This document shows positions 1 to 64,000 of a stretch of 64,000 nucleotides of DNA, piece after piece. The position numbers and the translations under genes are program-made. This DNA is from an uncultured Poribacteria bacterium. Its GTDB lineage: Bacteria; Poribacteria; WGA-4E; WGA-3G. The notes under the pieces are model-generated. The model was not told the origin of the DNA and did not search any database. It saw only the letters and a program-made list of their open reading frames with translations. The stretch covers positions 5,819,200 through 5,883,199 of the forward strand of contig OX639973.1 in assembly GCA_951828385.1 (NCBI GenBank), read 5' to 3'. The first letter of the stretch is position 1, and every line of letters starts with the position of its first letter.

Positions 1-1504
1 CCAAGAGTGCTGTAGATTTTGGCACCAATGTCGCTAAGAGCTGTTCCAACACTTGAATCCCGCGTTCGTAAGTATAAGGCTGTGCTGCCACTGATGTTGG
101 AGCACGATCAGTAACCACTTGCTTCGCGAGTTCCACCCACTGCTGGACGTGTGAGGCATGAAGTGCTTGCGCAGACGGTGCCGCCGCAACATTCCCGAAG
201 CTATTCGCAACCGCAACCAAATCCTCGGTATTGACAGTTCCATCACCGTTCACGTCAGCCTCCGGTGCCGCCGTTTCACCAAAACGCGATGCCACAAACA
301 CCAAATCCAGGATGTTCACAGTCCCATCACCGTTGACATCTCCCATGAGCGATGCCTGCGGGTAGCCGGGGGTCCCCAACGCACTTGCTGCTGGTACACC
401 CTCATCGTAACCGAGACCCTCCTGATAACCACTCGCTACCCAGGCTTCGGCTTGATACCCGAGTGCATCCGGGCGCGCACGATACCAGGCGGCATCTGTC
501 GTCAGCGGAGGTGCCGTTGGTGGTATCTCATAGCCGAAGAAGTAATTGCCGACACTGTCTTCCCACGCTGCATCACTTCGCAGCAACAACGTGAAATTCG
601 TCTGTGGTAATATCAGACCCGCATCAACAACGGATACGACGTTCCCTTCTGGGCTGGAGAGTGGCATCTCGGGTGCATCCGGGTCAGTGTTCACAAGCAG
701 CAGCAAGCCGCCCGCCGGCAGCACCGTGCCAGCCGGAAATGTAACGATACTTGTTCCTTCATCCGTAAGGATGTGCACTTGCCAACCCTCAAGCGTGACA
801 TCTACATCGCTAACATTTCGCAGCTCCACCCAATCGTGGGTGTCAGTGGTGGTGTTTCGGAGCTCGTTGAAAATCACGCGATCCATTGCCAGAGCATCGG
901 CGATACGCGACCGCTCTTCACTACTCACAGTCTCCAACGCATCGGCCTCTGCCGTTGTATCGGTGGGGGCTTCCGATTCACTGACCGTGATGGTGACATC
1001 AATTGTGTCAATCGCAGTCCTTCGAATCTTTATTTGTCCCCCCGCATCAACGGACGTTACGACTTTATCAATACTGACCGTTACTGAATAGGAGGTACGA
1101 TCAAGTGGCCGCCCGACCCTTATCTGACCCGTTGACTTATCTATGCGAAAGGAGACCCAATCCCAATTAGTATCAGACGGCGGAAGGGCATAGTGGATAG
1201 CCTCGCTCGCTGCCGGAGTGACCGGTGCTAAGAGTGGCGGATCTATCGGCTGCTCATCCCCCGGATCTATCGGATACTCCTCTCCCGGACTGATATCCCC
1301 AAAATTATGCGCCTCCACCGGATCTCCGACGAATGTGCCTAACGCTGCGCCTGCCGCGACAGTTCGGGTCGTGCTATCCTCCTCAAAATGTATGCCCTCA
1401 TCTTCTGTCTCATGTGCAAAACCGAGACTCGTTATGCCGTAGATTAAAAACATCACAGCGAAAGTGAGTATCCATATTTTTCGGTTCACAATCCATTCTT
1501 TCAT
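1..1504 (-). CDS. Secreted lamin-tail/dockerin protein, C-terminus cut by window edge
   Basis: The frame stays open for 501 codons to the window edge, so the C-terminus is missing. ATG at 1504 has AAAGGAG (1514-1520) nine bases upstream. Residues 1-30 form a signal peptide with a long hydrophobic core. A cadherin-like stretch follows (about 45-165), then a lamin-tail domain (about 205-320; VIFNELRN and DWVELRN are typical). Two dockerin/EF-hand-like repeats follow at about 385-440, each carrying DVNGDGTVN. The last visible part (ERGIQVLEQLL, then L-x-P-K-S-T-A-L-L) matches the linker that precedes YPNPFNPETW in the WD40 protein at 40395-42950, so a FlgD/Por-type C-terminal domain probably follows off-window. 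Role: exported, probably cell-surface, calcium-binding structural protein; the partner is unknown. Confidence 0.85.
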   Translation of the reverse strand, partial: MKEWIVNRKIWILTFAVMFLIYGITSLGFAHETEDEGIHFEEDSTTRTVAAGAALGTFVGDPVEAHNFGDISPGEEYPIDPGDEQPIDPPLLAPVTPAASEAIHYALPPSDTNWDWVSFRIDKSTGQIRVGRPLDRTSYSVTVSIDKVVTSVDAGGQIKIRRTAIDTIDVTITVSESEAPTDTTAEADALETVSSEERSRIADALAMDRVIFNELRNTTTDTHDWVELRNVSDVDVTLEGWQVHILTDEGTSIVTFPAGTVLPAGGLLLLVNTDPDAPEMPLSSPEGNVVSVVDAGLILPQTNFTLLLRSDAAWEDSVGNYFFGYEIPPTAPPLTTDAAWYRARPDALGYQAEAWVASGYQEGLGYDEGVPAASALGTPGYPQASLMGDVNGDGTVNILDLVFVASRFGETAAPEADVNGDGTVNTEDLVAVANSFGNVAAAPSAQALHASHVQQWVELAKQVVTDRAPTSVAAQPYTYERGIQVLEQLLATLVPKSTALL

Positions 1505-1557
1505 GATAATAAACTCCTTTGGTAATGAGCTGCTCTCGTCCAACCTATTTGAAAAAC

Positions 1558-1576
1558 GGACGAGGAGACCTCGTCC
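1558..1576. repeat. Perfect palindrome GGACGAGG-AGA-CCTCGTCC
   Basis: Eight-base perfect stem with a three-base loop. It belongs structurally to the set of short intergenic palindromes scattered through this window (for example 1870-1896, 3273-3294, 9141-9156, 20263-20284), whose stems differ in sequence. Confidence 0.7.
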
Positions 1577-1717
1577 CCTACGGGACAGACGTTTTGATGG
1601 CACAACCTAACAGGTTTGCGGCGTACTTGAAGAAACACTTTCTTCGCATTGGATTTTAGCGTTTGCAAAAACCCCAGATGCGACGTGCATCATGCTACAA
1701 AAGAGCGGCCCGCGTAA

Positions 1718-1796
1718 GTATTATACATTGTAAGTCAATTTATTAAATACATAAAAAATTTATATAGTATTGACTTAATATGTAGAAGTATAATAC
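1718..1796. repeat. AT-rich inverted repeat, two-block arms
   Basis: GTATTATAC (1718-1726) and AGTCAAT (1733-1739) reappear in reverse complement as ATTGACT (1769-1775) and GTATAATAC (1788-1796). The 79-base structure could be a small mobile remnant or a cruciform-forming regulatory region. It is far from both flanking starts. Confidence 0.5.
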
Positions 1797-1869
1797 AAAT
1801 GTGGATAATATGTCAAATTAAAAAGAGAAAGGATGGTGATTTAGAGATTGTTTCTACAAAATTGGAACC

Positions 1870-1896
1870 TAGGGTGCGGTAGCAAACCGCACCCTA
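1870..1896. repeat. Hairpin, 11-bp stem
   Basis: TAGGGTGCGGT (1870-1880), loop AGCAA, ACCGCACCCTA (1886-1896). Flanking CAAAATTG and TCAATTTT can extend the structure. The core resembles the GTGCGGTT/AACCGCAC core of the repeat element at 34990-35124. There is no U-run, so it is more likely a dispersed repeat than a terminator. Confidence 0.65.
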
Positions 1897-2313
1897 AGCG
1901 TCAATTTTAGAGACAACACCCGTCGCGGGCCCCAGGGCCGGTAGGTTCGGTTTGATGAACTTTAAGTATTTATCAAGTTCACCAGAGAAAACCCAATCCT
2001 TTAGGTTTGGGATAAATCCCGCCCTCGGGTGTTAGACCAAAGCGTGATTCATAGAAAAGCGTGTTGGCAATCTTTGTAGTTTCTGCTATACTATCCTGTG
2101 CATAGTTGCTGGAGAATTCCACCCTGTCGCAAGGCAGATCTCTACCACTACCGAGTGGAATCGGAGAACTATACAAGGAAAAACTATGCGAACCTACAAA
2201 CTGAAAATCCGATCACAGGAAAAACAAATCGGAATCAAGTCTGCCATATCTGAAACTGTCTCATTGCGCTTCACCCCTTTCGTTTCAAGGAACGCTAACA
2301 TAAGGAGACAACA

Positions 2314-3261
2314 ATGTTTAACAAATCCAAACATTTCATGCTATTCGTTCTTGCAGTTGCCCTGCTTGCTCTCACAGCGACGATTACCCTCACACAAGAA
2401 TCGTGGTTCCCTTCTGAGTGGGGTGCCGATGACCGGCGGGGTGCCGTCAACCGACTAACACCGGAGAAAGTATTGGAAGCCGCGAGTTTGATTAAAACAG
2501 GCGAAGTCTTTCAACTCGGCAGAGTCTATGAGAGTGGTATTCCTGTCTTTGGGACGCGGCACTATAGCCTGCGAATTCCGGCGATGTCCGGTCCGCTTGG
2601 TGAAAACAAAACAACTTGGTTTGAGGAAATCTTCAGCGGTGAGATCGGTCAGATCGGCACGCAATTCGATGGACTCGGTCACATCGGTATCGGCGATCTC
2701 TACTACAACGGACTGGACCAGCACGATTTCGCCAAAGCCGAAGGCCTCACAGAACTCGGTGTTGAAAACGTGGGTCCTATTGTAACACGCGGTGTCCTGA
2801 TTGATGTCGCTGGCTATAAAGGCGTTGAGTGCCTCGGTGATAGTTATGAAATCACGCGCGCCGATTTAGAGGGTGCATTGAAGAAACAAGGGGTCAAAAT
2901 TACTCCCGGGGATGTCGTTATCATCCACACCGGTTGGGGTAAATTCTGGATGACGGACAATGATCGCTACGGCACCACAGAACCCGGCATCGGATTGGAA
3001 GCCGGACAATACCTCGTTGACCAGAAGATTGTAATGGTCTGTTCCGATAACTGGGGCATTGAAGTCGTCCCGAACCCTGATGAATCCCTCGCTTTTCCGG
3101 TGCATCAGTTGTTTATCGTCAAACACGGCATTTACAATCTTGAAAACATTATCACAGAAGAGTTGGCGGCGGCGAAGGTTTACGAATTCGCTTTCAGTTT
3201 CGCGCCCCTACGTCTCAAGGGTGCGACGGGTTCACCCGGCAATCCGATCGCCATTCGATAG
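2314..3261 (+). CDS. Secreted cyclase-family metal-dependent hydrolase
   Basis: 315 aa. ATG at 2314 follows AAGGAG (2302-2307). An N-terminal signal peptide spans about 1-27. The body matches the cyclase / kynurenine-formamidase-like fold (PF04199): GTQFDGLGHI corresponds to the family's metal-binding H-x-G-T-H-x-D-x-P-x-H region, although Gln replaces the first His. VVIIHTGWGKFW and the closing FPVHQLFIVKHGIYNLENI also fit. Members hydrolyse amide or ester bonds, often with Mn or Zn. Substrate unknown; export argues against tryptophan catabolism. Monocistronic, followed by a hairpin. Confidence 0.8.
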   Translation: MFNKSKHFMLFVLAVALLALTATITLTQESWFPSEWGADDRRGAVNRLTPEKVLEAASLIKTGEVFQLGRVYESGIPVFGTRHYSLRIPAMSGPLGENKTTWFEEIFSGEIGQIGTQFDGLGHIGIGDLYYNGLDQHDFAKAEGLTELGVENVGPIVTRGVLIDVAGYKGVECLGDSYEITRADLEGALKKQGVKITPGDVVIIHTGWGKFWMTDNDRYGTTEPGIGLEAGQYLVDQKIVMVCSDNWGIEVVPNPDESLAFPVHQLFIVKHGIYNLENIITEELAAAKVYEFAFSFAPLRLKGATGSPGNPIAIR

Positions 3262-3272
3262 TTGCTTATGGT

Positions 3273-3294
3273 GGGACAGCAGTGCTGCTGTCCC
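3273..3294. terminator. Hairpin after cyclase gene
   Basis: GGGACAGCAG-TG-CTGCTGTCCC, a perfect 10-bp stem twelve bases after the cyclase stop. A T-rich stretch (CTTCTTTTTAT) follows eight bases later. This suits a weak Rho-independent terminator, but it could equally be another member of the dispersed palindrome family. Confidence 0.5.
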
Positions 3295-3529
3295 ATAACA
3301 CTTCTTTTTATCCAACCACATCTGCACAAATCCGTGCAATCGTCGCACCCTTTGCCCCATTTCGTGCAGTCAATACACACACCAAGCCACTAAATCCGCT
3401 ATACCTTCCATTTTTTCCACATTGGCATAAAAATTGCTACTTAACGGTTAGAGCGTTGGTTCGGACCCCGACAGATTTGGCCCTGAGGCTTGCATGAATA
3501 CTCGACGTATAGTTTAGGAGAAATTTTCC

Positions 3530-4507
3530 ATGAAACTGTTATGTATTTTCTGTTTATGTTGCTTGAGTTTGGGGCTGGTGTCTTCTGTCTCTGCAAAACC
3601 GCTCACAACCGAAAAAATTATCTTTGCGTCCAATCGGAATGGCAACTCGGAAATTTATATGATGAATCCCGATGGCAGTGAACAGGTTAGATTAACCAAT
3701 CACCGAGCAGACGATTTCAGTCCGGTCTGCTCGCCAACAGGCGAAGAAATCCTTTTCGTTTCTGATCGAGGTGGCGAGCGTGATCTCTATATCATGCGTG
3801 CTGATGGACACGGAGAGCGACCTGTATTTCGCACAGCACCCGCATATAGAGACGACCCTGCCTGGTCCCCTGATGGGAAAAAAATTGCTTATATTCAACT
3901 TAACCGTGAGACTAAACGGACAACCGTCTATACTGCCAAGGCAGACGGAACGTCGGTAAACCGCATTGTCGAAATGGAAAAAGCGGATGGTGAAGAGCCC
4001 ATTTGGTCCCCGGATGGAACAGAAATTGCGTATGTTGTGAGGGACGAGATTCGTTGGGCGAGCCGCCAGATCCGATTTATCAACCTAAAAACCGACAAGC
4101 AAGAGACACTCCAACTCGATGGTCACCAGCGAATGTTTCAACCGGCATGGTCACCGACTCACAACAAAATCGCCTTTGTCTGGCGCAGACCGGAGCTTGC
4201 ACAACAGTCCATATTCATCGTCAATCGCGATGGTAGTGGACTTCAACGGATTGTTGACGCGATTGTTGTTGTCCCGGGGAGGACAGTGCTCACTTGGTCA
4301 CCGTCTGGTGATGAACTTCTCTATTCCCAATCGGTTGGCGGTAAATTTCAGATTTTCAAAATCAATGTGGTAACGCTCGAAATCACGCAACTTACGCACG
4401 ATGGAAGCAATTATATAGGTAATTGGTTTGACCCGTTGGCTTTACCCGTCTCACCGCAGCCGCAGTTGCTCACAACCACATGGGGTGAAATCAAAAGTTC
4501 GGATTGA
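3530..4507 (+). CDS. Secreted TolB-like beta-propeller with WG-tail
   Basis: 325 aa. ATG at 3530 has TTTAGGAG (3511-3518) upstream. A signal peptide ends near SVSA (about residue 23). The rest is a series of PD40/TolB-type blades: NRNGNSEIYMMNPDGSE, SDRGGERDLYIMRADG, PAWSPDGKKIAYI, PIWSPDGTEIAYV and similar. It lacks the separate N-terminal domain of true TolB and has no tol-pal neighbours, so it is probably a periplasmic or secreted binding propeller. The extreme C-terminus, L-L-T-T-T-W-G-E-I-K then SSD, matches the tail shared by the LamG proteins and the WD40-metalloprotease in this window. Confidence 0.8.
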   Translation: MKLLCIFCLCCLSLGLVSSVSAKPLTTEKIIFASNRNGNSEIYMMNPDGSEQVRLTNHRADDFSPVCSPTGEEILFVSDRGGERDLYIMRADGHGERPVFRTAPAYRDDPAWSPDGKKIAYIQLNRETKRTTVYTAKADGTSVNRIVEMEKADGEEPIWSPDGTEIAYVVRDEIRWASRQIRFINLKTDKQETLQLDGHQRMFQPAWSPTHNKIAFVWRRPELAQQSIFIVNRDGSGLQRIVDAIVVVPGRTVLTWSPSGDELLYSQSVGGKFQIFKINVVTLEITQLTHDGSNYIGNWFDPLALPVSPQPQLLTTTWGEIKSSD

Positions 4508-4541
4508 ACCTGAATGATTATATTGCTTTCCGCTTCTGTAG

Positions 4542-4560
4542 CATAGACTGTTAGTCTGTG
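4542..4560. repeat. Hairpin CATAGACT-GTT-AGTCTGTG
   Basis: An 8-bp stem with one G-T pair lies 35 bases after the TolB-like gene. The surrounding TGTAGCAYARACT..TTAGTYTGTG pattern recurs inside the repeat element at 8961-9086 (8997-9018), so it is probably the same hairpin core in another context. Confidence 0.5.
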
Positions 4561-4679
4561 TTCCCGTACGCCAACGTCCTTCATAACATTCGGTAATGCG
4601 ACAACACTGTTTACCTGAAAAACGCATCAAGGAGGTGCTCATTGTGGTGCCCCAAATTTTCCAACAAACCTTTTTGAAA

Positions 4680-5156
4680 ATGAACAGATTTGCGTTTACT
4701 TTACATCTCGCGTTTGTAGCGAGCATTTTACTGGCAGGGTGTACGGCACCCGCACATTTGCGACAGAGGGCGCATCCCTCTACTTCAGAGCTCTCACCAG
4801 ATGAGAAGATGCAGCAAACTATAGGCAGATGGAAAGGTACACACATCTCAAAGGCTGTTCAGAAATGGGGAGCACCAAAGGAAGTTAATGACGACGGGAC
4901 GGGTTGGCAGATTTACATTTGGCATGTACCTGTATGGAGGTACTTAGGCAACCAAGAGCATCGAATGAGACCTCGACCCGGGCAACGGAGACCCTCCAGA
5001 CAGGACCTGGGCGGTTTACGGAGCGGTGTAGGTGGGGCATACTTGTCCACAGACTACGCATACGAGATTACATTTTATACGCGTCCAAACGGCATAATTT
5101 ACAAAACACTTGCAAAAAAGAATCAGGATGCCGCAAATGAACTCAATTGGAAGTAG
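4680..5156 (+). CDS. Small lipoprotein, paralogue of 7048-7524
   Basis: 158 aa from ATG 4680, the start that places the signal peptide correctly; the frame is open further upstream, but the extra 28 residues are not signal-like. The lipobox is LLAGC at about residues 16-20. A mature part rich in charged residues leads to G-R-W-x-G-T-H-I-S-K-A-V-Q-K-W-G-A-P and later W-Q-I-Y-I-W and an IIYKT strand. The same order (WHGRHISTAIQKWGTP, RIYIW, VIYKI) occurs in the lipoprotein at 7048-7524. Function unknown; predicted membrane-anchored. An Arg/Pro-rich insert (about residues 100-120) is absent from the paralogue. Confidence 0.65.
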   Translation: MNRFAFTLHLAFVASILLAGCTAPAHLRQRAHPSTSELSPDEKMQQTIGRWKGTHISKAVQKWGAPKEVNDDGTGWQIYIWHVPVWRYLGNQEHRMRPRPGQRRPSRQDLGGLRSGVGGAYLSTDYAYEITFYTRPNGIIYKTLAKKNQDAANELNWK

Positions 5157-5293
5157 AGGTATTTAGGACTGTTTACTAACGAAACGGAGGTGAAAACCCA
5201 TGTCCAGTAGAACCTGTACTGCCTACGGTTTTTTAGGCCACTCCCTAAAACAAGATTGTGCTATAATACAATCTCACTGAAAGGAGTTATCTA

Positions 5294-5578
5294 ATGGCCA
5301 AACGAAGAAAATTCACCTCCGAGTTTAAGACGGAACTCGTTCTGGAGGTTCTTAGCGGTGCGACTTCTCAAGCAGAAGTGTGTCGGCGTCATAATCTCAA
5401 TGAGGACCAACTCTCGAAATGGAAGCAGCAGTTTCTTGAAAAAGCCCCCTCGCTGTTTGATTCTACTGATAAACCGTCCAGCGATGCGGAGAAGCGTATC
5501 ACTCACCTTGAGCATCTCGTTGGGAGAATGGCCGTGGCGTTAGACATCCAAAAAAAACTATTGACATGGTTGGACTAA
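5294..5578 (+). CDS. IS3-family OrfA (helix-turn-helix)
   Basis: 94 aa. ATG at 5294 has AAGGAG nearby (5280-5285). It starts with K-R-R-K-F-T-S-E-F-K, then has the transposase_8 helix-turn-helix (TSQAEVCRRHNL..DQLSKWKQQFL), followed by a leucine-zipper-like helix near the end. The final codons run over eight A residues (5550-5557). Re-reading there by -1 gives ...K-K-T-I-D-M-V-G-L-T, leading into OrfB, the usual programmed-frameshift arrangement of IS3 elements. Apparently intact. Confidence 0.85.
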   Translation: MAKRRKFTSEFKTELVLEVLSGATSQAEVCRRHNLNEDQLSKWKQQFLEKAPSLFDSTDKPSSDAEKRITHLEHLVGRMAVALDIQKKLLTWLD

Positions 5579-6391
5579 CGTTGTCTGAGAAGCGATGCTT
5601 CATTTCGGCATTGCAAAAGGAGCATTCCGTGCGAGATATTTCTGGCATCCTCGGTGTCAACCGGGGTAGTTTCTATTATCACCGCCAAGAGGATCCGTCC
5701 GAAGCCGTCCTGCGATCAGAAATAGAGAAACTTGCTGGACAGTATCCGACAGTTGCTACAGCGTCAGGGATACACCGTTGGAACCCGACGCGTCGCCCGG
5801 TTGATGAAAGAGAAGAATCTCTTAGTCTCCGTCAAGCGTGCCGGTCAAACCACAAAATCGCTTCAGGCGGATAAACCTTGGAGCAACCTGCTCGAAAACC
5901 TTGACGTTTCTCATCAGGATCAGGTCTGGGTTTCCGATATTACATACGTCCGTCTCAAGGGACGCTTCATCTATCTCTGCCTGCTCATGGATGTTTTCAC
6001 CCGGATGATCAGAGCTTGGCAATTCAGTCAGCACTTGAACCAATCTCTGACGCTCAAACCGCTGAAAGAGGCATTGGACCACAGCGTCCCGGAGATTCAT
6101 CATTCCGATCAAGGCGTGCAGTATCTTTCAAAGGTCTATATTACCACGCTCGAAGCACATGGCATTGAGATTTCCGTCGCCCGTCGCGGATGCCCTTGGG
6201 AGAACGGATATGCTGAAAGACTCATCCGCACGCTCAAAGAGGAAGAAGTTGACATCAATGACTATCAAAGCATCACCGAGGCGAGAGATCGCATCGGACA
6301 TTTTATCGAACAAGTGTATAATCAGAAACGTCCACATTCGGCGTTAGGATATTTGACACCTATCGAATTTCAACGACAAAACTTGTCTTAA
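5566..6391 (+). pseudogene. IS3-family OrfB (DDE transposase), internal deletion
   Basis: The first part (MVGLTLSEKRCFISAL... through SEIEKLAGQYPT) is the HTH_21 region in one frame. From about 5745 the coding continues in another frame as LLQRQGYTVGTRRVARLMKE. The family normally has Y-G-Y-R-R-I between these segments and that motif is gone, so a small deletion of non-triplet length, about 20 bases, has both removed it and shifted the frame. The catalytic core downstream is intact: Asp in WVSDITYV, Asp in HHSDQGVQY, Glu in NGYAERLIRTLKEE. The element is therefore probably no longer autonomous. Confidence 0.8.
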
Positions 6392-6439
6392 CTTTGCTAA
6401 ATTGTGGCCTAAATAAGCGTATGCACTTCAACCTATTCT

Positions 6440-7000
6440 TTGAGCGTATGGGTGGTAATCGGAGTGTGGCTACTCATAGTAGTAGGGTGTGCACCACTTC
6501 CAAGACGAATAGAGACTACACACCTATCCTGCAAGACATATCCATCACTCGTTGATGGCGATCTTGCCACAAATAGTTTCCTGAAGGTAAAAAGCTTTGT
6601 TGAAAAGGATAACACCGCTTATAAGCACAGTCTCCGATATGGCGACTGGGTGGAAGGCAAACATAAGACTGAGGCGTTGATTCAACTCGACACGCTTACG
6701 AATGTCGCTTACATTGACGTGCATCCGATTTCTAACATTTATCGTCTCTCGGTAGACACATCGACCGCAGAGACAGCGAATGAAAAATCACGTCATTTTG
6801 AGCCAGTGACAAGTCATAAGATTGCCAGGTCCGAGAACGGCGCAGTGATACGCATTGATATCGACAGACCCATGCGGGTACTGCGAGTTTCTATCTATGC
6901 CAATCGTGATTCATCACAAACCACACGAGAACCACTAACGCAAAAAACTAAAGTGACCTTTAAAGATATTGTGATCCGGGAAATTCGGGTGTATCAGTGA
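6440..7000 (+). CDS. Putative lipoprotein, possible carbohydrate-binding-like fold
   Basis: 186 aa from TTG at 6440; GTG at 6452 is the alternative. The IS end lies only 27 bases upstream, so the original 5' end may be lost. Hydrophobic residues lead to a lipobox-like IVVGC (about residues 13-17). The mature part is beta-rich (ALIQLDTLTNVAYIDVHP, VTFKDIVIREIRVY), which recalls a discoidin-type sandwich; that assignment is tentative. Its stop overlaps the frame running into the next lipoprotein gene, suggesting cotranscription. Function unknown. Confidence 0.55.
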   Translation: MSVWVVIGVWLLIVVGCAPLPRRIETTHLSCKTYPSLVDGDLATNSFLKVKSFVEKDNTAYKHSLRYGDWVEGKHKTEALIQLDTLTNVAYIDVHPISNIYRLSVDTSTAETANEKSRHFEPVTSHKIARSENGAVIRIDIDRPMRVLRVSIYANRDSSQTTREPLTQKTKVTFKDIVIREIRVYQ

Positions 7001-7047
7001 CGAAAGTCAAGATAATAGGAAACCGTAAATCATCAGGAGATTTGAAA

Positions 7048-7524
7048 ATGAACAAATTTACACTGCTCGTATTCACCGCGAGCATCTTACTCGTCGGGTG
7101 TACAGCATCGAAGCATTTGATGAATGCCCCCGAACCCTCACCAGAGAAAGAAATACAGCGGAAAGAAGTACAGCGAATTCTGGAGGTGTGGCACGGAAGG
7201 CACATTTCAACGGCGATTCAAAAATGGGGAACACCTCATGGAATCAGCAACACCGACACAGGTTCAAGAATTTACATCTGGCAGACACCTTCGCTGACTT
7301 TTCTACAGCAAGCCCATCGCGAAATCATTTCCAGCAGACAGTCAATTAACCTCGGACGCCGGGTAACACAGACACCCGAGATAACAATTAAAATGTATCA
7401 ACTTATGTTTCATACAGACCCAAAGGGTGTAATTTACAAAATTTCGGCAAACAGAGATTTGAACCCCAGTGCCGGTTCTCGGAGCTCCAATTTTTCTCAA
7501 GAGAAGCCGGGGGGCACAAAATAA
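7048..7524 (+). CDS. Small lipoprotein, paralogue of 4680-5156
   Basis: 158 aa. ATG at 7048 follows CAGGAG (7034-7039); a longer frame upstream lacks a signal peptide at its start. The lipobox is LLVGC (about residues 15-19). The central WHGRHISTAIQKWGTP, RIYIWQTP and the late GVIYKIS strand align with the lipoprotein 2 kb upstream, giving a pair of the same length separated by the IS element and one gene. Role unknown. The stop is four bases before the next start, so it probably shares its transcript. Confidence 0.65.
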   Translation: MNKFTLLVFTASILLVGCTASKHLMNAPEPSPEKEIQRKEVQRILEVWHGRHISTAIQKWGTPHGISNTDTGSRIYIWQTPSLTFLQQAHREIISSRQSINLGRRVTQTPEITIKMYQLMFHTDPKGVIYKISANRDLNPSAGSRSSNFSQEKPGGTK

Positions 7525-7528
7525 TACC

Positions 7529-8386
7529 ATGAAACTATCCACAATTTCTATCGCATCCCATAGCGTCACGCGACTCATCATCGGTGGTAATCCATATAGT
7601 GGCATCTCGCACAGCTCTGCAGCGGTATCAAAAGCGATGATAGACTACTATACGGCGCACCAAATTATGGCAGACCTTCGGCAAGCGGAGGAGAACGGAA
7701 TTAACACCGTCCTCGCTCGCGCCGATCGACATATCATGCGCGTCCTCAACGAATACTGGAACACGGGCGGTACAATCCAGTGGATAGCCCAGACCCCCAA
7801 GGATACAGAATACGCCGATCTCAACGAATACCTACAGATTATCGCGCGCTACAAACCGATTGCCATCTACCATCACGGCGGCACGACCGATAAATTGTAT
7901 GCAGAAGGACGGCTCGGTTCATTACGCGAAAGCCTCAAATACATTCGGGATATCGGATGTGCTGTTGGACTCGGCACGCATGATCCTTTGGTCCTCAAGC
8001 ACTGCTACACTGAAGGATATGATGTTGACTTTTATGTCTGTGCGTTGTATAATCATACAAGGCATGAGGAACTTTATCTGCCGGACGATCGGTACGCGGC
8101 ATTTGCCACTATAAAAGCGATACCGATACCGATAATTGCTATAAAAGTCTTAGCCGCTGGTAGAAACGAACCGCGTGAGGCACTTCAACTCGCGCTCGAA
8201 AACATTAAACCGACAGATGCGATGGCGGTTGGAATGTACACCCAATTTCAAACCGACCAGATTCGCCAGAACGCCCGAACTGTCGCGCAGCTCATCAGGA
8301 AGCCAAAGAATGAATCGAATTGTAGAACCGGAAGTTATGGACACAGCGGAAGCCGCCGAGGCATACGATGCGATGGAGCACGGTGA
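7529..8386 (+). CDS. TIM-barrel-like protein of unknown substrate
   Basis: 285 aa from ATG 7529, chosen because the longer frame runs through the preceding lipoprotein. The start (SVTRLIIGGNPYSGISH) and the pattern of beta-strand/helix units (DLRQAEENGINTVLARAD, PIAIYHHGGTTDKL, CAVGLGTHDPLVLKHC, VDFYVCALYNHTR, IIAIKVLAAGR, AMAVGMY) suggest a barrel related to aldo/keto reductases. No catalytic Asp-Tyr-Lys-His set is obvious. The last ~26 residues (after QLIRKPK) are Ser/Gly/Arg-rich and overlap the methyltransferase start by 77 bases; they look like an accidental extension after loss of the original stop. Confidence 0.6.
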   Translation: MKLSTISIASHSVTRLIIGGNPYSGISHSSAAVSKAMIDYYTAHQIMADLRQAEENGINTVLARADRHIMRVLNEYWNTGGTIQWIAQTPKDTEYADLNEYLQIIARYKPIAIYHHGGTTDKLYAEGRLGSLRESLKYIRDIGCAVGLGTHDPLVLKHCYTEGYDVDFYVCALYNHTRHEELYLPDDRYAAFATIKAIPIPIIAIKVLAAGRNEPREALQLALENIKPTDAMAVGMYTQFQTDQIRQNARTVAQLIRKPKNESNCRTGSYGHSGSRRGIRCDGAR

Positions 8387-8981
8387 GGTTGATCAGGCTT
8401 TTGTTGACCGCGTCGTCGCACTCGGTGCCAATACTGGACATTTCCTTGATGTCGGCACCGGTCCCGCACAGATACCCATCCTACTCGCGCAACGTTGTCC
8501 CGATATCCACATCACCGCCATTGACCTATCCGAGGAGATGCTAAAGATAGCGAAACGCCACGTCGCAGATGCCGGTCTCACCGATCGGATAACCCTTGAA
8601 CGCGTTGATGCCAAAACTCTCCCTTACCCCGACAATACCTTCGACGGACTTATCTCCAACAGCATTGTGCATCACATCCACGACGCGATGAAAGCACTCC
8701 AAGAGATGGGCAGAGTTGCCCGTTCCCAAGGAACAGTCCTTATTCGCGACCTCATCCGTCCAGAAACCCCTGTAGATGCGCAGGCGTTTGTTGATCGCTA
8801 CGCCGCCGGTGACACGCCATGTCAACAGAAATTATACTACGACTCCTTCCTCGCCGCGTTCACGATCGCCGAAGTCAACGAAATGCTAACACAGATGGAC
8901 ATGCCGGGTGCCGTCGTCGTCCAAAGCACCGACCGACACTGGTCTATTGAGCGTGCGGTTTATAGTAAAGCCCATAAATAA
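8310..8981 (+). CDS. Class I SAM-dependent methyltransferase
   Basis: 223 aa from ATG 8310; a longer frame starting at 8175 only reads through the upstream gene. Motif I is F-L-D-V-G-T-G-P-A-Q (about residues 45-54), motif II is I-T-A-I-D-L-S, then LPYPDNTFDGLISNSIVHH and the post-motif G-R-V-A-R..G-T-V-L-I-R-D. The fold is certain, the acceptor unknown. The last six codons before the stop (Y-S-K-A-H-K) lie inside the repeat element at 8961-9086. A partial duplicate of the gene's 3' end at 10125-10256 ends instead right after ...W-S-I-E-R-A-G. Confidence 0.85.
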   Translation: MNRIVEPEVMDTAEAAEAYDAMEHGEVDQAFVDRVVALGANTGHFLDVGTGPAQIPILLAQRCPDIHITAIDLSEEMLKIAKRHVADAGLTDRITLERVDAKTLPYPDNTFDGLISNSIVHHIHDAMKALQEMGRVARSQGTVLIRDLIRPETPVDAQAFVDRYAAGDTPCQQKLYYDSFLAAFTIAEVNEMLTQMDMPGAVVVQSTDRHWSIERAVYSKAHK

Positions 8982-9086
8982 ATAGACATCTTTGTAGCAC
9001 ATACTTTTAGTTTGTGCCAGTCTGAATGCCTGTTATAGGTATTCAGACTGTTGGAGAGTGCACAATTAACTATAGGTTTTACTATA
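8961..9086. repeat. TATAGT/ACTATA repeat element, copy A
   Basis: Begins TATAGTAAAGCC and ends GGTTTTACTATA, near-perfect 12-base terminal inverted repeats. Left-end text (AAATAAATAGACA) and right-end text (TTGGAG..GTGCA..ATTAA) match copies at 40244-40348 and 34990-35124. The core here carries two hairpins (8997-9018; GTCTGAAT..ATTCAGAC at about 9021-9050). It overlaps the end of the methyltransferase gene. Confidence 0.75.
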
Positions 9087-9140
9087 ATATCTTGTTTTCA
9101 TACATTCCAAAACTAATCAAGATGCTCCAAGTTCGTAGTA

Positions 9141-9156
9141 GGGCGATTCATCGCCC
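9141..9156. repeat. Palindrome GGGCGA-TTCA-TCGCCC
   Basis: Short perfect palindrome between the repeat element and the tandem units; member of the scattered short-hairpin family. Confidence 0.6.
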
Positions 9157-9193
9157 GTTCCCGCGCAATGAATTGTCCTATACTCCTCCAGCC

Positions 9194-9301
9194 TTAGCCC
9201 TGTAAGGGCGAAATGTCTATAGCAGCATGTAAACTCCCCTTCTTTAGCCCCAGCGGGGTGCCATGTTTATAGCAGCTCAAGCCCTATCAGGGTGACGTTT
9301 G
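9194..9301. repeat. Three tandem REP-like units
   Basis: Unit 1 (9194-9226) and unit 2 (9244-9276) share TTAGCCC-N4-GGG-YG-N2-ATGTYTATAGCAGC; unit 3 (9278-9301) keeps AGCCCTATCAGGGTGAC and then degenerates. The CCC..GGG core forms a small hairpin in each. Such units are common dispersed palindromes in several bacterial phyla. They lie just upstream of the PIN-toxin promoter. Confidence 0.75.
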
Positions 9302-9314
9302 TCTCTGAAATATT

Positions 9315-9343
9315 TTGACATTCGTCTCGGAATGTGTTAATAT
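9315..9343 (+). promoter_or_regulatory. Sigma-70-type promoter for PIN-toxin pair
   Basis: TTGACA (9315-9320), 17-base spacer, TAATAT (9338-9343), placing the transcription start about 30 bases before the ATG at 9380. Confidence 0.65.
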
Positions 9344-9379
9344 GTGATTATGAAACTTTGGAACAGCAGAGGCCGATGA

Positions 9380-9871
9380 ATGCCATCCAAACCCCGGATT
9401 TATATTGAAACTTCGGTTATTAGTTACCTGACCGCCAGACCGAGTAGCAACGAAGGGATTCGTGGGTGCCAGTATTTCACTCGCTATTGGTGGGAGAATT
9501 TTGCCAAACAGCAATTTGAACTTGTTTCTTCACCGATTGTCCAACAAGAAATAAGCTTAGGTGATAGAGCAGCTTCTCAAAAGCGTCTTGAGGTCTTAGG
9601 AAAACTGACTTTGTTAGATGCGCCAAAAGAGGCTCTGGATTCTCTTAGTGACGATTTGATAAATGCCGGAGCTTTACCCTTGAAAGCACGGATTGACTCA
9701 TTTCATATCGCGATTGCCGCGATAAACAACGTACAGTATCTGGCTACATGGAATTTCAAGCATATTGCCAATATTAACAAAATTCCGTTGATACAGCAGG
9801 TGTGTAGAAAAGCAGATTATCAACCACCAATCCTTTGCACACCGCAACAACTGCTAATGGAGGATTTTTAA
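9380..9871 (+). CDS. PIN-domain protein, VapC-like toxin candidate
   Basis: 163 aa. The N-terminal R-I-Y-I-E-T-S-V-I-S-Y-L strand, the middle L-V-S-S-P-I-V-Q-Q-E-I-S and the late IDSFHIAIAAINNVQYLATWNFKHIAN carry the spaced acidic residues and the W-N-x-x-H-I signature of a PIN-like RNase subfamily often annotated as VapC-family toxin. It would cleave RNA with Mg or Mn in the cytoplasm. The toxin precedes its presumed antitoxin: stop and next ATG are one base apart, with GGAGG at 9859-9863 serving the downstream gene. Not certain to be toxic; some of these pairs are inferred by synteny only. Confidence 0.75.
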   Translation: MPSKPRIYIETSVISYLTARPSSNEGIRGCQYFTRYWWENFAKQQFELVSSPIVQQEISLGDRAASQKRLEVLGKLTLLDAPKEALDSLSDDLINAGALPLKARIDSFHIAIAAINNVQYLATWNFKHIANINKIPLIQQVCRKADYQPPILCTPQQLLMEDF

Positions 9872-9872
9872 C

Positions 9873-10079
9873 ATGTGGAAAGACCCGTTTGTTGACGAAA
9901 TCCATCAAATTCGGGAAGAATGGGCAGCAAAGTTCAACTATGATGCAAAAGCATTACTTGAGGACATCGAAGAACAAAAACGTCAAGACTATTTAACTGA
10001 CGAAAATGGGAACTTTGTAAAGGACAAAAAAGGCGGATTGATTCTCAAAATTGCACGGATTTCTAAGCCTATGACATAA
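9873..10079 (+). CDS. Small partner of PIN protein, putative antitoxin
   Basis: 68 aa, strongly charged. M-W-K-D-P-F-V-D-E-I-H-Q-I-R-E-E-W-A-A-K-F-N-Y-D then a helical L-L-E-D-I-E-E-Q-K-R segment resemble small proteins frequently encoded directly after this type of PIN gene. There is no recognisable DNA-binding motif, so autoregulation cannot be claimed. The C-terminal 30 residues (DENGNFVKDKKGG) look extended compared with the usual short form. Translationally coupled to the upstream gene. Confidence 0.65.
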   Translation: MWKDPFVDEIHQIREEWAAKFNYDAKALLEDIEEQKRQDYLTDENGNFVKDKKGGLILKIARISKPMT

Positions 10080-10124
10080 TAAAAAGCCGTTTGATTAGTC
10101 TATGTTCCTGAGATTCATTGCAAG

Positions 10125-10256
10125 TTTCATTACGACTCCTTCCTTGCCGTCTTCACGATTGCCGAAGTCAACGAAATGCTAACACAAATAGACATGCCGG
10201 ATGCCGTCGTAGTCGAAAGCACTGACCGGCATTGGTCGATTGAACGTGCTGGATAG
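10125..10256 (+). pseudogene. Duplicated 3' fragment of methyltransferase gene
   Basis: Reads F-H-Y-D-S-F-L-A-V-F-T-I-A-E-V-N-E-M-L and on to R-H-W-S-I-E-R-A-G-stop. It closely matches the last 44 codons of the methyltransferase at 8310-8981 at both DNA and protein level, with mostly synonymous differences. No 5' part, start codon or SAM motifs remain. It is a relic of a second gene copy, deleted at its left side. Confidence 0.85.
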
Positions 10257-10317
10257 GTGTTTCAATTTTAGTGGTGTAAGCAATTTCGCAACTGAGACAG
10301 GCTAATACTTCTGGGAT

Positions 10318-10470
10318 ATGAAACATCTGTTTTGGATATGGGAGGGCAATCCACTCGACGATGTGAAACTTGAACCTGAGATTACTGAGTTAATTGAAAC
10401 CCACAATCACACCTTCGACGAGAACGAAATGGAGCAGATATTACAATGGATAGAAGCAACACAGCACTAA
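10318..10470 (+). pseudogene. Out-of-frame upstream fragment of the helical-repeat gene
   Basis: A 50-codon frame starting M-K-H-L-F-W-I-W-E-G-N-P and ending E-Q-I-L-Q-W-I-E-A-T-Q-H-stop. It overlaps the start of the 568-aa ORF in another frame and has the same acidic, helix-forming character. I infer that it is the preceding coding segment of the same ancestral gene, disconnected by a frameshift near 10446-10490. Neither signal peptide nor ribosome site is evident. Confidence 0.5.
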
Positions 10471-12152
10471 CTTCAAGAGTTACCGTGGCAAGTCGACGAA
10501 AATGGCTCTCTCTGCTTTTGGACACCGATAACGAAAAAGTTACCGCCGCTTACCAAAAATACGATCAGCTCCACAAAGCGAATGTTGAAGCAGCCAATAA
10601 AGGAAACGCCGCAACTATGCCGAAGTCAGGAGCAATTGGGCCCGTGAAACCTATAACCCCTGAAGAACTTTCAGCGATGTCAAATATTGAGATCGCTGCT
10701 TATTTAAAGGGTTACACGGAAGAAGATATCGGGATGCCTGTGCTTGAAGGACGCGGACTCGCAAATACACTCACAGAATGTGTGGCAGCAAATCCACAAC
10801 GGTTTACGGATAATCTACTGCTCTTCCAGGACGTTCGCAACCTATATCAATCTTCACTGTTACAAGGTTGTCTGGACGCATGGCGCAATAAGAAAGACTT
10901 TAATTGGGCAGCACTGCTGGCGTTTATCCATCAAATTCTCTTGTCAAAACAGTTCTGGACTGAACAGTACAACGATGGCTTTAATTATAGAAATTGGGTG
11001 TTTTCGACTACAGCAGATTTGATCACGGAAGGCACAAAGGACGATACACACGCGTTTGACGCACAACTTTTGCCCCTTGCTGAAGATATTCTCTTGATTC
11101 TCGTAGATAAGGCACAGCAGAGTGTTTCAACCCTTGATAATCTTCCCACTGATGTTCTAAATTCAGACAGAGGTAGAGTGTTTTCGGCAGTGGTAAACTA
11201 TGCCTTGCGGTTCGCTCGTACCAACGAGTCTGAGTACACAGATTGCCGATGGCCCTACGCCATCAGAGCGGATTTCACTAAAAGATTAGATCGAAGTGTT
11301 GAGCCCTCACTTGAATTCTCTTATACGCTTGGGTTTCATCTATCCTATCTATGGTATCTTGATAAAGAGTGGGTTCACCTCAACATCAATCACATTTTCC
11401 CACAGCGTGATGAAGACCATTGGCAAGCCGCTTTTTCTGGGTATCTGTTGCACCCGGGAGTCCGAGAAGAGTTTTATTTGCTGCTCAAGGCACACGGACA
11501 CTATCAGAAGGCATTGAATACCCGCTTTGCTGATGCAGAGGTGTCGGATGGACTTGTCAGGCATATTTGTACGGGTTGGATCGAAGACAGTGAGGACTTG
11601 AACGACAAAACCAGTCTCATTTACCAGTTGATACACAGGGGCAATCCAAATCTCCTTGCGGGTATGGTCTACTTTTTCTCTCGACGCGCCACTAATCTAT
11701 CTGACAAAGTGAGAGTAAAGGTTATGCCAGCATGGCGTGCCCTGTTTCAAGTCCTTTTCCAAAACAGAGGGGGAGAAGAGTATCAAAGGATTTTAAGTTC
11801 TTTATTGGTATGGTTGGAACTCATTGATAAAATAGATGCAGAAGTGCTGAGTTGGGTAAAAGAGTCTGTAAAACATATTGGTAAAATTCCAGGGTATGGT
11901 TTAATTTTATCGCGTTTTATCAAAGCACTGCTGAAGCATGCACCAAAGACACCAGGAGCAGTCGGAGAAGTCTATTTGAAAATCCCTCCGCGTATCATGT
12001 GGGATTTACAAGTGGAAGCGGACGATATTAAAGAAACCGTCCGGATTCTGTACAATGCGGGGCATAAGGAGACTGCTAACCAGATTTGCAACCGATTCGT
12101 AGAAGCAGGTGTTGACTTCTTAAGAGCTGTTTATAAGGAATATCGACGTTAA
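10446..12152 (+). CDS. Large alpha-helical protein, probably 5'-truncated
   Basis: 568 aa, not recognised. The first ~20 residues (Ser/Thr/Arg-rich) look like noise. A convincing protein begins near R-R-K-W-L-S-L-L-L-D-T, followed by helical text without P-loop, nuclease or membrane motif (for example SLEFSYTLGFHLSYLWYLDKEW, FSGYLLHPGVREEFYLLLKAHGHY in pieces, NPNLLAGMVYFFSRRA). Long helical C-terminal domains of this type occur in STAND/NACHT-like and other multi-domain defence ATPases, which would explain the absence of a catalytic domain here, but that is speculation. The 5' flank contains an out-of-frame fragment of similar character and a methyltransferase relic, suggesting deletion of the N-terminal part. 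Confidence 0.5.
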   Translation: MDRSNTALTSRVTVASRRKWLSLLLDTDNEKVTAAYQKYDQLHKANVEAANKGNAATMPKSGAIGPVKPITPEELSAMSNIEIAAYLKGYTEEDIGMPVLEGRGLANTLTECVAANPQRFTDNLLLFQDVRNLYQSSLLQGCLDAWRNKKDFNWAALLAFIHQILLSKQFWTEQYNDGFNYRNWVFSTTADLITEGTKDDTHAFDAQLLPLAEDILLILVDKAQQSVSTLDNLPTDVLNSDRGRVFSAVVNYALRFARTNESEYTDCRWPYAIRADFTKRLDRSVEPSLEFSYTLGFHLSYLWYLDKEWVHLNINHIFPQRDEDHWQAAFSGYLLHPGVREEFYLLLKAHGHYQKALNTRFADAEVSDGLVRHICTGWIEDSEDLNDKTSLIYQLIHRGNPNLLAGMVYFFSRRATNLSDKVRVKVMPAWRALFQVLFQNRGGEEYQRILSSLLVWLELIDKIDAEVLSWVKESVKHIGKIPGYGLILSRFIKALLKHAPKTPGAVGEVYLKIPPRIMWDLQVEADDIKETVRILYNAGHKETANQICNRFVEAGVDFLRAVYKEYRR

Positions 12153-12343
12153 CAGATTTCCTGATGTAGTTCATAAATCTCACCTCCATAGGTGGGCGGG
12201 ACTCACGATCTAACTGCATAAATCTGTAAATCCTAATTGGTTTGATCCTTGGTCGCGATTCAGACAATCAACGCGTTTCGTCCAGCAACCGAATTTTCCC
12301 ACCGAGTCTTAATTTTTTATACACTTCCTTTCCAAAAGTATGT

Positions 12344-12349
12344 TATAAT
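12344..12349 (+). promoter_or_regulatory. Probable -10 box TATAAT for LamG gene
   Basis: A perfect TATAAT lies 59 bases upstream of the LamG start. The matching -35 is poor (CACTTCC region), so it may need an activator or not be used. Confidence 0.35.
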
Positions 12350-12407
12350 ATTGACAAATCCCCAAGATACAGATCCAAAATTTCGCGCTTACATAGGAGA
12401 ACCTATA

Positions 12408-13157
12408 ATGCTCAAAATTACCTTTGTTTTGTCGCTATGTGCACTCCTGATTATCCCCAACCTCAGTATCGCCAACGTCGCAGAAGATGGACTCGTCGCC
12501 TACTGGCCCTTTGATGAAGGCGATGGAAAAAAAGCCGAAGATGTTACTGGCAATGGACATGACGGAGAATTTAACGGAAATCCCAAGTGGATTGATGGAA
12601 AGTTCGAGACTGGACTCGAATTTGACGGTGAGGAGGACCATGTCATCGTCGCAGACGATCCCGCTTTCGCAATTGCGGAAAATATTACCCTCATGGCGTG
12701 GTTCAGTCCGAACGATGTACTCACCAGACGACGCTTAATGGTTAAAAACGATTCCATTTTCATCATCTTTGACTTCGGCAACGTAGACAGTATCGATTTT
12801 CTCGTCAAGCCCAATAACACTTTCGCTGAATCAACAACAACTAATTGGAAAATTGGCGAATGGTATCATTTTGCTGGAACGTTCGACGGAAAAACAATGA
12901 AGGTCTACGTAAACGGCAAACTCGAAGGCGAAGCAGACAACGGTGTACCGATCGCACCTTCCGCTTTAGATCTCTGGATCGGTGGTGACGATTTCGGGAG
13001 ACCCACTGATTTCTTCCCGGGCAAAATCGACGAAGTCCGACTCTATGAAAAAACCTTGAGCGAAGCCGACATCCAAAAGGTCATGGAAACACCGCAGGAC
13101 GTAGAAGCACGCGGAAAACTCACCACAACGTGGGGAAAATTGAAGGCTGGACTATAA
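12408..13157 (+). CDS. Secreted LamG-domain protein with WG-tail
   Basis: 249 aa. ATG 12408 follows AGGAGA (12396-12401) and begins a clean signal peptide (to about residue 22, SIANV). A single LamG/concanavalin-like lectin domain follows: V-A-Y-W-P-F-D-E-G-D-G, GLEFDGEEDHVIV, WYHFAGTFDGKTMKVYVNGK and GKIDEVRLYEKTLS are the standard strands. The final residues are G-K-L-T-T-T-W-G-K-L-K-A-G-L, the shared C-terminal tail. Likely exported carbohydrate- or surface-binding protein. The Uma2 gene follows within 60 bases. Confidence 0.85.
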   Translation: MLKITFVLSLCALLIIPNLSIANVAEDGLVAYWPFDEGDGKKAEDVTGNGHDGEFNGNPKWIDGKFETGLEFDGEEDHVIVADDPAFAIAENITLMAWFSPNDVLTRRRLMVKNDSIFIIFDFGNVDSIDFLVKPNNTFAESTTTNWKIGEWYHFAGTFDGKTMKVYVNGKLEGEADNGVPIAPSALDLWIGGDDFGRPTDFFPGKIDEVRLYEKTLSEADIQKVMETPQDVEARGKLTTTWGKLKAGL

Positions 13158-13213
13158 AAGATGTCCGCCGTTCAAATCGTTCGGTAGAAAAACAGAGCCT
13201 CATGGAGGCACTT

Positions 13214-13798
13214 ATGTCAACGCTCACAGCACAAACCTATCTGACACCCGAGGAATACCTCACTTGGGAACGCAAGCAGCCCTTTAAGAACGAATACCAT
13301 AACGGGCAGATCATCGCCATGTCCGGTGCAAGTCGCTGGCACAATCGTATCACGCTCAACACTGCCATTCAACTTAACAATCAACTGATGGAGATGCAGA
13401 GTAAGTGTGAAGTCTACGCTGTCAATATGCGCGTGCAGACGAGTCCCTCGGTTTCCTACTTGTATCCGGACGTTATTGTTGTCTGCGGTGAACCCCGTTT
13501 TGAGGATGACACCTTTGACACACTCCTCAATCCGATTCTTGTCGTAGAAGTGCTGTCGCCCTCAACCGCAGCGTTCGATCGTGGTGAAAAATTTGAGCAC
13601 TATAAGCAGCTTGCATCCTTGCAAGAGTACCTCCTCATTTCACAGGACAGCGTGCGTGTTGAACACTATTTTCTCCAAGAAACGCAATGGAATCGCAATA
13701 CCTTTCAGCGTCTTGAGGATGTACTATCACTCGCTTCAATTGAATGTGAGGTGCCCTTGCGTGCTATCTACAGACGTGTTGTGCGCAACGCATCATAG
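13214..13798 (+). CDS. Uma2-family (DUF820) putative endonuclease
   Basis: 194 aa. ATG 13214 is preferred because GGAGG (13204-13208) precedes it at good distance. The PD-(D/E)xK fold shows Y-L-Y-P-D-V-I-V-V-C-G and the downstream LVVEVLSPST; a helix with FEHYKQLASLQEYLLIS follows. Family members are putative restriction-like nucleases, often in large paralogous sets linked to mobile DNA; biological role unproven. Its close paralogue is at 16584-17159 in this window. Confidence 0.85.
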   Translation: MSTLTAQTYLTPEEYLTWERKQPFKNEYHNGQIIAMSGASRWHNRITLNTAIQLNNQLMEMQSKCEVYAVNMRVQTSPSVSYLYPDVIVVCGEPRFEDDTFDTLLNPILVVEVLSPSTAAFDRGEKFEHYKQLASLQEYLLISQDSVRVEHYFLQETQWNRNTFQRLEDVLSLASIECEVPLRAIYRRVVRNAS

Positions 13799-13861
13799 AA
13801 ATAGAGTATATCATGCTTAAAACAGGGTTTCATATACATTAGGCAATAGAAAGGAATTTGC

Positions 13862-15481
13862 ATGGCGACCCATCAGAAACGCCCCGTTGTTCTCATCATT
13901 CGAGACGGCTGGGGCAATAATCCGTACCCCAAATTTCAGCACGCGAACGCCGTTCATCTCGCAAAGACACCCGTAGATGATTGGCTCAGACAGAACTATC
14001 CATACGTTCAGATCCATACCTCCGGTGAAGATGTCGGTTTACCCCCTGGTGTCATCGGCAACAGCGAAGTCGGGCATCAGAACATCGGCGCAGGACGCAT
14101 CGTGAACCAAGAACTCCTCCGTATTAGCACCATGATCCGCACCGGCGAGTTTGCCCAAAACGAAGTCCTTTTAGATACGATTGCCCATGTCAAAAGACAC
14201 CGAACACATCTCCATCTCATGGGATTGGCAAGCGATGCTGGCGTTCACAGTTCACTTGAACACCTCTATGGGCTGCTCAGGCTTGCTAAGGCAAATGGAC
14301 TCAAATCTAACCAAGTCTTGATTCACAATTTCAGCGATGGACGCGACTGCCAGCCCGACCTCGGTATCCAATTCTGTGAGCAGATTGAAGCGAAATTGAA
14401 AGAGATCGGCATCGGACAGATAGCCTCCGTTATTGGTCGCTTCTACGCCATGGATCGAGATGACCGATGGGAACGCGTTGAGGTGGCATATCGTCTCTTA
14501 GCTGAAGGAATCGGCGACCGTGTCACTTCCGCTGCAGATGCCTATCGCGACTATTACGAGAATCCTGATGATACCAACCGCAAAGGGGATGAGTTTGTGC
14601 GGCCGAGTGTGGTTGTCGGAAATGACGGCGATCCACTGCCGCGTATCACTGATGGAGATGCCGTTGTTTTCTATAACTTCCGAGGTGATCGCCCCAGAGA
14701 ACTCACCAAAGCCTTTTGTCTTGATGAATTTCCGTTTCAAGCGGAAGGGAAAGACGGTGTCACGCGAGAAATGGGTTTTAAACGGAATTGCAAACCTGAC
14801 GTTAAGTTTGTTACAATGACCGAGTACGAGCAAGGAATGCCTGTTGAAGCGGCGATCAAAAAACCACCGAAAATGAAGAATACACTCGGTGCTTATGTCA
14901 GCGGGGCAGGACTCACGCAGTTCCGATGCGCAGAGACTGAGAAGTTCCCGCATGTCACCTTCTTTTTCAACGACTATCGAGATGAACCCTATCAGGGTGA
15001 AGATCGGCAAATCATCGCTTCTCCACGTGACGTAACGACCTACGACCAGAAACCAGAGATGTCAGCACCGGGCGTAACCGCCGAGATGCTACGTCGGATC
15101 GGATCCGATAAGTATGATTTGATCGTACTCAACTATGCCAATGGAGATATGGTAGGACATACCGGTTCACTGCCTGCCGCTATCAAGGCTGTTGAAGCAG
15201 TTGATGCGGGGGTCGGAAGAATCGTTGACGCTGTGCTTCAAAAGGAGGGAGCACTCATTGTCACCGCGGATCATGGAAACTGTGAACAGATGATTGATCC
15301 CGATACCGGCGGTATCCACACCGCACATACGACCTACGACGTAGATCTCATCGTTGTTGATAACCAACGCAACGAGCAACAGCTCCGAACGGGAGGCAGG
15401 CTTGCCGACATCGCACCCACAGCACTCCGCCTCCTCGGTTTAGATCAACCCGCTGAGATGACAGGTGAATCGTTAATCTAA
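13862..15481 (+). CDS. gpmI: 2,3-bisphosphoglycerate-independent phosphoglycerate mutase
   Basis: 539 aa, slightly longer than the usual ~510. GAAAGG precedes the ATG. The alkaline-phosphatase-superfamily core shows R-D-G-W-G-N-N (first metal Asp), G-N-S-E-V-G-H with the phosphorylated Ser, SDGRDCQP, GRFYAMDRDDRWER, YNFRGDRPRE and the late TADHGNCEQM metal site, with H-T-A-H-T near the end. Catalyses 3-phosphoglycerate to 2-phosphoglycerate in glycolysis and gluconeogenesis, using two Mn ions. The prs gene follows after 33 bases, so the two are probably cotranscribed. Arg in place of the usual Leu before DGWG is a minor oddity. Confidence 0.95.
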   Translation: MATHQKRPVVLIIRDGWGNNPYPKFQHANAVHLAKTPVDDWLRQNYPYVQIHTSGEDVGLPPGVIGNSEVGHQNIGAGRIVNQELLRISTMIRTGEFAQNEVLLDTIAHVKRHRTHLHLMGLASDAGVHSSLEHLYGLLRLAKANGLKSNQVLIHNFSDGRDCQPDLGIQFCEQIEAKLKEIGIGQIASVIGRFYAMDRDDRWERVEVAYRLLAEGIGDRVTSAADAYRDYYENPDDTNRKGDEFVRPSVVVGNDGDPLPRITDGDAVVFYNFRGDRPRELTKAFCLDEFPFQAEGKDGVTREMGFKRNCKPDVKFVTMTEYEQGMPVEAAIKKPPKMKNTLGAYVSGAGLTQFRCAETEKFPHVTFFFNDYRDEPYQGEDRQIIASPRDVTTYDQKPEMSAPGVTAEMLRRIGSDKYDLIVLNYANGDMVGHTGSLPAAIKAVEAVDAGVGRIVDAVLQKEGALIVTADHGNCEQMIDPDTGGIHTAHTTYDVDLIVVDNQRNEQQLRTGGRLADIAPTALRLLGLDQPAEMTGESLI

Positions 15482-15514
15482 CCCATTCCCATTTTGAACT
15501 AAGGAGGTTGTAGC

Positions 15515-16510
15515 ATGTCTACACTGATTGACCAGCAAGTTAACAGCGATTTCAGGCTATTCGCTGGAAGTGCGAACCCAGCATTGGCGAAGGAAATCGC
15601 TGCCATTTTAGGCGTTGAACTTGGTAAAATTACAATCGGTCCGTTTCCCAACCTTGAGACTCGCGTTCAAATTGAGGAAAGTATCCGCGGCACCGATATT
15701 TATGTTGTGCAGCCAACAAGTCAACCAGCCAACGAAAATCTGATGGAACTGCTCATCACGATTGACGCGATGAAACGTGCATCAGCCCGACAGATTACCG
15801 CTATTATTCCGTATTTTGGGTATTCCCGTCAGGATCACAAAACAACAGGACGCGAACCGATTAGCGCGAAATTGGTAGCCAATCTATTGACAACGGCAGG
15901 CGCAAGTCGCGTCATGGCTATCGATCTTCACGTGCCACAGATACAAGGCTTTTTCGATATCCCTATGGATCACCTGACTGCCGTGACGACTTTGGTGAAT
16001 TACTTCCGCGAGAAGCAGGTCGAAGACGGCGTAATTGTTGCCCCTGATGCCGGGCGCGCCAAGTTGGCAGAGAAATACGCCGATATGCTTGGGCTTCCGT
16101 TAGCCATCATGCACAAACGACGCACGGGTATTGATGGACAGAACGTTAAATTCATCGAACTTGTTGGGGATGTCAAAGGTAAAACCCCTATTATCACTGA
16201 CGATGAAATCCAAACGGGCGGAACTATTAGCCAACAAGCCATAGCATTGGCAGAGGCTGGCGCGGAACCCGCTTATGTGAGTATCGCACACCCTATATTG
16301 GTTGCCCCAGCGTTGCAACGTCTTGATCACTCATCAATTCGTGAAGTGGTCACTACTAATACAATCCCTGTGCCTGCTGAAAAGCAGCTGGATGGGAAAG
16401 TGAAGGTGCTTTCTATCGCACCACTCCTCTCTCAAGCCATATTGAGGGTACATCAACACCGATCTGTAAGTCAGGTTTTCCGGGATCAGCACCTTGATTT
16501 TCCTGTGTAG
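15515..16510 (+). CDS. prs: Ribose-phosphate pyrophosphokinase
   Basis: 331 aa; AAGGAGG stands 9 bases before the ATG. Makes PRPP from ribose 5-phosphate and ATP. Diagnostic parts are F-A-G-S-A-N-P-A-L-A, T-S-Q-P-A-N-E-N-L-M-E-L-L, IIPYFGYSRQDHKTTGREPISAK, the divalent-cation site with A-I-D-L-H, and the PRPP loop I-T-D-D-E-I-Q-T-G-G-T. The insertion HKTTGRE in the flexible loop and Gln for Asp in DTGGT distinguish it from E. coli Prs and place it nearer the divergent Prs group. Cytoplasmic, nucleotide and His/Trp precursor supply. Confidence 0.93.
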   Translation: MSTLIDQQVNSDFRLFAGSANPALAKEIAAILGVELGKITIGPFPNLETRVQIEESIRGTDIYVVQPTSQPANENLMELLITIDAMKRASARQITAIIPYFGYSRQDHKTTGREPISAKLVANLLTTAGASRVMAIDLHVPQIQGFFDIPMDHLTAVTTLVNYFREKQVEDGVIVAPDAGRAKLAEKYADMLGLPLAIMHKRRTGIDGQNVKFIELVGDVKGKTPIITDDEIQTGGTISQQAIALAEAGAEPAYVSIAHPILVAPALQRLDHSSIREVVTTNTIPVPAEKQLDGKVKVLSIAPLLSQAILRVHQHRSVSQVFRDQHLDFPV

Positions 16511-16583
16511 TATTTACAGTGTTCTTCTGGTAAGTTCGACTTCCAGTCGTGCTTAACGCAAAGACAAAATCACGGAGGTCATC

Positions 16584-17159
16584 ATGTCATCTGTCGCAGT
16601 CCAGACTCGCTTGACACCTGAACAATACCTCATTTTGGAACGCAAGGCAGCTACTAAAAGTGAATACTTGAGTGGAGAGAGGATCGCAATGCCTGGAGCA
16701 AGTCGTGAGCATAACCTCATCACTGGTAATATCTTGACTAACCTTAACAACAGATTAGTAAATCGGGAGTGTGAGGTTTATGCTAGCGATATGCGGGTGA
16801 GAACGCATCAGCCACCATCTTACATTTACCCAGATGTTACCGTTGTGTGTGATGAACCCCGCTTTGAGGATGACGAGTTCGACACACTACTCAACCCGAC
16901 TGTTGTTGTGGAGGTGCTTTCTCCTTCCACCGAAGCGTATGACAGAAATGAGAAGTTCGCGCGCTATAAGCAACTCACATCCTTGCAAGAATACCTCCTT
17001 GTTTCACAGGATAGAGTGTGTGTTGAGCACTATCTCCGCCGAGAACCCCAGTGGGTATGGAGCGAATTTCGCTTGTTAGAACAAGTATTGCCACTTGTTT
17101 CAATCCGTTGTGAACTGCCCTTGCATGCCATTTATAGACGGGTTAGATTTGACGCGTGA
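16584..17159 (+). CDS. Uma2-family (DUF820) putative endonuclease, second copy
   Basis: 191 aa with GGAGG (16575-16579) before the ATG. It aligns end to end with the protein at 13214-13798: LTPEQYLILERK, I-A-M-P-G-A-S-R-E-H-N, the PD-(D/E)xK strand Y-I-Y-P-D-V-T-V-V-C-D, V-V-V-E-V-L-S-P-S-T, LTSLQEYLLVSQD and the closing H-A-I-Y-R-R-V. The nuclease residues are conserved, so it is not obviously dead. It stands just before the glycosyltransferase gene (12-base gap). Confidence 0.85.
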   Translation: MSSVAVQTRLTPEQYLILERKAATKSEYLSGERIAMPGASREHNLITGNILTNLNNRLVNRECEVYASDMRVRTHQPPSYIYPDVTVVCDEPRFEDDEFDTLLNPTVVVEVLSPSTEAYDRNEKFARYKQLTSLQEYLLVSQDRVCVEHYLRREPQWVWSEFRLLEQVLPLVSIRCELPLHAIYRRVRFDA

Positions 17160-17171
17160 ACGTGTAAAAAA

Positions 17172-18266
17172 ATGGTTCCAATACTGTACCTCAGTCATTG
17201 CGGTTCGAGCATCGGCGGTGGTGAAAAGCAGCTTGCTTATCTCGTCGCGAATATTGACCAGGCGAATTATCAGCCGCTTGTTGTTTGTCCTGATGATGGC
17301 GCTTTCGTAGAATACTTGAGACGTGCTGATATTCCGACGGTGGTTCTCCATCTCCCGCCGTGGCGAAAGGTGAAGTCGTTGATGGCGAGGTATAGTGCTG
17401 CGAAAAAGTTAGTTGTACTTGCCAAAACGCACGACGCTTGCCTCATCCATACGTCCGATTCGTGGTTTAACCCGTATCTCTGGGCCCTTAAAAAGCAGTT
17501 GAAAGTCCCTGTTGTTTCACATGTGCGGAACCTCCTTACACCGGATCAGGTGCGAAAATATAGGTTTGATCGGATGGACCGGACTATCGCTATCTCGGAG
17601 CAGAGCAAAGCCCCGCTCGTTCAAGCTGGCGTTGATGCTCAAAAAATTGAAATCATACAAAATTGTGTTGATTTGTCTGTGTTTCAACCCGCGCATGGAC
17701 CCGCACATCCGGCGGAATATGTCGTCGGCATCGTGGGTAGAATTGAACCCTTCAAACGCCAAAAGGCGTTCGTTGAGATAGCCGCGGAGGTCGCCGCGCA
17801 ATGCAGAAAAGTCCGGTTTCGCGTCATTGGTGCCGCATTAAATACACCTGGACATCGCACCTACGCGCGTGAAGTCCGCCAGTTGGTAGCCAAGTATCAG
17901 TTACAAGACATCATCCACTTCACCGGACACCGCACCGATATGCCCAGGGCAATGCAGGAACTCGACCTACTTGTGACTCTCTCAGCAGGGAGTGTCATCG
18001 CAGAGGCAATGGCGGCTGGCAAACCCGTTATTGGCACCCCAATCGGCAGTACCACTGACATGATTGTTCATGGCGTAACGGGGTATGTTGTCCCATTAGA
18101 CCCGATGGAGAAAATCGTAGACAAGATTATTGCGCTCGCTGAAGATCCGATCGGAAGCATGCGTATAGGGCAAGCGGCAAGAAAACATGCTGAGGAAGCG
18201 TTTGGTATTGAAGCACATGTTCAAAAAGTACAGGACATTTATGAGAGATTGTTAACTATAGGTTGA
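17172..18266 (+). CDS. GT4-family glycosyltransferase (GT-B fold)
   Basis: 364 aa. The N-terminal C-G-S-S-I-G-G-G-E-K-Q-L glycine loop, the mid-protein V-V-G-I-V-G-R-I-E-P-F-K-R-Q-K nucleotide-sugar region and the C-terminal V-I-A-E-A-M-A-A-G-K-P-V-I-G-T donor-binding E-x7-E type motif are those of GT4. The first Glu of that motif is replaced by Ser-Val-Ile-Ala-Glu spacing but the second is present. Probably transfers a sugar to a lipid or polysaccharide at the cytoplasmic membrane face. No other polysaccharide genes are adjacent. No clear ribosome site before the ATG. Confidence 0.85.
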   Translation: MVPILYLSHCGSSIGGGEKQLAYLVANIDQANYQPLVVCPDDGAFVEYLRRADIPTVVLHLPPWRKVKSLMARYSAAKKLVVLAKTHDACLIHTSDSWFNPYLWALKKQLKVPVVSHVRNLLTPDQVRKYRFDRMDRTIAISEQSKAPLVQAGVDAQKIEIIQNCVDLSVFQPAHGPAHPAEYVVGIVGRIEPFKRQKAFVEIAAEVAAQCRKVRFRVIGAALNTPGHRTYAREVRQLVAKYQLQDIIHFTGHRTDMPRAMQELDLLVTLSAGSVIAEAMAAGKPVIGTPIGSTTDMIVHGVTGYVVPLDPMEKIVDKIIALAEDPIGSMRIGQAARKHAEEAFGIEAHVQKVQDIYERLLTIG

Positions 18267-18292
18267 AATTTTTAATGGATTTGACGTATAAT
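18263..18292 (+). promoter_or_regulatory. Sigma-70-type promoter for PhyH gene
   Basis: TTGAAA (18263-18268), 18-base spacer, TATAAT (18287-18292). The -35 overlaps the end of the glycosyltransferase gene. Start of transcription would be ~28 bases before the ATG at 18328, with TTAGGAGGAG as ribosome site. Confidence 0.65.
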
Positions 18293-18327
18293 AATAGCAG
18301 CATCATTTCGTTAGGAGGAGAGGAACA

Positions 18328-19188
18328 ATGCTCACGCAAGAACAGTGTGATTTTTACGACAAAAACGGTTATATCGGTGTTGAGGCAGTGCTAACAGCGG
18401 AAGAGGTCTCGGACCTCCAACGCGTCACTGATGAATTCGTTGAGAAATCGAGAGAGGTTACTGAACATACCGACATCTTTGACCTTGAACCCGGACATAC
18501 CGCAGCGAACCCGCGCGTGCGGCGCATCAAAAGCCCGGCACTATACCATACCGTCTACGATCAAACCTTACGGCACCCCAAGATTCTGGATATTGTGGAA
18601 CAACTTATCGGATCCGGCGTTCGGTATAATGGACATAAATTGAATATGAAGTATCCAGAATTCGGAAGTCCAGTTGAATGGCATCAAGATTGGGCGTTTT
18701 ACCCACACACCAATGATGATCTGCTCGCAGTTGGGATCGTGATTGACGATATGACTGTTGAAAACGGCGCATTGATGATAATTCCAGGTTCTCATAAGGG
18801 GGCAACCTTAGATCATCACCAAGATGGTGCTTTTATTGGTGCTGTGACGGACCCTGATTTTACACCGGAAGGCGCTGTGCCTGTTGAGTTAAAGGCAGGT
18901 GGGATTACAATCCATCATGTTCGGGCGTTACACGGCTCTGCCCCGAACACCTCTGACAAATCGCGACGCTTACTGCTCTTCCAGTATTGCGCCGTAGATG
19001 CCTGGCCCCTGAAAGGCATCCCGGATTGGGACACCTTCAACGACTTGATTATCCGTGGCGAACCGACGAACCAACCCCGTATGGTGGCTGCACCTGTGCG
19101 TATGCCGGAACCTTATGCAGAACTCAAAGGCTCCATCTACGAAGTGCAATCCCTACTGGAAAATCCGCTCTACACTAATAGACAGTAA
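18328..19188 (+). CDS. Phytanoyl-CoA dioxygenase (PhyH) family oxygenase
   Basis: 286 aa, strong GGAGG site. Non-heme Fe(II)/2-oxoglutarate enzyme: the metal-binding H-x-D is W-H-Q-D-W-A-F (about residue 118), the distal His is in A-L-H-G-S-A-P-N, and the 2-oxoglutarate-binding Arg is probably in K-S-R-R-L-L-L-F-Q. GALMIIPGSHKG is typical. No signal peptide, so cytoplasmic. It hydroxylates an unknown small molecule. It has its own promoter and stands alone. Confidence 0.9.
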   Translation: MLTQEQCDFYDKNGYIGVEAVLTAEEVSDLQRVTDEFVEKSREVTEHTDIFDLEPGHTAANPRVRRIKSPALYHTVYDQTLRHPKILDIVEQLIGSGVRYNGHKLNMKYPEFGSPVEWHQDWAFYPHTNDDLLAVGIVIDDMTVENGALMIIPGSHKGATLDHHQDGAFIGAVTDPDFTPEGAVPVELKAGGITIHHVRALHGSAPNTSDKSRRLLLFQYCAVDAWPLKGIPDWDTFNDLIIRGEPTNQPRMVAAPVRMPEPYAELKGSIYEVQSLLENPLYTNRQ

Positions 19189-19235
19189 GTCAGACATCAG
19201 TTTTCCTATATTTCACCTTTACGCACCAAAAAGAA

Positions 19236-19261
19236 ATGGCGAGGTTTTGATACCTCGCCAT
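19236..19261 (-). terminator. Hairpin between convergent genes
   Basis: ATGGCGAGGT-TTTGAT-ACCTCGCCAT, a perfect 10-bp stem. On the minus strand it is followed by TTCTTTTTGG, so it best terminates the leftward lipoprotein gene; it may also serve the PhyH gene. Confidence 0.65.
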
Positions 19262-19305
19262 ACGATTATTAGGGACAAGCCTTGTGAGTAAATAGCAACC
19301 GCATA

Positions 19306-19803
19306 TTATTTGTTCAGTCCGAGCCTATGGATGCGGTATGCTGTTGATTCGCGAACTTTCATACTTTCTACACTCGCCTCAAACCCCGCGCTTTCAACTG
19401 CCTCAATTAACGCCGTTTTTACACGCGTAGAGATAGCCTCATTAACACCGTTCGCGGGATCCGCACCAGCGACTGCTTGGAGACTAACACGAAAATACTT
19501 CGGTTCATCAGGCTTGAAACGCCATCCGATTTTATTCTCTAAAACAGGTTCGTCTGTTTCATTGCTAATTTTGCCAAATGGAAACATAGTGGTCGTTACT
19601 TTGTAGACAGCATCATCAATAACCACGGTGTCCACCTTTTCCAGCGACTTCATAACACCGAATGTGGAAGTGAACCGTGTCATTCCGGTAACTGACAATG
19701 TGACATCGAAACCTGTTTTACCCATTTTTTCCGAAGTGCACCCGAACGTAAAAACAGATGACACGACGAAAAAACAGAGAAATAATCGATTTAACTGGCG
19801 CAT
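19306..19803 (-). CDS. Lipoprotein with degenerate HMA-like start
   Basis: 165 aa. Starts MRQLN like the HMA protein next door, with lipobox F-T-F-G-C (about residue 22). The following V-T-L-S-V-T-G-M-T-R-F-T-S-T lines up with L-N-V-T-G-M-T-U-S-N-C-T of the two neighbouring HMA proteins, with Arg and Thr or Ser where the Sec and Cys would be, and a similar helix and second strand follow. The remaining ~110 residues are unlike HMA and unrecognised. It looks like a paralogue that has lost the metal site and gained a C-terminal domain. Same direction as, and just downstream of, the two UGA genes. Confidence 0.65.
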   Translation of the reverse strand: MRQLNRLFLCFFVVSSVFTFGCTSEKMGKTGFDVTLSVTGMTRFTSTFGVMKSLEKVDTVVIDDAVYKVTTTMFPFGKISNETDEPVLENKIGWRFKPDEPKYFRVSLQAVAGADPANGVNEAISTRVKTALIEAVESAGFEASVESMKVRESTAYRIHRLGLNK

Positions 19804-19827
19804 CTTAGTCTACTCCACCTAAAATTT

Positions 19828-20202
19828 TTAGTTAGCGACTGTTGCCTTAAAACGCGGATCTGCTTCAACAGCCTTAACCAAAGCGTCTGTTGTAACTTTG
19901 CCCTTCTCAACCTTCACCACAGCCTTATTCTCATCCATAGAAACACTGACCACTTCAGAAACGCCGGTAACCTTTGTAAGTGCATCCTGCACCGCACTGG
20001 TACAGTTGCCTCACATCATCCCCGTGACATTCAGTGTGATCTCTTCAATGCTGGCTGCTGCCATTTGCGTTGGTGTTTCTGTCGTTTCTTCTGCCGTTTG
20101 GCTTGCTGTTTCTGCTGGCTTCTTTGAACTGTCTGCACAAGCAAAAACAAATAGAAGTGCTGCAAAGCAGACAAATAGCATGCTCACGTTTAACTGACGC
20201 AT
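19828..20202 (-). CDS. Predicted selenoprotein: HMA-domain lipoprotein (UxxC)
   Basis: 124 aa if UGA at 20011-20013 is read as selenocysteine. GGAG stands before the ATG. Signal peptide with FAC lipobox-like end (V-F-A-C, about residue 22), a Thr/Glu/Ala-rich linker, then the heavy-metal-associated fold: E-E-I-T-L-N-V-T-G-M-M-U-G-N-C-T-S-A-V-Q, V-T-G-V-S-E-V-V-S-V, KAVVKVEKGKVTTDALVKAV and D-P-R-F-K-A-T-V-A-N. UGA falls exactly on the first Cys of the canonical GMxCxxC metal site. Downstream frame is fully conserved with the second copy, so it is not a pseudogene. Likely periplasmic metal (Cu/Hg-type) binding or a redox role; no transporter gene nearby. Confidence 0.85.
19979..19993 (-). promoter_or_regulatory. 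SECIS-like hairpin of first HMA gene
   Basis: On the coding strand GGTGCA-GGA-TGCACT: five Watson-Crick pairs plus a G-U, loop GGA, starting 23 nt after the UGA. Bacterial SECIS elements sit within the coding sequence at about this distance with G in the apical loop. The second copy at 20448-20462 keeps the same stem with loop GGG. Confidence 0.6.
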
Positions 20203-20262
20203 AAATGTATCTCCTTATTTATAAGAGCGATTTTCCAATCGCGCTCCTTCAACTCATATAGA

Positions 20263-20284
20263 AAGGGCGGATAAATCCGCCCTT
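20263..20284 (-). terminator. Palindrome after second HMA gene
   Basis: AAGGGCGGAT-AA-ATCCGCCCTT, perfect 10-bp stem, 13 bases past the stop of the gene at 20297-20701. U-run weak. An imperfect hairpin (GAGCGATT..AATCGCGCTC, 20225-20246) lies beside it. Probably terminator or dispersed repeat. Confidence 0.5.
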
Positions 20285-20296
20285 CTCTCTATGCCA

Positions 20297-20701
20297 CTAA
20301 TTGGCAACCGTTGCCTTAAAGCGCGGATCCGCTTCAACAGCTTTAATCAGGGCATCAGTTGTAACTTTGCCCTTTTCAACCTTTACGACAGCCGTGTTGC
20401 TCGCTGTAGAGACGCTCACCACTTTAGAAACACCGGTGATATTGCTGAGTGCACCCTGCACCGCACTGGTACAGTTGCTTCACGTCATCCCCGTGACATT
20501 CAGTGTGATCTCTTCAACGGCGGCTTCATCCATGGCTTCTGCTACGTCACTGGCACTCTTCGCTTCAGATTTCATGGGAGCACTGTCCGCAGTACTTGTA
20601 ACAGCGGTCTCAGACATTTCTGCCTTCTGTCCCATCATGCCACAACCTACCATGAAGGCAAAGGCGACAAGACAAATCAGCGATAATCTCGCTATATGCA
20701 T
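20297..20701 (-). CDS. Predicted selenoprotein: HMA-domain lipoprotein (UxxC), second copy
   Basis: 134 aa reading UGA at 20480-20482 as selenocysteine; ATG 20701 follows AAGGAGG on the minus strand. Lipobox M-V-G-C (about residue 20) then GMMGQKAEMS and an acidic Ser/Ala-rich linker. HMA domain: I-T-L-N-V-T-G-M-T-U-S-N-C-T-S-A-V-Q, S-N-I-T-G-V-S-K-V-V-S-V, AVVKVEKGKVTTDALIKAV, DPRFKATVAN. The HMA part is nearly identical to the neighbour's while the lipoprotein heads differ, so the domain is under selection. It probably binds soft metal ions outside the cytoplasmic membrane. Selenium machinery genes are not in the window. Confidence 0.85.
20448..20462 (-). promoter_or_regulatory. SECIS-like hairpin of second HMA gene
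   Basis: GGTGCA-GGG-TGCACT on the coding strand, loop 23 nt after the UGA. Same stem as in the first HMA gene, loop differing by one base, both GG-containing. Confidence 0.6.
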
Positions 20702-20808
20702 GGGGTAACCTCCTTGAATAATTATTTTTTACTATTCTAACATGGTATTAGGTTTCTTGGCAACATATTTTTTACGAAAGCGAAATTATTTGCTAAATAT
20801 ACGAAAAT

Positions 20809-21552
20809 TTACCGACGATGCACATCTAAGAACGTAAAGACTTTTTGGATCCGTTGGAGCTGCTTGTGCAATGCAGCAGCCCGCTCAAATTGCAAAGCCT
20901 CCGACGCACTATCCCGTTTGGAAACCAGACGCGCCTGCACTTTTTCATATTCCCCATCCAACAAATCGACGATGTCTGTAATCATCTCTCCATAGCGTTC
21001 GCGCGTAATAAGTGCTGCACACGGCGCATCACACCGTTTTAAGTCATACTGAAAACAGGCGCGAAACCCCAGAATCGGCGTAATCTCACCTTCGCATGTG
21101 CGAACCGGAAATATCCGCTGTAAAACGTCAATCGCCTCATCTGTCCATCGCCGACTCGACAACGGCCCAAAATATCTTGCACCATCTTCTATTTCTGTTT
21201 CAGACACGCGCTCAAGGCGCGGAAAAGCCTCGCCAACGTCTATCCGAATATACCAAGATGTCCTTCCATATTTCAAAGCAGTGTTATAGGAGGGTTGATA
21301 TTCTTGGATCAGTCGCGATTCAAGGAAGAGTGCTTCCTGTTCTGAACGACACACCTGATATCGGACATCTGTTGTCCACCGGATAAGCCGTTTGATTTTG
21401 CTTGGGCGGTTTTTGATCTTATGGAGATAAGAACGCACCCGTTTTCGTAAACATTTTGCCTTACCGATATAAAGAATCGTTCCCGTAGCTCCGCGAAAAA
21501 AGTAGACCCCCGGGTCCGATGGTACATCGGCTACCATTTCTTGCGTCAGCAT
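20809..21552 (-). CDS. Short UvrC/Cho-like GIY-YIG nuclease
   Basis: 247 aa versus about 600 for UvrC. Contains the GIY-YIG domain (PGVYFFRG..GTILYIGKAKCLRKRVRSY; Arg and Glu in the expected helix, EALFLESRLI), the Cys-rich segment of UvrC (FRACFQYDLKRCDAPCA), and a UVR motif near the C-terminus (ALQFERAAALHKQLQRI) for UvrB contact. The endonuclease-V-like and helix-hairpin-helix parts of UvrC that make the 5' cut are absent. Length and plan resemble Cho, which makes the 3' incision only. No frame disruption is visible. Confidence 0.8.
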   Translation of the reverse strand: MLTQEMVADVPSDPGVYFFRGATGTILYIGKAKCLRKRVRSYLHKIKNRPSKIKRLIRWTTDVRYQVCRSEQEALFLESRLIQEYQPSYNTALKYGRTSWYIRIDVGEAFPRLERVSETEIEDGARYFGPLSSRRWTDEAIDVLQRIFPVRTCEGEITPILGFRACFQYDLKRCDAPCAALITRERYGEMITDIVDLLDGEYEKVQARLVSKRDSASEALQFERAAALHKQLQRIQKVFTFLDVHRR

Positions 21553-21637
21553 CAGTCAATTCACAGAATAATGTTGGTTTCTTTCAATTTATCATTTTTT
21601 TCTAAACAATTCAACAGAAAAAGATATATCCACGGTC

Positions 21638-21666
21638 TTGACACATTTTTTTCTTTCTGCTAAACT
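21638..21666 (+). promoter_or_regulatory. Promoter for the 26-codon tail ORF
   Basis: TTGACA (21638-21643), 17-base spacer, TAAACT (21661-21666). Points at the small ORF starting 23 bases later. Confidence 0.6.
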
Positions 21667-21689
21667 CATATATTATCAAGGCGGAAAAC

Positions 21690-21770
21690 ATGAAAGGTGT
21701 AGAAGCAGTTTTGCCTGTTTCCCCGAACGGGTTACTCACAACGACTTGGGGACGGCTCAAGAATCGTTGA
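21690..21770 (+). CDS. 26-codon ORF ending in the WG-tail; LamG-gene relic or microprotein
   Basis: Encodes M-K-G-V-E-A-V-L-P-V-S-P-N then G-L-L-T-T-T-W-G-R-L-K-N-R. The second half is the C-terminal tail found on five larger secreted proteins here; the first half resembles the last helix of LamG proteins (for example VFEAKGLPVQPQ). A weak AAGGCGG precedes the ATG, and a good promoter lies just upstream. The simplest reading is the surviving 3' end of a deleted LamG gene whose promoter now drives the stump; a genuine microprotein is possible. Confidence 0.5.
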   Translation: MKGVEAVLPVSPNGLLTTTWGRLKNR

Positions 21771-21775
21771 GGCAG

Positions 21776-21804
21776 TTGACATACGTGCTTGAAAGTGTTA
21801 TCAT
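21776..21804 (+). promoter_or_regulatory. Strong promoter for PhyH-sulfatase operon
   Basis: TTGACA (21776-21781), 17-base spacer, TATCAT (21799-21804), about 115 bases before ATG 21920. The same hexamers with 18-base spacing occur at 29737-29766. Confidence 0.65.
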
Positions 21805-21919
21805 ATAAGAAATCGAAGGATTCCAATGTCAGGTTCAAGACATCTTTGCGTGACTGATAGGTGGGCACTCCAGGCACATCTGGCACTTACAACGTTACAA
21901 CAGGAGAAAGAACATTACA

Positions 21920-22777
21920 ATGACGCGATGGCAACCAAACGCTGCGCAAAAAGCACACTATGAAACTGAAGGCTACTTCATCCTTCGTAATATTATCTCA
22001 CAAGAATTGGCTGCGGAACTCCGCGGCGTGATCCGTAATCACATCATGCAACCCGATCCCGGACAGTCCGCTGATATCGATCCGATGGATCCGATGGACA
22101 ATTCGCCGCAAGGACGCATCGCACGTTATCGGAAACTCAGCAACTTCTGCGTACAAGCGCCACTGATATGGCATAATATACATGCCGCCCCCGAAATACT
22201 CAATATCGCACGCTATTTCCTCGGTGACGACATTATTATGAAGTTTAATAGCTGCTTCCTCAAACCGCCCCTCACTGGCAGTGCAACCCCGTGGCACCAA
22301 GACAACGGACTCTGGCGCGACGGTGAAACGGAGCCTTTCAACTTCTGGACACCCCTTGAACCCGCAACCCGAGAAAATGGGTGCATGCAATTCATACCCG
22401 GCAGCCACAAAACCGAGATCATCGAACACATTTTGTACCCCGATAGTATACACGGCGAACTACCACGCGAAGCCGTTCAGGAGATGATTGAAAAGCACGG
22501 TGTACATCATATAGAGTTAGGGACCGGAGATGTCGTCATCTGGCATAGCAGTCTTTGGCACTATAGCCCACCAAACAAAACTGAGCAGAGCCGTATTGCT
22601 GTCGCAGGGGTCTATACAAATCCAGAAATCGTCAAGACAAGCAGACGCTTTTGGCACAACTTCCGATGGGTGATGAAGGACGGGGTGGTCTGTACACAAT
22701 TTCCGCCGGAAAATGTCGAGATGAAAATCGAAAACCCTCAGAAACCGAAGCCGTTTTCACCCGCTAAGGACTACTAA
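21920..22777 (+). CDS. Phytanoyl-CoA dioxygenase (PhyH) family oxygenase
   Basis: 285 aa; CAGGAG precedes the ATG. H-x-D is P-W-H-Q-D-N-G-L-W (about residue 122); the distal His is in S-L-W-H-Y-S-P-P-N; Arg in Q-S-R-I-A-V. ENGCMQFIPGSHKTE is a standard PhyH segment. Predicted Fe(II)/2-oxoglutarate dioxygenase in the cytoplasm; substrate unknown. It leads an operon: the sulfatase starts three bases after its stop, so the oxygenase and sulfatase probably act on the same sulfated or sulfonated substrate. Confidence 0.9.
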   Translation: MTRWQPNAAQKAHYETEGYFILRNIISQELAAELRGVIRNHIMQPDPGQSADIDPMDPMDNSPQGRIARYRKLSNFCVQAPLIWHNIHAAPEILNIARYFLGDDIIMKFNSCFLKPPLTGSATPWHQDNGLWRDGETEPFNFWTPLEPATRENGCMQFIPGSHKTEIIEHILYPDSIHGELPREAVQEMIEKHGVHHIELGTGDVVIWHSSLWHYSPPNKTEQSRIAVAGVYTNPEIVKTSRRFWHNFRWVMKDGVVCTQFPPENVEMKIENPQKPKPFSPAKDY

Positions 22778-22780
22778 TCA

Positions 22781-24112
22781 ATGGCATTGAAGAAGCCAAA
22801 TATCGTTGTCTACCTTTCTGATGACCACGGTTCGGAATACCTCGGCTGCTACGGGAACGGACATATCCAAACGCCACACTTAGATCGCATCGCTGAAAAC
22901 GGTATCCGTTTCACGCACGCTTTTACACCGACACCGACGTGTGCACCGTCACGTTCCACGCTCTATACAGGACTTTATCCAGCGCGGCATGGCGCAATGG
23001 GCAATCATACGGAGTGTCACGCGCATCTCAAAACCCTACCGAATACGCTCCGCAAACTCGGTTATCGCGTCGCAATCGCTGGCAAGACACATGTAAAGCC
23101 GGAGACGCTCTTCGATTTTGAATACATCGGCGGTTTCCTCCCGAAGTGTACTGAGCATAGACGAAAATACCGAGCAGAAGGACTCGATACGGCTCCTGTT
23201 GAACGTTTTCTTTCAAGCCATCGACAAGAAAATCCAGATCAACCTATCTGCCTCATTCTTGGCGATAGCAACCCCCACGTCACCTGGGAACCCAACAAAA
23301 TTTATGATTCGGATGTCTTGCCATTACCACCTTATATTGCCGATACACCTATCGCCCGAAATGCGCTTGCCAACTACTATCAAGACATCACTACGATGGA
23401 CACCCGTATCGGCGAAGTTGACAAAATGCTGGAGACACACGGATACGCAGATAATACGTTGTTTATCTACACGACTGATCACGGTTCTGAGTGGCCACAT
23501 TGTAAATGGACCTTGTATGACACCGGGACGCGCCTGCCGTTCATCGCGAGGTGGCGCGACGAGATTTCTGCCAATACTGTTTCCGATGCAATGATTTCAC
23601 ACGTCGATTTCTTTCCGACGCTCATAGACATCGCAGGCGGTGAACCGTTGGACGATTTAGATGGCAGCCGTTTTAAGGATGTCCTGCTCGGAAAGCAGAC
23701 GATTTTCCGCGATAAAATCTTCGGCACGCATACCCGCGACGGGAATATGAACGTTTTTCCGCAACGTTGCGTCCGAGATACCCACTACAAGTATATTTTC
23801 AATCTGATGCCTGAAAACAGATGGACAACCCATTTCACCGAAGTGGAAGGTATTCCAGAAAGCCACGCTGAGGTCTGGAAAAGTTGGGTGAAAAAAGCAG
23901 AAACCGATCCGCAAACCGCACAACTCGTCTATCTCATACAACACCACCCCGTAGAGGAATTATACGACCTAACAACAGACCCTTATGAATTCAACAATTT
24001 AGCCTTTAATGCGGATATGCGTCCGACACTCGAAAAAATGCGCAACGATGTTCAAGACTGGATGCGCTCACAAAACGACGAAGGGAGTCGTGAACCATGG
24101 AATCAAGATTAA
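22781..24112 (+). CDS. Type I sulfatase
   Basis: 443 aa. N-terminal N-I-V-V-Y-L-S-D-D-H-G metal site, then C-A-P-S-R-S-T-L-Y-T-G, the C-x-P-S-R sequence whose Cys becomes formylglycine. KTHVKPETL and YTTDHGSEWPHCKWTLYDTG (metal site, first part) follow; DPYEFNNLA near the C-terminus is typical. It needs a formylglycine-generating enzyme, not in the window. No signal peptide, so probably acts on imported sulfate esters in the cytoplasm. The next gene starts inside its last codons. Confidence 0.92.
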   Translation: MALKKPNIVVYLSDDHGSEYLGCYGNGHIQTPHLDRIAENGIRFTHAFTPTPTCAPSRSTLYTGLYPARHGAMGNHTECHAHLKTLPNTLRKLGYRVAIAGKTHVKPETLFDFEYIGGFLPKCTEHRRKYRAEGLDTAPVERFLSSHRQENPDQPICLILGDSNPHVTWEPNKIYDSDVLPLPPYIADTPIARNALANYYQDITTMDTRIGEVDKMLETHGYADNTLFIYTTDHGSEWPHCKWTLYDTGTRLPFIARWRDEISANTVSDAMISHVDFFPTLIDIAGGEPLDDLDGSRFKDVLLGKQTIFRDKIFGTHTRDGNMNVFPQRCVRDTHYKYIFNLMPENRWTTHFTEVEGIPESHAEVWKSWVKKAETDPQTAQLVYLIQHHPVEELYDLTTDPYEFNNLAFNADMRPTLEKMRNDVQDWMRSQNDEGSREPWNQD

Positions 24113-24750
24113 TAGCAAATTATCCGATAAACCCGAAACGGAAAACCCCGTTTTCGGACACTTTTACTTTACTGAACCTTTCAATCCTATTCGCTGCTAT
24201 CATCTTCTTATGTCCAGCATGTGACAAACCAGAGCAGACTTTACAAGATATAATGTCTCAAGAGGACACAGTCGAGCAGCTCCCGTTGGGTGAGGGACTC
24301 GCTATCGGTGCAACGGCACCTGAGTTCTCGTTGCCAGATGCTGACGGGAATCTCCATAGTCTCTCGGATTACAGTGGACAAAAGTTAGCCATCGTCTTCT
24401 ATCGGATGGGGACATGAGGTTTCTGTCAAACGCAACTCGGTGAGTTGCAAACAGGTTATGAAGACATTAAAGCACAAGATGCCGAAATAATTGCCATTAG
24501 TGCCGATTCACAGGTGCTTACAGGCATAACAAAGCAGAATCTCGGGATAACTTATCTCTTACTCTCGGATGAAAATACGGAAGCGATTGATGCCTATAAT
24601 GTTATTGACACAGGGAACATGAGCATAGCGCGCCCAGCAACCTATATTATTCACCAAGACGGGCGTGTTGTGTGGAAGTCCCTTGATGCTCAGTTCGGAC
24701 ACCGCTCCAGTTCGGACCAGATTCTGACAGCGTTGAAGGAATTGGAGTAA
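24097..24750 (+). CDS. Predicted selenoprotein: peroxiredoxin/thioredoxin-fold (UxxC)
   Basis: 217 aa reading UGA 24415-24417 as selenocysteine. Starts by overlapping the sulfatase end by 16 bases. A hydrophobic stretch (about 28-46, ending C-P-A-C) may anchor or export it. The AhpC/TSA fold follows: G-A-T-A-P-E-F-S-L-P-D-A-D-G, L-A-I-V-F-Y-R-M-G-T-U-G-F-C-Q-T-Q-L, E-I-I-A-I-S-A-D-S, then RPATYIIHQDGRVVWKS. Normal relatives have W-C-x-x-C after F-Y-R-G, so U replaces the peroxidatic Cys. The frame remains open and family-like after the UGA. Likely reduces peroxides or disulfides outside the cytoplasm. Confidence 0.87.
24423..24454 (+). promoter_or_regulatory. SECIS-like hairpin of peroxiredoxin gene
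   Basis: GCAACTC (24432-24438), loop GGT, GAGTTGC (24442-24448): perfect 7-bp apical stem. The outer CTGT (24423-24426) pairs with ACAG (24451-24454). The loop begins 21 nt after the UGA, as expected of a bacterial SECIS element. Confidence 0.7.
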
Positions 24751-24772
24751 ATTAGAAAAGGAGTCTTTTGGA

Positions 24773-25585
24773 ATGATTGATGTCTGTTTTTTTGCTGATG
24801 AGGTTTCTAAAACTGATTTTGAGGAAGCCATCAAACTCGGCGTTGAAGCTGGCGCGAATACCGTCGAAATACGTGGCGGTGTTTGGGGCAAACACGTAAC
24901 CGAAATTGACGATGACGATGTCCAACGCGCGCAAGATGTCCTGACTGCTTACAATGTTCGCGTCGCCAGTATCGGATCGCCGTTTGGCAAATGCGCAATT
25001 GATGATCCGCAGGAATACGATCAACACCGAAAACACTTTGACCGCATGGTCACGCTTGCACATGCTTTTGATACTCAAGTCATTCGTGGGTTTACGTTTT
25101 GGAATCCGAATCGCCGGACAAAAGGCGCACCGCGCCCCGATATTAACGACTATATGGAACGCATCGTCGAGAAACTTTCGCAAGTAGTGCCGGTCGCGGA
25201 GAGCGCAGACGTTACGCTCTGCTTTGAAAACGAAAGCGCGTGTCTCGCTGGTACTTGCGAAGAGACGCGCGCCGTCATCAATGCCCTCGGAAATAGTACC
25301 TCGCTCACCTCGTGCTGGGATGTTAATAACGGGTTACACTGCGGCGAAAATCCGATCCCGGACGGATACGCCCACATCAAAGGGCTCGTACGACATCTGC
25401 ATGTGAAACCGAATCCTGAGAAAAACCTTGACCCTATCGGCGACACAGATTTGCGGTATGCGCAGCTGCTGGAAACATTAGTCAGTGATGGGTTCACTGG
25501 CGCAGCGAGTATTGAGCACTGGGGGCAGCCGGAAGATATGCTAAGAGGCGTGCGACAACTGCGTGAATTGGTTGATACTATGTAG
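24773..25585 (+). CDS. TIM-barrel sugar phosphate isomerase/epimerase family
   Basis: 270 aa; AAAAGGAG upstream. Xylose-isomerase-like AP endonuclease family-2 fold: C-F-F-A-D-E-V-S start, A-N-T-V-E-I-R-G-G-V-W-G-K-H, T-L-C-F-E-N-E-S-A metal Glu, S-C-W-D-V-N-N-G-L-H-C metal Asp/His, R-H-L-H-V-K-P and A-S-I-E-H-W-G final Glu. Likely isomerises or epimerises a sugar or inositol derivative with a divalent metal. Fourth gene of the PhyH-sulfatase operon, which suggests a role in the same catabolic path. Confidence 0.85.
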   Translation: MIDVCFFADEVSKTDFEEAIKLGVEAGANTVEIRGGVWGKHVTEIDDDDVQRAQDVLTAYNVRVASIGSPFGKCAIDDPQEYDQHRKHFDRMVTLAHAFDTQVIRGFTFWNPNRRTKGAPRPDINDYMERIVEKLSQVVPVAESADVTLCFENESACLAGTCEETRAVINALGNSTSLTSCWDVNNGLHCGENPIPDGYAHIKGLVRHLHVKPNPEKNLDPIGDTDLRYAQLLETLVSDGFTGAASIEHWGQPEDMLRGVRQLRELVDTM

Positions 25586-25609
25586 ACCCCTACGAATAAA
25601 GGAGACACA

Positions 25610-26596
25610 ATGCAATTAAAACCGGACGCACCGCAATTGACTTGGCAGGGTGCTATTTCCCTTCAAAAAACTGAAGACTGGGTAATGCCGTGGCGCACAC
25701 CGCACCCAAGGCATGTCCTATTTCCCGAACCCTTGCTTGAACGCTCAGCGATGCCAGCAGGCGTGCGCATCAGCTTTCGGAGCAATACAACGCGCGTTTC
25801 GGGGAATATCATACCGCAAAAAGAAAGTGGGATGTTGGATCTCTGTTGTGAGGGTGAAGTCGTAGCCTCGCTGAATCTGTCACAGAAAGACGAGTTTGTT
25901 TTTCAAGGTTTGTCGGATGAAGAAAAATTAATTGAGTTGTGGCTGCCACAATTCGGGAAATTTCAACTCCGTAACTTGGAGATAGATGATGGCGCAACGC
26001 TTGAGGCGTTCACGGATACGCGCCCTCGATGGATTACCTACGGCAGTTCTATAACGCAGTGTCGGACAGCGGCATCACCGACACAGACGTGGCCAGGAAT
26101 CGTCGCACGTACACACGGACTGAATTTAACCTGTCTCGGCTACGGGGGACAATGCCATCTTGATGCGATGGTAGCACGGATGATCCGAGATACGCCTGCT
26201 GATTATGTCTCAATGTGTCTCGGCATTAATATTCAAGGGGCATCCAGTTTAGGACCGCGGGCGTTCCGTCCTGCGATCATCGGTGCCGTCCAGATTGTCC
26301 GAGAGAAGCATCCGGATATACCCATCGCGCTCATGTCGCCTATCTGTTCACCCCCGCGAGAGGAGAAACCGAACGCCGTAGGATTTCACCTTCAACGGAT
26401 GCGGGAAGAGGTTCAAGCCGCTGCCGAAGCCTTACAAGCGCACGGCGATACACATGTCCATTACGTTGACGGGTTAAGTGTCTTTGGTGAGGATTATGTT
26501 CATCTACTCCCTGATGCCCTACATCCCGATGCGGAAGGCTACCGAGTCATGGGTAAGAATTTCACAACCGTAGTCGCCGAAAAATTTTTCGTATAA
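25610..26596 (+). CDS. SGNH/GDSL-type esterase with N-terminal beta domain
   Basis: 328 aa; AAGGAG before the ATG. The first ~130 residues form a beta-rich jelly-roll-like domain; the hydrolase starts at W-I-T-Y-G-S-S-I-T with the catalytic Ser (block I), continues through LGYGGQCHLD (Gly, block II), the C-L-G-I-N-I-Q region (Asn, block III) and ends at D-A-L-H-P-D-A-E-G-Y with the Asp-x-x-His pair (block V). Resembles carbohydrate-esterase (CE2-like or SGNH) proteins. No signal peptide. Last gene of the operon, followed by a terminator on the opposite strand. Confidence 0.85.
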   Translation: MQLKPDAPQLTWQGAISLQKTEDWVMPWRTPHPRHVLFPEPLLERSAMPAGVRISFRSNTTRVSGNIIPQKESGMLDLCCEGEVVASLNLSQKDEFVFQGLSDEEKLIELWLPQFGKFQLRNLEIDDGATLEAFTDTRPRWITYGSSITQCRTAASPTQTWPGIVARTHGLNLTCLGYGGQCHLDAMVARMIRDTPADYVSMCLGINIQGASSLGPRAFRPAIIGAVQIVREKHPDIPIALMSPICSPPREEKPNAVGFHLQRMREEVQAAAEALQAHGDTHVHYVDGLSVFGEDYVHLLPDALHPDAEGYRVMGKNFTTVVAEKFFV

Positions 26597-26615
26597 ATGC
26601 ATCCTCAAAAAAAAA

Positions 26616-26646
26616 TTGCTGGCGCGGTTACAAACCTCGCCAGCAA
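26616..26646 (-). terminator. Rho-independent terminator of the oxidoreductase gene
   Basis: TTGCTGGCG/CGCCAGCAA with inner GGTT-ACA-AACC and one mismatch; on the minus strand the stem is followed by a run of U residues (T-run complement of 26607-26615). It lies 16 bases past the oxidoreductase stop and also separates it from the convergent SGNH gene. Confidence 0.8.
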
Positions 26647-26662
26647 ATATACCTGCAATCTA

Positions 26663-27721
26663 TTATCCTTTTATTTCTACGGCGTTTCCACTCTCTGCAG
26701 AGGCGTAAATCCCATCGGTTATCTTCTGAACAACCAGCGCGTTTTCCAAGCTCGTCAAAGGTGGCCGGTTTTCGCGTATGCCAGCAGCAAAATCAGAGAG
26801 CGGGTTGCTATGTGGTGATTCCGGTGCCTCCCCTATTTCCATAAGGGATGTTGATTCAACACCGCTTCCTGTTGTTGTGCGATTATAAGTAACACTTTCC
26901 GGTTTGCCATCACCCATAGTCAACTTAAGAGAACCCTCCGTGCCGATAATTTCCCAACCTTGATGTGTGTGCATCGTCATGAACTCACCCCGTTCAACGC
27001 TGAGCACAATACCACCTTCGCATCGGATAAGGGCAGTATAGTGCGTTTCCGCATCGGAACCCGGAGCGATGTGTGATTCAAAGACCGATGGCACCGTCCA
27101 CGTCTGGGCAAATACGGTCTGTGGCTTAAGCTGCCATCCTGTAATACCGAGCAGATAGTCGAGATCGTAACATCCCCAGTTCACGAGAATGCCGCCGCCG
27201 TTGAGAGCCTTTGTCAACCGCCAAACCGGGCGCGGTGTGTCGGGTTCTTTCCCTGCACCTCTGATGGCGCGACAATAGACGCTACGCAGGTCGCCCAAAC
27301 CGCCAGTCGTGATGAGTTGTGTCGCAAGCCGCGCAGCAGGACTGAAACGGTTCCGCGAGGAACAACAGCCTGAGATTAAGTCTCCACGCGCAGCGATGAG
27401 TTGTTCGACTTCTGCAGCGTTCATCGCAATCGGTTTCTCAATCAGGACATGCTTGCCGCTCTCAAATGCGCGCAAGGCGACTTCTGTCCGGTATTGCGTC
27501 GGAAACGCAAGTACCACCGCTTCGACTTCATCGTCGTTGAGCAGCTCGATGTCGTTGCTATACATTTTCGGTGGGTTGAAGCGTTTCGCAGCGTTGGTTC
27601 TATTTTGCTCAATCATATCCGCCGCAGCGACTAACTCAATGTGTGATGCCTCTGATGCGATACCGAGATGTCTGCTCCCGATAACACCACATCCGATTAC
27701 ACCTACTTTTACGGGTTCCAT
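26663..27721 (-). CDS. Gfo/Idh/MocA-family NAD(P)-dependent oxidoreductase
   Basis: 352 aa; ribosome site AAGGACCC (27733-27740 complement) is 11 bases upstream. Rossmann start V-K-V-G-V-I-G-C-G-V-I-G-S-R-H; L-I-E-K-P-I-A-M-N carries the catalytic Lys of the family's E-K-P; ALNGGGILVNWGCYDLDYLLG holds the expected His-region, here with Cys-Tyr-Asp rather than H-x-x-D-x-x-H, which is unusual. Oxidises or reduces a sugar or inositol-like substrate. No signal peptide. The LamG gene lies upstream, 50 bases away. Confidence 0.88.
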   Translation of the reverse strand: MEPVKVGVIGCGVIGSRHLGIASEASHIELVAAADMIEQNRTNAAKRFNPPKMYSNDIELLNDDEVEAVVLAFPTQYRTEVALRAFESGKHVLIEKPIAMNAAEVEQLIAARGDLISGCCSSRNRFSPAARLATQLITTGGLGDLRSVYCRAIRGAGKEPDTPRPVWRLTKALNGGGILVNWGCYDLDYLLGITGWQLKPQTVFAQTWTVPSVFESHIAPGSDAETHYTALIRCEGGIVLSVERGEFMTMHTHQGWEIIGTEGSLKLTMGDGKPESVTYNRTTTGSGVESTSLMEIGEAPESPHSNPLSDFAAGIRENRPPLTSLENALVVQKITDGIYASAESGNAVEIKG

Positions 27722-27771
27722 AATATAATTAAAGGGTCCTTTCTGAAGATAAAATTACGGAGGCGGTTGCT

Positions 27772-28560
27772 TTAGAACGAAGTTTTGATGTGTCCCCAAC
27801 GGGTTGCGAGTTTGCCTTGCGGTTGGACAGGAAGGCCTTTCGCTTCAAAAACTTGTTTAACTTCATTTGCAGATAAGGCTTTGTTATAAATCAGCACCTC
27901 GTCAATGATGCCTACAAAACCGCTATCACCTGCGTGCCCAATCTCCATTTCTGAGCCACCCGTTGACATGGGACCATTGTAATTCTGTTCTTTCTCCAAC
28001 TTACCATCAATATAAAGAAACATCTCTTTGTCGGCAACGACACCCACAATATGATGCCACTTCCCTTTATCGAACTGAGGCGCACCGAAACCGCCGTCCC
28101 CTTGCCAACCCGGTTGAACAATGAATTCCATCTCTTGACCGGCGTTTCTGCCATCAAACCGCAATGCCCAACCGTTGACATCGCGCTGCGCGACAATCGT
28201 GCCACAGCACCCTGCGACGACACCTTTCACAGGGCTATCACTATCAGCATTCACCCACGCAGCAACGCTCATCTCTTTTTCACCAGCGAATTCTAATGAA
28301 GCCGTGCCGGGAATATCGACAAAATTTTCGCCGTTGAATTCAAGGGCTTTTCCCACTTTACCCGCGACAGATTTCGGATTGCCATCAAGTGTCCCGTCGT
28401 TGTCACCTAAGACATCTTCAACTTTACCACCCGCGATAGTCCCGTCATCAAAGGACCAATAACTCACCGCACCGTCCACTGGGAGTTGCGCATCCGTTAA
28501 AGGAATCGCTACTAAAAGGCACGCAATACACAGCATTGATATTGATATTTTTTTTAACAT
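27772..28560 (-). CDS. Secreted LamG-domain protein with WG-tail
   Basis: 262 aa. Signal peptide to about residue 24 (LTDA). One LamG domain: A-V-S-Y-W-S-F-D-D-G, K-A-L-E-F-N-G-E-N-F-V-D-I, MSVAAWVNAD, KWHHIVGVVADKEMFLYIDGK and G-I-I-D-E-V-L-I-Y-N-K-A-L-S. The C-terminus is G-K-L-A-T-R-W-G-H-I-K-T-S-F, the shared tail with Arg at the variable position. The inserted C-C-G-T between strands could form a disulfide. Tandem with the next LamG gene (75-base gap) and the oxidoreductase. Confidence 0.87.
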   Translation of the reverse strand: MLKKISISMLCIACLLVAIPLTDAQLPVDGAVSYWSFDDGTIAGGKVEDVLGDNDGTLDGNPKSVAGKVGKALEFNGENFVDIPGTASLEFAGEKEMSVAAWVNADSDSPVKGVVAGCCGTIVAQRDVNGWALRFDGRNAGQEMEFIVQPGWQGDGGFGAPQFDKGKWHHIVGVVADKEMFLYIDGKLEKEQNYNGPMSTGGSEMEIGHAGDSGFVGIIDEVLIYNKALSANEVKQVFEAKGLPVQPQGKLATRWGHIKTSF

Positions 28561-28635
28561 GGAATCTTATCCCCTTATAGTTATTTTTAGCGAAAGGAGG
28601 CGGGTAAAGATGAACGTTACCCGCCTACCAATAGA

Positions 28636-29442
28636 TTAGTATTGCTGTTTAACATTCGCCCAAGTCGTGGAGAGTTTGCCTTCCGGTTCGACCGGTGTCA
28701 AAAGCATTGCGGAAAGTCCTTTGTCCATCATTATCTGGATCTCATCTGCGCTGAGTGCGACGTTGAAGATCGCAACTTCGTCAATAACCGCATTGCCAAA
28801 TCTACCATCGCAACAGGTATCCCTGCCGATGTATAGCGGTCCATCGTCGCCATCAATAGGATCTTGATTAATCGTCATGGAGCTCTCTGCTATGCCATCA
28901 ATATAGATATTCCACTCACCGGTTGCACTGTCAAACGTCGTGGTGTAGAGATGCCACTCGGTAATGTCGTTCGGACCGACTTCACCGTCGCGCCAGCCAC
29001 CGGGCTTGTTCCAGCAGCCATTGTTACAAATCGGCCACGAAACGTTTTTGGTATCCGCATTCGGATGGATGATATATGCATTCCGTTTTTCAATCATCCA
29101 ACCGTGCTGATTCCAAGTGTCTGTCATGCTTTTAACCCAAAGCGAGACGGTGATGGCATCTGTCGGATTCACGTGTGCAGGAACTTCGACATAAGCATCT
29201 ACGCCATCGAGTTCCAACCCTGAACCAAACACGCCGTTAACCCACGACGGGTTTCCTTCTATTGTGGCATCAAGGGCACTGTCGGATGAATCCGCAGCAA
29301 GATTACCACTACCTTCGTCAAAGAGCCAGAGGCCCGTCAGCGTCCTGAGTTCAACTTGTGCCTCTGCGGAAGTAACAGCAAACAAGCAAACACTCAGAAG
29401 TAGACTGAGTCCTATGAAGGTTAATTGTCTCATAAATTTCAT
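28636..29442 (-). CDS. Secreted LamG-domain protein with WG-tail
   Basis: 268 aa. ATG 29442 has AGGAGG six to seven bases upstream, favouring it over the ATG at 29433. Signal peptide to about A-E-A (residue 28). LamG domain: L-W-L-F-D-E-G-S-G-N, GSGLELDGVDAYVEVP, V-S-L-W-V-K, TEWHLYTTTFD, NAVIDEVAIFNVALS. The tail is G-K-L-S-T-T-W-A-N-V-K-Q-Q-Y. Likely first gene of the leftward LamG-LamG-oxidoreductase group. Confidence 0.87.
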   Translation of the reverse strand: MKFMRQLTFIGLSLLLSVCLFAVTSAEAQVELRTLTGLWLFDEGSGNLAADSSDSALDATIEGNPSWVNGVFGSGLELDGVDAYVEVPAHVNPTDAITVSLWVKSMTDTWNQHGWMIEKRNAYIIHPNADTKNVSWPICNNGCWNKPGGWRDGEVGPNDITEWHLYTTTFDSATGEWNIYIDGIAESSMTINQDPIDGDDGPLYIGRDTCCDGRFGNAVIDEVAIFNVALSADEIQIMMDKGLSAMLLTPVEPEGKLSTTWANVKQQY

Positions 29443-29676
29443 GAAAACCTCCTAATATCTTTAGGTATTCGTGTCTGAACAAACCAAATTTGATAAGCAT
29501 CTGAGATTTTTTAAACCTATAGGTCCAATTATTATGCCAAAAGATTCGGTTTATGTCAATCAATTTTTTAAAACCCAATTCTTTTTAGCGTGTCTCTCAT
29601 AAAACCAATTTTGTTGGACGAAATCCTCTGTCTCCTTCCGAGAGTCATTCAATTGTCACAAATCACGCTTGTCGGA

Positions 29677-29691
29677 GGGGTTTGTAACCCC
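29677..29691. repeat. Palindrome GGGGTT-TGT-AACCCC
   Basis: Six-bp perfect stem, member of the scattered short-palindrome set; its GGTT-TGT-AACC core repeats the core of the terminator at 26616-26646. Confidence 0.5.
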
Positions 29692-29736
29692 GATTCTTAC
29701 GAAAACTGAATACCTCTGCCTGCTTCCGATTTTCGG

Positions 29737-29766
29737 TTGACATAAATTGTTCAGGCGTGGTATCAT
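29737..29766 (+). promoter_or_regulatory. Sigma-70-type promoter
   Basis: TTGACA (29737-29742), 18-base spacer, TATCAT (29761-29766), leaving a ~150-base leader before the Ycf48-like gene. Confidence 0.6.
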
Positions 29767-29925
29767 ATACTTCAGAATGAAGCACGTAGACTTCAGTTCA
29801 CGGTTATAGAAAAGTACAATGCACTACTTAAAACGAAGGGCGTTACTCGCAAGCCCGTCTCAAGAAGTAAGGAGGTTGGCGTTCATTCCGTACCTGAAGG
29901 GTCGGTCTTGACGCTGTGAATTTTG

Positions 29926-31788
29926 ATGAAACAGAAAAAGCGAATACTATCTATTTTTGGAGTCTTGCTGCTGCTTTCTATCGCGCCTTTCGCGTTTGCA
30001 CAAAAAGCGTGGGAGACGGTGAGCGAATCCAAGTGGCAGGCTTCCTTTTCCGATGTCTTTTTTGTCGATGCACAACACGGATGGATTGTCGGTAGCAGTG
30101 CAACAATCCTACATACAAATGACGGCGGCACCACGTGGAACCAGCAACCCCTACCGCTTAATGTTGAACTAAAGAAGGTCCGTTTTATTAACCCACAAAT
30201 CGGCTGGGCAGTCGGCGAAAACGGCACAGTCCTGAAGACTACAGATGGTGGGCAGACATGGATGAAGAAGAATACTGGTACCGGTGTTGCGTTGTTAGAT
30301 GTCTCTTTCGCGGATGAGAAACACGGTTGGGCGAGTGGAGATGGTGGATTCATCATCAGCACCAAAAACGGTGGCACAACGTGGGTACAACAGGCGATTG
30401 ACACCAACAACACGATTGAAGGCATTCACTTCGTCAGTCCACAGGTCGGTTGGGCAGCAGGGGGCGGTGGGACCCTTCTTCACACCAGTGATGGTGGACA
30501 GACATGGAAATTCCAGACCAGCGCGACAGTGAACACACTTGATGCCCTTTTCATGCTAAACGGTAAAGCAGGATGGGCAGTCGGGGCAGGGGGTGCTGTT
30601 GTCGGAACGGTTAACGGTAACAAGTGGGACATCCAAACGAGCAACGTCCCGAACTCCAACGGAATGCCTGAGCCGATTTGGGATGTCCACTTCGCGGATG
30701 AAAATATTGGGATTGCCGCTGCTGAATTCGGTGTAATCCTTCGCACAAAAGATGGTGGCACAACCTGGGCACCCCTTGAAACTCGCCCCGTTGCTGCGCG
30801 ACTCCAAGGTATTCACATGATCAATGCAACCGAAGCATGGATCGTCGGAGATAAGGCAACAATCCTGCACACCACAGATGGCGGTGAAACATGGGATGTT
30901 ATATCAAGCGCGAGCGAACTTCGTGCTGTCTATTTCCACAACGACATACTCGGTTGGGCAGTCGGTTTGGCAGGGAGCGTTTTGCACACCAATGATGGCG
31001 GTGAAACATGGAAATCCCAAGATAGTGGGAATGTCTTTGAACTCTTCGGCGTTGGCTTTGTTGATGAAAATAGAGGGTATATCGTCGGGAGCAATGCAGC
31101 ATTGGCTGAAACAAAAGATGGCGGCAAAACTTGGGGAGACCTCAGCGACCCAGGCGATGAAGGGCACGGCACCGCCGAACGGATTAAGTTTGAGGGAGAC
31201 CTGAGTTTTCTCAGTGCAATGGGGTCCTATGCTATGAGTTTTGGCAGCCCTACACACGGATGGGCGGTTGGCGAAATGAGTCGGGTTATGCACACAGTTG
31301 ATGGCGGAGAGACTTGGAGAAACCAAGATGGTGCTGCCATGTTTGTCAATCTGTATGGGGTTCATTTCATTAATGGAAATGTCGGCTGGGTCGTCGGAGA
31401 TGCTGGCACTATCTCGAAAACGGTGGATGGCGGACAAACTTGGACACCTACCTCGCAAGGCCCCACTTGGAATGATGTCCATGCTATAGATGAACAGAAC
31501 GCATGGGTCGCTGGTGAACAAGGGGCTATTGTGGTAACCACAGACGGTGGCACGACATGGATTGATCAAACTGTGCCAACGCAGGAAAACCTCAATGCTA
31601 TTCTGTTCCGTGATGCCAAAGAAGGGTGGGCGGTCGGAGACAACGGCACAATCCTCTACACAAGCGATGGCGGTGTTACTTGGCTACTGCAGCAATCGCC
31701 AACAAGAAACCATCTTCGCGACCTCGTTCAAACGCCAAGTGGTCAACTCTGGGCAATTGGCGACGCTACAACTATTATTCGTTATTAG
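29926..31788 (+). CDS. Secreted Ycf48/HCF136-like beta-propeller
   Basis: 620 aa from ATG 29926 (TTG 29923 is possible). Signal peptide to A-F-A (about 24). About twelve repeats, each ending G-W-x-V-G then ...T-x-D-G-G-x-T-W, for example G-W-I-V-G-S-S-A-T-I-L-H-T-N-D-G-G-T-T-W: the bacterial sialidase-like/BNR pattern used by photosystem II assembly factor Ycf48 and many non-photosynthetic homologues. Twelve blades is more than the seven of Ycf48, so it may form two propellers. No tail motif at its C-terminus (ends T-T-I-I-R-Y). Function probably binding or scaffold outside the cytoplasm. Confidence 0.85.
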   Translation: MKQKKRILSIFGVLLLLSIAPFAFAQKAWETVSESKWQASFSDVFFVDAQHGWIVGSSATILHTNDGGTTWNQQPLPLNVELKKVRFINPQIGWAVGENGTVLKTTDGGQTWMKKNTGTGVALLDVSFADEKHGWASGDGGFIISTKNGGTTWVQQAIDTNNTIEGIHFVSPQVGWAAGGGGTLLHTSDGGQTWKFQTSATVNTLDALFMLNGKAGWAVGAGGAVVGTVNGNKWDIQTSNVPNSNGMPEPIWDVHFADENIGIAAAEFGVILRTKDGGTTWAPLETRPVAARLQGIHMINATEAWIVGDKATILHTTDGGETWDVISSASELRAVYFHNDILGWAVGLAGSVLHTNDGGETWKSQDSGNVFELFGVGFVDENRGYIVGSNAALAETKDGGKTWGDLSDPGDEGHGTAERIKFEGDLSFLSAMGSYAMSFGSPTHGWAVGEMSRVMHTVDGGETWRNQDGAAMFVNLYGVHFINGNVGWVVGDAGTISKTVDGGQTWTPTSQGPTWNDVHAIDEQNAWVAGEQGAIVVTTDGGTTWIDQTVPTQENLNAILFRDAKEGWAVGDNGTILYTSDGGVTWLLQQSPTRNHLRDLVQTPSGQLWAIGDATTIIRY

Positions 31789-31802
31789 CACCTATTGAGA
31801 TA

Positions 31803-31837
31803 GGGTATGGATGGGTACCTCTTACCTACCCATACCC
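31803..31837. terminator. Hairpin after Ycf48-like gene
   Basis: GGGTATGG (31803-31810) and CCATACCC (31830-31837) with inner partial pairing, 15 bases past the stop. No U-run. Probably reduces read-through into the efflux genes. Confidence 0.45.
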
Positions 31838-31907
31838 ATGATTTCGCTCGTAGAGATGCGCCTTCCTGAAAGTCCGTCTTTACTGAACACGGGAGGACAC
31901 GACCGCG

Positions 31908-33308
31908 ATGAATCCATTACGGTTCTGCCACTTCGTATGTGTCGGAACCTTTTTACTACTTCTAATAAATCTTACATCTGTAGCACAAGAACCACGGGGT
32001 TTGACATTAGAGAACAGTATTGAAATCGCCAAAAAAAGCAATCTTACTGTTCAAACTGCTGAGCAGAGCCTGAAAACTGCTGAGGCACAAGTTCGCTCTG
32101 CACGCGCAGGACTCTTGCCAAGGATCACAGCCAATGGTAGTTATACTTATTTTAAAGATGTACAAAAGTCAGTCATCCAAGCCGACGGTGGGTTTGGGTT
32201 CCCGATGCCGGGCGGAGAAATGGACGAAATGTCTCCACCGAGCGCGGATAACGAAGCCGATCTGATTGAACTGGAATTTGGAGCACATCACAACCTTCAA
32301 GGCACTGTCAATCTAACACAACCCGTCTTCGCATGGGGACGTTACTATTACGGGTATCGAGCCGCAAAACTCAACTATCAAGCCGTACAACGCGATGTTG
32401 ATACCGCCTATAATCAGCTCCGTTTAGATGTATCTGAAGCGTTCTACGCTGTCTTAATCGCCCAAGAGTTTGTGAGGGTAGCACAGCAAAGCGTTTCCCT
32501 TGTTGAAAAGCAACTCGGGATCGCAGAGGCTTCGCTTAAGGCAGGTGCCGCAACTGACTTTGATGTCCTTCGCGCAAAGGTCCAACTCGCAAATGCAAAA
32601 TCCCAACTTGTTCGTGCCAAGAACGCCATCATTACCGCCAAAAACGCCTATAAAACAGTACTAAACATACCACTCGCCGAGGACGTGTCGGTTAAAGGCA
32701 CACTCGAAATCCCAGAAAAACATCGAATGCTTGTATTGAAACTTGATACGTTGATCGAGCAGGCACTTAAAAATCGTCCTGAAGTACACCGCACGCAATT
32801 GAGTGAGCATGCTGCCCACAAACAGGTTGACATCGCTAAAACGCGGAGCCTTCCTGACCTTGGGCTTTTCACAAACTACCAAATATCACAGAATGAAAGA
32901 CTAACACAAATGAATAGGATTTGGAGCGTCGGTTTCCAAATCAATATCCCTATTTTTGATGGGTTTGCAACGCGCGCAGCCGTCCAGCAATCCGAGTCCA
33001 CTTTAAAGCAGGTCCAGTTGGGCGGAACCCAAGTTAAAGTCGGTGTTGAGTTTGAAGTGCGCAATGCCTATCTGAATCTCCTTGGCGCGCAAACACTTAT
33101 TGATGTACAGCGTGAGGCGGTTGCTCAGGCACAGGAGAGTGTACGCATCGCAAATCTCCAATTTCAAAATGGAATCATTACCACTGTCGCATTGACCGAC
33201 ACCCAACTCGCGTTAGCACAAGCAGAAGTCAATCGGCTTCAGGCATACCACGATTACGTCGTCGGTTTGGCGAGATTGGAAAAAGCGATAGGGCAAACAT
33301 TACAATGA
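31908..33308 (+). CDS. TolC-family outer-membrane efflux protein
   Basis: 466 aa; GGGAGG (31892-31897) upstream. Signal peptide to V-A-Q (about residue 26). Two repeats of the OEP family: LTLENSIEIAKKSNLTVQTAEQ opens the first, ISIPIF/IPIFDGFATRA the second half; many Ala/Gln-rich coiled-coil helices (QLGIAEASLKAGAATDFDVLRAK) and the beta-barrel strands (QPVFAWGRYYYGYRAAK). Forms the outer-membrane channel of a tripartite exporter; the adaptor gene follows 47 bases later. An acidic Pro/Met insert (PMPGGEMDEMSPPS) lies in the first barrel region. Confidence 0.9.
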   Translation: MNPLRFCHFVCVGTFLLLLINLTSVAQEPRGLTLENSIEIAKKSNLTVQTAEQSLKTAEAQVRSARAGLLPRITANGSYTYFKDVQKSVIQADGGFGFPMPGGEMDEMSPPSADNEADLIELEFGAHHNLQGTVNLTQPVFAWGRYYYGYRAAKLNYQAVQRDVDTAYNQLRLDVSEAFYAVLIAQEFVRVAQQSVSLVEKQLGIAEASLKAGAATDFDVLRAKVQLANAKSQLVRAKNAIITAKNAYKTVLNIPLAEDVSVKGTLEIPEKHRMLVLKLDTLIEQALKNRPEVHRTQLSEHAAHKQVDIAKTRSLPDLGLFTNYQISQNERLTQMNRIWSVGFQINIPIFDGFATRAAVQQSESTLKQVQLGGTQVKVGVEFEVRNAYLNLLGAQTLIDVQREAVAQAQESVRIANLQFQNGIITTVALTDTQLALAQAEVNRLQAYHDYVVGLARLEKAIGQTLQ

Positions 33309-33355
33309 ACAGACACTTAATATAACGTTGGTTAAAAGGAGAAAGGAGAAAAAAA

Positions 33356-34966
33356 TTGAAGAAAATACTGATTGTCATTCTCATATTATTAGCAGTAGCG
33401 GCGATTCTTGCCATGCCACGATTTCTGAAACCGGAGAAACCCGCAGCGGAACAAGCTGAAGCCGCAGCGGTGCTTAAACCTGTCGAGGTTACAAGGGCAA
33501 AACGGGGCGAAATTCGGTCTGAACTTGAATTGTCCGGGACTATTCAAGCAGAATCGCAAGTCAATGTCTTCCCCAAAATAGCGGGACGGCTTATTGTCCT
33601 AAACGTTGATGAAGGGGACAGCATAAAAAAGGGGACACCGCTTGCCACTGTCGAGCATGAAGAATTAGAACTCGCTGTTCAACAAGCAGAAGCGACATTG
33701 GAAGCCGCGGAGACCGCTTATTCTCAAACAATGCAGCTCGCGAAGGTACGAGTGCAATCGCAAATTGCGCAAGCAAGGGCACAACTTCGGGCAGCCGAGA
33801 TCGCACTACAACAAGTTATTGATCTTTCTGAAATTCGGACGGTCACGCAAATAGAACAGGCACAAGCAGGACTGGAATCACTCGTCGCAAATCTTGAGAA
33901 AATTAAGAGTGGTGCCCGGGACGAAGACCGACGGCAGGCACAAGCCGGCTTGAATCAAGCCGATGCAAACCTCGCCAATGCCAAAAGTAATCACACGCGG
34001 ATGCTCCAACTCTTCCAAAATGGTGCTATTAGCCAGCAATCCTTGGAAGGCGCGAAGACGCAGTTGGATATTGCTATCGCACAGCAGAAAATCGCTGCTG
34101 AGCAACTGCAACTCATTGATAATGGCGCGCGTGCCGAGGATATCCAAGCCATGGAAGCACAGGTCCAACAAGCGGAGGCTTCCTTACGGTTGGCGCAGAC
34201 ACAAGCCACTACAAGAACATGGGAAAAAGACATTGAACTCGCACGTTCTCAGGTCGAAACCGCACAGGCAGCACTTACTTCCGCCGAAGCTTTGAAGACT
34301 GCGAAGAGTTGGGAAGCAGAGATTACCTCGGCGAAAACAGCACGCACACAGGCGGACCTTGCACTCAAACTTGCCCAGAAACGCCGCAAGGATGCTACAA
34401 TTCATGCCCCGATTTCTGGTATTATCTCCAAACGCTACTTGGATTTAGGGGGCATGGCACTTCCGACAGCACCTCTTTTTGAGGTGGTCAATATTGATAC
34501 CGTCAAAGCTACCGTTGATGTAATTGAGGCACAGTTGAGCCAAGTGGCACTCAACCAACAGGCATTGATAGAAATTGATGGGATAGATACCCCAATCTCC
34601 GGTAGCATCGTTTTCATTAGCCCGACTTTAGAAGTCATGCGCCGTACAGCCACTGTTGAAGTCCGTATTGACAATCCCCGTCGAACTATTAAACCGGGAA
34701 TGTTCGCGAAAGTTACCGTGCCTATCAAGGTGCATACGGATGCAATTCTCATCTCACGGATTTCGCTCATTAGTGATGTTGCCACAAAGGCACAAAACGT
34801 CTTTGTCGTTGAAGATGGCGTCATCCGCCGCCAACCCGTGGAGATAGGACTTTTGCGGGGCAGTGAGGCTGAAGTTCTCAATGGGATCATGGAAGGAGAC
34901 GCTGTTGTTACTGCTGGGCAGCATTCTTTGAAAGATGGTGAGAATGTTAAGGTTGTCAACCCATAA
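33356..34966 (+). CDS. HlyD/RND-type periplasmic adaptor with long coiled coil
   Basis: 536 aa from TTG 33356, chosen for AAAGGAG eight bases upstream. One N-terminal membrane helix (I-L-I-V-I-L-I-L-L-A-V-A). The biotinyl-lipoyl half-motif is V-N-V-F-P-K-I-A-G-R-L..V-D-E-G-D; its partner is A-T-I-H-A-P-I-S-G-I-I-S-K-R. Between them ~250 residues of Ala/Gln-rich coiled coil, longer than in typical AcrA. Then a beta-barrel and a membrane-proximal domain. It links TolC to an inner-membrane pump, but no RND, ABC or MFS pump gene is nearby. Confidence 0.88.
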   Translation: MKKILIVILILLAVAAILAMPRFLKPEKPAAEQAEAAAVLKPVEVTRAKRGEIRSELELSGTIQAESQVNVFPKIAGRLIVLNVDEGDSIKKGTPLATVEHEELELAVQQAEATLEAAETAYSQTMQLAKVRVQSQIAQARAQLRAAEIALQQVIDLSEIRTVTQIEQAQAGLESLVANLEKIKSGARDEDRRQAQAGLNQADANLANAKSNHTRMLQLFQNGAISQQSLEGAKTQLDIAIAQQKIAAEQLQLIDNGARAEDIQAMEAQVQQAEASLRLAQTQATTRTWEKDIELARSQVETAQAALTSAEALKTAKSWEAEITSAKTARTQADLALKLAQKRRKDATIHAPISGIISKRYLDLGGMALPTAPLFEVVNIDTVKATVDVIEAQLSQVALNQQALIEIDGIDTPISGSIVFISPTLEVMRRTATVEVRIDNPRRTIKPGMFAKVTVPIKVHTDAILISRISLISDVATKAQNVFVVEDGVIRRQPVEIGLLRGSEAEVLNGIMEGDAVVTAGQHSLKDGENVKVVNP

Positions 34967-34989
34967 ACATTTCTATTCCAGAATTTATT

Positions 34990-35124
34990 TATAGTGACAT
35001 CTAAAAACAATTAGACACTTTCGCTCCCAGGTAGGTGCGGTTTTGCGGCGTACACGCCCAGATGCGATCTGCATCCCTAACCGCACCGGCTTGGAGTGTA
35101 TCATTAATTCTAAGATCCACTATA
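34990..35124. repeat. TATAGT/ACTATA repeat element, copy C
   Basis: Begins TATAGTGACATCTAAAAA, ends ATCCACTATA. Shares the left segment (TTAGACACTTTCG) and right segment (GGAGTGTATCATTAATTC) with copies A and B; the core is a GTGCGGTT...AACCGCAC hairpin with a ~30-base loop. The rest of the gap up to 35337 shows nothing further. Confidence 0.75.
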
Positions 35125-35337
35125 AAACTAAATGACCCTGGCTTCCATTAAAAAAGACTTGATAAATTAACCGAATTCGTATAACATTGTGTCGTAAATG
35201 CTGATAATACGCACATGTCCGAAGTTTGGAAACTATATTAACAGAATCTGAGGCGGAACCTGTTTACCAGATACGTCTGAATTTGAGAGAGAGGTTGCCA
35301 GCAACATCATTTCAAAGAAGTCTTAGTTGGAAAGACA

Positions 35338-36852
35338 ATGAAAGTTGAACAACTCTACGGTCCTAAAGTAAAATCCTTTCAGGTCCTTGAACTGGAGTAC
35401 CTTTTACAAGAGGATTCGCCTGAGCTCTTCTTTTCGTTCGGCTTAAAAAAAGGCGGGCAAGTTATTGTTACGCACGCACCCGCAAGACTTGACATTATGG
35501 GCGGCGTTGCTGATTATTGCGGGGCTAATGTCTTTGAGATGACACTTGACCGGACCGCAATTGCCGCGTGCCAAGCCAGAGAAGATAGAAATCTCTGTGC
35601 AATCACGCTCCGCGCCGGGAGTCAATTCAAACCCAACTTTCATTGCTCGCTTGATAATTTCTACACCGATGGCGTTCTCAAAACCTATCAACAGGTTCAA
35701 GACTATTTCAACCAGGAACCGAGCACTGCGTGGACGAGCTACATACTCGGTGGATTTTATGTGCTACTCAAGGAAGGGAAGATTAACCCGTTTCCACACG
35801 GTGCCACGATAGTTATTAAGAGCGATATTCCGATAGGTGGGGGTGTCGCCTCATCTGCCGCTGTTGAAGTTGCTACGTTGATGGCACTTAATCAGCTCTA
35901 TAATTTGGAATTGGGCGCGATGGAAATAGCGCGTCTCGCACAAATCGTTGAAAATCGGATTGCCGGCGCGCCTTGTGGTATTATGGATCAGGTGACTGCC
36001 GTTGCAGGCACCTCATCGAAAATTCTCTCAATTCTTTGTCAACCGGACAAAATTCTTGAATTCGTTTCATCGCCCTTGAACGTCAGTTTTGTCGGTATCC
36101 ATACAAAAGTACGGAGGAGCACGTCGAGCACTGCTTACATTGACACACGTATCGGTGCTTTTATGGGATTGACTATTCTCAAAGCCGCTTTTGCCTCAGA
36201 AGCCGAAGCCGCTTCTGAAGAAAGCAACTCTGCTCAAAAAATCTCGGATGCATTGGCTGATAACTATCTCTGCAATGTTTCTGTACAGGAATTTCACGAG
36301 CGGTGTGAAACCCTATTGCCTGAACAGATGCATGGCGAAGAATTCCTTGAAAAGTACGGTGAAACCGTTGATACCGCTACGCAGGTAGAGCCAGAGAAAA
36401 TATATTCTGTGAAGAGCCGGGTAGAACACATGATTTATGAAAATGCGCGTACCCAACAATTTATTACGGCTATAAAAAATGCAGGTAAAGATCCAGAGCG
36501 CATCCAAAACTGTCTCAGGGAAGCGGGTAACCTCATGTATGAATCCAACGCGAGTTATCGTGATCTCGCAGGACTCGGTTCGCCTGAAGTTGATGGGCTT
36601 GTCAATATCGCTCGAAAAATTGGGGAACAAGGCGGCATCTACGGCGCGAAAATTACCGGGGGGGGCGGCGGCGGTACTGTTGCCTTACTCTGTCACGGCA
36701 ACGTGGAGAACTCGCTGACACAAGTCCTCGCTGCCTACAAACTTGCTTGGGGGATTGACGGTGAACTCATCAGAGGTAACGCAGTGGGCGCGTATGAATT
36801 CGGGCATATCTTGTGGGAATTAAAGGAGAGCGAACCGCCAACACATTTCTAA
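35338..36852 (+). CDS. GHMP-family sugar kinase (galactokinase/arabinokinase-like)
   Basis: 504 aa, longer than the ~390 of galactokinase. A-P-A-R-L-D-I-M-G-G-V-A-D-Y-C-G-A-N matches the sugar-binding signature of the family in its arabinokinase form (normally R-x-D-x-M-G-G-x-x-D-Y), then P-I-G-G-G-V-A-S-S-A-A ATP loop, APCGIMDQVTAVAG, and the C-terminal K-I-T-G-G-G-G-G-G-T glycine motif. Phosphorylates C1 of a sugar such as galactose, arabinose or galacturonate with ATP in the cytoplasm; exact sugar undetermined. Weak ribosome site (GGAAAG). Confidence 0.85.
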   Translation: MKVEQLYGPKVKSFQVLELEYLLQEDSPELFFSFGLKKGGQVIVTHAPARLDIMGGVADYCGANVFEMTLDRTAIAACQAREDRNLCAITLRAGSQFKPNFHCSLDNFYTDGVLKTYQQVQDYFNQEPSTAWTSYILGGFYVLLKEGKINPFPHGATIVIKSDIPIGGGVASSAAVEVATLMALNQLYNLELGAMEIARLAQIVENRIAGAPCGIMDQVTAVAGTSSKILSILCQPDKILEFVSSPLNVSFVGIHTKVRRSTSSTAYIDTRIGAFMGLTILKAAFASEAEAASEESNSAQKISDALADNYLCNVSVQEFHERCETLLPEQMHGEEFLEKYGETVDTATQVEPEKIYSVKSRVEHMIYENARTQQFITAIKNAGKDPERIQNCLREAGNLMYESNASYRDLAGLGSPEVDGLVNIARKIGEQGGIYGAKITGGGGGGTVALLCHGNVENSLTQVLAAYKLAWGIDGELIRGNAVGAYEFGHILWELKESEPPTHF

Positions 36853-36853
36853 A

Positions 36854-37024
36854 TGGTTATCAGTTATCAGTTCGCTTCGCTTTCAGTTATCGGTCTGGTT
36901 TCTGGTAACCCTCTATCTGTTGGTAACTCCCGTTCCGCTATTCGGACGCAAACAGTCAAGAAGATGTTCAGTAACACAAGTTCCTTGTAACTAATAACTG
37001 ATAACTAATAACTGATAACTAAGA
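36854..37024. repeat. Element with long TTATCAGTTATC inverted ends
   Basis: GGTTATCAGTTATCAGTT at 36855-36872 and AACTAATAACTGATAACTAATAACTGATAACT at 36989-37020 are inverted relatives; the right side is itself a tandem repeat of TAACTAATAACTGA. It fills the gap between the kinase and the DUF6785 gene. Looks like a small non-autonomous element. Confidence 0.7.
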
Positions 37025-37036
37025 GAAAAATAAACT

Positions 37037-38998
37037 GTGCAAAACATGGACGGGAAAGACCGACACCGTGAATCCGGTGTCACATGGCGTGCCATACTCA
37101 TTGCTATCTTTTTAATCCCCCTGAATGTCTTTTGGGTCATTGAAGTTGAATGTGTCTGGCATTCTGGGCATCCGACGACGATCTCCCTCTTCTGGAATGT
37201 CGTTCTCAATATCTTCTTCCTGATCTTGATAAACCTGTTCCTCAAGCGCGCTGCGCCGCGGGCAGCGTTGACACAGGGCGAGATGATTACAATTTACGCC
37301 ATGCTCTCTATCGCATCCGGTTTGGCAGGACACGATACATTGGCTTTGACAATTCCGGCACTGCCGCACGCCTTTTGGTTCGCGACGCTTGAGAACGATT
37401 GGGCGGACATGTTCCACACTTATATCCCACAACACCTTGTGGTCTCTGACAAGGAACTGATCCGTGGGTTTTACGAAGGCAACACCCCTTTCTATAACGC
37501 TAAAATTGGGGGCGCATGGATAAAACCTACGTTGTGGTGGACATCATTTATTCTTGCACTCGGTACTATCATGATCTGCCTGAATGTACTGATTCGCAAG
37601 CAGTGGACCGAACACGAGAAATTAGCATACCCGATCATCCAACTTCCGATGGCGATTACAGAGGGCGGAGGCGCAGCGAAACTTTTCCGAAATCGCATTC
37701 TATGGTATGGGTTCATCGCTGCCGCGCTACTGAATGTTTGGCACGGCTTGGCACACTTCTTTCCCGTACTGCCAGATTTCAGTGTCCGGCATAACGCTCG
37801 TAATTGGGGAACGTTCTTCACGGAAAAACCCTGGAACGCTGTCGGTAATGTGCCTGTACCGCTTTATCCATTTGTGATCGGTTTAGGCTTCCTTTTACCG
37901 TTGGACCTCTCTTTTTCGTTGTGGTTCTTCTATCTCTTTGAGAAGATCCAGCGCGTCTTCGGCAGTGCCGTCGGAATTCCAGCACCGTTCCCCTATGGGA
38001 GTGAGCAGTCAATTGGGGGTTGGATGGCGATCTTTGTCATCGCACTGCTTGTAACCCGCAGGCACATCGCAAATGTGGTACGCACCGTCTTGGGAATGCC
38101 CGGCGGTATTGACGACGCACAGGAGCCTATCCGTTACCGCACGGCACTCCTGCTCATTATTGTTTCCAGTCTCTTTATCATCTGGTTTTGTCTGAAGGCA
38201 GGGATGACACTCCCTATTATTTTACCCTTTTTCGCCTTCTTCTATGCCATCTCCATAGCCATTACCCGTGTACGTGCCGAAATCGGTCCACCCGCACATG
38301 AAATGGCAGGGATGTGTAACGCCCAACAATTCTTAGTCAATATCCTCGGCACGCGGCGCATCGGACCGAATAACCTGACGGTTTTTCCATACTTCTGGTT
38401 TTTTAGTGGGCGTGGGTACCGCGAACACATCATGCCACATCAACTTGAAGCCTTCAAGATGGCGGAACGCGCAAACATGAACACGAAACGACTGGTTCTG
38501 GCGATGATCATTGCTGTCGTACTCGGTTCTCTCGCATCGTTCTGGGCAACGCTCAGTGAACTCTACCGTCTCGGAGGCGCAGTTACAGGCGCAGGCGGTG
38601 GTGTCGGCCCCTCAGTCGGGCATATCGGTCAATTCGGTTGGCTCGCGGGGCTGTTCGCGTTTCCGCGCGACCCGAATATCTCGGCAATGAGTTTCATGGC
38701 AGGCGGTATGGGATTCACCTTCCTCCTGATGTTCATGCGGATGCGCTTCATCTGGTGGCCCCTCCATCCAGCAGGATACCCGATCTCTATGACCTTCGGT
38801 GTCGGCTATTTCTGGAGTTGCCTCGTTATTAGTAGTGTCCTCAAATGGTTCGCACTCCGATTCGGAGGACCCAGCACCTATCGAACAATGGTTTTCTTCT
38901 TCTTCGGTGTCATCCTCGGTGAATACTGCGTAGGCGCGTTCTGGAGCGTTTTGAGCGTCATCATCCGTGCCCCGATCTACGACTTTGCACCGGGTTAG
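37037..38998 (+). CDS. DUF6785-family multi-pass membrane protein
   Basis: 653 aa from GTG 37037; ATG 37046 is possible. About 12-14 hydrophobic segments. Signature stretches are shared with the two proteins at 58152-62088: HPGV..TWRAIL-like start, IYA..SIASG..GHD, P-H-A-F-W-F-A-T-x-E-N-D-W, IRKQWTEHEKLAYPI, F-T-E-K-P-W, T-R-V-R-A-E-I-G-P-P-A-H-E-M and M-P-H-Q-L-E-A-F-K. Function unknown; I would call it a putative transporter or membrane enzyme only by topology. It follows the sugar-kinase gene, which may hint at carbohydrate linkage. Confidence 0.75.
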   Translation: MQNMDGKDRHRESGVTWRAILIAIFLIPLNVFWVIEVECVWHSGHPTTISLFWNVVLNIFFLILINLFLKRAAPRAALTQGEMITIYAMLSIASGLAGHDTLALTIPALPHAFWFATLENDWADMFHTYIPQHLVVSDKELIRGFYEGNTPFYNAKIGGAWIKPTLWWTSFILALGTIMICLNVLIRKQWTEHEKLAYPIIQLPMAITEGGGAAKLFRNRILWYGFIAAALLNVWHGLAHFFPVLPDFSVRHNARNWGTFFTEKPWNAVGNVPVPLYPFVIGLGFLLPLDLSFSLWFFYLFEKIQRVFGSAVGIPAPFPYGSEQSIGGWMAIFVIALLVTRRHIANVVRTVLGMPGGIDDAQEPIRYRTALLLIIVSSLFIIWFCLKAGMTLPIILPFFAFFYAISIAITRVRAEIGPPAHEMAGMCNAQQFLVNILGTRRIGPNNLTVFPYFWFFSGRGYREHIMPHQLEAFKMAERANMNTKRLVLAMIIAVVLGSLASFWATLSELYRLGGAVTGAGGGVGPSVGHIGQFGWLAGLFAFPRDPNISAMSFMAGGMGFTFLLMFMRMRFIWWPLHPAGYPISMTFGVGYFWSCLVISSVLKWFALRFGGPSTYRTMVFFFFGVILGEYCVGAFWSVLSVIIRAPIYDFAPG

Positions 38999-39186
38999 TT
39001 TTTTAATGTACCTTGCGGTTAAACGACGTGGGTTTGAACTTTGACAGTTATCTATTAAGAGTCGCCCTCCATTTCATTACGGGCTGGGTTTTCGTTACTA
39101 TCGGGAATCGAAGTTGCCCTCTACGAAGTCCATATAGGCTGATCGGAGGTCTGCGCGAAACGAAGTGAAGCGCAGTCTGGGATCTC

Positions 39187-40242
39187 ATGTTTAAAAAATT
39201 GTTTTACTTTTCCGTTCTAATAGCAATCCTCATTCTACCTTCAACCGTCAATGCCGCAGATGAAGGCGCGCACGCCGCTGAATTTCTCAGCCACGGTGTA
39301 GGGGCGCGAGCACTCGGCATGGGCAGCGCATTCGTCGCTATTGCCGACGATGCAACCGCTACTTACTGGAATCCTGCCGGGCTTACTAAAGTCAGGAAAC
39401 ATAGTTTCTCGGCGATGTATTCCGATACCTTTAGCACCGGAGACGGCAGTTGGCTGAGTAGAGGCTTGGTCGCCTACAATTTCCTCAACTACGTCTATCA
39501 GATTGAGGACATCGGCAGCCTCGGCCTCAGTTGGATCCGGCTCGGTGTAGACGATATACCCCGTACCACTTTTATTGATATCAACAATAATGGGGTACTC
39601 GGTGATTACCACGATATTAACAATAACGGTATCAAAGATGACGGCGAACTCTACATTGACAAACCTGAAGTCGCAGAGTATTTCAGTAATACCGATAATG
39701 CGCTGCTTATCTCTTATGCGCGTCAAGTCCACGCTATGGTATCAGTCGGTGGTAATCTCAAACTCCTCAACCAATCCATCTTTGAGTATGGTGGAAACGG
39801 CTTCGGCATTGACATCGGTCTCATCGCGGAACCCTACAAAGGTTTACGTGTGGGGGCGATGTTGTTGGATGCAACAGGCACACAAATCCGATGGAATACG
39901 CCTGACGCACCGACATTCACCCGAACACGGCGACTCCGATTTGGCACTGCTTACCATTTCAACGTGCCACGCCTCGGTAGAGGGGCTATTGGTGTAGATT
40001 TTGAAACCGATCAGGCAGACCTCGAAGAAGGCAGTGATGGGGGTGGGATTATATCGCGTGCAGGCGCGGAATACTGGCTCTTCAACACCGTCGCACTCCG
40101 CGGGGGATGGAATGGACATGGGCTGTCTGCAGGGGCGGGACTCCGCGTGGCGGTAAATGCTATGTCATTCTTCATCAACTACGCTTTTAATACGCACACT
40201 CTCGGGGCTTCACAACGCATCTCCGTTTCCGGAGAATTCTAA
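39187..40242 (+). CDS. PorV/PorQ-family outer-membrane protein
   Basis: 351 aa. Signal peptide to V-N-A-A (about 22). GVGARALGMGSAFVAIADDATATYWNPAGL is the diagnostic N-terminal hairpin of PorV/UPF0164 barrels. Residues ~115-145 hold an insert with two D-I-N-N-N-G-x calcium-loop-like repeats. C-terminal strands alternate and end in V-S-G-E-F. PorV is an accessory of the type IX secretion system in Bacteroidota. Here its neighbour encodes a protein with a FlgD/Por-like C-terminal domain, but no other T9SS gene is in the window. Confidence 0.82.
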   Translation: MFKKLFYFSVLIAILILPSTVNAADEGAHAAEFLSHGVGARALGMGSAFVAIADDATATYWNPAGLTKVRKHSFSAMYSDTFSTGDGSWLSRGLVAYNFLNYVYQIEDIGSLGLSWIRLGVDDIPRTTFIDINNNGVLGDYHDINNNGIKDDGELYIDKPEVAEYFSNTDNALLISYARQVHAMVSVGGNLKLLNQSIFEYGGNGFGIDIGLIAEPYKGLRVGAMLLDATGTQIRWNTPDAPTFTRTRRLRFGTAYHFNVPRLGRGAIGVDFETDQADLEEGSDGGGIISRAGAEYWLFNTVALRGGWNGHGLSAGAGLRVAVNAMSFFINYAFNTHTLGASQRISVSGEF

Positions 40243-40243
40243 C

Positions 40244-40348
40244 TATAGTAAAGCTTAAAAATAAATAGACACTTCTGCAGTTCCCGGTAGGCACGGTTTC
40301 CTAACCGTGCCGGTGCAAAGTGTCCCATGAATTCCGGGATCCACTATA
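40244..40348. repeat. TATAGT/ACTATA repeat element, copy B
   Basis: Starts TATAGTAAAGCTTAAAAATAAATAGACACTT, one base after the PorV-like stop, ends ATCCACTATA. Core GGCACGGTT-TCCT-AACCGTGCC (40289-40311 approx). Closest to copy A at the left end and copy C at the right. Confidence 0.78.
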
Positions 40349-40394
40349 AATCCAGATTGCCAAAATTGGCAACGCATTAACAAAAGGAAAATTT

Positions 40395-42950
40395 ATGAAA
40401 ACTATATTTTCGTCCATATTAACTGTTTTCTGTTTAACAGTTCTATTTTTCTCTTACAATAGTTTTGCCCAAGATTCACCGCAATGGCATCTGCCTGAAG
40501 GTGCCACCGCGCGACTTGGTAAAGGCTGGTTATATGAAATTCAGTATTCCCCTGATGGCACGCGGCTCGCCGCTGCAGGGACCCTCGGGGTTTGGATGTA
40601 TGACACAGCAACTGATGAAGAAATTACCCTCTTTCCCGGACAGGGATATGGCATTTCGGCACTGGCGTATTCCCCTGATGGAAATATACTCGCCGGTGGA
40701 AGTGCGAATGGTGCTGTCCACTTGTGGAATTCTGAGACCGGTGAAGTCTTGCACACCCTCGCTGAACACAGAAGAAGTGTCCGCAGTCTCGTTTTCAGTC
40801 CTGATGGATCCATCCTCGCCAGTGGCAGCAGAGATGATACGATCCGTCTATGGAATCCCGAAACCGGAGAACTCTTGAAAACGCTTGAGGGCCACACCGA
40901 AGGCGTCAGTAGTCTCGTTTTCAGTGGTGATAGTGGTACGCTCATCAGTGCGAGTCGGGACGATACCATCCGGATATGGGATGTTGCTACAGGAACGCTC
41001 CAACAAACGCTTGAAGAACATCGAGATAACGTCGCGAGTGTTGTACTCAGCCCTGATGGTGCCACCCTCGCAAGCGGTGATTTGAATGCCGTTATCTATT
41101 TATGGGATACCGCCACATGGACGGTTAAGCAGACGCTCACTCGACATACATCCTATATCTACGATATGAAGTATAGTCCTGATGGTAGTATTCTCGTCAG
41201 TGCCGGTGAAGACGATACCGTCCGATTGTGGGATGCCGACACAGGCGACCTCCTACACACAATCAATGCACACACCGCTGATGTCTATAGTGTTGCTTTC
41301 ACACCGGATGGAAATACCCTCGCTACTGGTGCCTGGGATGCGTCTATTCGTTTCTGGGAACCTGGCACGGGCAGACATTTGAAAACTATCACGGGACACA
41401 CGGATGCTGTCCTGAGTGTTACATTTAATGCTGATGGAAGTATCCTTGCCACGCGGAGTTGGGACAAAACCATCCGCCTTTGGGACGCTGACACCGGCAA
41501 ACTTCGCCATACCCTCATTGGACACCAAGATGATGTCGACGTTGTTGTCTTTGCGCCTGATGGTAGAACGCTCGCAAGTGGCAGTCAAGACAACACTGTC
41601 CGTTTATGGGATGCTATTACGGGCGAACACATAAAGACACTCAGAGGACACTACTCCTATCTGATAAGTCTTGCCTTCAGTCCAGATGGTAGTATTCTCG
41701 CCAGTGGCAGTGAGGACGACAGCATCCGTTTATGGGATGTTGCCGAAGGTCAGTACATCGGAGGGTTGTGGGAGCATGAGGCAGGCGTTGAGACACTCGC
41801 ATTTAGCCCCGATGGCACCATGCTTGCCAGTGGGAGTCGTGACGATAAGATTATCTTGTGGGATCTCGAAACACGCGATGCCATACACACCATCAGCGAA
41901 CACGAAGATGATGTTTGGGCAGTTGCGTTCAGTCCTGATGGCACCAGGCTTGCCAGTGGCGGCGGCGACACGGTCTCCTTATGGGATGTTGCCACAGCAG
42001 AATTTCTACAAACATTTCGTAGACCTATTGAACGCGAAGTACCGGTAGATGCACCAGAAGAATTGACAGGCGACGTGCCTACAGACCTTCCCGCAAATGC
42101 TACCAGTATTGTTTTTAGTCCTGATGCTAAAGTGCTTGTCAGTGGAAGCTACGACAGAACCATCCGTTTGTGGAACATTGACACCGGCGAACAGCTGAGA
42201 ACACTTGACGGACATACCTATTCCATCACGAGTGTCGCAGTCAGCCCTGACGGCAGCGCGATCGCCAGTGGAAGTTTCGATGGCACAGTCCTCTTATGGA
42301 CATTTCCGGACCTGATGGTTGCCACCGAAGTTGTGGGCGATCTGAATGGTGATGGGATGGTTAATATCCAAGATATAGTGCTGATTGCAGCGAGTTTCGG
42401 TGAAGCTGGCGAGAGTAACGCAGACCTGAACGGAGACGGTGAGGTTAACATTCAGGATCTCCTCATGGCTGCGAATGCCCTCGGGAACGCTGCAGGCGCA
42501 CCTTCTGTCCGTTCGCTGTCGGCAGCGCAAGTGGAGCAGTGGCTAAGCCTCGCGAAGCGAGAAGGATTACAAAGTATCCAAACCTCAGCATCGGATCTGG
42601 TTTCATACCAACGCGGCATTCAGGTGTTGGAACAGATTTTGGAATCGCTGACACCACAAACGACAGCACTGCTCGCCAACTATCCGAATCCGTTCAATCC
42701 TGAAACGTGGATCCCGTATCAGTTAGCGACTCCTGCCGAGGTGGGATTGACGATCTATGCAGCGAATGGAGCAGTCGTCCGAACCTTGACATTAGGGCAT
42801 CAACCGGCGGGGATGTATCAAAACCGAAGCCGTGCCGCATATTGGGACGGCAGAAACGAACTCGGTGAGTCTGTCGCAAGTGGCATCTATTTCTACACAT
42901 TGACAGCAGGTGATTTCACTGCCACCCGCAAGATGTTAATACGCAAGTAA
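40395..42950 (+). CDS. Secreted 14-blade WD40 protein with dockerin and FlgD/Por-type C-terminus
   Basis: 851 aa; AAAGGA upstream. Signal peptide to about residue 25 (SFAQD). Residues ~40-635 contain 14 WD40 repeats (consensus F-S-P-D-G-x-x-L-A-S-G-S-x-D-x-T-I-R-L-W-D), likely two seven-blade propellers. Then two dockerin-like loops (D-L-N-G-D-G-M-V-N and D-L-N-G-D-G-E-V-N), a helical linker (Q-V-E-Q-W-L, R-G-I-Q-V-L-E-Q-I-L), N-Y-P-N-P-F-N-P-E-T-W-I-P-Y-Q-L, and a FlgD-like Ig domain ending TATRKMLIRK. Exported surface scaffold. The 5' neighbour is PorV-like. Confidence 0.88.
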   Translation: MKTIFSSILTVFCLTVLFFSYNSFAQDSPQWHLPEGATARLGKGWLYEIQYSPDGTRLAAAGTLGVWMYDTATDEEITLFPGQGYGISALAYSPDGNILAGGSANGAVHLWNSETGEVLHTLAEHRRSVRSLVFSPDGSILASGSRDDTIRLWNPETGELLKTLEGHTEGVSSLVFSGDSGTLISASRDDTIRIWDVATGTLQQTLEEHRDNVASVVLSPDGATLASGDLNAVIYLWDTATWTVKQTLTRHTSYIYDMKYSPDGSILVSAGEDDTVRLWDADTGDLLHTINAHTADVYSVAFTPDGNTLATGAWDASIRFWEPGTGRHLKTITGHTDAVLSVTFNADGSILATRSWDKTIRLWDADTGKLRHTLIGHQDDVDVVVFAPDGRTLASGSQDNTVRLWDAITGEHIKTLRGHYSYLISLAFSPDGSILASGSEDDSIRLWDVAEGQYIGGLWEHEAGVETLAFSPDGTMLASGSRDDKIILWDLETRDAIHTISEHEDDVWAVAFSPDGTRLASGGGDTVSLWDVATAEFLQTFRRPIEREVPVDAPEELTGDVPTDLPANATSIVFSPDAKVLVSGSYDRTIRLWNIDTGEQLRTLDGHTYSITSVAVSPDGSAIASGSFDGTVLLWTFPDLMVATEVVGDLNGDGMVNIQDIVLIAASFGEAGESNADLNGDGEVNIQDLLMAANALGNAAGAPSVRSLSAAQVEQWLSLAKREGLQSIQTSASDLVSYQRGIQVLEQILESLTPQTTALLANYPNPFNPETWIPYQLATPAEVGLTIYAANGAVVRTLTLGHQPAGMYQNRSRAAYWDGRNELGESVASGIYFYTLTAGDFTATRKMLIRK

Positions 42951-42974
42951 TTACCCGTTTGACCTAATCATGTA

Positions 42975-43012
42975 TTAGGGGTTGGCACGCCGAAAAGCAC
43001 GTCAACCCCTAA
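42975..43012. terminator. Terminator after WD40 gene
   Basis: TTAGGGGTTG (42975-42984) pairs with CAACCCCTAA (43003-43012), with a partly paired inner GCACG...CACGT loop, followed by ACTTATTT. Twenty-four bases past the stop. Confidence 0.65.
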
Positions 43013-43026
43013 ACTTATTTAAGTGA

Positions 43027-43055
43027 TTGATAATACCTGTCGGATATGTTATGCT
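43027..43055 (+). promoter_or_regulatory. Promoter for Rpn-family gene
   Basis: TTGATA (43027-43032), 17-base spacer, TATGCT (43050-43055), about 30 bases before ATG 43087. Confidence 0.55.
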
Positions 43056-43086
43056 ATAGGTTAACAGTAATAGATATGGAGGGCGC

Positions 43087-44163
43087 ATGCCGACAGACAC
43101 AACGACACAAGACATAACGGAGGAAATACGCGGGCTATTTGATACGCAGGTCGGGCATTTCGCCGATAAAAGCGCAAGATGGTTGTTCCGACAGAAAGAG
43201 AACGTCCGAGGACTCATTAGAATTCTCGCAGAAGACCTTGAAAAACATCTCGACTTTCAACGGCTTAAGGTGCTAAACAGAAGTTTTGTAGACGACACAC
43301 TGCGAGACTTACAATCCGATATGGTGTTCAGTGTGCCATTTCGTGATGCCGTTCAAGGCGAAGATGTCACGGTCTATATCCTCATAGAGCATCAATCGAC
43401 AGTTGATCGTATGATGGGTTTCCGGTTGTTGTTCTATATGTGCCAAATATGGAATGAGCAACGGGGTGAGTTAGAAAGGTCTCGGGTTCCAAGGAGCCGA
43501 TGGCGTTTGCGTCCTATTATCCCAATCGTCTATTACACAGGTTCTCAACGTTGGGAGACACCGTTGTCTTTGTCCGCGGTGATGGATGTTCCGGATGTGT
43601 TATCTCGTTTTGTCCCCCGATTTGACACGTTATTTCTTGGTGTAAAGAAGACGGACCCCGAGGCTTTGACGAAAACGGACCATCTGTTGGGTTGGTTATT
43701 GCGGGTGCTGCAAGAGGACGAATCAGACGTAGGTTCGCTGTATGATGCGCTGCAGGCGACGTTGCATTATCTGGATACGTTACCTGCTGCGGAGGCGGTG
43801 CAGCATAAGAATGCGATTCTTTATCTCTATCACCTTATTCTTTTCAAGCGACCTGAAACGGAACGTGAAGGTTTGATACAACTTATTCAGTCGCATACAA
43901 CAGATACGGAGGTTAAAAACATTATCATGACAGGTGCAGAAGCCCTTATTGAGCAAGGCATTGAACGCGGTGCACGTGAGATGTCGGTTCATAATATCTT
44001 TACTGTGCTGAGCGAACGGTTTTCACAAGCGGAGGTGGAACCGGTTCGCCCTTCCCTTGAAACGGTTTCAGACCTCACAATGCTAAACGAGTTGTTCCGT
44101 ATAGCCCTCCATATATCCAGTGTTGAAGCGTTCTTACAAGCGATAGACACATTGGATGTGTGA
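43087..44163 (+). CDS. Rpn/YhgA-family recombination-promoting nuclease
   Basis: 358 aa; GGAGGG before the ATG. The PD-(D/E)xK core is D-L-Q-S-D-M-V-F-S-V then D-V-T-V-Y-I-L-I-E-H-Q-S, both expected for the family. I-P-I-V-Y-Y-T-G is the central strand. The Rpn group was once annotated as transposase_31. Cytoplasmic DNA nuclease implicated in recombination; often in many copies. Intact here. Confidence 0.85.
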   Translation: MPTDTTTQDITEEIRGLFDTQVGHFADKSARWLFRQKENVRGLIRILAEDLEKHLDFQRLKVLNRSFVDDTLRDLQSDMVFSVPFRDAVQGEDVTVYILIEHQSTVDRMMGFRLLFYMCQIWNEQRGELERSRVPRSRWRLRPIIPIVYYTGSQRWETPLSLSAVMDVPDVLSRFVPRFDTLFLGVKKTDPEALTKTDHLLGWLLRVLQEDESDVGSLYDALQATLHYLDTLPAAEAVQHKNAILYLYHLILFKRPETEREGLIQLIQSHTTDTEVKNIIMTGAEALIEQGIERGAREMSVHNIFTVLSERFSQAEVEPVRPSLETVSDLTMLNELFRIALHISSVEAFLQAIDTLDV

Positions 44164-44375
44164 CATATTGGCGTTTCATATTGACCTCTATGAGAGAATG
44201 TCGGGTATGTAAATACATCTACCTGTTAGATTAACGCATACTATTAGTATAACTCATGGGGTCATTTGATACAAACTATAAGTAATCTTTTTCCAAAACT
44301 TAGGATGTGGTCTCTGTGTTTTCATACACACAATCACAGAGACCCGCTCTTTTTACGAAAAGGAGAACCATCTCC

Positions 44376-46898
44376 ATGAAGATCAGGCTTCGTTCTGTAC
44401 TAATGCTATTTACTTTTGTAATGTTAGCACTTTTACAGAATGGTTTCGCGCAAGAGCCAATGCTTCTTGAGCATGGTGACGGTGTGCGAGCAGTAGAATT
44501 TTCTCCAATTGATGCCTCACTTCTTGCGAGTGCTGGTGAAAGCAATATTATCAAGCTCTGGAATCTGAAGAACAATACCGTGCAGATACTCAGAGGACAC
44601 ACCGGTATTGTCAATTCGATCGCATTTTCCCCAAATGGCGAGTTGCTTGCGAGTGTAAGCGACGACAGAACTTTTAAACTCTGGAACGTCCACAATCAAC
44701 GAAACATAGCGACCCTTCGGGAAGGAACGCTATTTCGTTCTGTCGCTTTTTCCACCGATGGACAACTCCTTGCCACTGGTAGCTGGATGCATGTGAAGTT
44801 ATGGGATGTGGATCGCCAAGCCGAGATAGCAACCCTTCTGCACGACCAGCAAGTGCAAACAGTAGCCTTCTCATCAGATGGTCAATTTCTTGCTGCTGGA
44901 GATAGTTCCAGAGACGGTTCTGGCACCGTGAAAATCTGGAATGTTCAGAAGCGACAAGTTGCCACTACACTAAAAGACGATCTGGTGGTTGTCCGGGCTG
45001 TCACATTTTCGCCAGACGGCCGATATTTAGCGAGCTCCCATTACAATGGCGAAGTCAAGGTGTGGGATGTATCGACTTGGGAGCTCCTACGCACAATTCC
45101 ACAGTCACGGGACTATGATATCGCGTTTTCGCCTGGTGGAAAAATGATCGCTGGCACAAGTAAGGGGTCCGTAGATCTCTGGTGGGTTGAAGACGGAACA
45201 AAAGTTGCCCAGTTGCCAGGACCTACAGGTTGGATTCATCCTGTTGATTTCTCGCACGATGGAACCTTTCTCGCCGTTGGTGGTGAAGATGGGATAGTCC
45301 GAATCTGGTCTATTGATACCTCACCTGCTGGTAATGGTAGGGATGGAGTCCGAATCCTGCACATTGACACTTATTTGCAACAGGTGCCAGATGCGAATTC
45401 GGCAAATAGCGTTAATATCCCTGAACCTGTTTCTCCGCCCTCCATTGTCCGTGACTTTTTTCAACTCGATCCATTTTATGAGCAGTGGATTGATGTCGGA
45501 GGTTTGCCTGTTATAGCATCAGCAAAGGTCAATCCGTATGCCGTAAAAGAGGCAGCATGGCTCATTACAAAGATGATCGGACACCGTCCGGAGGTGCTAC
45601 GATCCATGGTAGAAAACAAGGCCCGATTTGCTGTGATTGCGCATACCGAGATAATAACAGAGATTCCCGAATACCGCAGCGATGCTCCTCCTGATTTTCT
45701 TGTGTCCTGGGGACGGGGTGCGGGTGGCACCGAAGGGGCAACAGTAACTTCTTCTGAAGAGAACCTTCTTAATTATCCAGGAGAGTCCTACGGTGGAAGA
45801 TATAATGTTCTGATTCACGAGTTAGCACATGGAATACATTTGCTCGGATTGAATACTCTTGATCCGACGTTTGATGACCGACTCCGAATCACCTACGAGG
45901 CGGCAATCAAAAAAGGGCTGTGGCAAGGCACCTATGCTTCTTCTGATAGGAAAGAATATTGGGCTGAAGGTACACAAGCTTGGTTTCACCCTAATGGAGC
46001 AGGTAGTTTTAATCGATTCGGTAATACGCGGCAATCGTTAAAAGCGTATGATCCGGGTCTCGCGACGTTGCTAACCGAAGTCTATGGTGATGGTGAATGG
46101 CGATACACACCGGTTGAAACGCGAACCGATCTGCCGCATCTTCAAGGGTTCAATCCGCAGGATTCTCCCATCTTTGGCGGATGGCCCGAATTAGAAGCAC
46201 TGTATCAACAATTGAGGAACCCAAACAGCGATGGCGGTGGCGAGTGGGTAAACTTAAAACCGTATAATCCAGATCAACTTTCAAGTCTTACTGAATCAAA
46301 TGTTCTGGGTGATACTACTACGGTCGTCTTCGTGAACTTATCCAAAGTTGATGTTTTGTTGTATGGTGTCCATTCTGACGGTACGGAAGGATACTGGACC
46401 AGGGTTCCTCCTGGTTACATTAGAGTGACACCAAGTAAAATAAATGAGATATGGATCGTCAAAGACACCAATAGCAGAAACCTCGCTGTGTTTCGATCCG
46501 AGAAAAAAACAGGACGGGCACTTATTAAAAGCAGTGAACCAGTACCGGTTACATTGTCCCATTTCGGGGCAGAACGTACTGATGCTGGTGCTGTTCTCAA
46601 ATGGACAACCGAATCCGAATTGGACAACGCTGGCTTCTATATCTACCGCAGTGAAACAAAAGACGGTAAATTCAAAATCGTCAACACTACGCTCATCCAA
46701 GGCGCAGGCACAACCAGTGAACGCAACACCTACACATGGACAGATACCACCGCTAAACCGAACACTGTCTATTACTATCAAATAGAGGATATTTCACACG
46801 CCGGCGTTCGCAAGCAGTTAGCAACCGTTCGCATGAGAAGATATATCTCCGCAAGCGGTAAACTTACCACCTCGTGGGCTAATTTGAAAACGCAATAG
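44376..46898 (+). CDS. Secreted WD40-zinc metalloprotease-FnIII-like fusion with WG-tail
   Basis: 840 aa from ATG 44376 (AAAAGGAG upstream); a longer frame from 44307 would push the signal peptide inside. Signal peptide to F-A-Q (about 25). Seven WD40 repeats, one propeller, span ~30-325. Then ~residues 345-655 form a zincin-like domain with H-E-L-A-H-G-I-H (H-E-x-x-H, about residue 480) and K-E-Y-W-A-E-G-T-Q-A-W-F, whose Glu would be the third ligand. Then an FnIII-like domain (V-L-K-W-T-T-E-S-E-L-D-N-A-G-F-Y-I-Y). The end is G-K-L-T-T-S-W-A-N-L-K-T-Q. I know of no characterised protein with this order. Confidence 0.85.
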   Translation: MKIRLRSVLMLFTFVMLALLQNGFAQEPMLLEHGDGVRAVEFSPIDASLLASAGESNIIKLWNLKNNTVQILRGHTGIVNSIAFSPNGELLASVSDDRTFKLWNVHNQRNIATLREGTLFRSVAFSTDGQLLATGSWMHVKLWDVDRQAEIATLLHDQQVQTVAFSSDGQFLAAGDSSRDGSGTVKIWNVQKRQVATTLKDDLVVVRAVTFSPDGRYLASSHYNGEVKVWDVSTWELLRTIPQSRDYDIAFSPGGKMIAGTSKGSVDLWWVEDGTKVAQLPGPTGWIHPVDFSHDGTFLAVGGEDGIVRIWSIDTSPAGNGRDGVRILHIDTYLQQVPDANSANSVNIPEPVSPPSIVRDFFQLDPFYEQWIDVGGLPVIASAKVNPYAVKEAAWLITKMIGHRPEVLRSMVENKARFAVIAHTEIITEIPEYRSDAPPDFLVSWGRGAGGTEGATVTSSEENLLNYPGESYGGRYNVLIHELAHGIHLLGLNTLDPTFDDRLRITYEAAIKKGLWQGTYASSDRKEYWAEGTQAWFHPNGAGSFNRFGNTRQSLKAYDPGLATLLTEVYGDGEWRYTPVETRTDLPHLQGFNPQDSPIFGGWPELEALYQQLRNPNSDGGGEWVNLKPYNPDQLSSLTESNVLGDTTTVVFVNLSKVDVLLYGVHSDGTEGYWTRVPPGYIRVTPSKINEIWIVKDTNSRNLAVFRSEKKTGRALIKSSEPVPVTLSHFGAERTDAGAVLKWTTESELDNAGFYIYRSETKDGKFKIVNTTLIQGAGTTSERNTYTWTDTTAKPNTVYYYQIEDISHAGVRKQLATVRMRRYISASGKLTTSWANLKTQ

Positions 46899-46900
46899 TG

Positions 46901-46942
46901 GATATAGGATGGTGCGCCTGTTTGGGTGCACTATCCTATATC
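46901..46942. terminator. Long hairpin after WD40-protease gene
   Basis: GATATAGGAT G GTGC pairs with GCAC T ATCCTATATC (about 15 pairs with one G-U), two bases past the stop; no U-run. Confidence 0.6.
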
Positions 46943-47101
46943 ATCTTCTCACACTCCTCCAAAAAATCCTAAATTTCCTACCTTTTCAGAAGTGCATCCA
47001 TTGATGTGTAATAACGAAAATGTAAGTTTGTCGAGAGTGGTCTATTTTCGTCCAATCACTTTTAACTATTTCAACCTAAACATCACACAATGGAGGAATT
47101 A

Positions 47102-48415
47102 GTGAAGGAAAACGAAACGCACATCCCCAAAATTCGAGTAGATTTTGAGCATGAATCTCTATTAACCGAACAGGAATCCCAAAACCTAAAAACTTGCGCG
47201 CAAAATTTGGTGGCAATCGGTGAAGCGTTACAAACGTATGAAAAGGAACATGCCAATTTCCCAGAATGGCTTTCTGAACTTCACCCAAAGCATTTGACAA
47301 ATCCCGATGCCTTGATCTGTCCAGCAGATGAAGATCAAGGTGTGCCAATTTTGCCTTATAACACCGACCCAAACCTACCTGTAAGCTACAATTACGATTG
47401 TGATCCAGAATATTATCAACAATGGTTAAAACATGAACGACATGTCTATAATGGTGCTAATCCAATTGTCCGATGTCCACACCATGCCAACTTTGATGTA
47501 GATTCTACCTTAATTTCAAAACTTTATTTAAATCTGAGTTTTTCCAATAATGTTTACCTATCAGATGCTTTTTGGCAGAAGCATCCGATAAAAATGTATG
47601 GCAGCCTTCAAACCGCTATAGCAGGCTATGAAAGAGCACTTCAACTTGTGTCTGAGGATCCAAATTTCTTTAACTTGTATCCTGAACTCTTACGCCTCTA
47701 TATGGAAGCAAAACAAGAGAAAGACATTGAAAACATCATCAAAAGTTTCAAGTCTGTCATGAAACCACACGGTGAGGATATCATGCGGTTTCGGGACTAT
47801 TGGACGCTTGTTGAAATGCTTAAGATCGTCGGTAAGCATGAGGAGGCACTTCAACTTCTACAACACCTTGAAAAGACTGAAAAGGAGAACCTGTTTATCC
47901 GAAGTATCTTCACGGAAATCGCCATGATCCATGAAGAAAAAGGGAACGCTGAACTATCAAAAGCGTATTTTCTCAAAGCAGATCCAAAGTTAGAGATGAT
48001 CGGGAAATCTGTACCTGACTTCTCATTGACAGATATTAATGGTAATCCGATTGCGCTCAAGGATTATCGGGAAAAGGTAGTGCTGCTTGATTTTTGGGCA
48101 ACTTGGTGTGGACCTTGTATCGCAGAAATGCCGAACATGAAAAAGATATATGACACCCATAAAGATATGGGATTTGTTGTGATAGGAATAAGTCTTGACA
48201 ACGATGCGTCTGAAGTACACGATTTTCTCAAAGAATGTGAACTACCGTGGCGACAGATTTGCGATGGTCAGGATGGACCTCTTAAAAAACTATTTCAAAT
48301 CCGTGGTATACCATCCTTGTGGCTTATTGATAGGCAGGGTAAAGTCATATCATATAAAGTTAGAGGCGCGGAGTTAAGAAAACTGGTTGATGAAGCCGTG
48401 AAAGCGAAGATATAG
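47102..48415 (+). CDS. Thioredoxin-fold protein with N-terminal TPR-like region
   Basis: 437 aa from GTG 47102, favoured because GGAGG (47092-47096) precedes it by five bases; ATG 47090 overlaps that site. Residues ~50-150 contain L-I-C-P-A-D..Y-N-Y-D..V-R-C-P-H-H, a Cys/His pattern like that in pilin-derived H-x9-DG proteins. Helical TPR-like text follows (~180-300). The C-terminal third is a TlpA/AhpC-type thioredoxin: G-K-S-V-P-D-F-S-L-T-D, D-F-W-A-T-W-C-G-P-C-I-A-E-M, G-I-P-S-L-W-L-I-D. No signal peptide, unusual for TlpA relatives. Disulfide or peroxide chemistry; substrate unknown. Confidence 0.8.
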   Translation: MKENETHIPKIRVDFEHESLLTEQESQNLKTCAQNLVAIGEALQTYEKEHANFPEWLSELHPKHLTNPDALICPADEDQGVPILPYNTDPNLPVSYNYDCDPEYYQQWLKHERHVYNGANPIVRCPHHANFDVDSTLISKLYLNLSFSNNVYLSDAFWQKHPIKMYGSLQTAIAGYERALQLVSEDPNFFNLYPELLRLYMEAKQEKDIENIIKSFKSVMKPHGEDIMRFRDYWTLVEMLKIVGKHEEALQLLQHLEKTEKENLFIRSIFTEIAMIHEEKGNAELSKAYFLKADPKLEMIGKSVPDFSLTDINGNPIALKDYREKVVLLDFWATWCGPCIAEMPNMKKIYDTHKDMGFVVIGISLDNDASEVHDFLKECELPWRQICDGQDGPLKKLFQIRGIPSLWLIDRQGKVISYKVRGAELRKLVDEAVKAKI

Positions 48416-48434
48416 CGGAATGGAGATTACTTTC

Positions 48435-49628
48435 CTAAAGCGGCGTTTGTTCAAAAACCGTATCCGTACCGACTTCAATCCGGACCGGAGCCAGATACCG
48501 ACGGATGGCCTCCGTATCCACACGCACACCGAGTCCGGGCAGCTCCTTCACTTGAACCGTCCCGTCGGATTCGACAGGAAAGGGTTCTACTACAACGGAT
48601 TGCGACAATTCCGAACCCGCTGCTGGATATTCTAATAAATCGAAATCGGGGTTCGTTGCAAAGACGTGGAGCGAAGATGCAAGGCTCAGGTGGCTTTTAA
48701 ACGTGTGGTTGACATACTGAATACCGTGCTGCTCCGCAAGTTGACGCACCTGAAAAGAAGGCATAATTCCGCCAATACGTCCTGCGTCAATCTGCACAAA
48801 CTGTATGCCGCCATTCACGATCAGATCTTCTGCCATGCGATAGACACTTGAACCTTCGCCTGCTGCGATAGGAACAGATGGTTGCTTCTCAGTTAGCGAA
48901 CCATAAGCATCAATCGCATCAGGCGCAAGGGGTTCTTCTAACCAAGTGGGTGAAAATTCGGCAAATGCTTCAGCGCGATTGTAAGCGGTTTCGTAATCTG
49001 TCCCCCAGACAACGCCAGCATCAATCATAATCTTTGCATCTGGTTCCATACCTTCGCGCGCCGCTCGGACGAGTGCAATATCGTTCGCTTCACCGAATTT
49101 ACCCATCGGTCCCCAACCAAACTTTGCAGCACGATACCCCTGTTCACACAACCTTACTGCAACGTGATAGGTAGCTTCCGGTGTATCGCCAAAGAGGACG
49201 GATGCATAAGGCAGCTTAGGGTGTGCTACATCAGAGGTCCCCGACATCTCAGCAAGAAGACGGTAAACAGGTTTACCTAACTGCTGACCAATAACATCCC
49301 ACAAGGCAATTTCTGCCCCGCTGTAAGCGTGTTGTATCTGTTGGATGTCTAATCCGTTCCGTAGTGTTTTTTCGCTGAGGCGAACGACATCAGCGGGACC
49401 CTCAAGCGTCTCGCCGATGAGAGAAGTCCGAATATTAATAATATTGCCGTGCGACATTGGGCAACAATAGACAGCGAGACTCACCAACGGTGAAGCATCG
49501 CATTCACCCCAACCTTCAAGCCCGGTATCCGTGCGGATTCGGACCAAGAGTGTATCCTGCGTTCCATCCGCTGCTGTCGTGATGTTAGGCATCCGTAAAT
49601 AGAACGGATCAACTGCCGTGATCTTCAT
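48435..49628 (-). CDS. Enolase-superfamily mandelate racemase/muconate lactonizing enzyme
   Basis: 397 aa. N-terminal capping domain, then barrel with the K-F-G-W-G base region, metal ligands Asp in M-I-D-A-G-V-V-W, Glu in W-L-E-E-P-L, and Glu in I-A-A-G-E-G. H-T-F-K-S-H offers the late His. Mg-dependent proton abstraction from a carboxylate, e.g. a sugar-acid dehydratase or racemase; substrate not determinable. The next gene upstream (49609-50172) overlaps its start by 20 bases, so the two are translationally coupled. Confidence 0.9.
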   Translation of the reverse strand: MKITAVDPFYLRMPNITTAADGTQDTLLVRIRTDTGLEGWGECDASPLVSLAVYCCPMSHGNIINIRTSLIGETLEGPADVVRLSEKTLRNGLDIQQIQHAYSGAEIALWDVIGQQLGKPVYRLLAEMSGTSDVAHPKLPYASVLFGDTPEATYHVAVRLCEQGYRAAKFGWGPMGKFGEANDIALVRAAREGMEPDAKIMIDAGVVWGTDYETAYNRAEAFAEFSPTWLEEPLAPDAIDAYGSLTEKQPSVPIAAGEGSSVYRMAEDLIVNGGIQFVQIDAGRIGGIMPSFQVRQLAEQHGIQYVNHTFKSHLSLASSLHVFATNPDFDLLEYPAAGSELSQSVVVEPFPVESDGTVQVKELPGLGVRVDTEAIRRYLAPVRIEVGTDTVFEQTPL

Positions 49629-50172
49629 CTGCTTCGGGTGTATCCTCTCCCGCTTCTATGTTATCTTCTCTCGAAACAATCGGAGAGATTGTAGCGTCTA
49701 TCTGTTGAACCCGTTGAACGGATAGGGAACGCGCCACTGAGATAAGAAACCATCCAAACAAACCAGCACCCGCACCGAGGCAAATCGCAAGTGCCGCACC
49801 TCTCGGTGTCGCAATCTGATCCACAGTCTCTTGACTCAGTTCACAGGAGATGTTCTTAACATGTTTGACAGCCACTGTCCGTTTCTCACCGTCTTGGGCG
49901 TACTCAATCGTCGGAGCTGCGTCACCATCTATTTTAATATCGGCACTGCCTGATGGCGTGTTAATCTCAAGTACATTTCCGCCTTCATCACCTATCCAAC
50001 GCGCTTTTAGACCCTTTATACCGTCTTCATCGCGAATGGGTTCTACCCGTGTCCGATACAGTATGTTACCTAAAAGGTTGATGGCAATGTCTTTAGATTT
50101 TGCTAAAGCGTTTCCCAACTTTTCTGAATTCACGTGCTTCTCCAATCGTTGTGATATTCGTGCAGAAAACAT
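49609..50172 (-). CDS. Hypothetical protein with one C-terminal membrane helix
   Basis: 187 aa, not recognised. The N-terminal 90 residues are mixed charged helix; a beta stretch with ENTPSG-like residues follows (N-V-L-E-I-N-T-P-S-G-S-A-D-I-K-I). One hydrophobic span (A-L-A-I-C-L-G-A-G-A-G-L-F-G-W-F-L-I) at ~127-147, then an acidic tail. Inner-membrane bitopic protein, N-terminus likely inside. Overlap with the enolase-type gene suggests one operon. Confidence 0.55.
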   Translation of the reverse strand: MFSARISQRLEKHVNSEKLGNALAKSKDIAINLLGNILYRTRVEPIRDEDGIKGLKARWIGDEGGNVLEINTPSGSADIKIDGDAAPTIEYAQDGEKRTVAVKHVKNISCELSQETVDQIATPRGAALAICLGAGAGLFGWFLISVARSLSVQRVQQIDATISPIVSREDNIEAGEDTPEADEDHGS

Positions 50173-50295
50173 ACGCGAATATCCGTTTCGGTTCTGATGC
50201 GATATAAATGCCCTAATTTCGCGCTTAAACCTGTTACTCAGATGAATTATAGCCGAAACAGATCAGATTGTCAAGACATCTCCTCACAAAAACCC

Positions 50296-50324
50296 TTGAC
50301 GAATCGCGCATTTTGTGCAAGAAT
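50296..50324 (+). promoter_or_regulatory. Possible promoter for LON-domain gene
   Basis: TTGACG (50296-50301), 17-base spacer, AAGAAT (50319-50324) with TATATA adjacent. The -10 is imperfect. Confidence 0.4.
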
Positions 50325-50456
50325 ATATACAAGGTTGTGACTGGAAACAGGTATCTATTAAATCTGCTAAAAACGTGGGCGCGCTTTAAAAACTATATCC
50401 AGCACTAAAATAAGTCCATCTTGTACATCCGACATCAGGATAAAGAGGAGTTTCAC

Positions 50457-51125
50457 ATGCGGAACGCCGAAGTCTTATCGAAAAGTCAAACATCTTATGA
50501 ACGACAGATTCCGCTTTTCCCGTTACAGGCAGTCTTGTTCCCCGGCGGATTTTTGCCGCTACGTATCTTTGAACCTCGGTATCGCACCATGATCAAGTTC
50601 TGCTTGGAGCATGAGTCTGAATTCGGGGTCGTGCTTATCAAAGAGGGTGAAGAGGTCGGCGAAGCTGCCACGCCTTGCGAAGTCGGCACTGCTGCCCGTA
50701 TCCTTCACGTTGAGCATTTAGACGACGGCCGCATGAATATCATCACTGCCGGTGAGTACCGCTTTCAAATACTTGAAGTTCAAGAACATCTCTCTTATCT
50801 CACCGGTCGAGTCCGAATGTTAGATGACCCGGATACAGAGATTGAGGCGGTATCAGAATCTGTGACCACTCAGACCGAAGAATTATATGAAGCGTACGAA
50901 GCGTTATCCAGTCGCTTGATTTTTGCGTGGCAGCCGCCGGAAGAACAACCCAACGATCCGAGGGAACTCGCCTACCAGATCGGCATACGCCTACGTATTT
51001 CGCTTGAAGAAAAACAGACTTTGTTGGAGACAATTCCGTTGGAGCAGCTCCTCACACGTGAAATCGAAATTCTGACGGATCAGAATCGACGAATCGCCTT
51101 TCAATTGACGGCGCGCAACAATTGA
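50457..51125 (+). CDS. LON-substrate-binding-domain protein
   Basis: 222 aa from ATG 50457, selected for AGAGGAG six bases upstream. Q-I-P-L-F-P-L-Q-A-V-L-F-P-G-G-F-L-P-L-R-I-F-E-P-R-Y begins the N-terminal domain of Lon protease; G-V-V-L-I-K-E-G-E-E-V-G, G-T-A-A-R-I and the Y-R-F-Q-I-L strand follow. The ATPase and protease parts are absent, as in many stand-alone YvcK-type or Lon-N proteins. Probably peptide- or partner-binding; the function is not known. Confidence 0.85.
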   Translation: MRNAEVLSKSQTSYERQIPLFPLQAVLFPGGFLPLRIFEPRYRTMIKFCLEHESEFGVVLIKEGEEVGEAATPCEVGTAARILHVEHLDDGRMNIITAGEYRFQILEVQEHLSYLTGRVRMLDDPDTEIEAVSESVTTQTEELYEAYEALSSRLIFAWQPPEEQPNDPRELAYQIGIRLRISLEEKQTLLETIPLEQLLTREIEILTDQNRRIAFQLTARNN

Positions 51126-51171
51126 AATTGTTCGGATCGCGCCGGGTCAAGTTGACTGGCTTCTAATATTA

Positions 51172-51831
51172 ATGCGCTCGCTCCTACATCACAAAACCTA
51201 TCTGAAATATAATAACATAATGGCACTCAAGGCTCCCGTTCATCAATTTACCGAAACTCGGTCAATCCAAATTACACGTCAACATTTCTTCTATGTTAGC
51301 AATATCCTGTCGGTTTCGCGACTCGGCACGGTGCCTTTCATCTTTTACTTTATTTACCGTGCGCAATGGGTATTCGCGATCGTTTGTGGTGGTGTAGCTG
51401 TTGTGACTGACCTGTTAGACGGGTTTTTCGCGCGACGCTTAAAGCAACACAGCGAACTCGGCTATATATTAGACCCTGTCGCGGATAAACTCGCGATCTT
51501 CGCTGGGATTTTCGCGCTTGTACTGTCAAAGTCTACCTTTCCGCTTTGGGCGTTTGGTATCATTGTCACCCGGGATGTCTTAATCGTTCTCGGCAATGCT
51601 GTGTTGGCATATAAGGCGAAGATGATTACACGCTCTAATTTGTGGGGGAAAGGCACCAGTTTCTTTTTATCTATCGCTGTCATGTTTTATCTCCTACGCC
51701 CGATAATGCCCCTCTTACCCAACAATATAGAATTTTACAGTCTCTGTTTTGCACTGGTTTTTGTCGGTATTTCAACGCTGAGTTACGCGCACCACATGTT
51801 TCGCGTATTAGAAGAAACCAGAGTTAATTAA
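51172..51831 (+). CDS. CDP-alcohol phosphatidyltransferase, PgsA-like
   Basis: 219 aa from 51172; ATG 51220 is equally possible, neither has a clear ribosome site. The CDP-alcohol signature D-x2-D-G-x2-A-R-x8-G-x3-D-x3-D is present in full: D-L-L-D-G-F-F-A-R-R..G-Y-I-L-D-P-V-A-D-K. About five to six membrane helices. Transfers a phosphatidyl group to glycerol-3-phosphate (PgsA type) or to another alcohol in the inner membrane. Followed at 42 bases by the PhyH-like pair. Confidence 0.85.
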   Translation: MRSLLHHKTYLKYNNIMALKAPVHQFTETRSIQITRQHFFYVSNILSVSRLGTVPFIFYFIYRAQWVFAIVCGGVAVVTDLLDGFFARRLKQHSELGYILDPVADKLAIFAGIFALVLSKSTFPLWAFGIIVTRDVLIVLGNAVLAYKAKMITRSNLWGKGTSFFLSIAVMFYLLRPIMPLLPNNIEFYSLCFALVFVGISTLSYAHHMFRVLEETRVN

Positions 51832-51872
51832 CCCCACCACACCCGTGTAGTATTTAAGGGAGAAACTCCGTA

Positions 51873-52793
51873 ATGGCTTACAAAGAACTTGCAACGAGAA
51901 AACCCTTTGTTGTGAATAAAAACTTGGGGAGTGCCGTTGAGGTTGAGCCTGATGAATTGACAACCACCAACGCTGATGGTGTCCCTGTCACCGTTCCAGC
52001 GCAGAAACAGAAATACGATTTTGATCGGAACGGTTGGCTCCTAATTCCAAGCGTTTTGTCGGACGCTGAGATCGCGGAGATGCGCGAATTCTGTCAACGC
52101 CTCCACGAGATGCCTGAACGCATCCCGGAACCCGAACAATGTGCGCTCGGCGGACCGCTCCAGAAACTCACTGACCATCCCGTTGTTGTCGGATTTCTAA
52201 ACGAATTCTTGGCGTATCCACCCGCCGCAAGTGAGGACTGCTACGGATTTCGACTTGAGGAAGCAACCTTATCTTTCGGGGACACGGCACCACAACCGCA
52301 ACCGCAATCTATCCTTCACAAAGGGAACGGGTTGTTTCGTTTACCGGGCGACTCTCATCTTTATCGGTGTGTACCAGGACGCGGTTGGAGCGGCTTAACG
52401 CGGGCTATATGGGAATTAACCGAAGTCACTACGGAAACTAACAGTCTCCGATTCATCACCGGAAGCCACAAAGCTGCATATCCGATACCAGAGGCAGTAC
52501 AGAACCCAGATTTTCCGCTCTGGGAGACATACCAATGTCCACCCGGTTCGCTCTTTCTGCTCACAGAATCTATGACGCAGATACAGGTACAACCGAGTGT
52601 CGCTGAGCGGGTTCGCATCTCAAATTTGTACAATACTGTGGCGAGCCGCTGGTCGAATTGGTTACCGCACCCGCAGCTCCTTGAGGCAATGCCTCCCAAA
52701 CGACAGACACTTTTTCGAGAAGCTTATGCAGGCGGAAACGTTATTAACGGAGATTTTGGGCAACGCACATCCGCCTATCCTGCGGAAGTCTAA
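51873..52793 (+). CDS. PhyH-like oxygenase, distal His missing
   Basis: 306 aa; AGGGAG upstream. Tandem paralogue of the next gene: F-D-R-N-G-W-L-L-I-P-S-V-L, G-G-P-L-Q-K-L-T-D-H-P, I-L-H-K-G-N-G-L-F-R and I-T-G-S-H-K-A-A-Y. In the partner protein the distal ligand region is L-T-H-S-A-N-P-W; here it is M-T-Q-I-Q-V-Q-P, so that His is replaced by Gln. It may therefore be inactive, a structural partner, or use another ligand. Confidence 0.75.
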   Translation: MAYKELATRKPFVVNKNLGSAVEVEPDELTTTNADGVPVTVPAQKQKYDFDRNGWLLIPSVLSDAEIAEMREFCQRLHEMPERIPEPEQCALGGPLQKLTDHPVVVGFLNEFLAYPPAASEDCYGFRLEEATLSFGDTAPQPQPQSILHKGNGLFRLPGDSHLYRCVPGRGWSGLTRAIWELTEVTTETNSLRFITGSHKAAYPIPEAVQNPDFPLWETYQCPPGSLFLLTESMTQIQVQPSVAERVRISNLYNTVASRWSNWLPHPQLLEAMPPKRQTLFREAYAGGNVINGDFGQRTSAYPAEV

Positions 52794-52811
52794 CGGCACG
52801 AGGAGGATCAG

Positions 52812-53681
52812 ATGGAAAAACAGACGAACAGAGATCAACAACCTTGGCTCGGAGCACTATTGCCGCCCGATGTATGCGAATTCCCTACCCAAAATGCTGA
52901 CGGTTTGCCAATTCCTGCGTTAACGCCAGAGCAGCGGTACGCTTTTGATACCCACGGTTGGTACCTAATACCAGAAGTCTTTACTGGATCCGAACTCAAA
53001 GAGATGCGTGATTTCGGGTATCGCCTGCACCACGACCCTGAGTCTATCCCTGAGCATGAACGCAGCCCTGTCGGGGGGCCCCTTCAGAAATTGATTGATC
53101 ATCCGCTTGTTGTTTCGCTGCTCAATGAGTTCACCGCGCATCCAGCTGTAACCAGTCCGGAATGCTACGGTTTTGCTGTTGAGAGTGCAAGCCTTTTTTA
53201 CCGTTCACTCGGTATGGGCGGATTCGGACCACATAACGGCAACGGACTGCTCCGCTTTCCCGGCGATGTCCACTACTACAACGCTTTCCCCGGCAAAGGC
53301 TACAGTCCACACACCCGTATTGTATGGGAACTCAACGAAGTCAAAAAAGGACAAGGCGGCACGCTTTTAGTGACCGGGAGCCACAAATCCGTCTATACGG
53401 CACCCCCTGATATCCAAAACCCGAAGTCCGATATTTGGACGACTTACGGATGTCCCGGAGGTTCGTTGCTCTTTTTCACAGAGGCACTCACCCACAGTGC
53501 AAACCCGTGGACAAATACTGAAAATGATAGAATCGCTGTTTTCAATCTGTATAGTCCTGTTGATAGTGGGTTCGCCAAGGTTTACAAACCGCATCCGAAA
53601 CTCCTTGCTGAAATGCCACCCCTCCGGCAGACCCTGTTTCGAGATCGATATGTCGTGGACAACGTTAACGGTACGTCATAG
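52812..53681 (+). CDS. PhyH-like oxygenase
   Basis: 289 aa; AGGAGG before the ATG. F-D-T-H-G-W-Y-L-I-P-E-V-F opening, G-P-H-N-G-N-G with the likely proximal His, L-V-T-G-S-H-K-S-V-Y, and A-L-T-H-S-A-N-P-W with the distal His. Arg in N-D-R-I-A-V-F-N fits the 2-oxoglutarate site. Cytoplasmic Fe/2-oxoglutarate oxygenase of the subfamily that uses H-N-G instead of H-x-D. Second gene of the operon leading to the sulfatase. Confidence 0.82.
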   Translation: MEKQTNRDQQPWLGALLPPDVCEFPTQNADGLPIPALTPEQRYAFDTHGWYLIPEVFTGSELKEMRDFGYRLHHDPESIPEHERSPVGGPLQKLIDHPLVVSLLNEFTAHPAVTSPECYGFAVESASLFYRSLGMGGFGPHNGNGLLRFPGDVHYYNAFPGKGYSPHTRIVWELNEVKKGQGGTLLVTGSHKSVYTAPPDIQNPKSDIWTTYGCPGGSLLFFTEALTHSANPWTNTENDRIAVFNLYSPVDSGFAKVYKPHPKLLAEMPPLRQTLFRDRYVVDNVNGTS

Positions 53682-53700
53682 CAACGCAGAGGAAAAACCG

Positions 53701-53994
53701 ATGCCTGATAACAACAACTTTAACGAATTACTTATCCATACCCTAAAACAGATCCACGTCCGCTTGGATCGCTTGGACGCGAAGGTTGATGAGAAAACCG
53801 ATAAGGCTGATCTCAAGGCTGTTGAACAACGCTTTGATAGCGTCGAAAATCGTCTTGATAGTGTCGAAAATCGTCTTGGTAGCGTCGAAAGCCGCCTTGA
53901 CCGAATTGAAAGCGGGGTTGGAGCGATCAAGTGGGCAATTGGCGTTGGCTTAGCCGCCATAGGCGTTCTCATGGCAGTTTTAAAAATATTCTGA
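53701..53994 (+). CDS. Coiled-coil protein with C-terminal membrane helix
   Basis: 97 aa from ATG 53701 (AGAGGA upstream). A helix with heptads: V-E-Q-R-F-D-S-V-E-N-R-L-D-S-V-E-N-R-L then SVESRLDRIESG, encoded by three near-identical 21-base units (about 53838-53900). Ends in a membrane segment (A-I-G-V-G-L-A-A-I-G-V-L-M-A-V-L). Probably a membrane-anchored trimeric or dimeric rod; function unknown. Sits inside the operon between PhyH-like and sulfatase genes. Confidence 0.75.
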   Translation: MPDNNNFNELLIHTLKQIHVRLDRLDAKVDEKTDKADLKAVEQRFDSVENRLDSVENRLGSVESRLDRIESGVGAIKWAIGVGLAAIGVLMAVLKIF

Positions 53995-54033
53995 TGCGTC
54001 CTTTTTGGCGGAAATTTCTGAAATGGAGTAATT

Positions 54034-55413
54034 ATGTCCACAAAACAACCAAATGTCCTCTGGATTTATGGCGAAGATCTCTCCCCGGATCTCGGCTGTT
54101 ACGGCACACCTGCCGTGAAAACACCGAACATTGACCGACTCGCATCCGAGGGTACTCGCTTTAGTAACGCGTTCGTCACATGTCCAGTTTGTTCACCGAG
54201 CCGCTCCGCGCTCATCACCGGTACCTATCAGACACACTTTGATGCACACAACCATCGCAGCAATCGTGATAAACCTTTACGGACGGATATGAAACTCATC
54301 ACCGATTGCTTCCGCGAAGCCGGTTATTTTACCTGCAATAGCCCAGGACCACCCTACAACCGGCCCGGAAAAACTGATTTTAACTTTCAACGTGAAAACC
54401 CTTTTGATGGTATTGATTGGAGTGAATGCCCTGAAGGGCAACCCTTTTACGCGCAAATCAACATTCCAGACACACACCGCGTCTTTAAACCGGATCCTGA
54501 ACGTCCTATCCCTCCAGAGGACGTTGAATTACCACCTTATTATCCTGATCATCGGCTTATCCGAAAAGATTGGGCACTCTATCTCGAAAGTATTCAGATT
54601 TTAGATAAGAAGGTCGGGCAAATTCTCCGGCGACTTGATGATGAGGGGCTCGCCGACAATACCATCGTCTTTTTCATGAGTGACCACGGACGGGCGCATA
54701 TTCGTTGTAAGCAATTCCTCTATGATGGCGGTATCCATATTCCACTCATCGTCCGATGGCCCAGACAGGTTGATGCGGGTGTTGTCAGCGACGCACTCAT
54801 CAGTGGTGTCGATTTCGCGCCGACAACGCTTTCGCTCACCGGCGTTGAAATTCCCGATTTTATGCAGGGACAAGTCTTCCTCGGTTCAGACGCAGCTTCG
54901 CGCAATGCTATTTTCGCCGCACGAGACCGCTGTGATGGAACAGACGACAGAATCCGGTGCATCCGAACACACCGCTATAAGTTAATCCGAAATTACCATC
55001 CGGAACGTCCCTACATGCAATTCAACGCTTATAAGAAACAGCAGTATCCACTCTGGAGCTTGATGCCACTGTTATCAGCAAGCGGCGAATTGTCGCCTGC
55101 GCAACAGCATTTCATGCAACAGACGCGTCCACCTGAAGAGTTGTATGATCTGGAGGCAGACCCTTACGAAATAAACAATCTCGCGACGAATCCAAATTAT
55201 GAGACCGTGCGAAGCGAACTCGCTGCGCAACTTGATACGTGGATGACAGAAACAGGTGATATGGGTGAAATCCCTGAATCCTCAGAGGTTACAACGTATT
55301 GGGACGAAAACATGGCAGAGAGCTTCAAGCAGGGCATGGAAAAACGTGGACTCTCACACGATATAAGCGATACGGATTACGTCACATGGTGGGAAAAACA
55401 CCTATTAGGATGA
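54034..55413 (+). CDS. Type I sulfatase
   Basis: 459 aa; GGAG upstream. N-V-L-W-I-Y-G-E-D-L-S metal site; C-P-V-C-S-P-S-R-S-A-L-I-T-G with the formylglycine Cys (second Cys, C-x-P-S-R); F-F-M-S-D-H-G-R-A-H late metal site; D-P-Y-E-I-N-N-L-A near the end. Glu replaces the first Asp of the usual D-D-x-x motif (G-E-D-L). No signal peptide. Related to, but not close to, the sulfatase at 22781-24112. Sulfate-ester hydrolysis, probably of sugar sulfates, in the cytoplasm. Confidence 0.9.
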   Translation: MSTKQPNVLWIYGEDLSPDLGCYGTPAVKTPNIDRLASEGTRFSNAFVTCPVCSPSRSALITGTYQTHFDAHNHRSNRDKPLRTDMKLITDCFREAGYFTCNSPGPPYNRPGKTDFNFQRENPFDGIDWSECPEGQPFYAQINIPDTHRVFKPDPERPIPPEDVELPPYYPDHRLIRKDWALYLESIQILDKKVGQILRRLDDEGLADNTIVFFMSDHGRAHIRCKQFLYDGGIHIPLIVRWPRQVDAGVVSDALISGVDFAPTTLSLTGVEIPDFMQGQVFLGSDAASRNAIFAARDRCDGTDDRIRCIRTHRYKLIRNYHPERPYMQFNAYKKQQYPLWSLMPLLSASGELSPAQQHFMQQTRPPEELYDLEADPYEINNLATNPNYETVRSELAAQLDTWMTETGDMGEIPESSEVTTYWDENMAESFKQGMEKRGLSHDISDTDYVTWWEKHLLG

Positions 55414-55437
55414 AGATGAGCGAGACGGAGGTGCTTG

Positions 55438-56673
55438 ATGAACAATATAGTCTATGGACACGGCGATGGATTTCTCACACGGAATGAGCAGCGTCTCTTT
55501 CCAATCGGATTTTATGAACATCCTGCCGAGGATGACGCACTCAGAGATATGGCGGAAGCGGGCGTTAACCTCGTTCGATGTGGTAACACAGATACGCTTG
55601 ACCAAGCACAGGCACACGGGATGATGGGCTGGGTTCCGTTGGGGCTTCAGGCGGGTGCGACTCCTGAATTTCAGGAGCATATCCGAACCCTTGCAGGGCA
55701 TCCCGCACTCGCTGTCTGGGAAGGTCCAGATGAGATAGTGTGGGGTTTCACCGCCTATAGTGGTCTTTGGAAACAAGACCAGATGGCTGTGTTTCCGAAT
55801 AAGGGAGAGTGGTGGATGCAGACACCCCTCGCTATTGAATACTCTGAGGAACGGGCAGCTGATATTATGCCCAAGATGCGGGAGGCTATCGAATTCATCC
55901 GCAGTGTTGATCCTCACAATCGACAGATTTGGATCAACGAGGCGCGCGATAGCGATCTGAAATTTGTTCGACAATACATTGACGTTGTGGACATCACTGG
56001 GTGCGACGATTATCCGATTCGAGCAGAGAGTCGTCCCGCTATACGGGTCGCTGACGCAACGGACAGATGGCGACAGGTCGGCAAAGGCAGACCTGTGTGG
56101 ATGGTGCTTCAGGGATTTACATGGAGCGATTTGGATGATGGCGACACTGACATTACTGCGTTTCCGACCTTTGCGGAATCGCGCCTGATGGCGTATGCTT
56201 GCATCACACACGGTGCGAGAGGCATCTTGTATTGGGGCTCCAGTTATATGAAGTCTGACGGAAAGGAAGCGTTTCGGAAATCGCTTTACGCCTTAACGAG
56301 CGAACTCGCCGCACTTCAGCCCTTTCTCACAGCACCCGTCGAACCGTATGTCACAGCGCGCCTCATTGATGATGGACGCACCGATATATCCGCACCTGTG
56401 TCAATGCGTGGTGTGAGTATTACTGCGCGTAGAACCGGACGCGACTGGCTCATTGTCCTTGTCAATGAAGATGAACAGGCTTACCTCGGGGTAGAAGTTG
56501 ACGGATTGGGTGCCCTCAACGGCACCGAATTTGTGGAACTCTACGGTGAAGAGAAAACCACTGTCTCTGATGGGTCGTTTGCGACAAGGATACGTCCCTT
56601 TGAGGTCAAACTCTTCGCAACGCACCGAAAGTGGGAGACCGACCGGCGGGAGGGCAGAGAGTTTGCAGAGTGA
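55438..56673 (+). CDS. Putative glycoside-hydrolase-like TIM-barrel protein
   Basis: 411 aa from ATG 55438 (GGAGG 55427-55431). Early F-P-I-G-F-Y-E-H, M-A-E-A-G-V-N-L-V-R, A-V-W-E-G-P-D-E, I-W-I-N-E-A and D-V-V-D-I-T-G-C-D-D-Y-P fit barrel strands with acidic ends, like beta-galactosidase-type hydrolases. G-A-R-G-I-L-Y-W-G-S-S and a C-terminal beta domain follow. No signal peptide. Family not identified with certainty. The next gene starts within its last codons. Confidence 0.6.
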   Translation: MNNIVYGHGDGFLTRNEQRLFPIGFYEHPAEDDALRDMAEAGVNLVRCGNTDTLDQAQAHGMMGWVPLGLQAGATPEFQEHIRTLAGHPALAVWEGPDEIVWGFTAYSGLWKQDQMAVFPNKGEWWMQTPLAIEYSEERAADIMPKMREAIEFIRSVDPHNRQIWINEARDSDLKFVRQYIDVVDITGCDDYPIRAESRPAIRVADATDRWRQVGKGRPVWMVLQGFTWSDLDDGDTDITAFPTFAESRLMAYACITHGARGILYWGSSYMKSDGKEAFRKSLYALTSELAALQPFLTAPVEPYVTARLIDDGRTDISAPVSMRGVSITARRTGRDWLIVLVNEDEQAYLGVEVDGLGALNGTEFVELYGEEKTTVSDGSFATRIRPFEVKLFATHRKWETDRREGREFAE

Positions 56674-57472
56674 CAAGAGAAAACGCTTCGGATTTGATGC
56701 CCCAAAACATAAGCCGATTGAGCAATCAATCCAATGGGCGGCAGCAAACGGGTTCAGATATATCGATTTCCAAGCCGATGTCCCTCCGAATGATATCGCT
56801 GCGTTTGACACTGCGCGTGTCCGTACGGTGCGCGACTTGTGCGAAAAGCATGAAATAGCTATCGGCATCCATCCCTCTTCCGCAATCAACAACGCTGAAT
56901 ATGTACCACTCATGTCTGAAGCCGTTGACAGTTATCTCTATGCGAATTTGGAACTCGCGCAACGGCTCAATTGCGGCTGGCTGATCGGGCATGGCGGTTA
57001 TCATTTCGGTGATGTCGCACAACGCCGCTATGCCGCTATTGCCCGCATCCAACGATTGGTCGCGCGGGCTGAACAGGCAGAAATAGTTATCTTCTTTGAG
57101 AACCACAACCGAGAACCGGAACACGCCGAAATCCACTATATTCCCCATAACGTCGCCGAGACCCACTGGTTTTTCGACGAAATCCGTTCCCCATATTTCA
57201 AATGGGCATTCAATGTTGCACACGGACATCTCGTGCCTGAAGGATGGCAAGGCTTCTTAGACGCTTTCGGTGTAGAGAACATCGGTCAGGTCCGTCTCAA
57301 TGACAATACCGGTGAGTATGAAATTCACCTTGTTCCCGGTGAAGGCACAATCGATTTTGTGGATCTGTTTACGCAATTGAATAATCGTGGCTATGAGGGG
57401 TGGTTTAGTCTCGGCTTCGGCGATGATGCAGATAAAGTGCGCGTCCGAGATGAATTTGCTGGGTACTTGTAG
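56663..57472 (+). CDS. TIM-barrel sugar phosphate isomerase/epimerase family
   Basis: 269 aa from TTG 56663, preferred because GGGAGGG is ~8 bases upstream; the frame from 56498 would overlap the previous gene by 176 bases and lacks any family text. Barrel features: I-D-F-Q-A-D-V-P, G-I-H-P-S-S-A-I-N, I-F-F-E-N-H-N-R-E (metal Glu), W-A-F-N-V-A-H-G-H and I-G-Q-V-R-L-N-D-N. Isomerises or epimerises a sugar-like molecule. Last gene of the PhyH-sulfatase operon, parallel to 24773-25585 in the first operon. Confidence 0.8.
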   Translation: MQSDKRKRFGFDAPKHKPIEQSIQWAAANGFRYIDFQADVPPNDIAAFDTARVRTVRDLCEKHEIAIGIHPSSAINNAEYVPLMSEAVDSYLYANLELAQRLNCGWLIGHGGYHFGDVAQRRYAAIARIQRLVARAEQAEIVIFFENHNREPEHAEIHYIPHNVAETHWFFDEIRSPYFKWAFNVAHGHLVPEGWQGFLDAFGVENIGQVRLNDNTGEYEIHLVPGEGTIDFVDLFTQLNNRGYEGWFSLGFGDDADKVRVRDEFAGYL

Positions 57473-57629
57473 AAGTGCTTTTTGATTGCATCAGAGAATA
57501 AGTTGTAGCGGTATAAGTTCTCACACGATGTCATCACATGTGGTTTGGATGTTCTATCGGGTAACCATACTCGTTTCCTATAGTCAACTACGAATTTGTT
57601 TGCATCTATAGCGTCAATTGTCAAAAAAA

Positions 57630-57863
57630 TTAAGAAAAATTGGTTTTTCCAATGTGACTTTCAACTCTGCAAGGCAGTTGACTTAGAATCAGTTTTTCCA
57701 TATCAACTTTGTTACTCGCATTATCGATGTCAATACCAACAAGTTTACCATCGGCATCATAATCAAGCAGTATACCTTCTGAAATTTCTTGACTTTCTAC
57801 ACTGGGACGCTCGGACAAATTGATATACAGTGAATCAGTTTCTGGATAGTAGTTGAGTGTCAT
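57630..57863 (-). CDS. DUF2283 protein, probable toxin-antitoxin-type partner
   Basis: 77 aa. Y-Y-P-E-T-D-S-L-Y-I-N-L-S and the later G-I-L-L-D-Y-D-A-D-G-K-L-V-G-I-D-I-D-N-A-S are the DUF2283 signature. The gene overlaps the one upstream by four bases (ATGA), typical of a two-gene module. Often paired with small basic proteins; the antitoxin role is inferred only. There is no DNA-binding motif. Confidence 0.85.
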   Translation of the reverse strand: MTLNYYPETDSLYINLSERPSVESQEISEGILLDYDADGKLVGIDIDNASNKVDMEKLILSQLPCRVESHIGKTNFS

Positions 57864-58102
57864 AATTTGAATCCTCGATCTGGAAAAGCGTTATGAATCG
57901 TAATCTTATCTTTGAGTGTAATAACCCTTAGATAGCGTCCACCAATTTCAGGGATTGCAGCCCAAAATCGGAATCTGTTGTGTTCTTGTGGTTCTATACG
58001 AACAGCATTCTCGACAACATAGACGCACCACTCTTTTTTCAAATAAGGCCGTTTACGCAATACTTGTTGCTCAAAATAGTTCGTGAATTTGTACGCAGTC
58101 AT
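57860..58102 (-). CDS. Small basic protein paired with DUF2283
   Basis: 80 aa from ATG 58102; TTG 58108 gives two more residues. F-E-Q-Q-V-L-R-K-R-P-Y-L, W-C-V-Y-V-V-E-N, R-F-R-F-W-A-A-I-P-E-I and the I-H-N-A-F-P-D-R end occur in proteins regularly found next to DUF2283. Possibly the toxic or RNA-binding half of the pair. Function not demonstrated. Confidence 0.75.
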   Translation of the reverse strand: MTAYKFTNYFEQQVLRKRPYLKKEWCVYVVENAVRIEPQEHNRFRFWAAIPEIGGRYLRVITLKDKITIHNAFPDRGFKL

Positions 58103-58151
58103 TTGCAATATTTTAGCACAAGCAAGTGTCTCATCTCAACCTATTTTCGCA

Positions 58152-60098
58152 TTAACGATAAAAGGAATAAACAGACACACCCCAAATAAGCCGAATTAGC
58201 ACCCACGTCCCACCCACAATGAATTGCCCAAGAATTAGCCCCAAAAAGAGAGGCAATACCCGATGGTACAGGCGGATGCCACCGAACCGCAAGATGAGAT
58301 GTTTGATGCCCCAACTCACAAAAACGGAAAACCAGAGCCAACCAAAGGTCCACATACTACTCGCAACCGCATAGCCGGTCGGGTGAAATGGAAACATCGG
58401 GAAACGCGTGCGCAGCCACCACAACAACCCTGTAAACAGAAACCCGACACCCATAAACGTCACCGCCGGGATGTTTGTTTCTGTCGGATAATAGAGCCAC
58501 GATCGGAGCCTGTGATAGCCGCCATTGCCCAACCCAGGATTCGCACCGATATCGTAGGAAACCACCAGATATGCCCAAAACGAAGCGAGAATACCAAAAA
58601 AAACACCGCACATCAGCGCGACGACCATCCGCCTCGCACGTATATCTGCTACTTCTACAAGTTTAAATGCTTCCAACGTGTGTGGCATCGGATGTGCCCG
58701 ATATCCACGATTGAACGCGTAATAGAGCGACATCATCGTTAAACTCTGCGGTGGAATCATGCGTGAACCGAGCGAGTCCAAAATAAACTGCCGTGGGTTT
58801 GCCACAAACATCTCGTGTGTCGGCGGTCCAACCTCCGCGCGGACCCGTGTAATGCCTAACGCGAGAAGATAATAGATAGCAAAATACAACGCGATCATCC
58901 AGATCGCCATCCCACCGCGATGTGAAAAGATAAAAAGAAAAAGAACACCACCTATCAATCCTGCCAACGGCCACCGGTAGTCCGTTGTGTCCTGCATCTC
59001 AGGCGGAAGATTCGTACCTCGCTTTCCAGTCAAATTTCTAAACATCGCATAAAAATGCTTACGTCCGCCGTAAAGCCCGAAACAGGCGATCGCCAGATAC
59101 GCGCCAACGCCTTGCGGTCCATCGTAAGGGAACCCCGGCAAAACCTGTAACCCCATCGCGCTCCCCAAGACGCGCTCACCTTTCCAGAACAAGTAAAAGA
59201 ACCAAAGCGAAAAGGACATCTCCAGCGGCATTAAAAATGCAAGCCCTACACCAAATGACAGGATATAGATAGGGGTCCAACCGATTGCACTCCACGGCTT
59301 TTCAGTGAAATAGATGCTAAGGTCTGCCTTTCGGACCGGTATTTCTGGGAAGGTTGGAAAGAACGCGTGGATGCCGTTAATCAGGTCAATGCTCGCTGCA
59401 ACCGCGAAGCCTGCCCACAGCATCTTGTTTTTAAAGAGCCTGCCATCCGAATACGTCATCTCTATCGGCAAACGAACGATGGGGTAGGTGAGCCGCTCCC
59501 GTTCAATCCACTGTTTCCGAAGCAGTAGATCAATGCAAATCATGACCCAAATCACCACGGACAGGAAGATCGTCCACCATAGAATCGGTTCCCACCATGC
59601 CGCTAAATACCTTGATGAATAAAAAGTCGTATCGCCATCGTAAAAATCTTGCAACACTGAAAGATCATCAAGTGTCATCCAACTTGGCAGATACCGCCAA
59701 AAGAGTTGTTGCCATTCGTTTTCGGGGGTAGCAAACCAAAAACCGTTTGGGATGACAGGCACAACGGTCTGCATCATGTCATGTCCCGCAATTGCCGAAG
59801 AGATTGAGAGGATAACGTAGATGGTGAGCAGTTCCCCTTGGCGGAACGCGAAACGAGGCAACAGCAGCTTCAGCAAGAAATTGAGACACGTCAGCACCAT
59901 CAGCGTTACCACTACGTTGTAAATCAGCGACATCGTTGTCGGCAAAGTACTCCAATAACGCAGATGGTTTGCCATAATGAAATAACTGTTCGGTGGGATA
60001 AGTATAATGCCAAGTAGAATCGCGCGAAAAGTTACGCCCGGATGCCCAGGCTGCGGTGTTTCTTGAGGATTTGAGGGATATTTTGATGTGTTTACCAT
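58152..60098 (-). CDS. DUF6785-family membrane protein, tandem copy 2
   Basis: 648 aa from the ATG at 60098, aligned with the equivalent start of the next gene; a longer frame to 60170 reads into the upstream gene. Shares nearly all of its sequence with 60142-62088: M-V-N-T-S-K-Y-P-S-N-P-Q-E-T, V-T-F-R-A-I-L-L-G-I-I-L-I-P-P-N, P-N-G-F-W-F-A-T-P-E-N-E-W, T-R-V-R-A-E-V-G-P-P-T-H-E-M and P-M-P-H-T-L-E-A-F-K. About 14 membrane spans. Function unknown. Confidence 0.78.
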   Translation of the reverse strand: MVNTSKYPSNPQETPQPGHPGVTFRAILLGIILIPPNSYFIMANHLRYWSTLPTTMSLIYNVVVTLMVLTCLNFLLKLLLPRFAFRQGELLTIYVILSISSAIAGHDMMQTVVPVIPNGFWFATPENEWQQLFWRYLPSWMTLDDLSVLQDFYDGDTTFYSSRYLAAWWEPILWWTIFLSVVIWVMICIDLLLRKQWIERERLTYPIVRLPIEMTYSDGRLFKNKMLWAGFAVAASIDLINGIHAFFPTFPEIPVRKADLSIYFTEKPWSAIGWTPIYILSFGVGLAFLMPLEMSFSLWFFYLFWKGERVLGSAMGLQVLPGFPYDGPQGVGAYLAIACFGLYGGRKHFYAMFRNLTGKRGTNLPPEMQDTTDYRWPLAGLIGGVLFLFIFSHRGGMAIWMIALYFAIYYLLALGITRVRAEVGPPTHEMFVANPRQFILDSLGSRMIPPQSLTMMSLYYAFNRGYRAHPMPHTLEAFKLVEVADIRARRMVVALMCGVFFGILASFWAYLVVSYDIGANPGLGNGGYHRLRSWLYYPTETNIPAVTFMGVGFLFTGLLWWLRTRFPMFPFHPTGYAVASSMWTFGWLWFSVFVSWGIKHLILRFGGIRLYHRVLPLFLGLILGQFIVGGTWVLIRLIWGVSVYSFYR

Positions 60099-60141
60099 GT
60101 TTTTGAAGTCATAGCCTTTCGGCAGCACACAGATTCGCGAG

Positions 60142-62088
60142 TTAACGATAAAAAGAATAAACAGACACACCCCAGATAAGTCGGATCAGCACCCACGTGC
60201 CACCGACTACGAATTGCCCGAGAATTAATCCCAAAAAGAGCGGTAACACTCGATGGTACAGACGGATACCACCGAACCGCAAGATGAGGTGTTTGATGCC
60301 CCAACTCATAAAAACGGAGAACCAGAGCCAACCGAAGGTCAACGTACTACTTGCGACCGCATAGCCAGTCGGATGAAATGGAAACATCGGAAAACGCGTG
60401 CGTAGCCACCATAGCAACCCTGTAAACAAAAACCCGATACCCATAAATGTTACAGCAGGGATGTTTGTTTCTGTCGGGGAATAGAGCCATGATCGGAGCA
60501 TGTTATAACCGCCCTTTACCACCCACGGATTCGCACCGGTCTTGTAGGAAACCGCCAGATACGCCCAGAATGAAGCAAGGATGCCGAAAAAGACACCGCA
60601 CATCAGCGCGACGACCATCCGCCTCGCACGCATATCTGCTACTTCTACAAGTTTAAACGCTTCCAAAGTATGGGGCATCGGATGTGCGCGATACCCACGA
60701 TTGAACGCGAAATACAGCGACAGCACCGTTAAACTCTGTGGTGGTATCGGACGGGAACCGAGCGAATCGAGAATAAATTGCCGCGGGTTTGCCGAAAACA
60801 TCTCGTGTGTCGGGGGACCAACCTCCGCGCGGACCCGTGTAATGCCTAACGCGAGGAGATAATAGATAGTAAAGTACAACGCTATCAGCCAAATTGCCAT
60901 CCCCGCATGGTTTGAAAAAATAAAAAGAAAAAGGACACCCCCGATCAACCCCGCCAGCGGCCACCGATAATCTGTTGTATCTTGCATTTCAGGTGGAAGA
61001 TTCGTACCTCGCTTTCCAGTCAAATTTCTAAACATCGCATAGAAATGCTTACGTCCGCCGTAGAGTCCGAAACAGGCGATCGCCAGATACGCGCCTACCC
61101 CTTGCGGTCCATCGTACGGAAATCCCGGCAAAGCCTGTAACCCCATCGCACTTCCCAAGATGCGCTCACCTTTCCAAAAGAAGTAAAAGAACCAAAGCGA
61201 AAAGGACATTTCTAACGGCATTAAAAAGGCGAGTCCTACACCGAATGACAGGATATAAACGGGGGTCCAGCCGATTGCGCTCCACGGTTTTTCAGTGAAA
61301 TAGATGCCAAGGTCTACCTTTCGGACCGGTATCTCTGGGAAAGTTGGAAAGAACGCGTGGATGCCGTTAATCAGTTCAATGCTCGCTGCAATCGCGAAGC
61401 CTGCCCACAGCATCTTGTTTTTAAAGAGCCGTCCATCTGAGTGCGTCATCTCTATTGGCAAACGGACGATGGGATAGGTGAGCCGCTCCCGTTCGATCCA
61501 CTGCTTCCGAAGCAATAGATCGATACATATCATCACCCATATCAGCACGGACAGAAAGATCGTCCACCATAAAACCGGTTCCCACCAAGCCGCCAGATAC
61601 CGCGTCGCGTAAAAAGAGGCTTCCCCATCGTAAAAATCTTGTAAGACGGACAAATCGCTGAGTGTCATCCAACTTGGCAGATACCGCCAGAAGAGTTGTT
61701 GCCATTCGTTTTCGGGGGTGGCAAACCAGAAGCCGTTTGGAATCACAGGCACAAGTGTCTGCATCATATCGTGTCCCGCGATCGCCGAAGAGATTGAGAG
61801 AATGACGTAGATCGTGAGCAATTCGCCCTGTCGGAGCGCGAAGCGCGGCAGCAGCCGTTTGACCAGAAAATTTAGGCAGGTCAGCACCACCAGCGTCACC
61901 ACTACGTTGTAAATTAGCGACATCGTTGTCGGCAGTGTACTCCGGTAACGCAGATGGTTCGCCATAATAAAATAGGTATTCGGCGGAATAAGAATGATGC
62001 CGATCAGAATCGCGCGAAAAGTAACACCCGGGTGCCCAGACTGCGATGTTTTTTGCGGATTTGAGGGATATTTTGATGTGTTCGCCAT
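60142..62088 (-). CDS. DUF6785-family membrane protein, tandem copy 1
   Basis: 648 aa, ATG at 62088, no clear ribosome site. About 14 hydrophobic segments. It is a recent duplicate of the gene at 58152-60098: differences are mostly conservative or synonymous and the 3' regions (Y-S-F-Y-R, then TATCGTTAA beyond the stop) agree as well. A more distant relative is at 37037-38998. Only 43 bases separate the two tandem genes, so they are likely cotranscribed. Confidence 0.78.
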   Translation of the reverse strand: MANTSKYPSNPQKTSQSGHPGVTFRAILIGIILIPPNTYFIMANHLRYRSTLPTTMSLIYNVVVTLVVLTCLNFLVKRLLPRFALRQGELLTIYVILSISSAIAGHDMMQTLVPVIPNGFWFATPENEWQQLFWRYLPSWMTLSDLSVLQDFYDGEASFYATRYLAAWWEPVLWWTIFLSVLIWVMICIDLLLRKQWIERERLTYPIVRLPIEMTHSDGRLFKNKMLWAGFAIAASIELINGIHAFFPTFPEIPVRKVDLGIYFTEKPWSAIGWTPVYILSFGVGLAFLMPLEMSFSLWFFYFFWKGERILGSAMGLQALPGFPYDGPQGVGAYLAIACFGLYGGRKHFYAMFRNLTGKRGTNLPPEMQDTTDYRWPLAGLIGGVLFLFIFSNHAGMAIWLIALYFTIYYLLALGITRVRAEVGPPTHEMFSANPRQFILDSLGSRPIPPQSLTVLSLYFAFNRGYRAHPMPHTLEAFKLVEVADMRARRMVVALMCGVFFGILASFWAYLAVSYKTGANPWVVKGGYNMLRSWLYSPTETNIPAVTFMGIGFLFTGLLWWLRTRFPMFPFHPTGYAVASSTLTFGWLWFSVFMSWGIKHLILRFGGIRLYHRVLPLFLGLILGQFVVGGTWVLIRLIWGVSVYSFYR

Positions 62089-62156
62089 AAAAAATGATTT
62101 TTGAAAAGGACTTGGAGGATCTCCTATGAAAATACCATCTGTGCGGAGCGTCAGCG

Positions 62157-64000
62157 TTATTTTCGATCACCGGCATTATTAGTTACAGATGTGATATCCC
62201 ATAGTAACACTGTGCCATCCCCACTTGCACTCGCGAGCATCCGACCATCCGGACTAAATGCCATACTACTATAGAGCCAATGCTTTTGTCCCGTGAGCGT
62301 TTTCTTTTTATTTCCTGTTGAAACATCCCATAGACGGATGGTTGTATCCCAACCCACACTCGCAAGTGTTTTCCCATCTGGACTGAACGACAAACTATTA
62401 GCAAGCGGCAAATTATTAACAGGAGACACACGCCATTGGAGCTGTTTTAAGAGTTCACCCGTGGCAACATCCCACAATTGAACACCATCTCGATCAGCAC
62501 TTGCGAGGATACTTCCATCCGGACTAAACGTCACAGTAGAAACGCCAGATGTCCGACCGGTAAGGGTATCCTTGTGTTTGCTTGTGTCAACATCCCATAC
62601 CCGAACTCTGATTTTGTTCCATCCACTCGCACCGGCAACGGTCCGTCCATCCGGACTGAATACAAGCGTTTCAACAACGTCTGTATGCCCTGATAAAGTT
62701 TTTTTGTGTTTACCTGTGGCAGCATCCCACAATTGAACTGCGCCATCCGCGCTTGAACTTGCGAGAATGCTGCCATCTGAACTGAACGCTACGCTTCTGA
62801 CAGCAGAATAAGTAGCTCTTCCAGAGACATGTCCCTTTATGATTTTCTGCTGCCGCCCTGTGCCCGCGTTCCACACACGAATAGCCTCGTCCATGCTCCC
62901 ACTTACAAGGGTGCGCCCATTAGGGTTGAACGCTATACACTCCACCATCTCTTTATGCCCAAATAAGGTGTTCTTATGCAAACCTTCGATTGCATCCCAT
63001 AGTAGAATTTCTTTAAAGCCACCGATAGCAAGCGTAGCCCCATCAGCACTAAACGATAAAGTAGAGATAGGACCTATATGACCTGTGATAGTTTTTTTCC
63101 GGTTCCCAGTGGCGGCATCCCAGATGTATAGAATATGGTCGCTGCCCCAACCCGCAACTGTTTTTCCGTCAGCACTCAACGCTACGTGCCGCACATTAAC
63201 CCCATGTTCTTTAAAGGTTTTTGTAAGCTTGCCAGTGTCAATATCCCACAAGCGGACAGTATTGTCACTCGTGCTGGCAAGCATCCGTCCATTACGACTG
63301 AACGCCATGCTATTGATAGGTTCCTTGTGGCCCTTGAGCGTTTTCTTATTACTGCCAGTGTTGACATCCCATAAACGGATGGTTGTATCGTGACTACCAC
63401 TCGCAAGCGTCTGCCCATCAGGACTGAATGACATACTTGTGACACTTGTCTTATGTCCCTTCAAAATTTTCTTTGTGGCTCTTGTAATTAGATCAGACAA
63501 GTAAATGTCTCTGGGCGAAGCCCGAGTAGATGCAAGTGTCGCTTCATCTGCGTCGAGCCATAATGTTTTTACCGAGGCTGTGGATCCACGGAACGTTTTC
63601 TCATGTGTACCAGTGTTAACATCCCACAGACTTGTGTCATGGATACTTACAGCCGCGAGTGTGTTTCCATCAGGACTAAACAACACCTTAAAAATTCCGC
63701 CCTTATGTCCTACAAAGGATTGATGACATTCGCCAGTGTCAACACCCCACAAGTGGATGATTCCCGCCGGTCCCCCACCCGCAAGCGTTTTGCCATCTGG
63801 GCTGAACGAAATGCTTGAGATACCGTAGGTATCCGTTGTGAGCAACGTGTGTACTTCAGCTGTAGAAGTATCATAAAGCCAAATGCCGATAGAGGTAGCA
63901 ACCGCTAACACAGTGCTGTCTGGAGAATATGCTATATCAGTTACACTGCCTTTACCGATCCGCAATTTCACGCCCTCAGGCAGCTCATGCTGTGGAGATT
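62157..64000 (-). CDS. Large WD40 protein, 14 repeats, 5' end off-window
   Basis: The frame stays open to the window edge (S-P-Q-H-E-L-P-E-G-V-K-L-R-I-G-K-G). These residues match S-P-Q-W-H-L-P-E-G-A-T-A-R-L-G-K-G of the exported WD40 protein at 40395-42950, which there come right after the signal peptide; the GTG at 63971 is therefore an internal codon and the true start with a signal peptide is off-window. 14 repeats (F-S-P-D-G-x-T-L-A-S-G-S-x-D-x-T-I-R-L-W-D), probably two seven-blade propellers. It ends T-S-V-T-N-N-A-G-D-R-K, with no dockerin, FlgD or WG-tail. Confidence 0.85.
   Translation of the reverse strand, partial: SPQHELPEGVKLRIGKGSVTDIAYSPDSTVLAVATSIGIWLYDTSTAEVHTLLTTDTYGISSISFSPDGKTLAGGGPAGIIHLWGVDTGECHQSFVGHKGGIFKVLFSPDGNTLAAVSIHDTSLWDVNTGTHEKTFRGSTASVKTLWLDADEATLASTRASPRDIYLSDLITRATKKILKGHKTSVTSMSFSPDGQTLASGSHDTTIRLWDVNTGSNKKTLKGHKEPINSMAFSRNGRMLASTSDNTVRLWDIDTGKLTKTFKEHGVNVRHVALSADGKTVAGWGSDHILYIWDAATGNRKKTITGHIGPISTLSFSADGATLAIGGFKEILLWDAIEGLHKNTLFGHKEMVECIAFNPNGRTLVSGSMDEAIRVWNAGTGRQQKIIKGHVSGRATYSAVRSVAFSSDGSILASSSADGAVQLWDAATGKHKKTLSGHTDVVETLVFSPDGRTVAGASGWNKIRVRVWDVDTSKHKDTLTGRTSGVSTVTFSPDGSILASADRDGVQLWDVATGELLKQLQWRVSPVNNLPLANSLSFSPDGKTLASVGWDTTIRLWDVSTGNKKKTLTGQKHWLYSSMAFSPDGRMLASASGDGTVLLWDITSVTNNAGDRK

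Follow-up and report, generated by a model that had tools for sequence, protein, structure and literature searches.

Genes A and B, two neighbouring genes in the genome of an uncultured, sponge-type poribacterium, are very probably genuine selenoprotein genes, in each of which a single in-frame UGA would be read as selenocysteine (Sec) at the metal site of an HMA domain. They lie in a 64,000-nucleotide stretch of DNA, hereafter the window, which belongs to a complete, single-contig genome of 6.66 Mb whose relatives are Candidatus Poribacteria. The case for Sec is made from sequence: the TGA codon is conserved, the frame beyond it is under purifying selection, a hairpin is tied to it, the host carries the full Sec machinery and the domain has an HMA fold.

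The gene pair and its TGA codons

The two genes are in tandem on the minus strand, gene B first and then gene A (Table 1), each with a Shine-Dalgarno-like sequence 7-8 nt upstream of its ATG. They share an architecture of signal sequence, lipobox-like Cys, Ala/Glu/Thr-rich linker and HMA domain with a single TGA. When this TGA is read through, the HMA model PF00403 scores 34.6 bits for gene A and 34.4 bits for gene B (cut-off 24.8). The lipobox-like motif is clear in gene B (MVGC) and weak in gene A (FVFAC), and a loose lipobox-like pattern occurs in 79 of 86 homologue genes. Gene-B linkers have a Met content of 12.4%, versus 0.7% for gene A. As claimed in the initial annotation, each gene has one in-frame UGA at the first Cys of the HMA site, within GMMUGNC in gene A and GMTUSNC in gene B, and both frames continue past it to matching ends; each runs for 60 codons before TAA (gene A) or TAG (gene B). 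Overall identity between the two proteins is 59%, with the last eleven residues (ADPRFKATVAN) identical.

Table 1. Positions of the gene pair, its signals and related genes. Plain coordinates refer to the window; those with an L number refer to other loci.
Feature	Position	Strand	Description
Gene A	19828..20202	-	124 residues; predicted Sec-HMA protein, lipoprotein-like; MRQLNV...FACADSS...GMMUGNC...ADPRFKATVAN; stop TAA
Gene B	20297..20701	-	134 residues; predicted Sec-HMA lipoprotein; MHIARL...MVGCGMMG...Met-rich linker...GMTUSNC...ADPRFKATVAN; stop TAG
TGA codon, predicted Sec, gene A	20011..20013	-	residue 64; TGA in all gene-A orthologues read
TGA codon, predicted Sec, gene B	20480..20482	-	residue 74
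Shine-Dalgarno-like sequence, gene A	20210..20217	-	TAAGGAGA (AAGGAGA); read from sequence
Shine-Dalgarno-like sequence, gene B	20709..20715	-	AAGGAGG; read from sequence
SECIS-type hairpin, gene A	19979..19993	-	GGTGCA-GGA-TGCACT; loop 19987-19985
SECIS-type hairpin, gene B	20448..20462	-	GGTGCA-GGG-TGCACT
Third lipoprotein-like gene	19306..19803	-	165 aa; adjoins gene A, same direction
Prx/TlpA-like gene	24097-24750	+	third predicted selenoprotein gene of the window, lipoprotein-type; TGA 24415-24417 (MGTUGFC)
Hairpin, Prx/TlpA-like gene	24432-24448		7 bp, GCAACTC-GGT-GAGTTGC, -9.2 kcal/mol
Poly-HMA gene	L113:3649-5076	+	beads U-U-U-U-C; tandem pair still adjoining
Poly-HMA gene	L111:3018-1819	-	beads U-U-U-C-C
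Poly-HMA genes	L114, L115, L049/L117		beads U-U-U-C
Cytochrome/WD40/HMA gene, predicted selenoprotein	L118:3455-1764	-	same genome as the window, G000:C1 about 3.385 Mb

Beyond gene A lies a third lipoprotein-like gene, which resembles gene A in its N-terminus and in the start of an HMA-like region; its metal site is lost (GMTRFTS) and it matches MerP weakly (18.8 bits). A minority of relatives have this gene, and in some of them full-length copies are 72-92% identical.

A search for Sec machinery, the check first asked for, found all four components in the genome: one copy of tRNA-Sec (76 bits), to which ARAGORN assigns the anticodon TCA, selB (355 bits) directly adjoining it, selA (604 bits) and selD (363 bits), which has an in-frame TGA of its own at CAGUASK. 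Across the phylum, 72 of 85 genomes yielded selA, and those without a hit are mostly incomplete or belong to distant families. A global reassignment of TGA was rejected, as 8 of the window's 40 long ORFs end at TGA, the anticodon of tRNA-Trp is CCA and the genome contains prfB.

A pattern scan of public genomes returned 22 poribacterial loci, of which 21 carry the tandem pair and one a multi-domain version, with TGA at the Sec position in all. This single scan, which reaches close relatives only, returned no Sec-type relative outside Poribacteria and, besides the poribacterial loci, one Cys-type protein from Lachnospiraceae. The tandem lipoprotein pair had been described as unusual; within Poribacteria it is the standard form. 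Synteny around the pair holds throughout the genus and family, with a conserved order of UvrC-like GIY-YIG gene, gene B, gene A, sometimes the third lipoprotein with the dead metal site, and a PhyH-like gene. In whole-genome searches the domain was present in 81 of the 85 genomes of the phylum, with copies carrying TGA in each of the order's four families.

A wider set was assembled of 106 distinct Sec-type (TGA) and 12 Cys-type (TGT or TGC) HMA domains. TGA and Cys codons stand at the same column, and no random stops occur in the aligned register. At one locus (L109:1674, minus strand; G025:C13) the motif before the hairpin reads GMTUGIS, as if the metal loop had gained a residue or shifted. 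Downstream of the TGA, comparison of gene A with its relatives gave dN of 0.015-0.19 and dS of 0.10-1.1, and comparison of gene A with gene B gave 0.114 and 0.865, respectively. By these substitution rates the frame 3' of the TGA is under purifying selection, and the 106 distinct Sec-type domains together with low dN/dS led us to reject decay or sequencing error.

The argument against decay had initially been drawn from independent conservation of the two window copies. Its conclusion stands on the homologues of other species, but the two copies themselves are not fully independent. In a tree of the 118 domains gene B's HMA domain is placed, for this species group, within the gene-A clade. The HMA domains of the window copies have therefore probably been homogenised, which suggests re-duplication or gene conversion. 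On the minus strand, the HMA halves at 20297-20461 and 19828-19992 look homogenised, and the N-terminal halves of the genes stay distinct. As a result, the independent evidence is that from other species and not that from the pair.

A hairpin tied to the TGA

The stem GGTGCA/TGCACT and the loops GGA (gene A) and GGG (gene B) are present as originally described, although the spacing of 23 nt after the TGA is that of the loop start, and the stem starts at 17 nt. In a first set of 48 copies, taken from the window, another locus of the same genome and the 22 other poribacterial loci, the pattern GTG-CAG-NNN-GCA-CTN is kept in every copy. Codon use elsewhere in the same genes (Val GTG 23%, Gln CAG 37%, Ala GCA 30%) predicts GTG-CAG-NNN-GCA-CT in 1.8% of copies, so its retention lies far outside chance. 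Within the hairpin, the Val, Gln and Ala codons hardly vary at the third base.

Consensus folding of the wider set gives this hairpin alone. Its four core base pairs are intact in 106/106 Sec-type domains versus 3/12 Cys-type domains, even within one polypeptide, and all six base pairs in 98/106 versus 1/12. The Ala codon ends in A in every Sec-type copy versus 4 of 11 Cys-type copies, and the first loop base is G in all 106 Sec-type copies. Compensatory changes were also found: several relatives at the level of the order have GTGCG...CGCAC, and locus L090 has GTACA...TGTAC. Across the aligned domains, then, the hairpin accompanies TGA and disappears where a Cys codon stands instead.

The tree requires four changes between Sec and Cys, at least three of them on well-supported branches, and the clearest exchanges are those in a cytochrome-c/WD40/HMA protein and in the poly-HMA proteins described below. 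Cases in which the hairpin runs against the pattern hardly occur; a sign test falls short of significance because there are only three to four phylogenetically independent Sec/Cys contrasts.

The published bSECIS model has a stem of 4-16 bp, a loop of 3-9 nt with a G in its first two positions, a distance of 16-37 nt from the UGA to the loop and an energy of at most -7.5 kcal/mol (PMC13188914). When the hairpins were checked by folding, stem (6 bp), loop (3 nt, G first) and spacing (23 nt) fitted this model and the energy was borderline. The window copies reach -7.6 and -8.2 kcal/mol in segments of 24 nt, which compares with -6.1 kcal/mol in 20 nt; at 30 nt half of all copies pass -7.5 kcal/mol. 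In a longer segment of the window the lowest-energy fold is a different, less conserved helix, in which TGTACC pairs with GGTGCA. We rejected this alternative in favour of the hairpin because it is fully paired in only 21% of Sec-type copies and leaves unexplained why the Ala and Leu bases in the 3' arm are so invariant.

Beaded and fused relatives and the predicted fold

Several relatives encode, at the same or another place, a secreted protein of four or five HMA beads, most of which carry TGA. Each TGA bead of these proteins has the hairpin; among the Cys beads it is complete in 0/6 and its core is kept in 1/6, despite near-identical surrounding protein sequence. Short-read misassembly is unlikely to have produced them because L111 and L049 come from contigs longer than 5 Mb.

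The host genome also encodes a protein with a signal peptide, a PSCyt1 cytochrome, a WD40 propeller and a C-terminal HMA domain that carries GMTUGAC and the same hairpin. This cytochrome-c/WD40/HMA protein has the Sec codon in the host genome and in families f1 and f4, and Cys in family f3. The cytosolic CopZ-like protein and the P-type ATPase of the host genome use Cys; among the HMA domains of this genome Sec is therefore confined to exported ones. A Prx-like UxxC selenoprotein gene lies 3.4 kb from the pair and has a hairpin of its own (Table 1).

AlphaFold2, run with an alignment of 12 sequences, predicted a ferredoxin-like E-H-E-E-H-E domain with a pLDDT of about 90 for residues 51-120, in which the Sec and Cys pair falls exactly at the metal loop; the linker is unordered. 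The best Foldseek match in the PDB was MerP (1osd; TM 0.90 by target), followed by Cu-ATPase and CopZ domains; sequence profiles agree in placing MerP and Cu-ATPase-type domains nearest.

Possible roles and comparison with known systems

We propose that the in-frame UGA is read as Sec because SelB loaded with Sec-tRNA(Sec) recognises the small hairpin located about 17-31 nt 3' of it. The product would be exported and lipid-anchored at its N-terminal Cys, and its flexible linker would carry an HMA fold of MerP/CopZ type, in which a selenolate/thiolate pair (Sec-x-x-Cys) sits at the metal-binding loop. Within the envelope it would most likely capture or buffer a soft, thiophilic metal, with Cu(I) the first candidate and Hg(II) or Ag(I) the next; the selenolate would raise metal affinity. 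The role is most likely that of an envelope-anchored, high-affinity soft-metal binding domain, probably for Cu(I). The neighbourhood names no metal: no gene for metal transport adjoins the pair, and the conserved neighbours, the UvrC-like GIY-YIG gene and the PhyH-like dioxygenase gene, were rejected as operon partners that could do so, neither being metal-related.

These selenoproteins could instead have a redox role, with the HMA scaffold supporting UxxC as a Prx/thioredoxin-like centre or as one that reduces periplasmic disulfides. Redox sites hold most bacterial Sec residues (PMC9312934, PMC1088965) and the UxxC motif is common in redox proteins; moreover, the Prx-like gene stands close by in the window and a homologous domain is fused to the PSCyt1 cytochrome/WD40 protein. 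Nevertheless, the fold and the GMxUxxC loop are of the metal-transfer type, and the pair has no conserved redox partner beside it. Some proteins for soft metals (Cu(I)/Ag(I)) are rich in Met, and the Met-rich linkers of gene B fit soft-metal binding. We consider a redox role, the main rival, somewhat unlikely and a metal role reasonably probable in comparison with it.

A narrower metal reading, in which MerP-like Sec lipoproteins scavenge Hg(II) or methylmercury at the cell surface, draws on MerP as the top structural match and on the very strong binding of mercury by Sec in general chemistry, and Sec-containing MerP and MerT and other mercury-linked selenoproteins have been predicted elsewhere (PMC2398784, PMC13188914). 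However, no MerT of the genome passes the threshold and its best MerA-like protein, at 394 bits, stays below the curated cut-off of 454, so a mercury operon is not supported and was rejected; with no such operon to take over the metal, we regard mercury scavenging as unlikely.

Explanations that do without Sec fare far worse. Were the TGA a true stop, as it normally is in this genome, the product would be a lipoprotein of 63 or 73 residues, and the downstream half would be decaying or a separately started ORF, for which GTG start codons do exist shortly 3' of each TGA. Such a start would yield half an HMA domain lacking the metal loop, and the purifying selection downstream, the register free of other stops, the orthologue Cys codons in the same column and the TGA-tied hairpin all speak against termination, which we judge highly improbable. 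A variant tRNA that would insert Cys or Trp at the TGA is very improbable: the homologous residue is indeed Cys, but tRNA-Trp has the anticodon CCA, the Sec machinery is complete and a plain suppressor would have no use for a SECIS-type hairpin.

Within the soft-metal reading, Poribacteria may possibly maintain a graded envelope Sec sink for a soft metal or a metal-selenide. Its components, equally tentatively, would be anchored HMA lipoproteins with one Sec each, together with a Met-rich partner and secreted bead proteins that hold as many as four Sec. If true, this sink would be a bacterial counterpart of the multi-Sec selenoprotein P, in design and not in descent, and Sec would be kept across the order as a metal ligand instead of a redox catalyst. 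Almost all bacterial selenoproteins of known role are redox enzymes; here a scaffold of the metal-handling type keeps the predicted Sec across an order of uncultured, largely sponge-associated bacteria. Beads of Sec and Cys type within one chain provide a natural control for bacterial SECIS function and also for the contribution of selenium to the metal site. As gene callers that treat TGA as a stop truncate such genes, the family is probably missing from many annotations.

With MerP (PDB 1osd, 1afi) and CopZ/Atx1, genes A and B share the fold and the position of the GMxCxxC loop, and with MerP the predicted periplasmic location; they differ in having Sec for the first Cys and a lipid anchor, and the MerP model TIGR02052 gives 38.7 bits, below its cut-off of 92.55. 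That Sec in MerP-like HMA domains was already known, as the initial annotation stated, is borne out by two systems. The GOS survey predicted a Sec MerP from marine metagenomes, with two sequences from one sample and no motif given (PMC2398784). The likeness is the selenocysteine in a MerP-like protein, while the lipoprotein anchor, tandem pair and order-wide conservation are not described there (PMC2398784); no mer genes were found in the poribacterial genome. The second system is the NCBIfam family NF041115, a UxxU metal-binding (seleno)protein of 74 residues with two Sec listed (PMC13188914), and a Sec-containing UxxC cation ATPase was also predicted earlier (PMC13188914). Genes A and B resemble NF041115 in having an HMA-type domain with Sec in the metal loop, at about 50 bits across most of the model. 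Their scores of 50.2 and 48.8 bits are nevertheless below its cut-off of 95, and they have UxxC with a signal sequence, lipobox and linker, in contrast to UxxU there. They reach the curated cut-off of no NCBIfam model for known Sec HMA-like proteins.

In the searchable literature neither the tandem lipoprotein form nor an HMA bead protein with three to four Sec was seen to be described, and just two papers contain both Poribacteria and selenocysteine, in neither case in the title or abstract. Given this and the sub-cut-off NCBIfam scores, genes A and B represent a new form of the already known Sec-HMA proteins. A 2026 review lists two to three Sec in a small multi-Sec subset of prokaryotic families (PMC13188914). 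Like those proteins, the poly-HMA relatives are predicted to carry more than one Sec per chain, but they do so as three to four Sec beads, each with its own hairpin, followed by one or two Cys beads.
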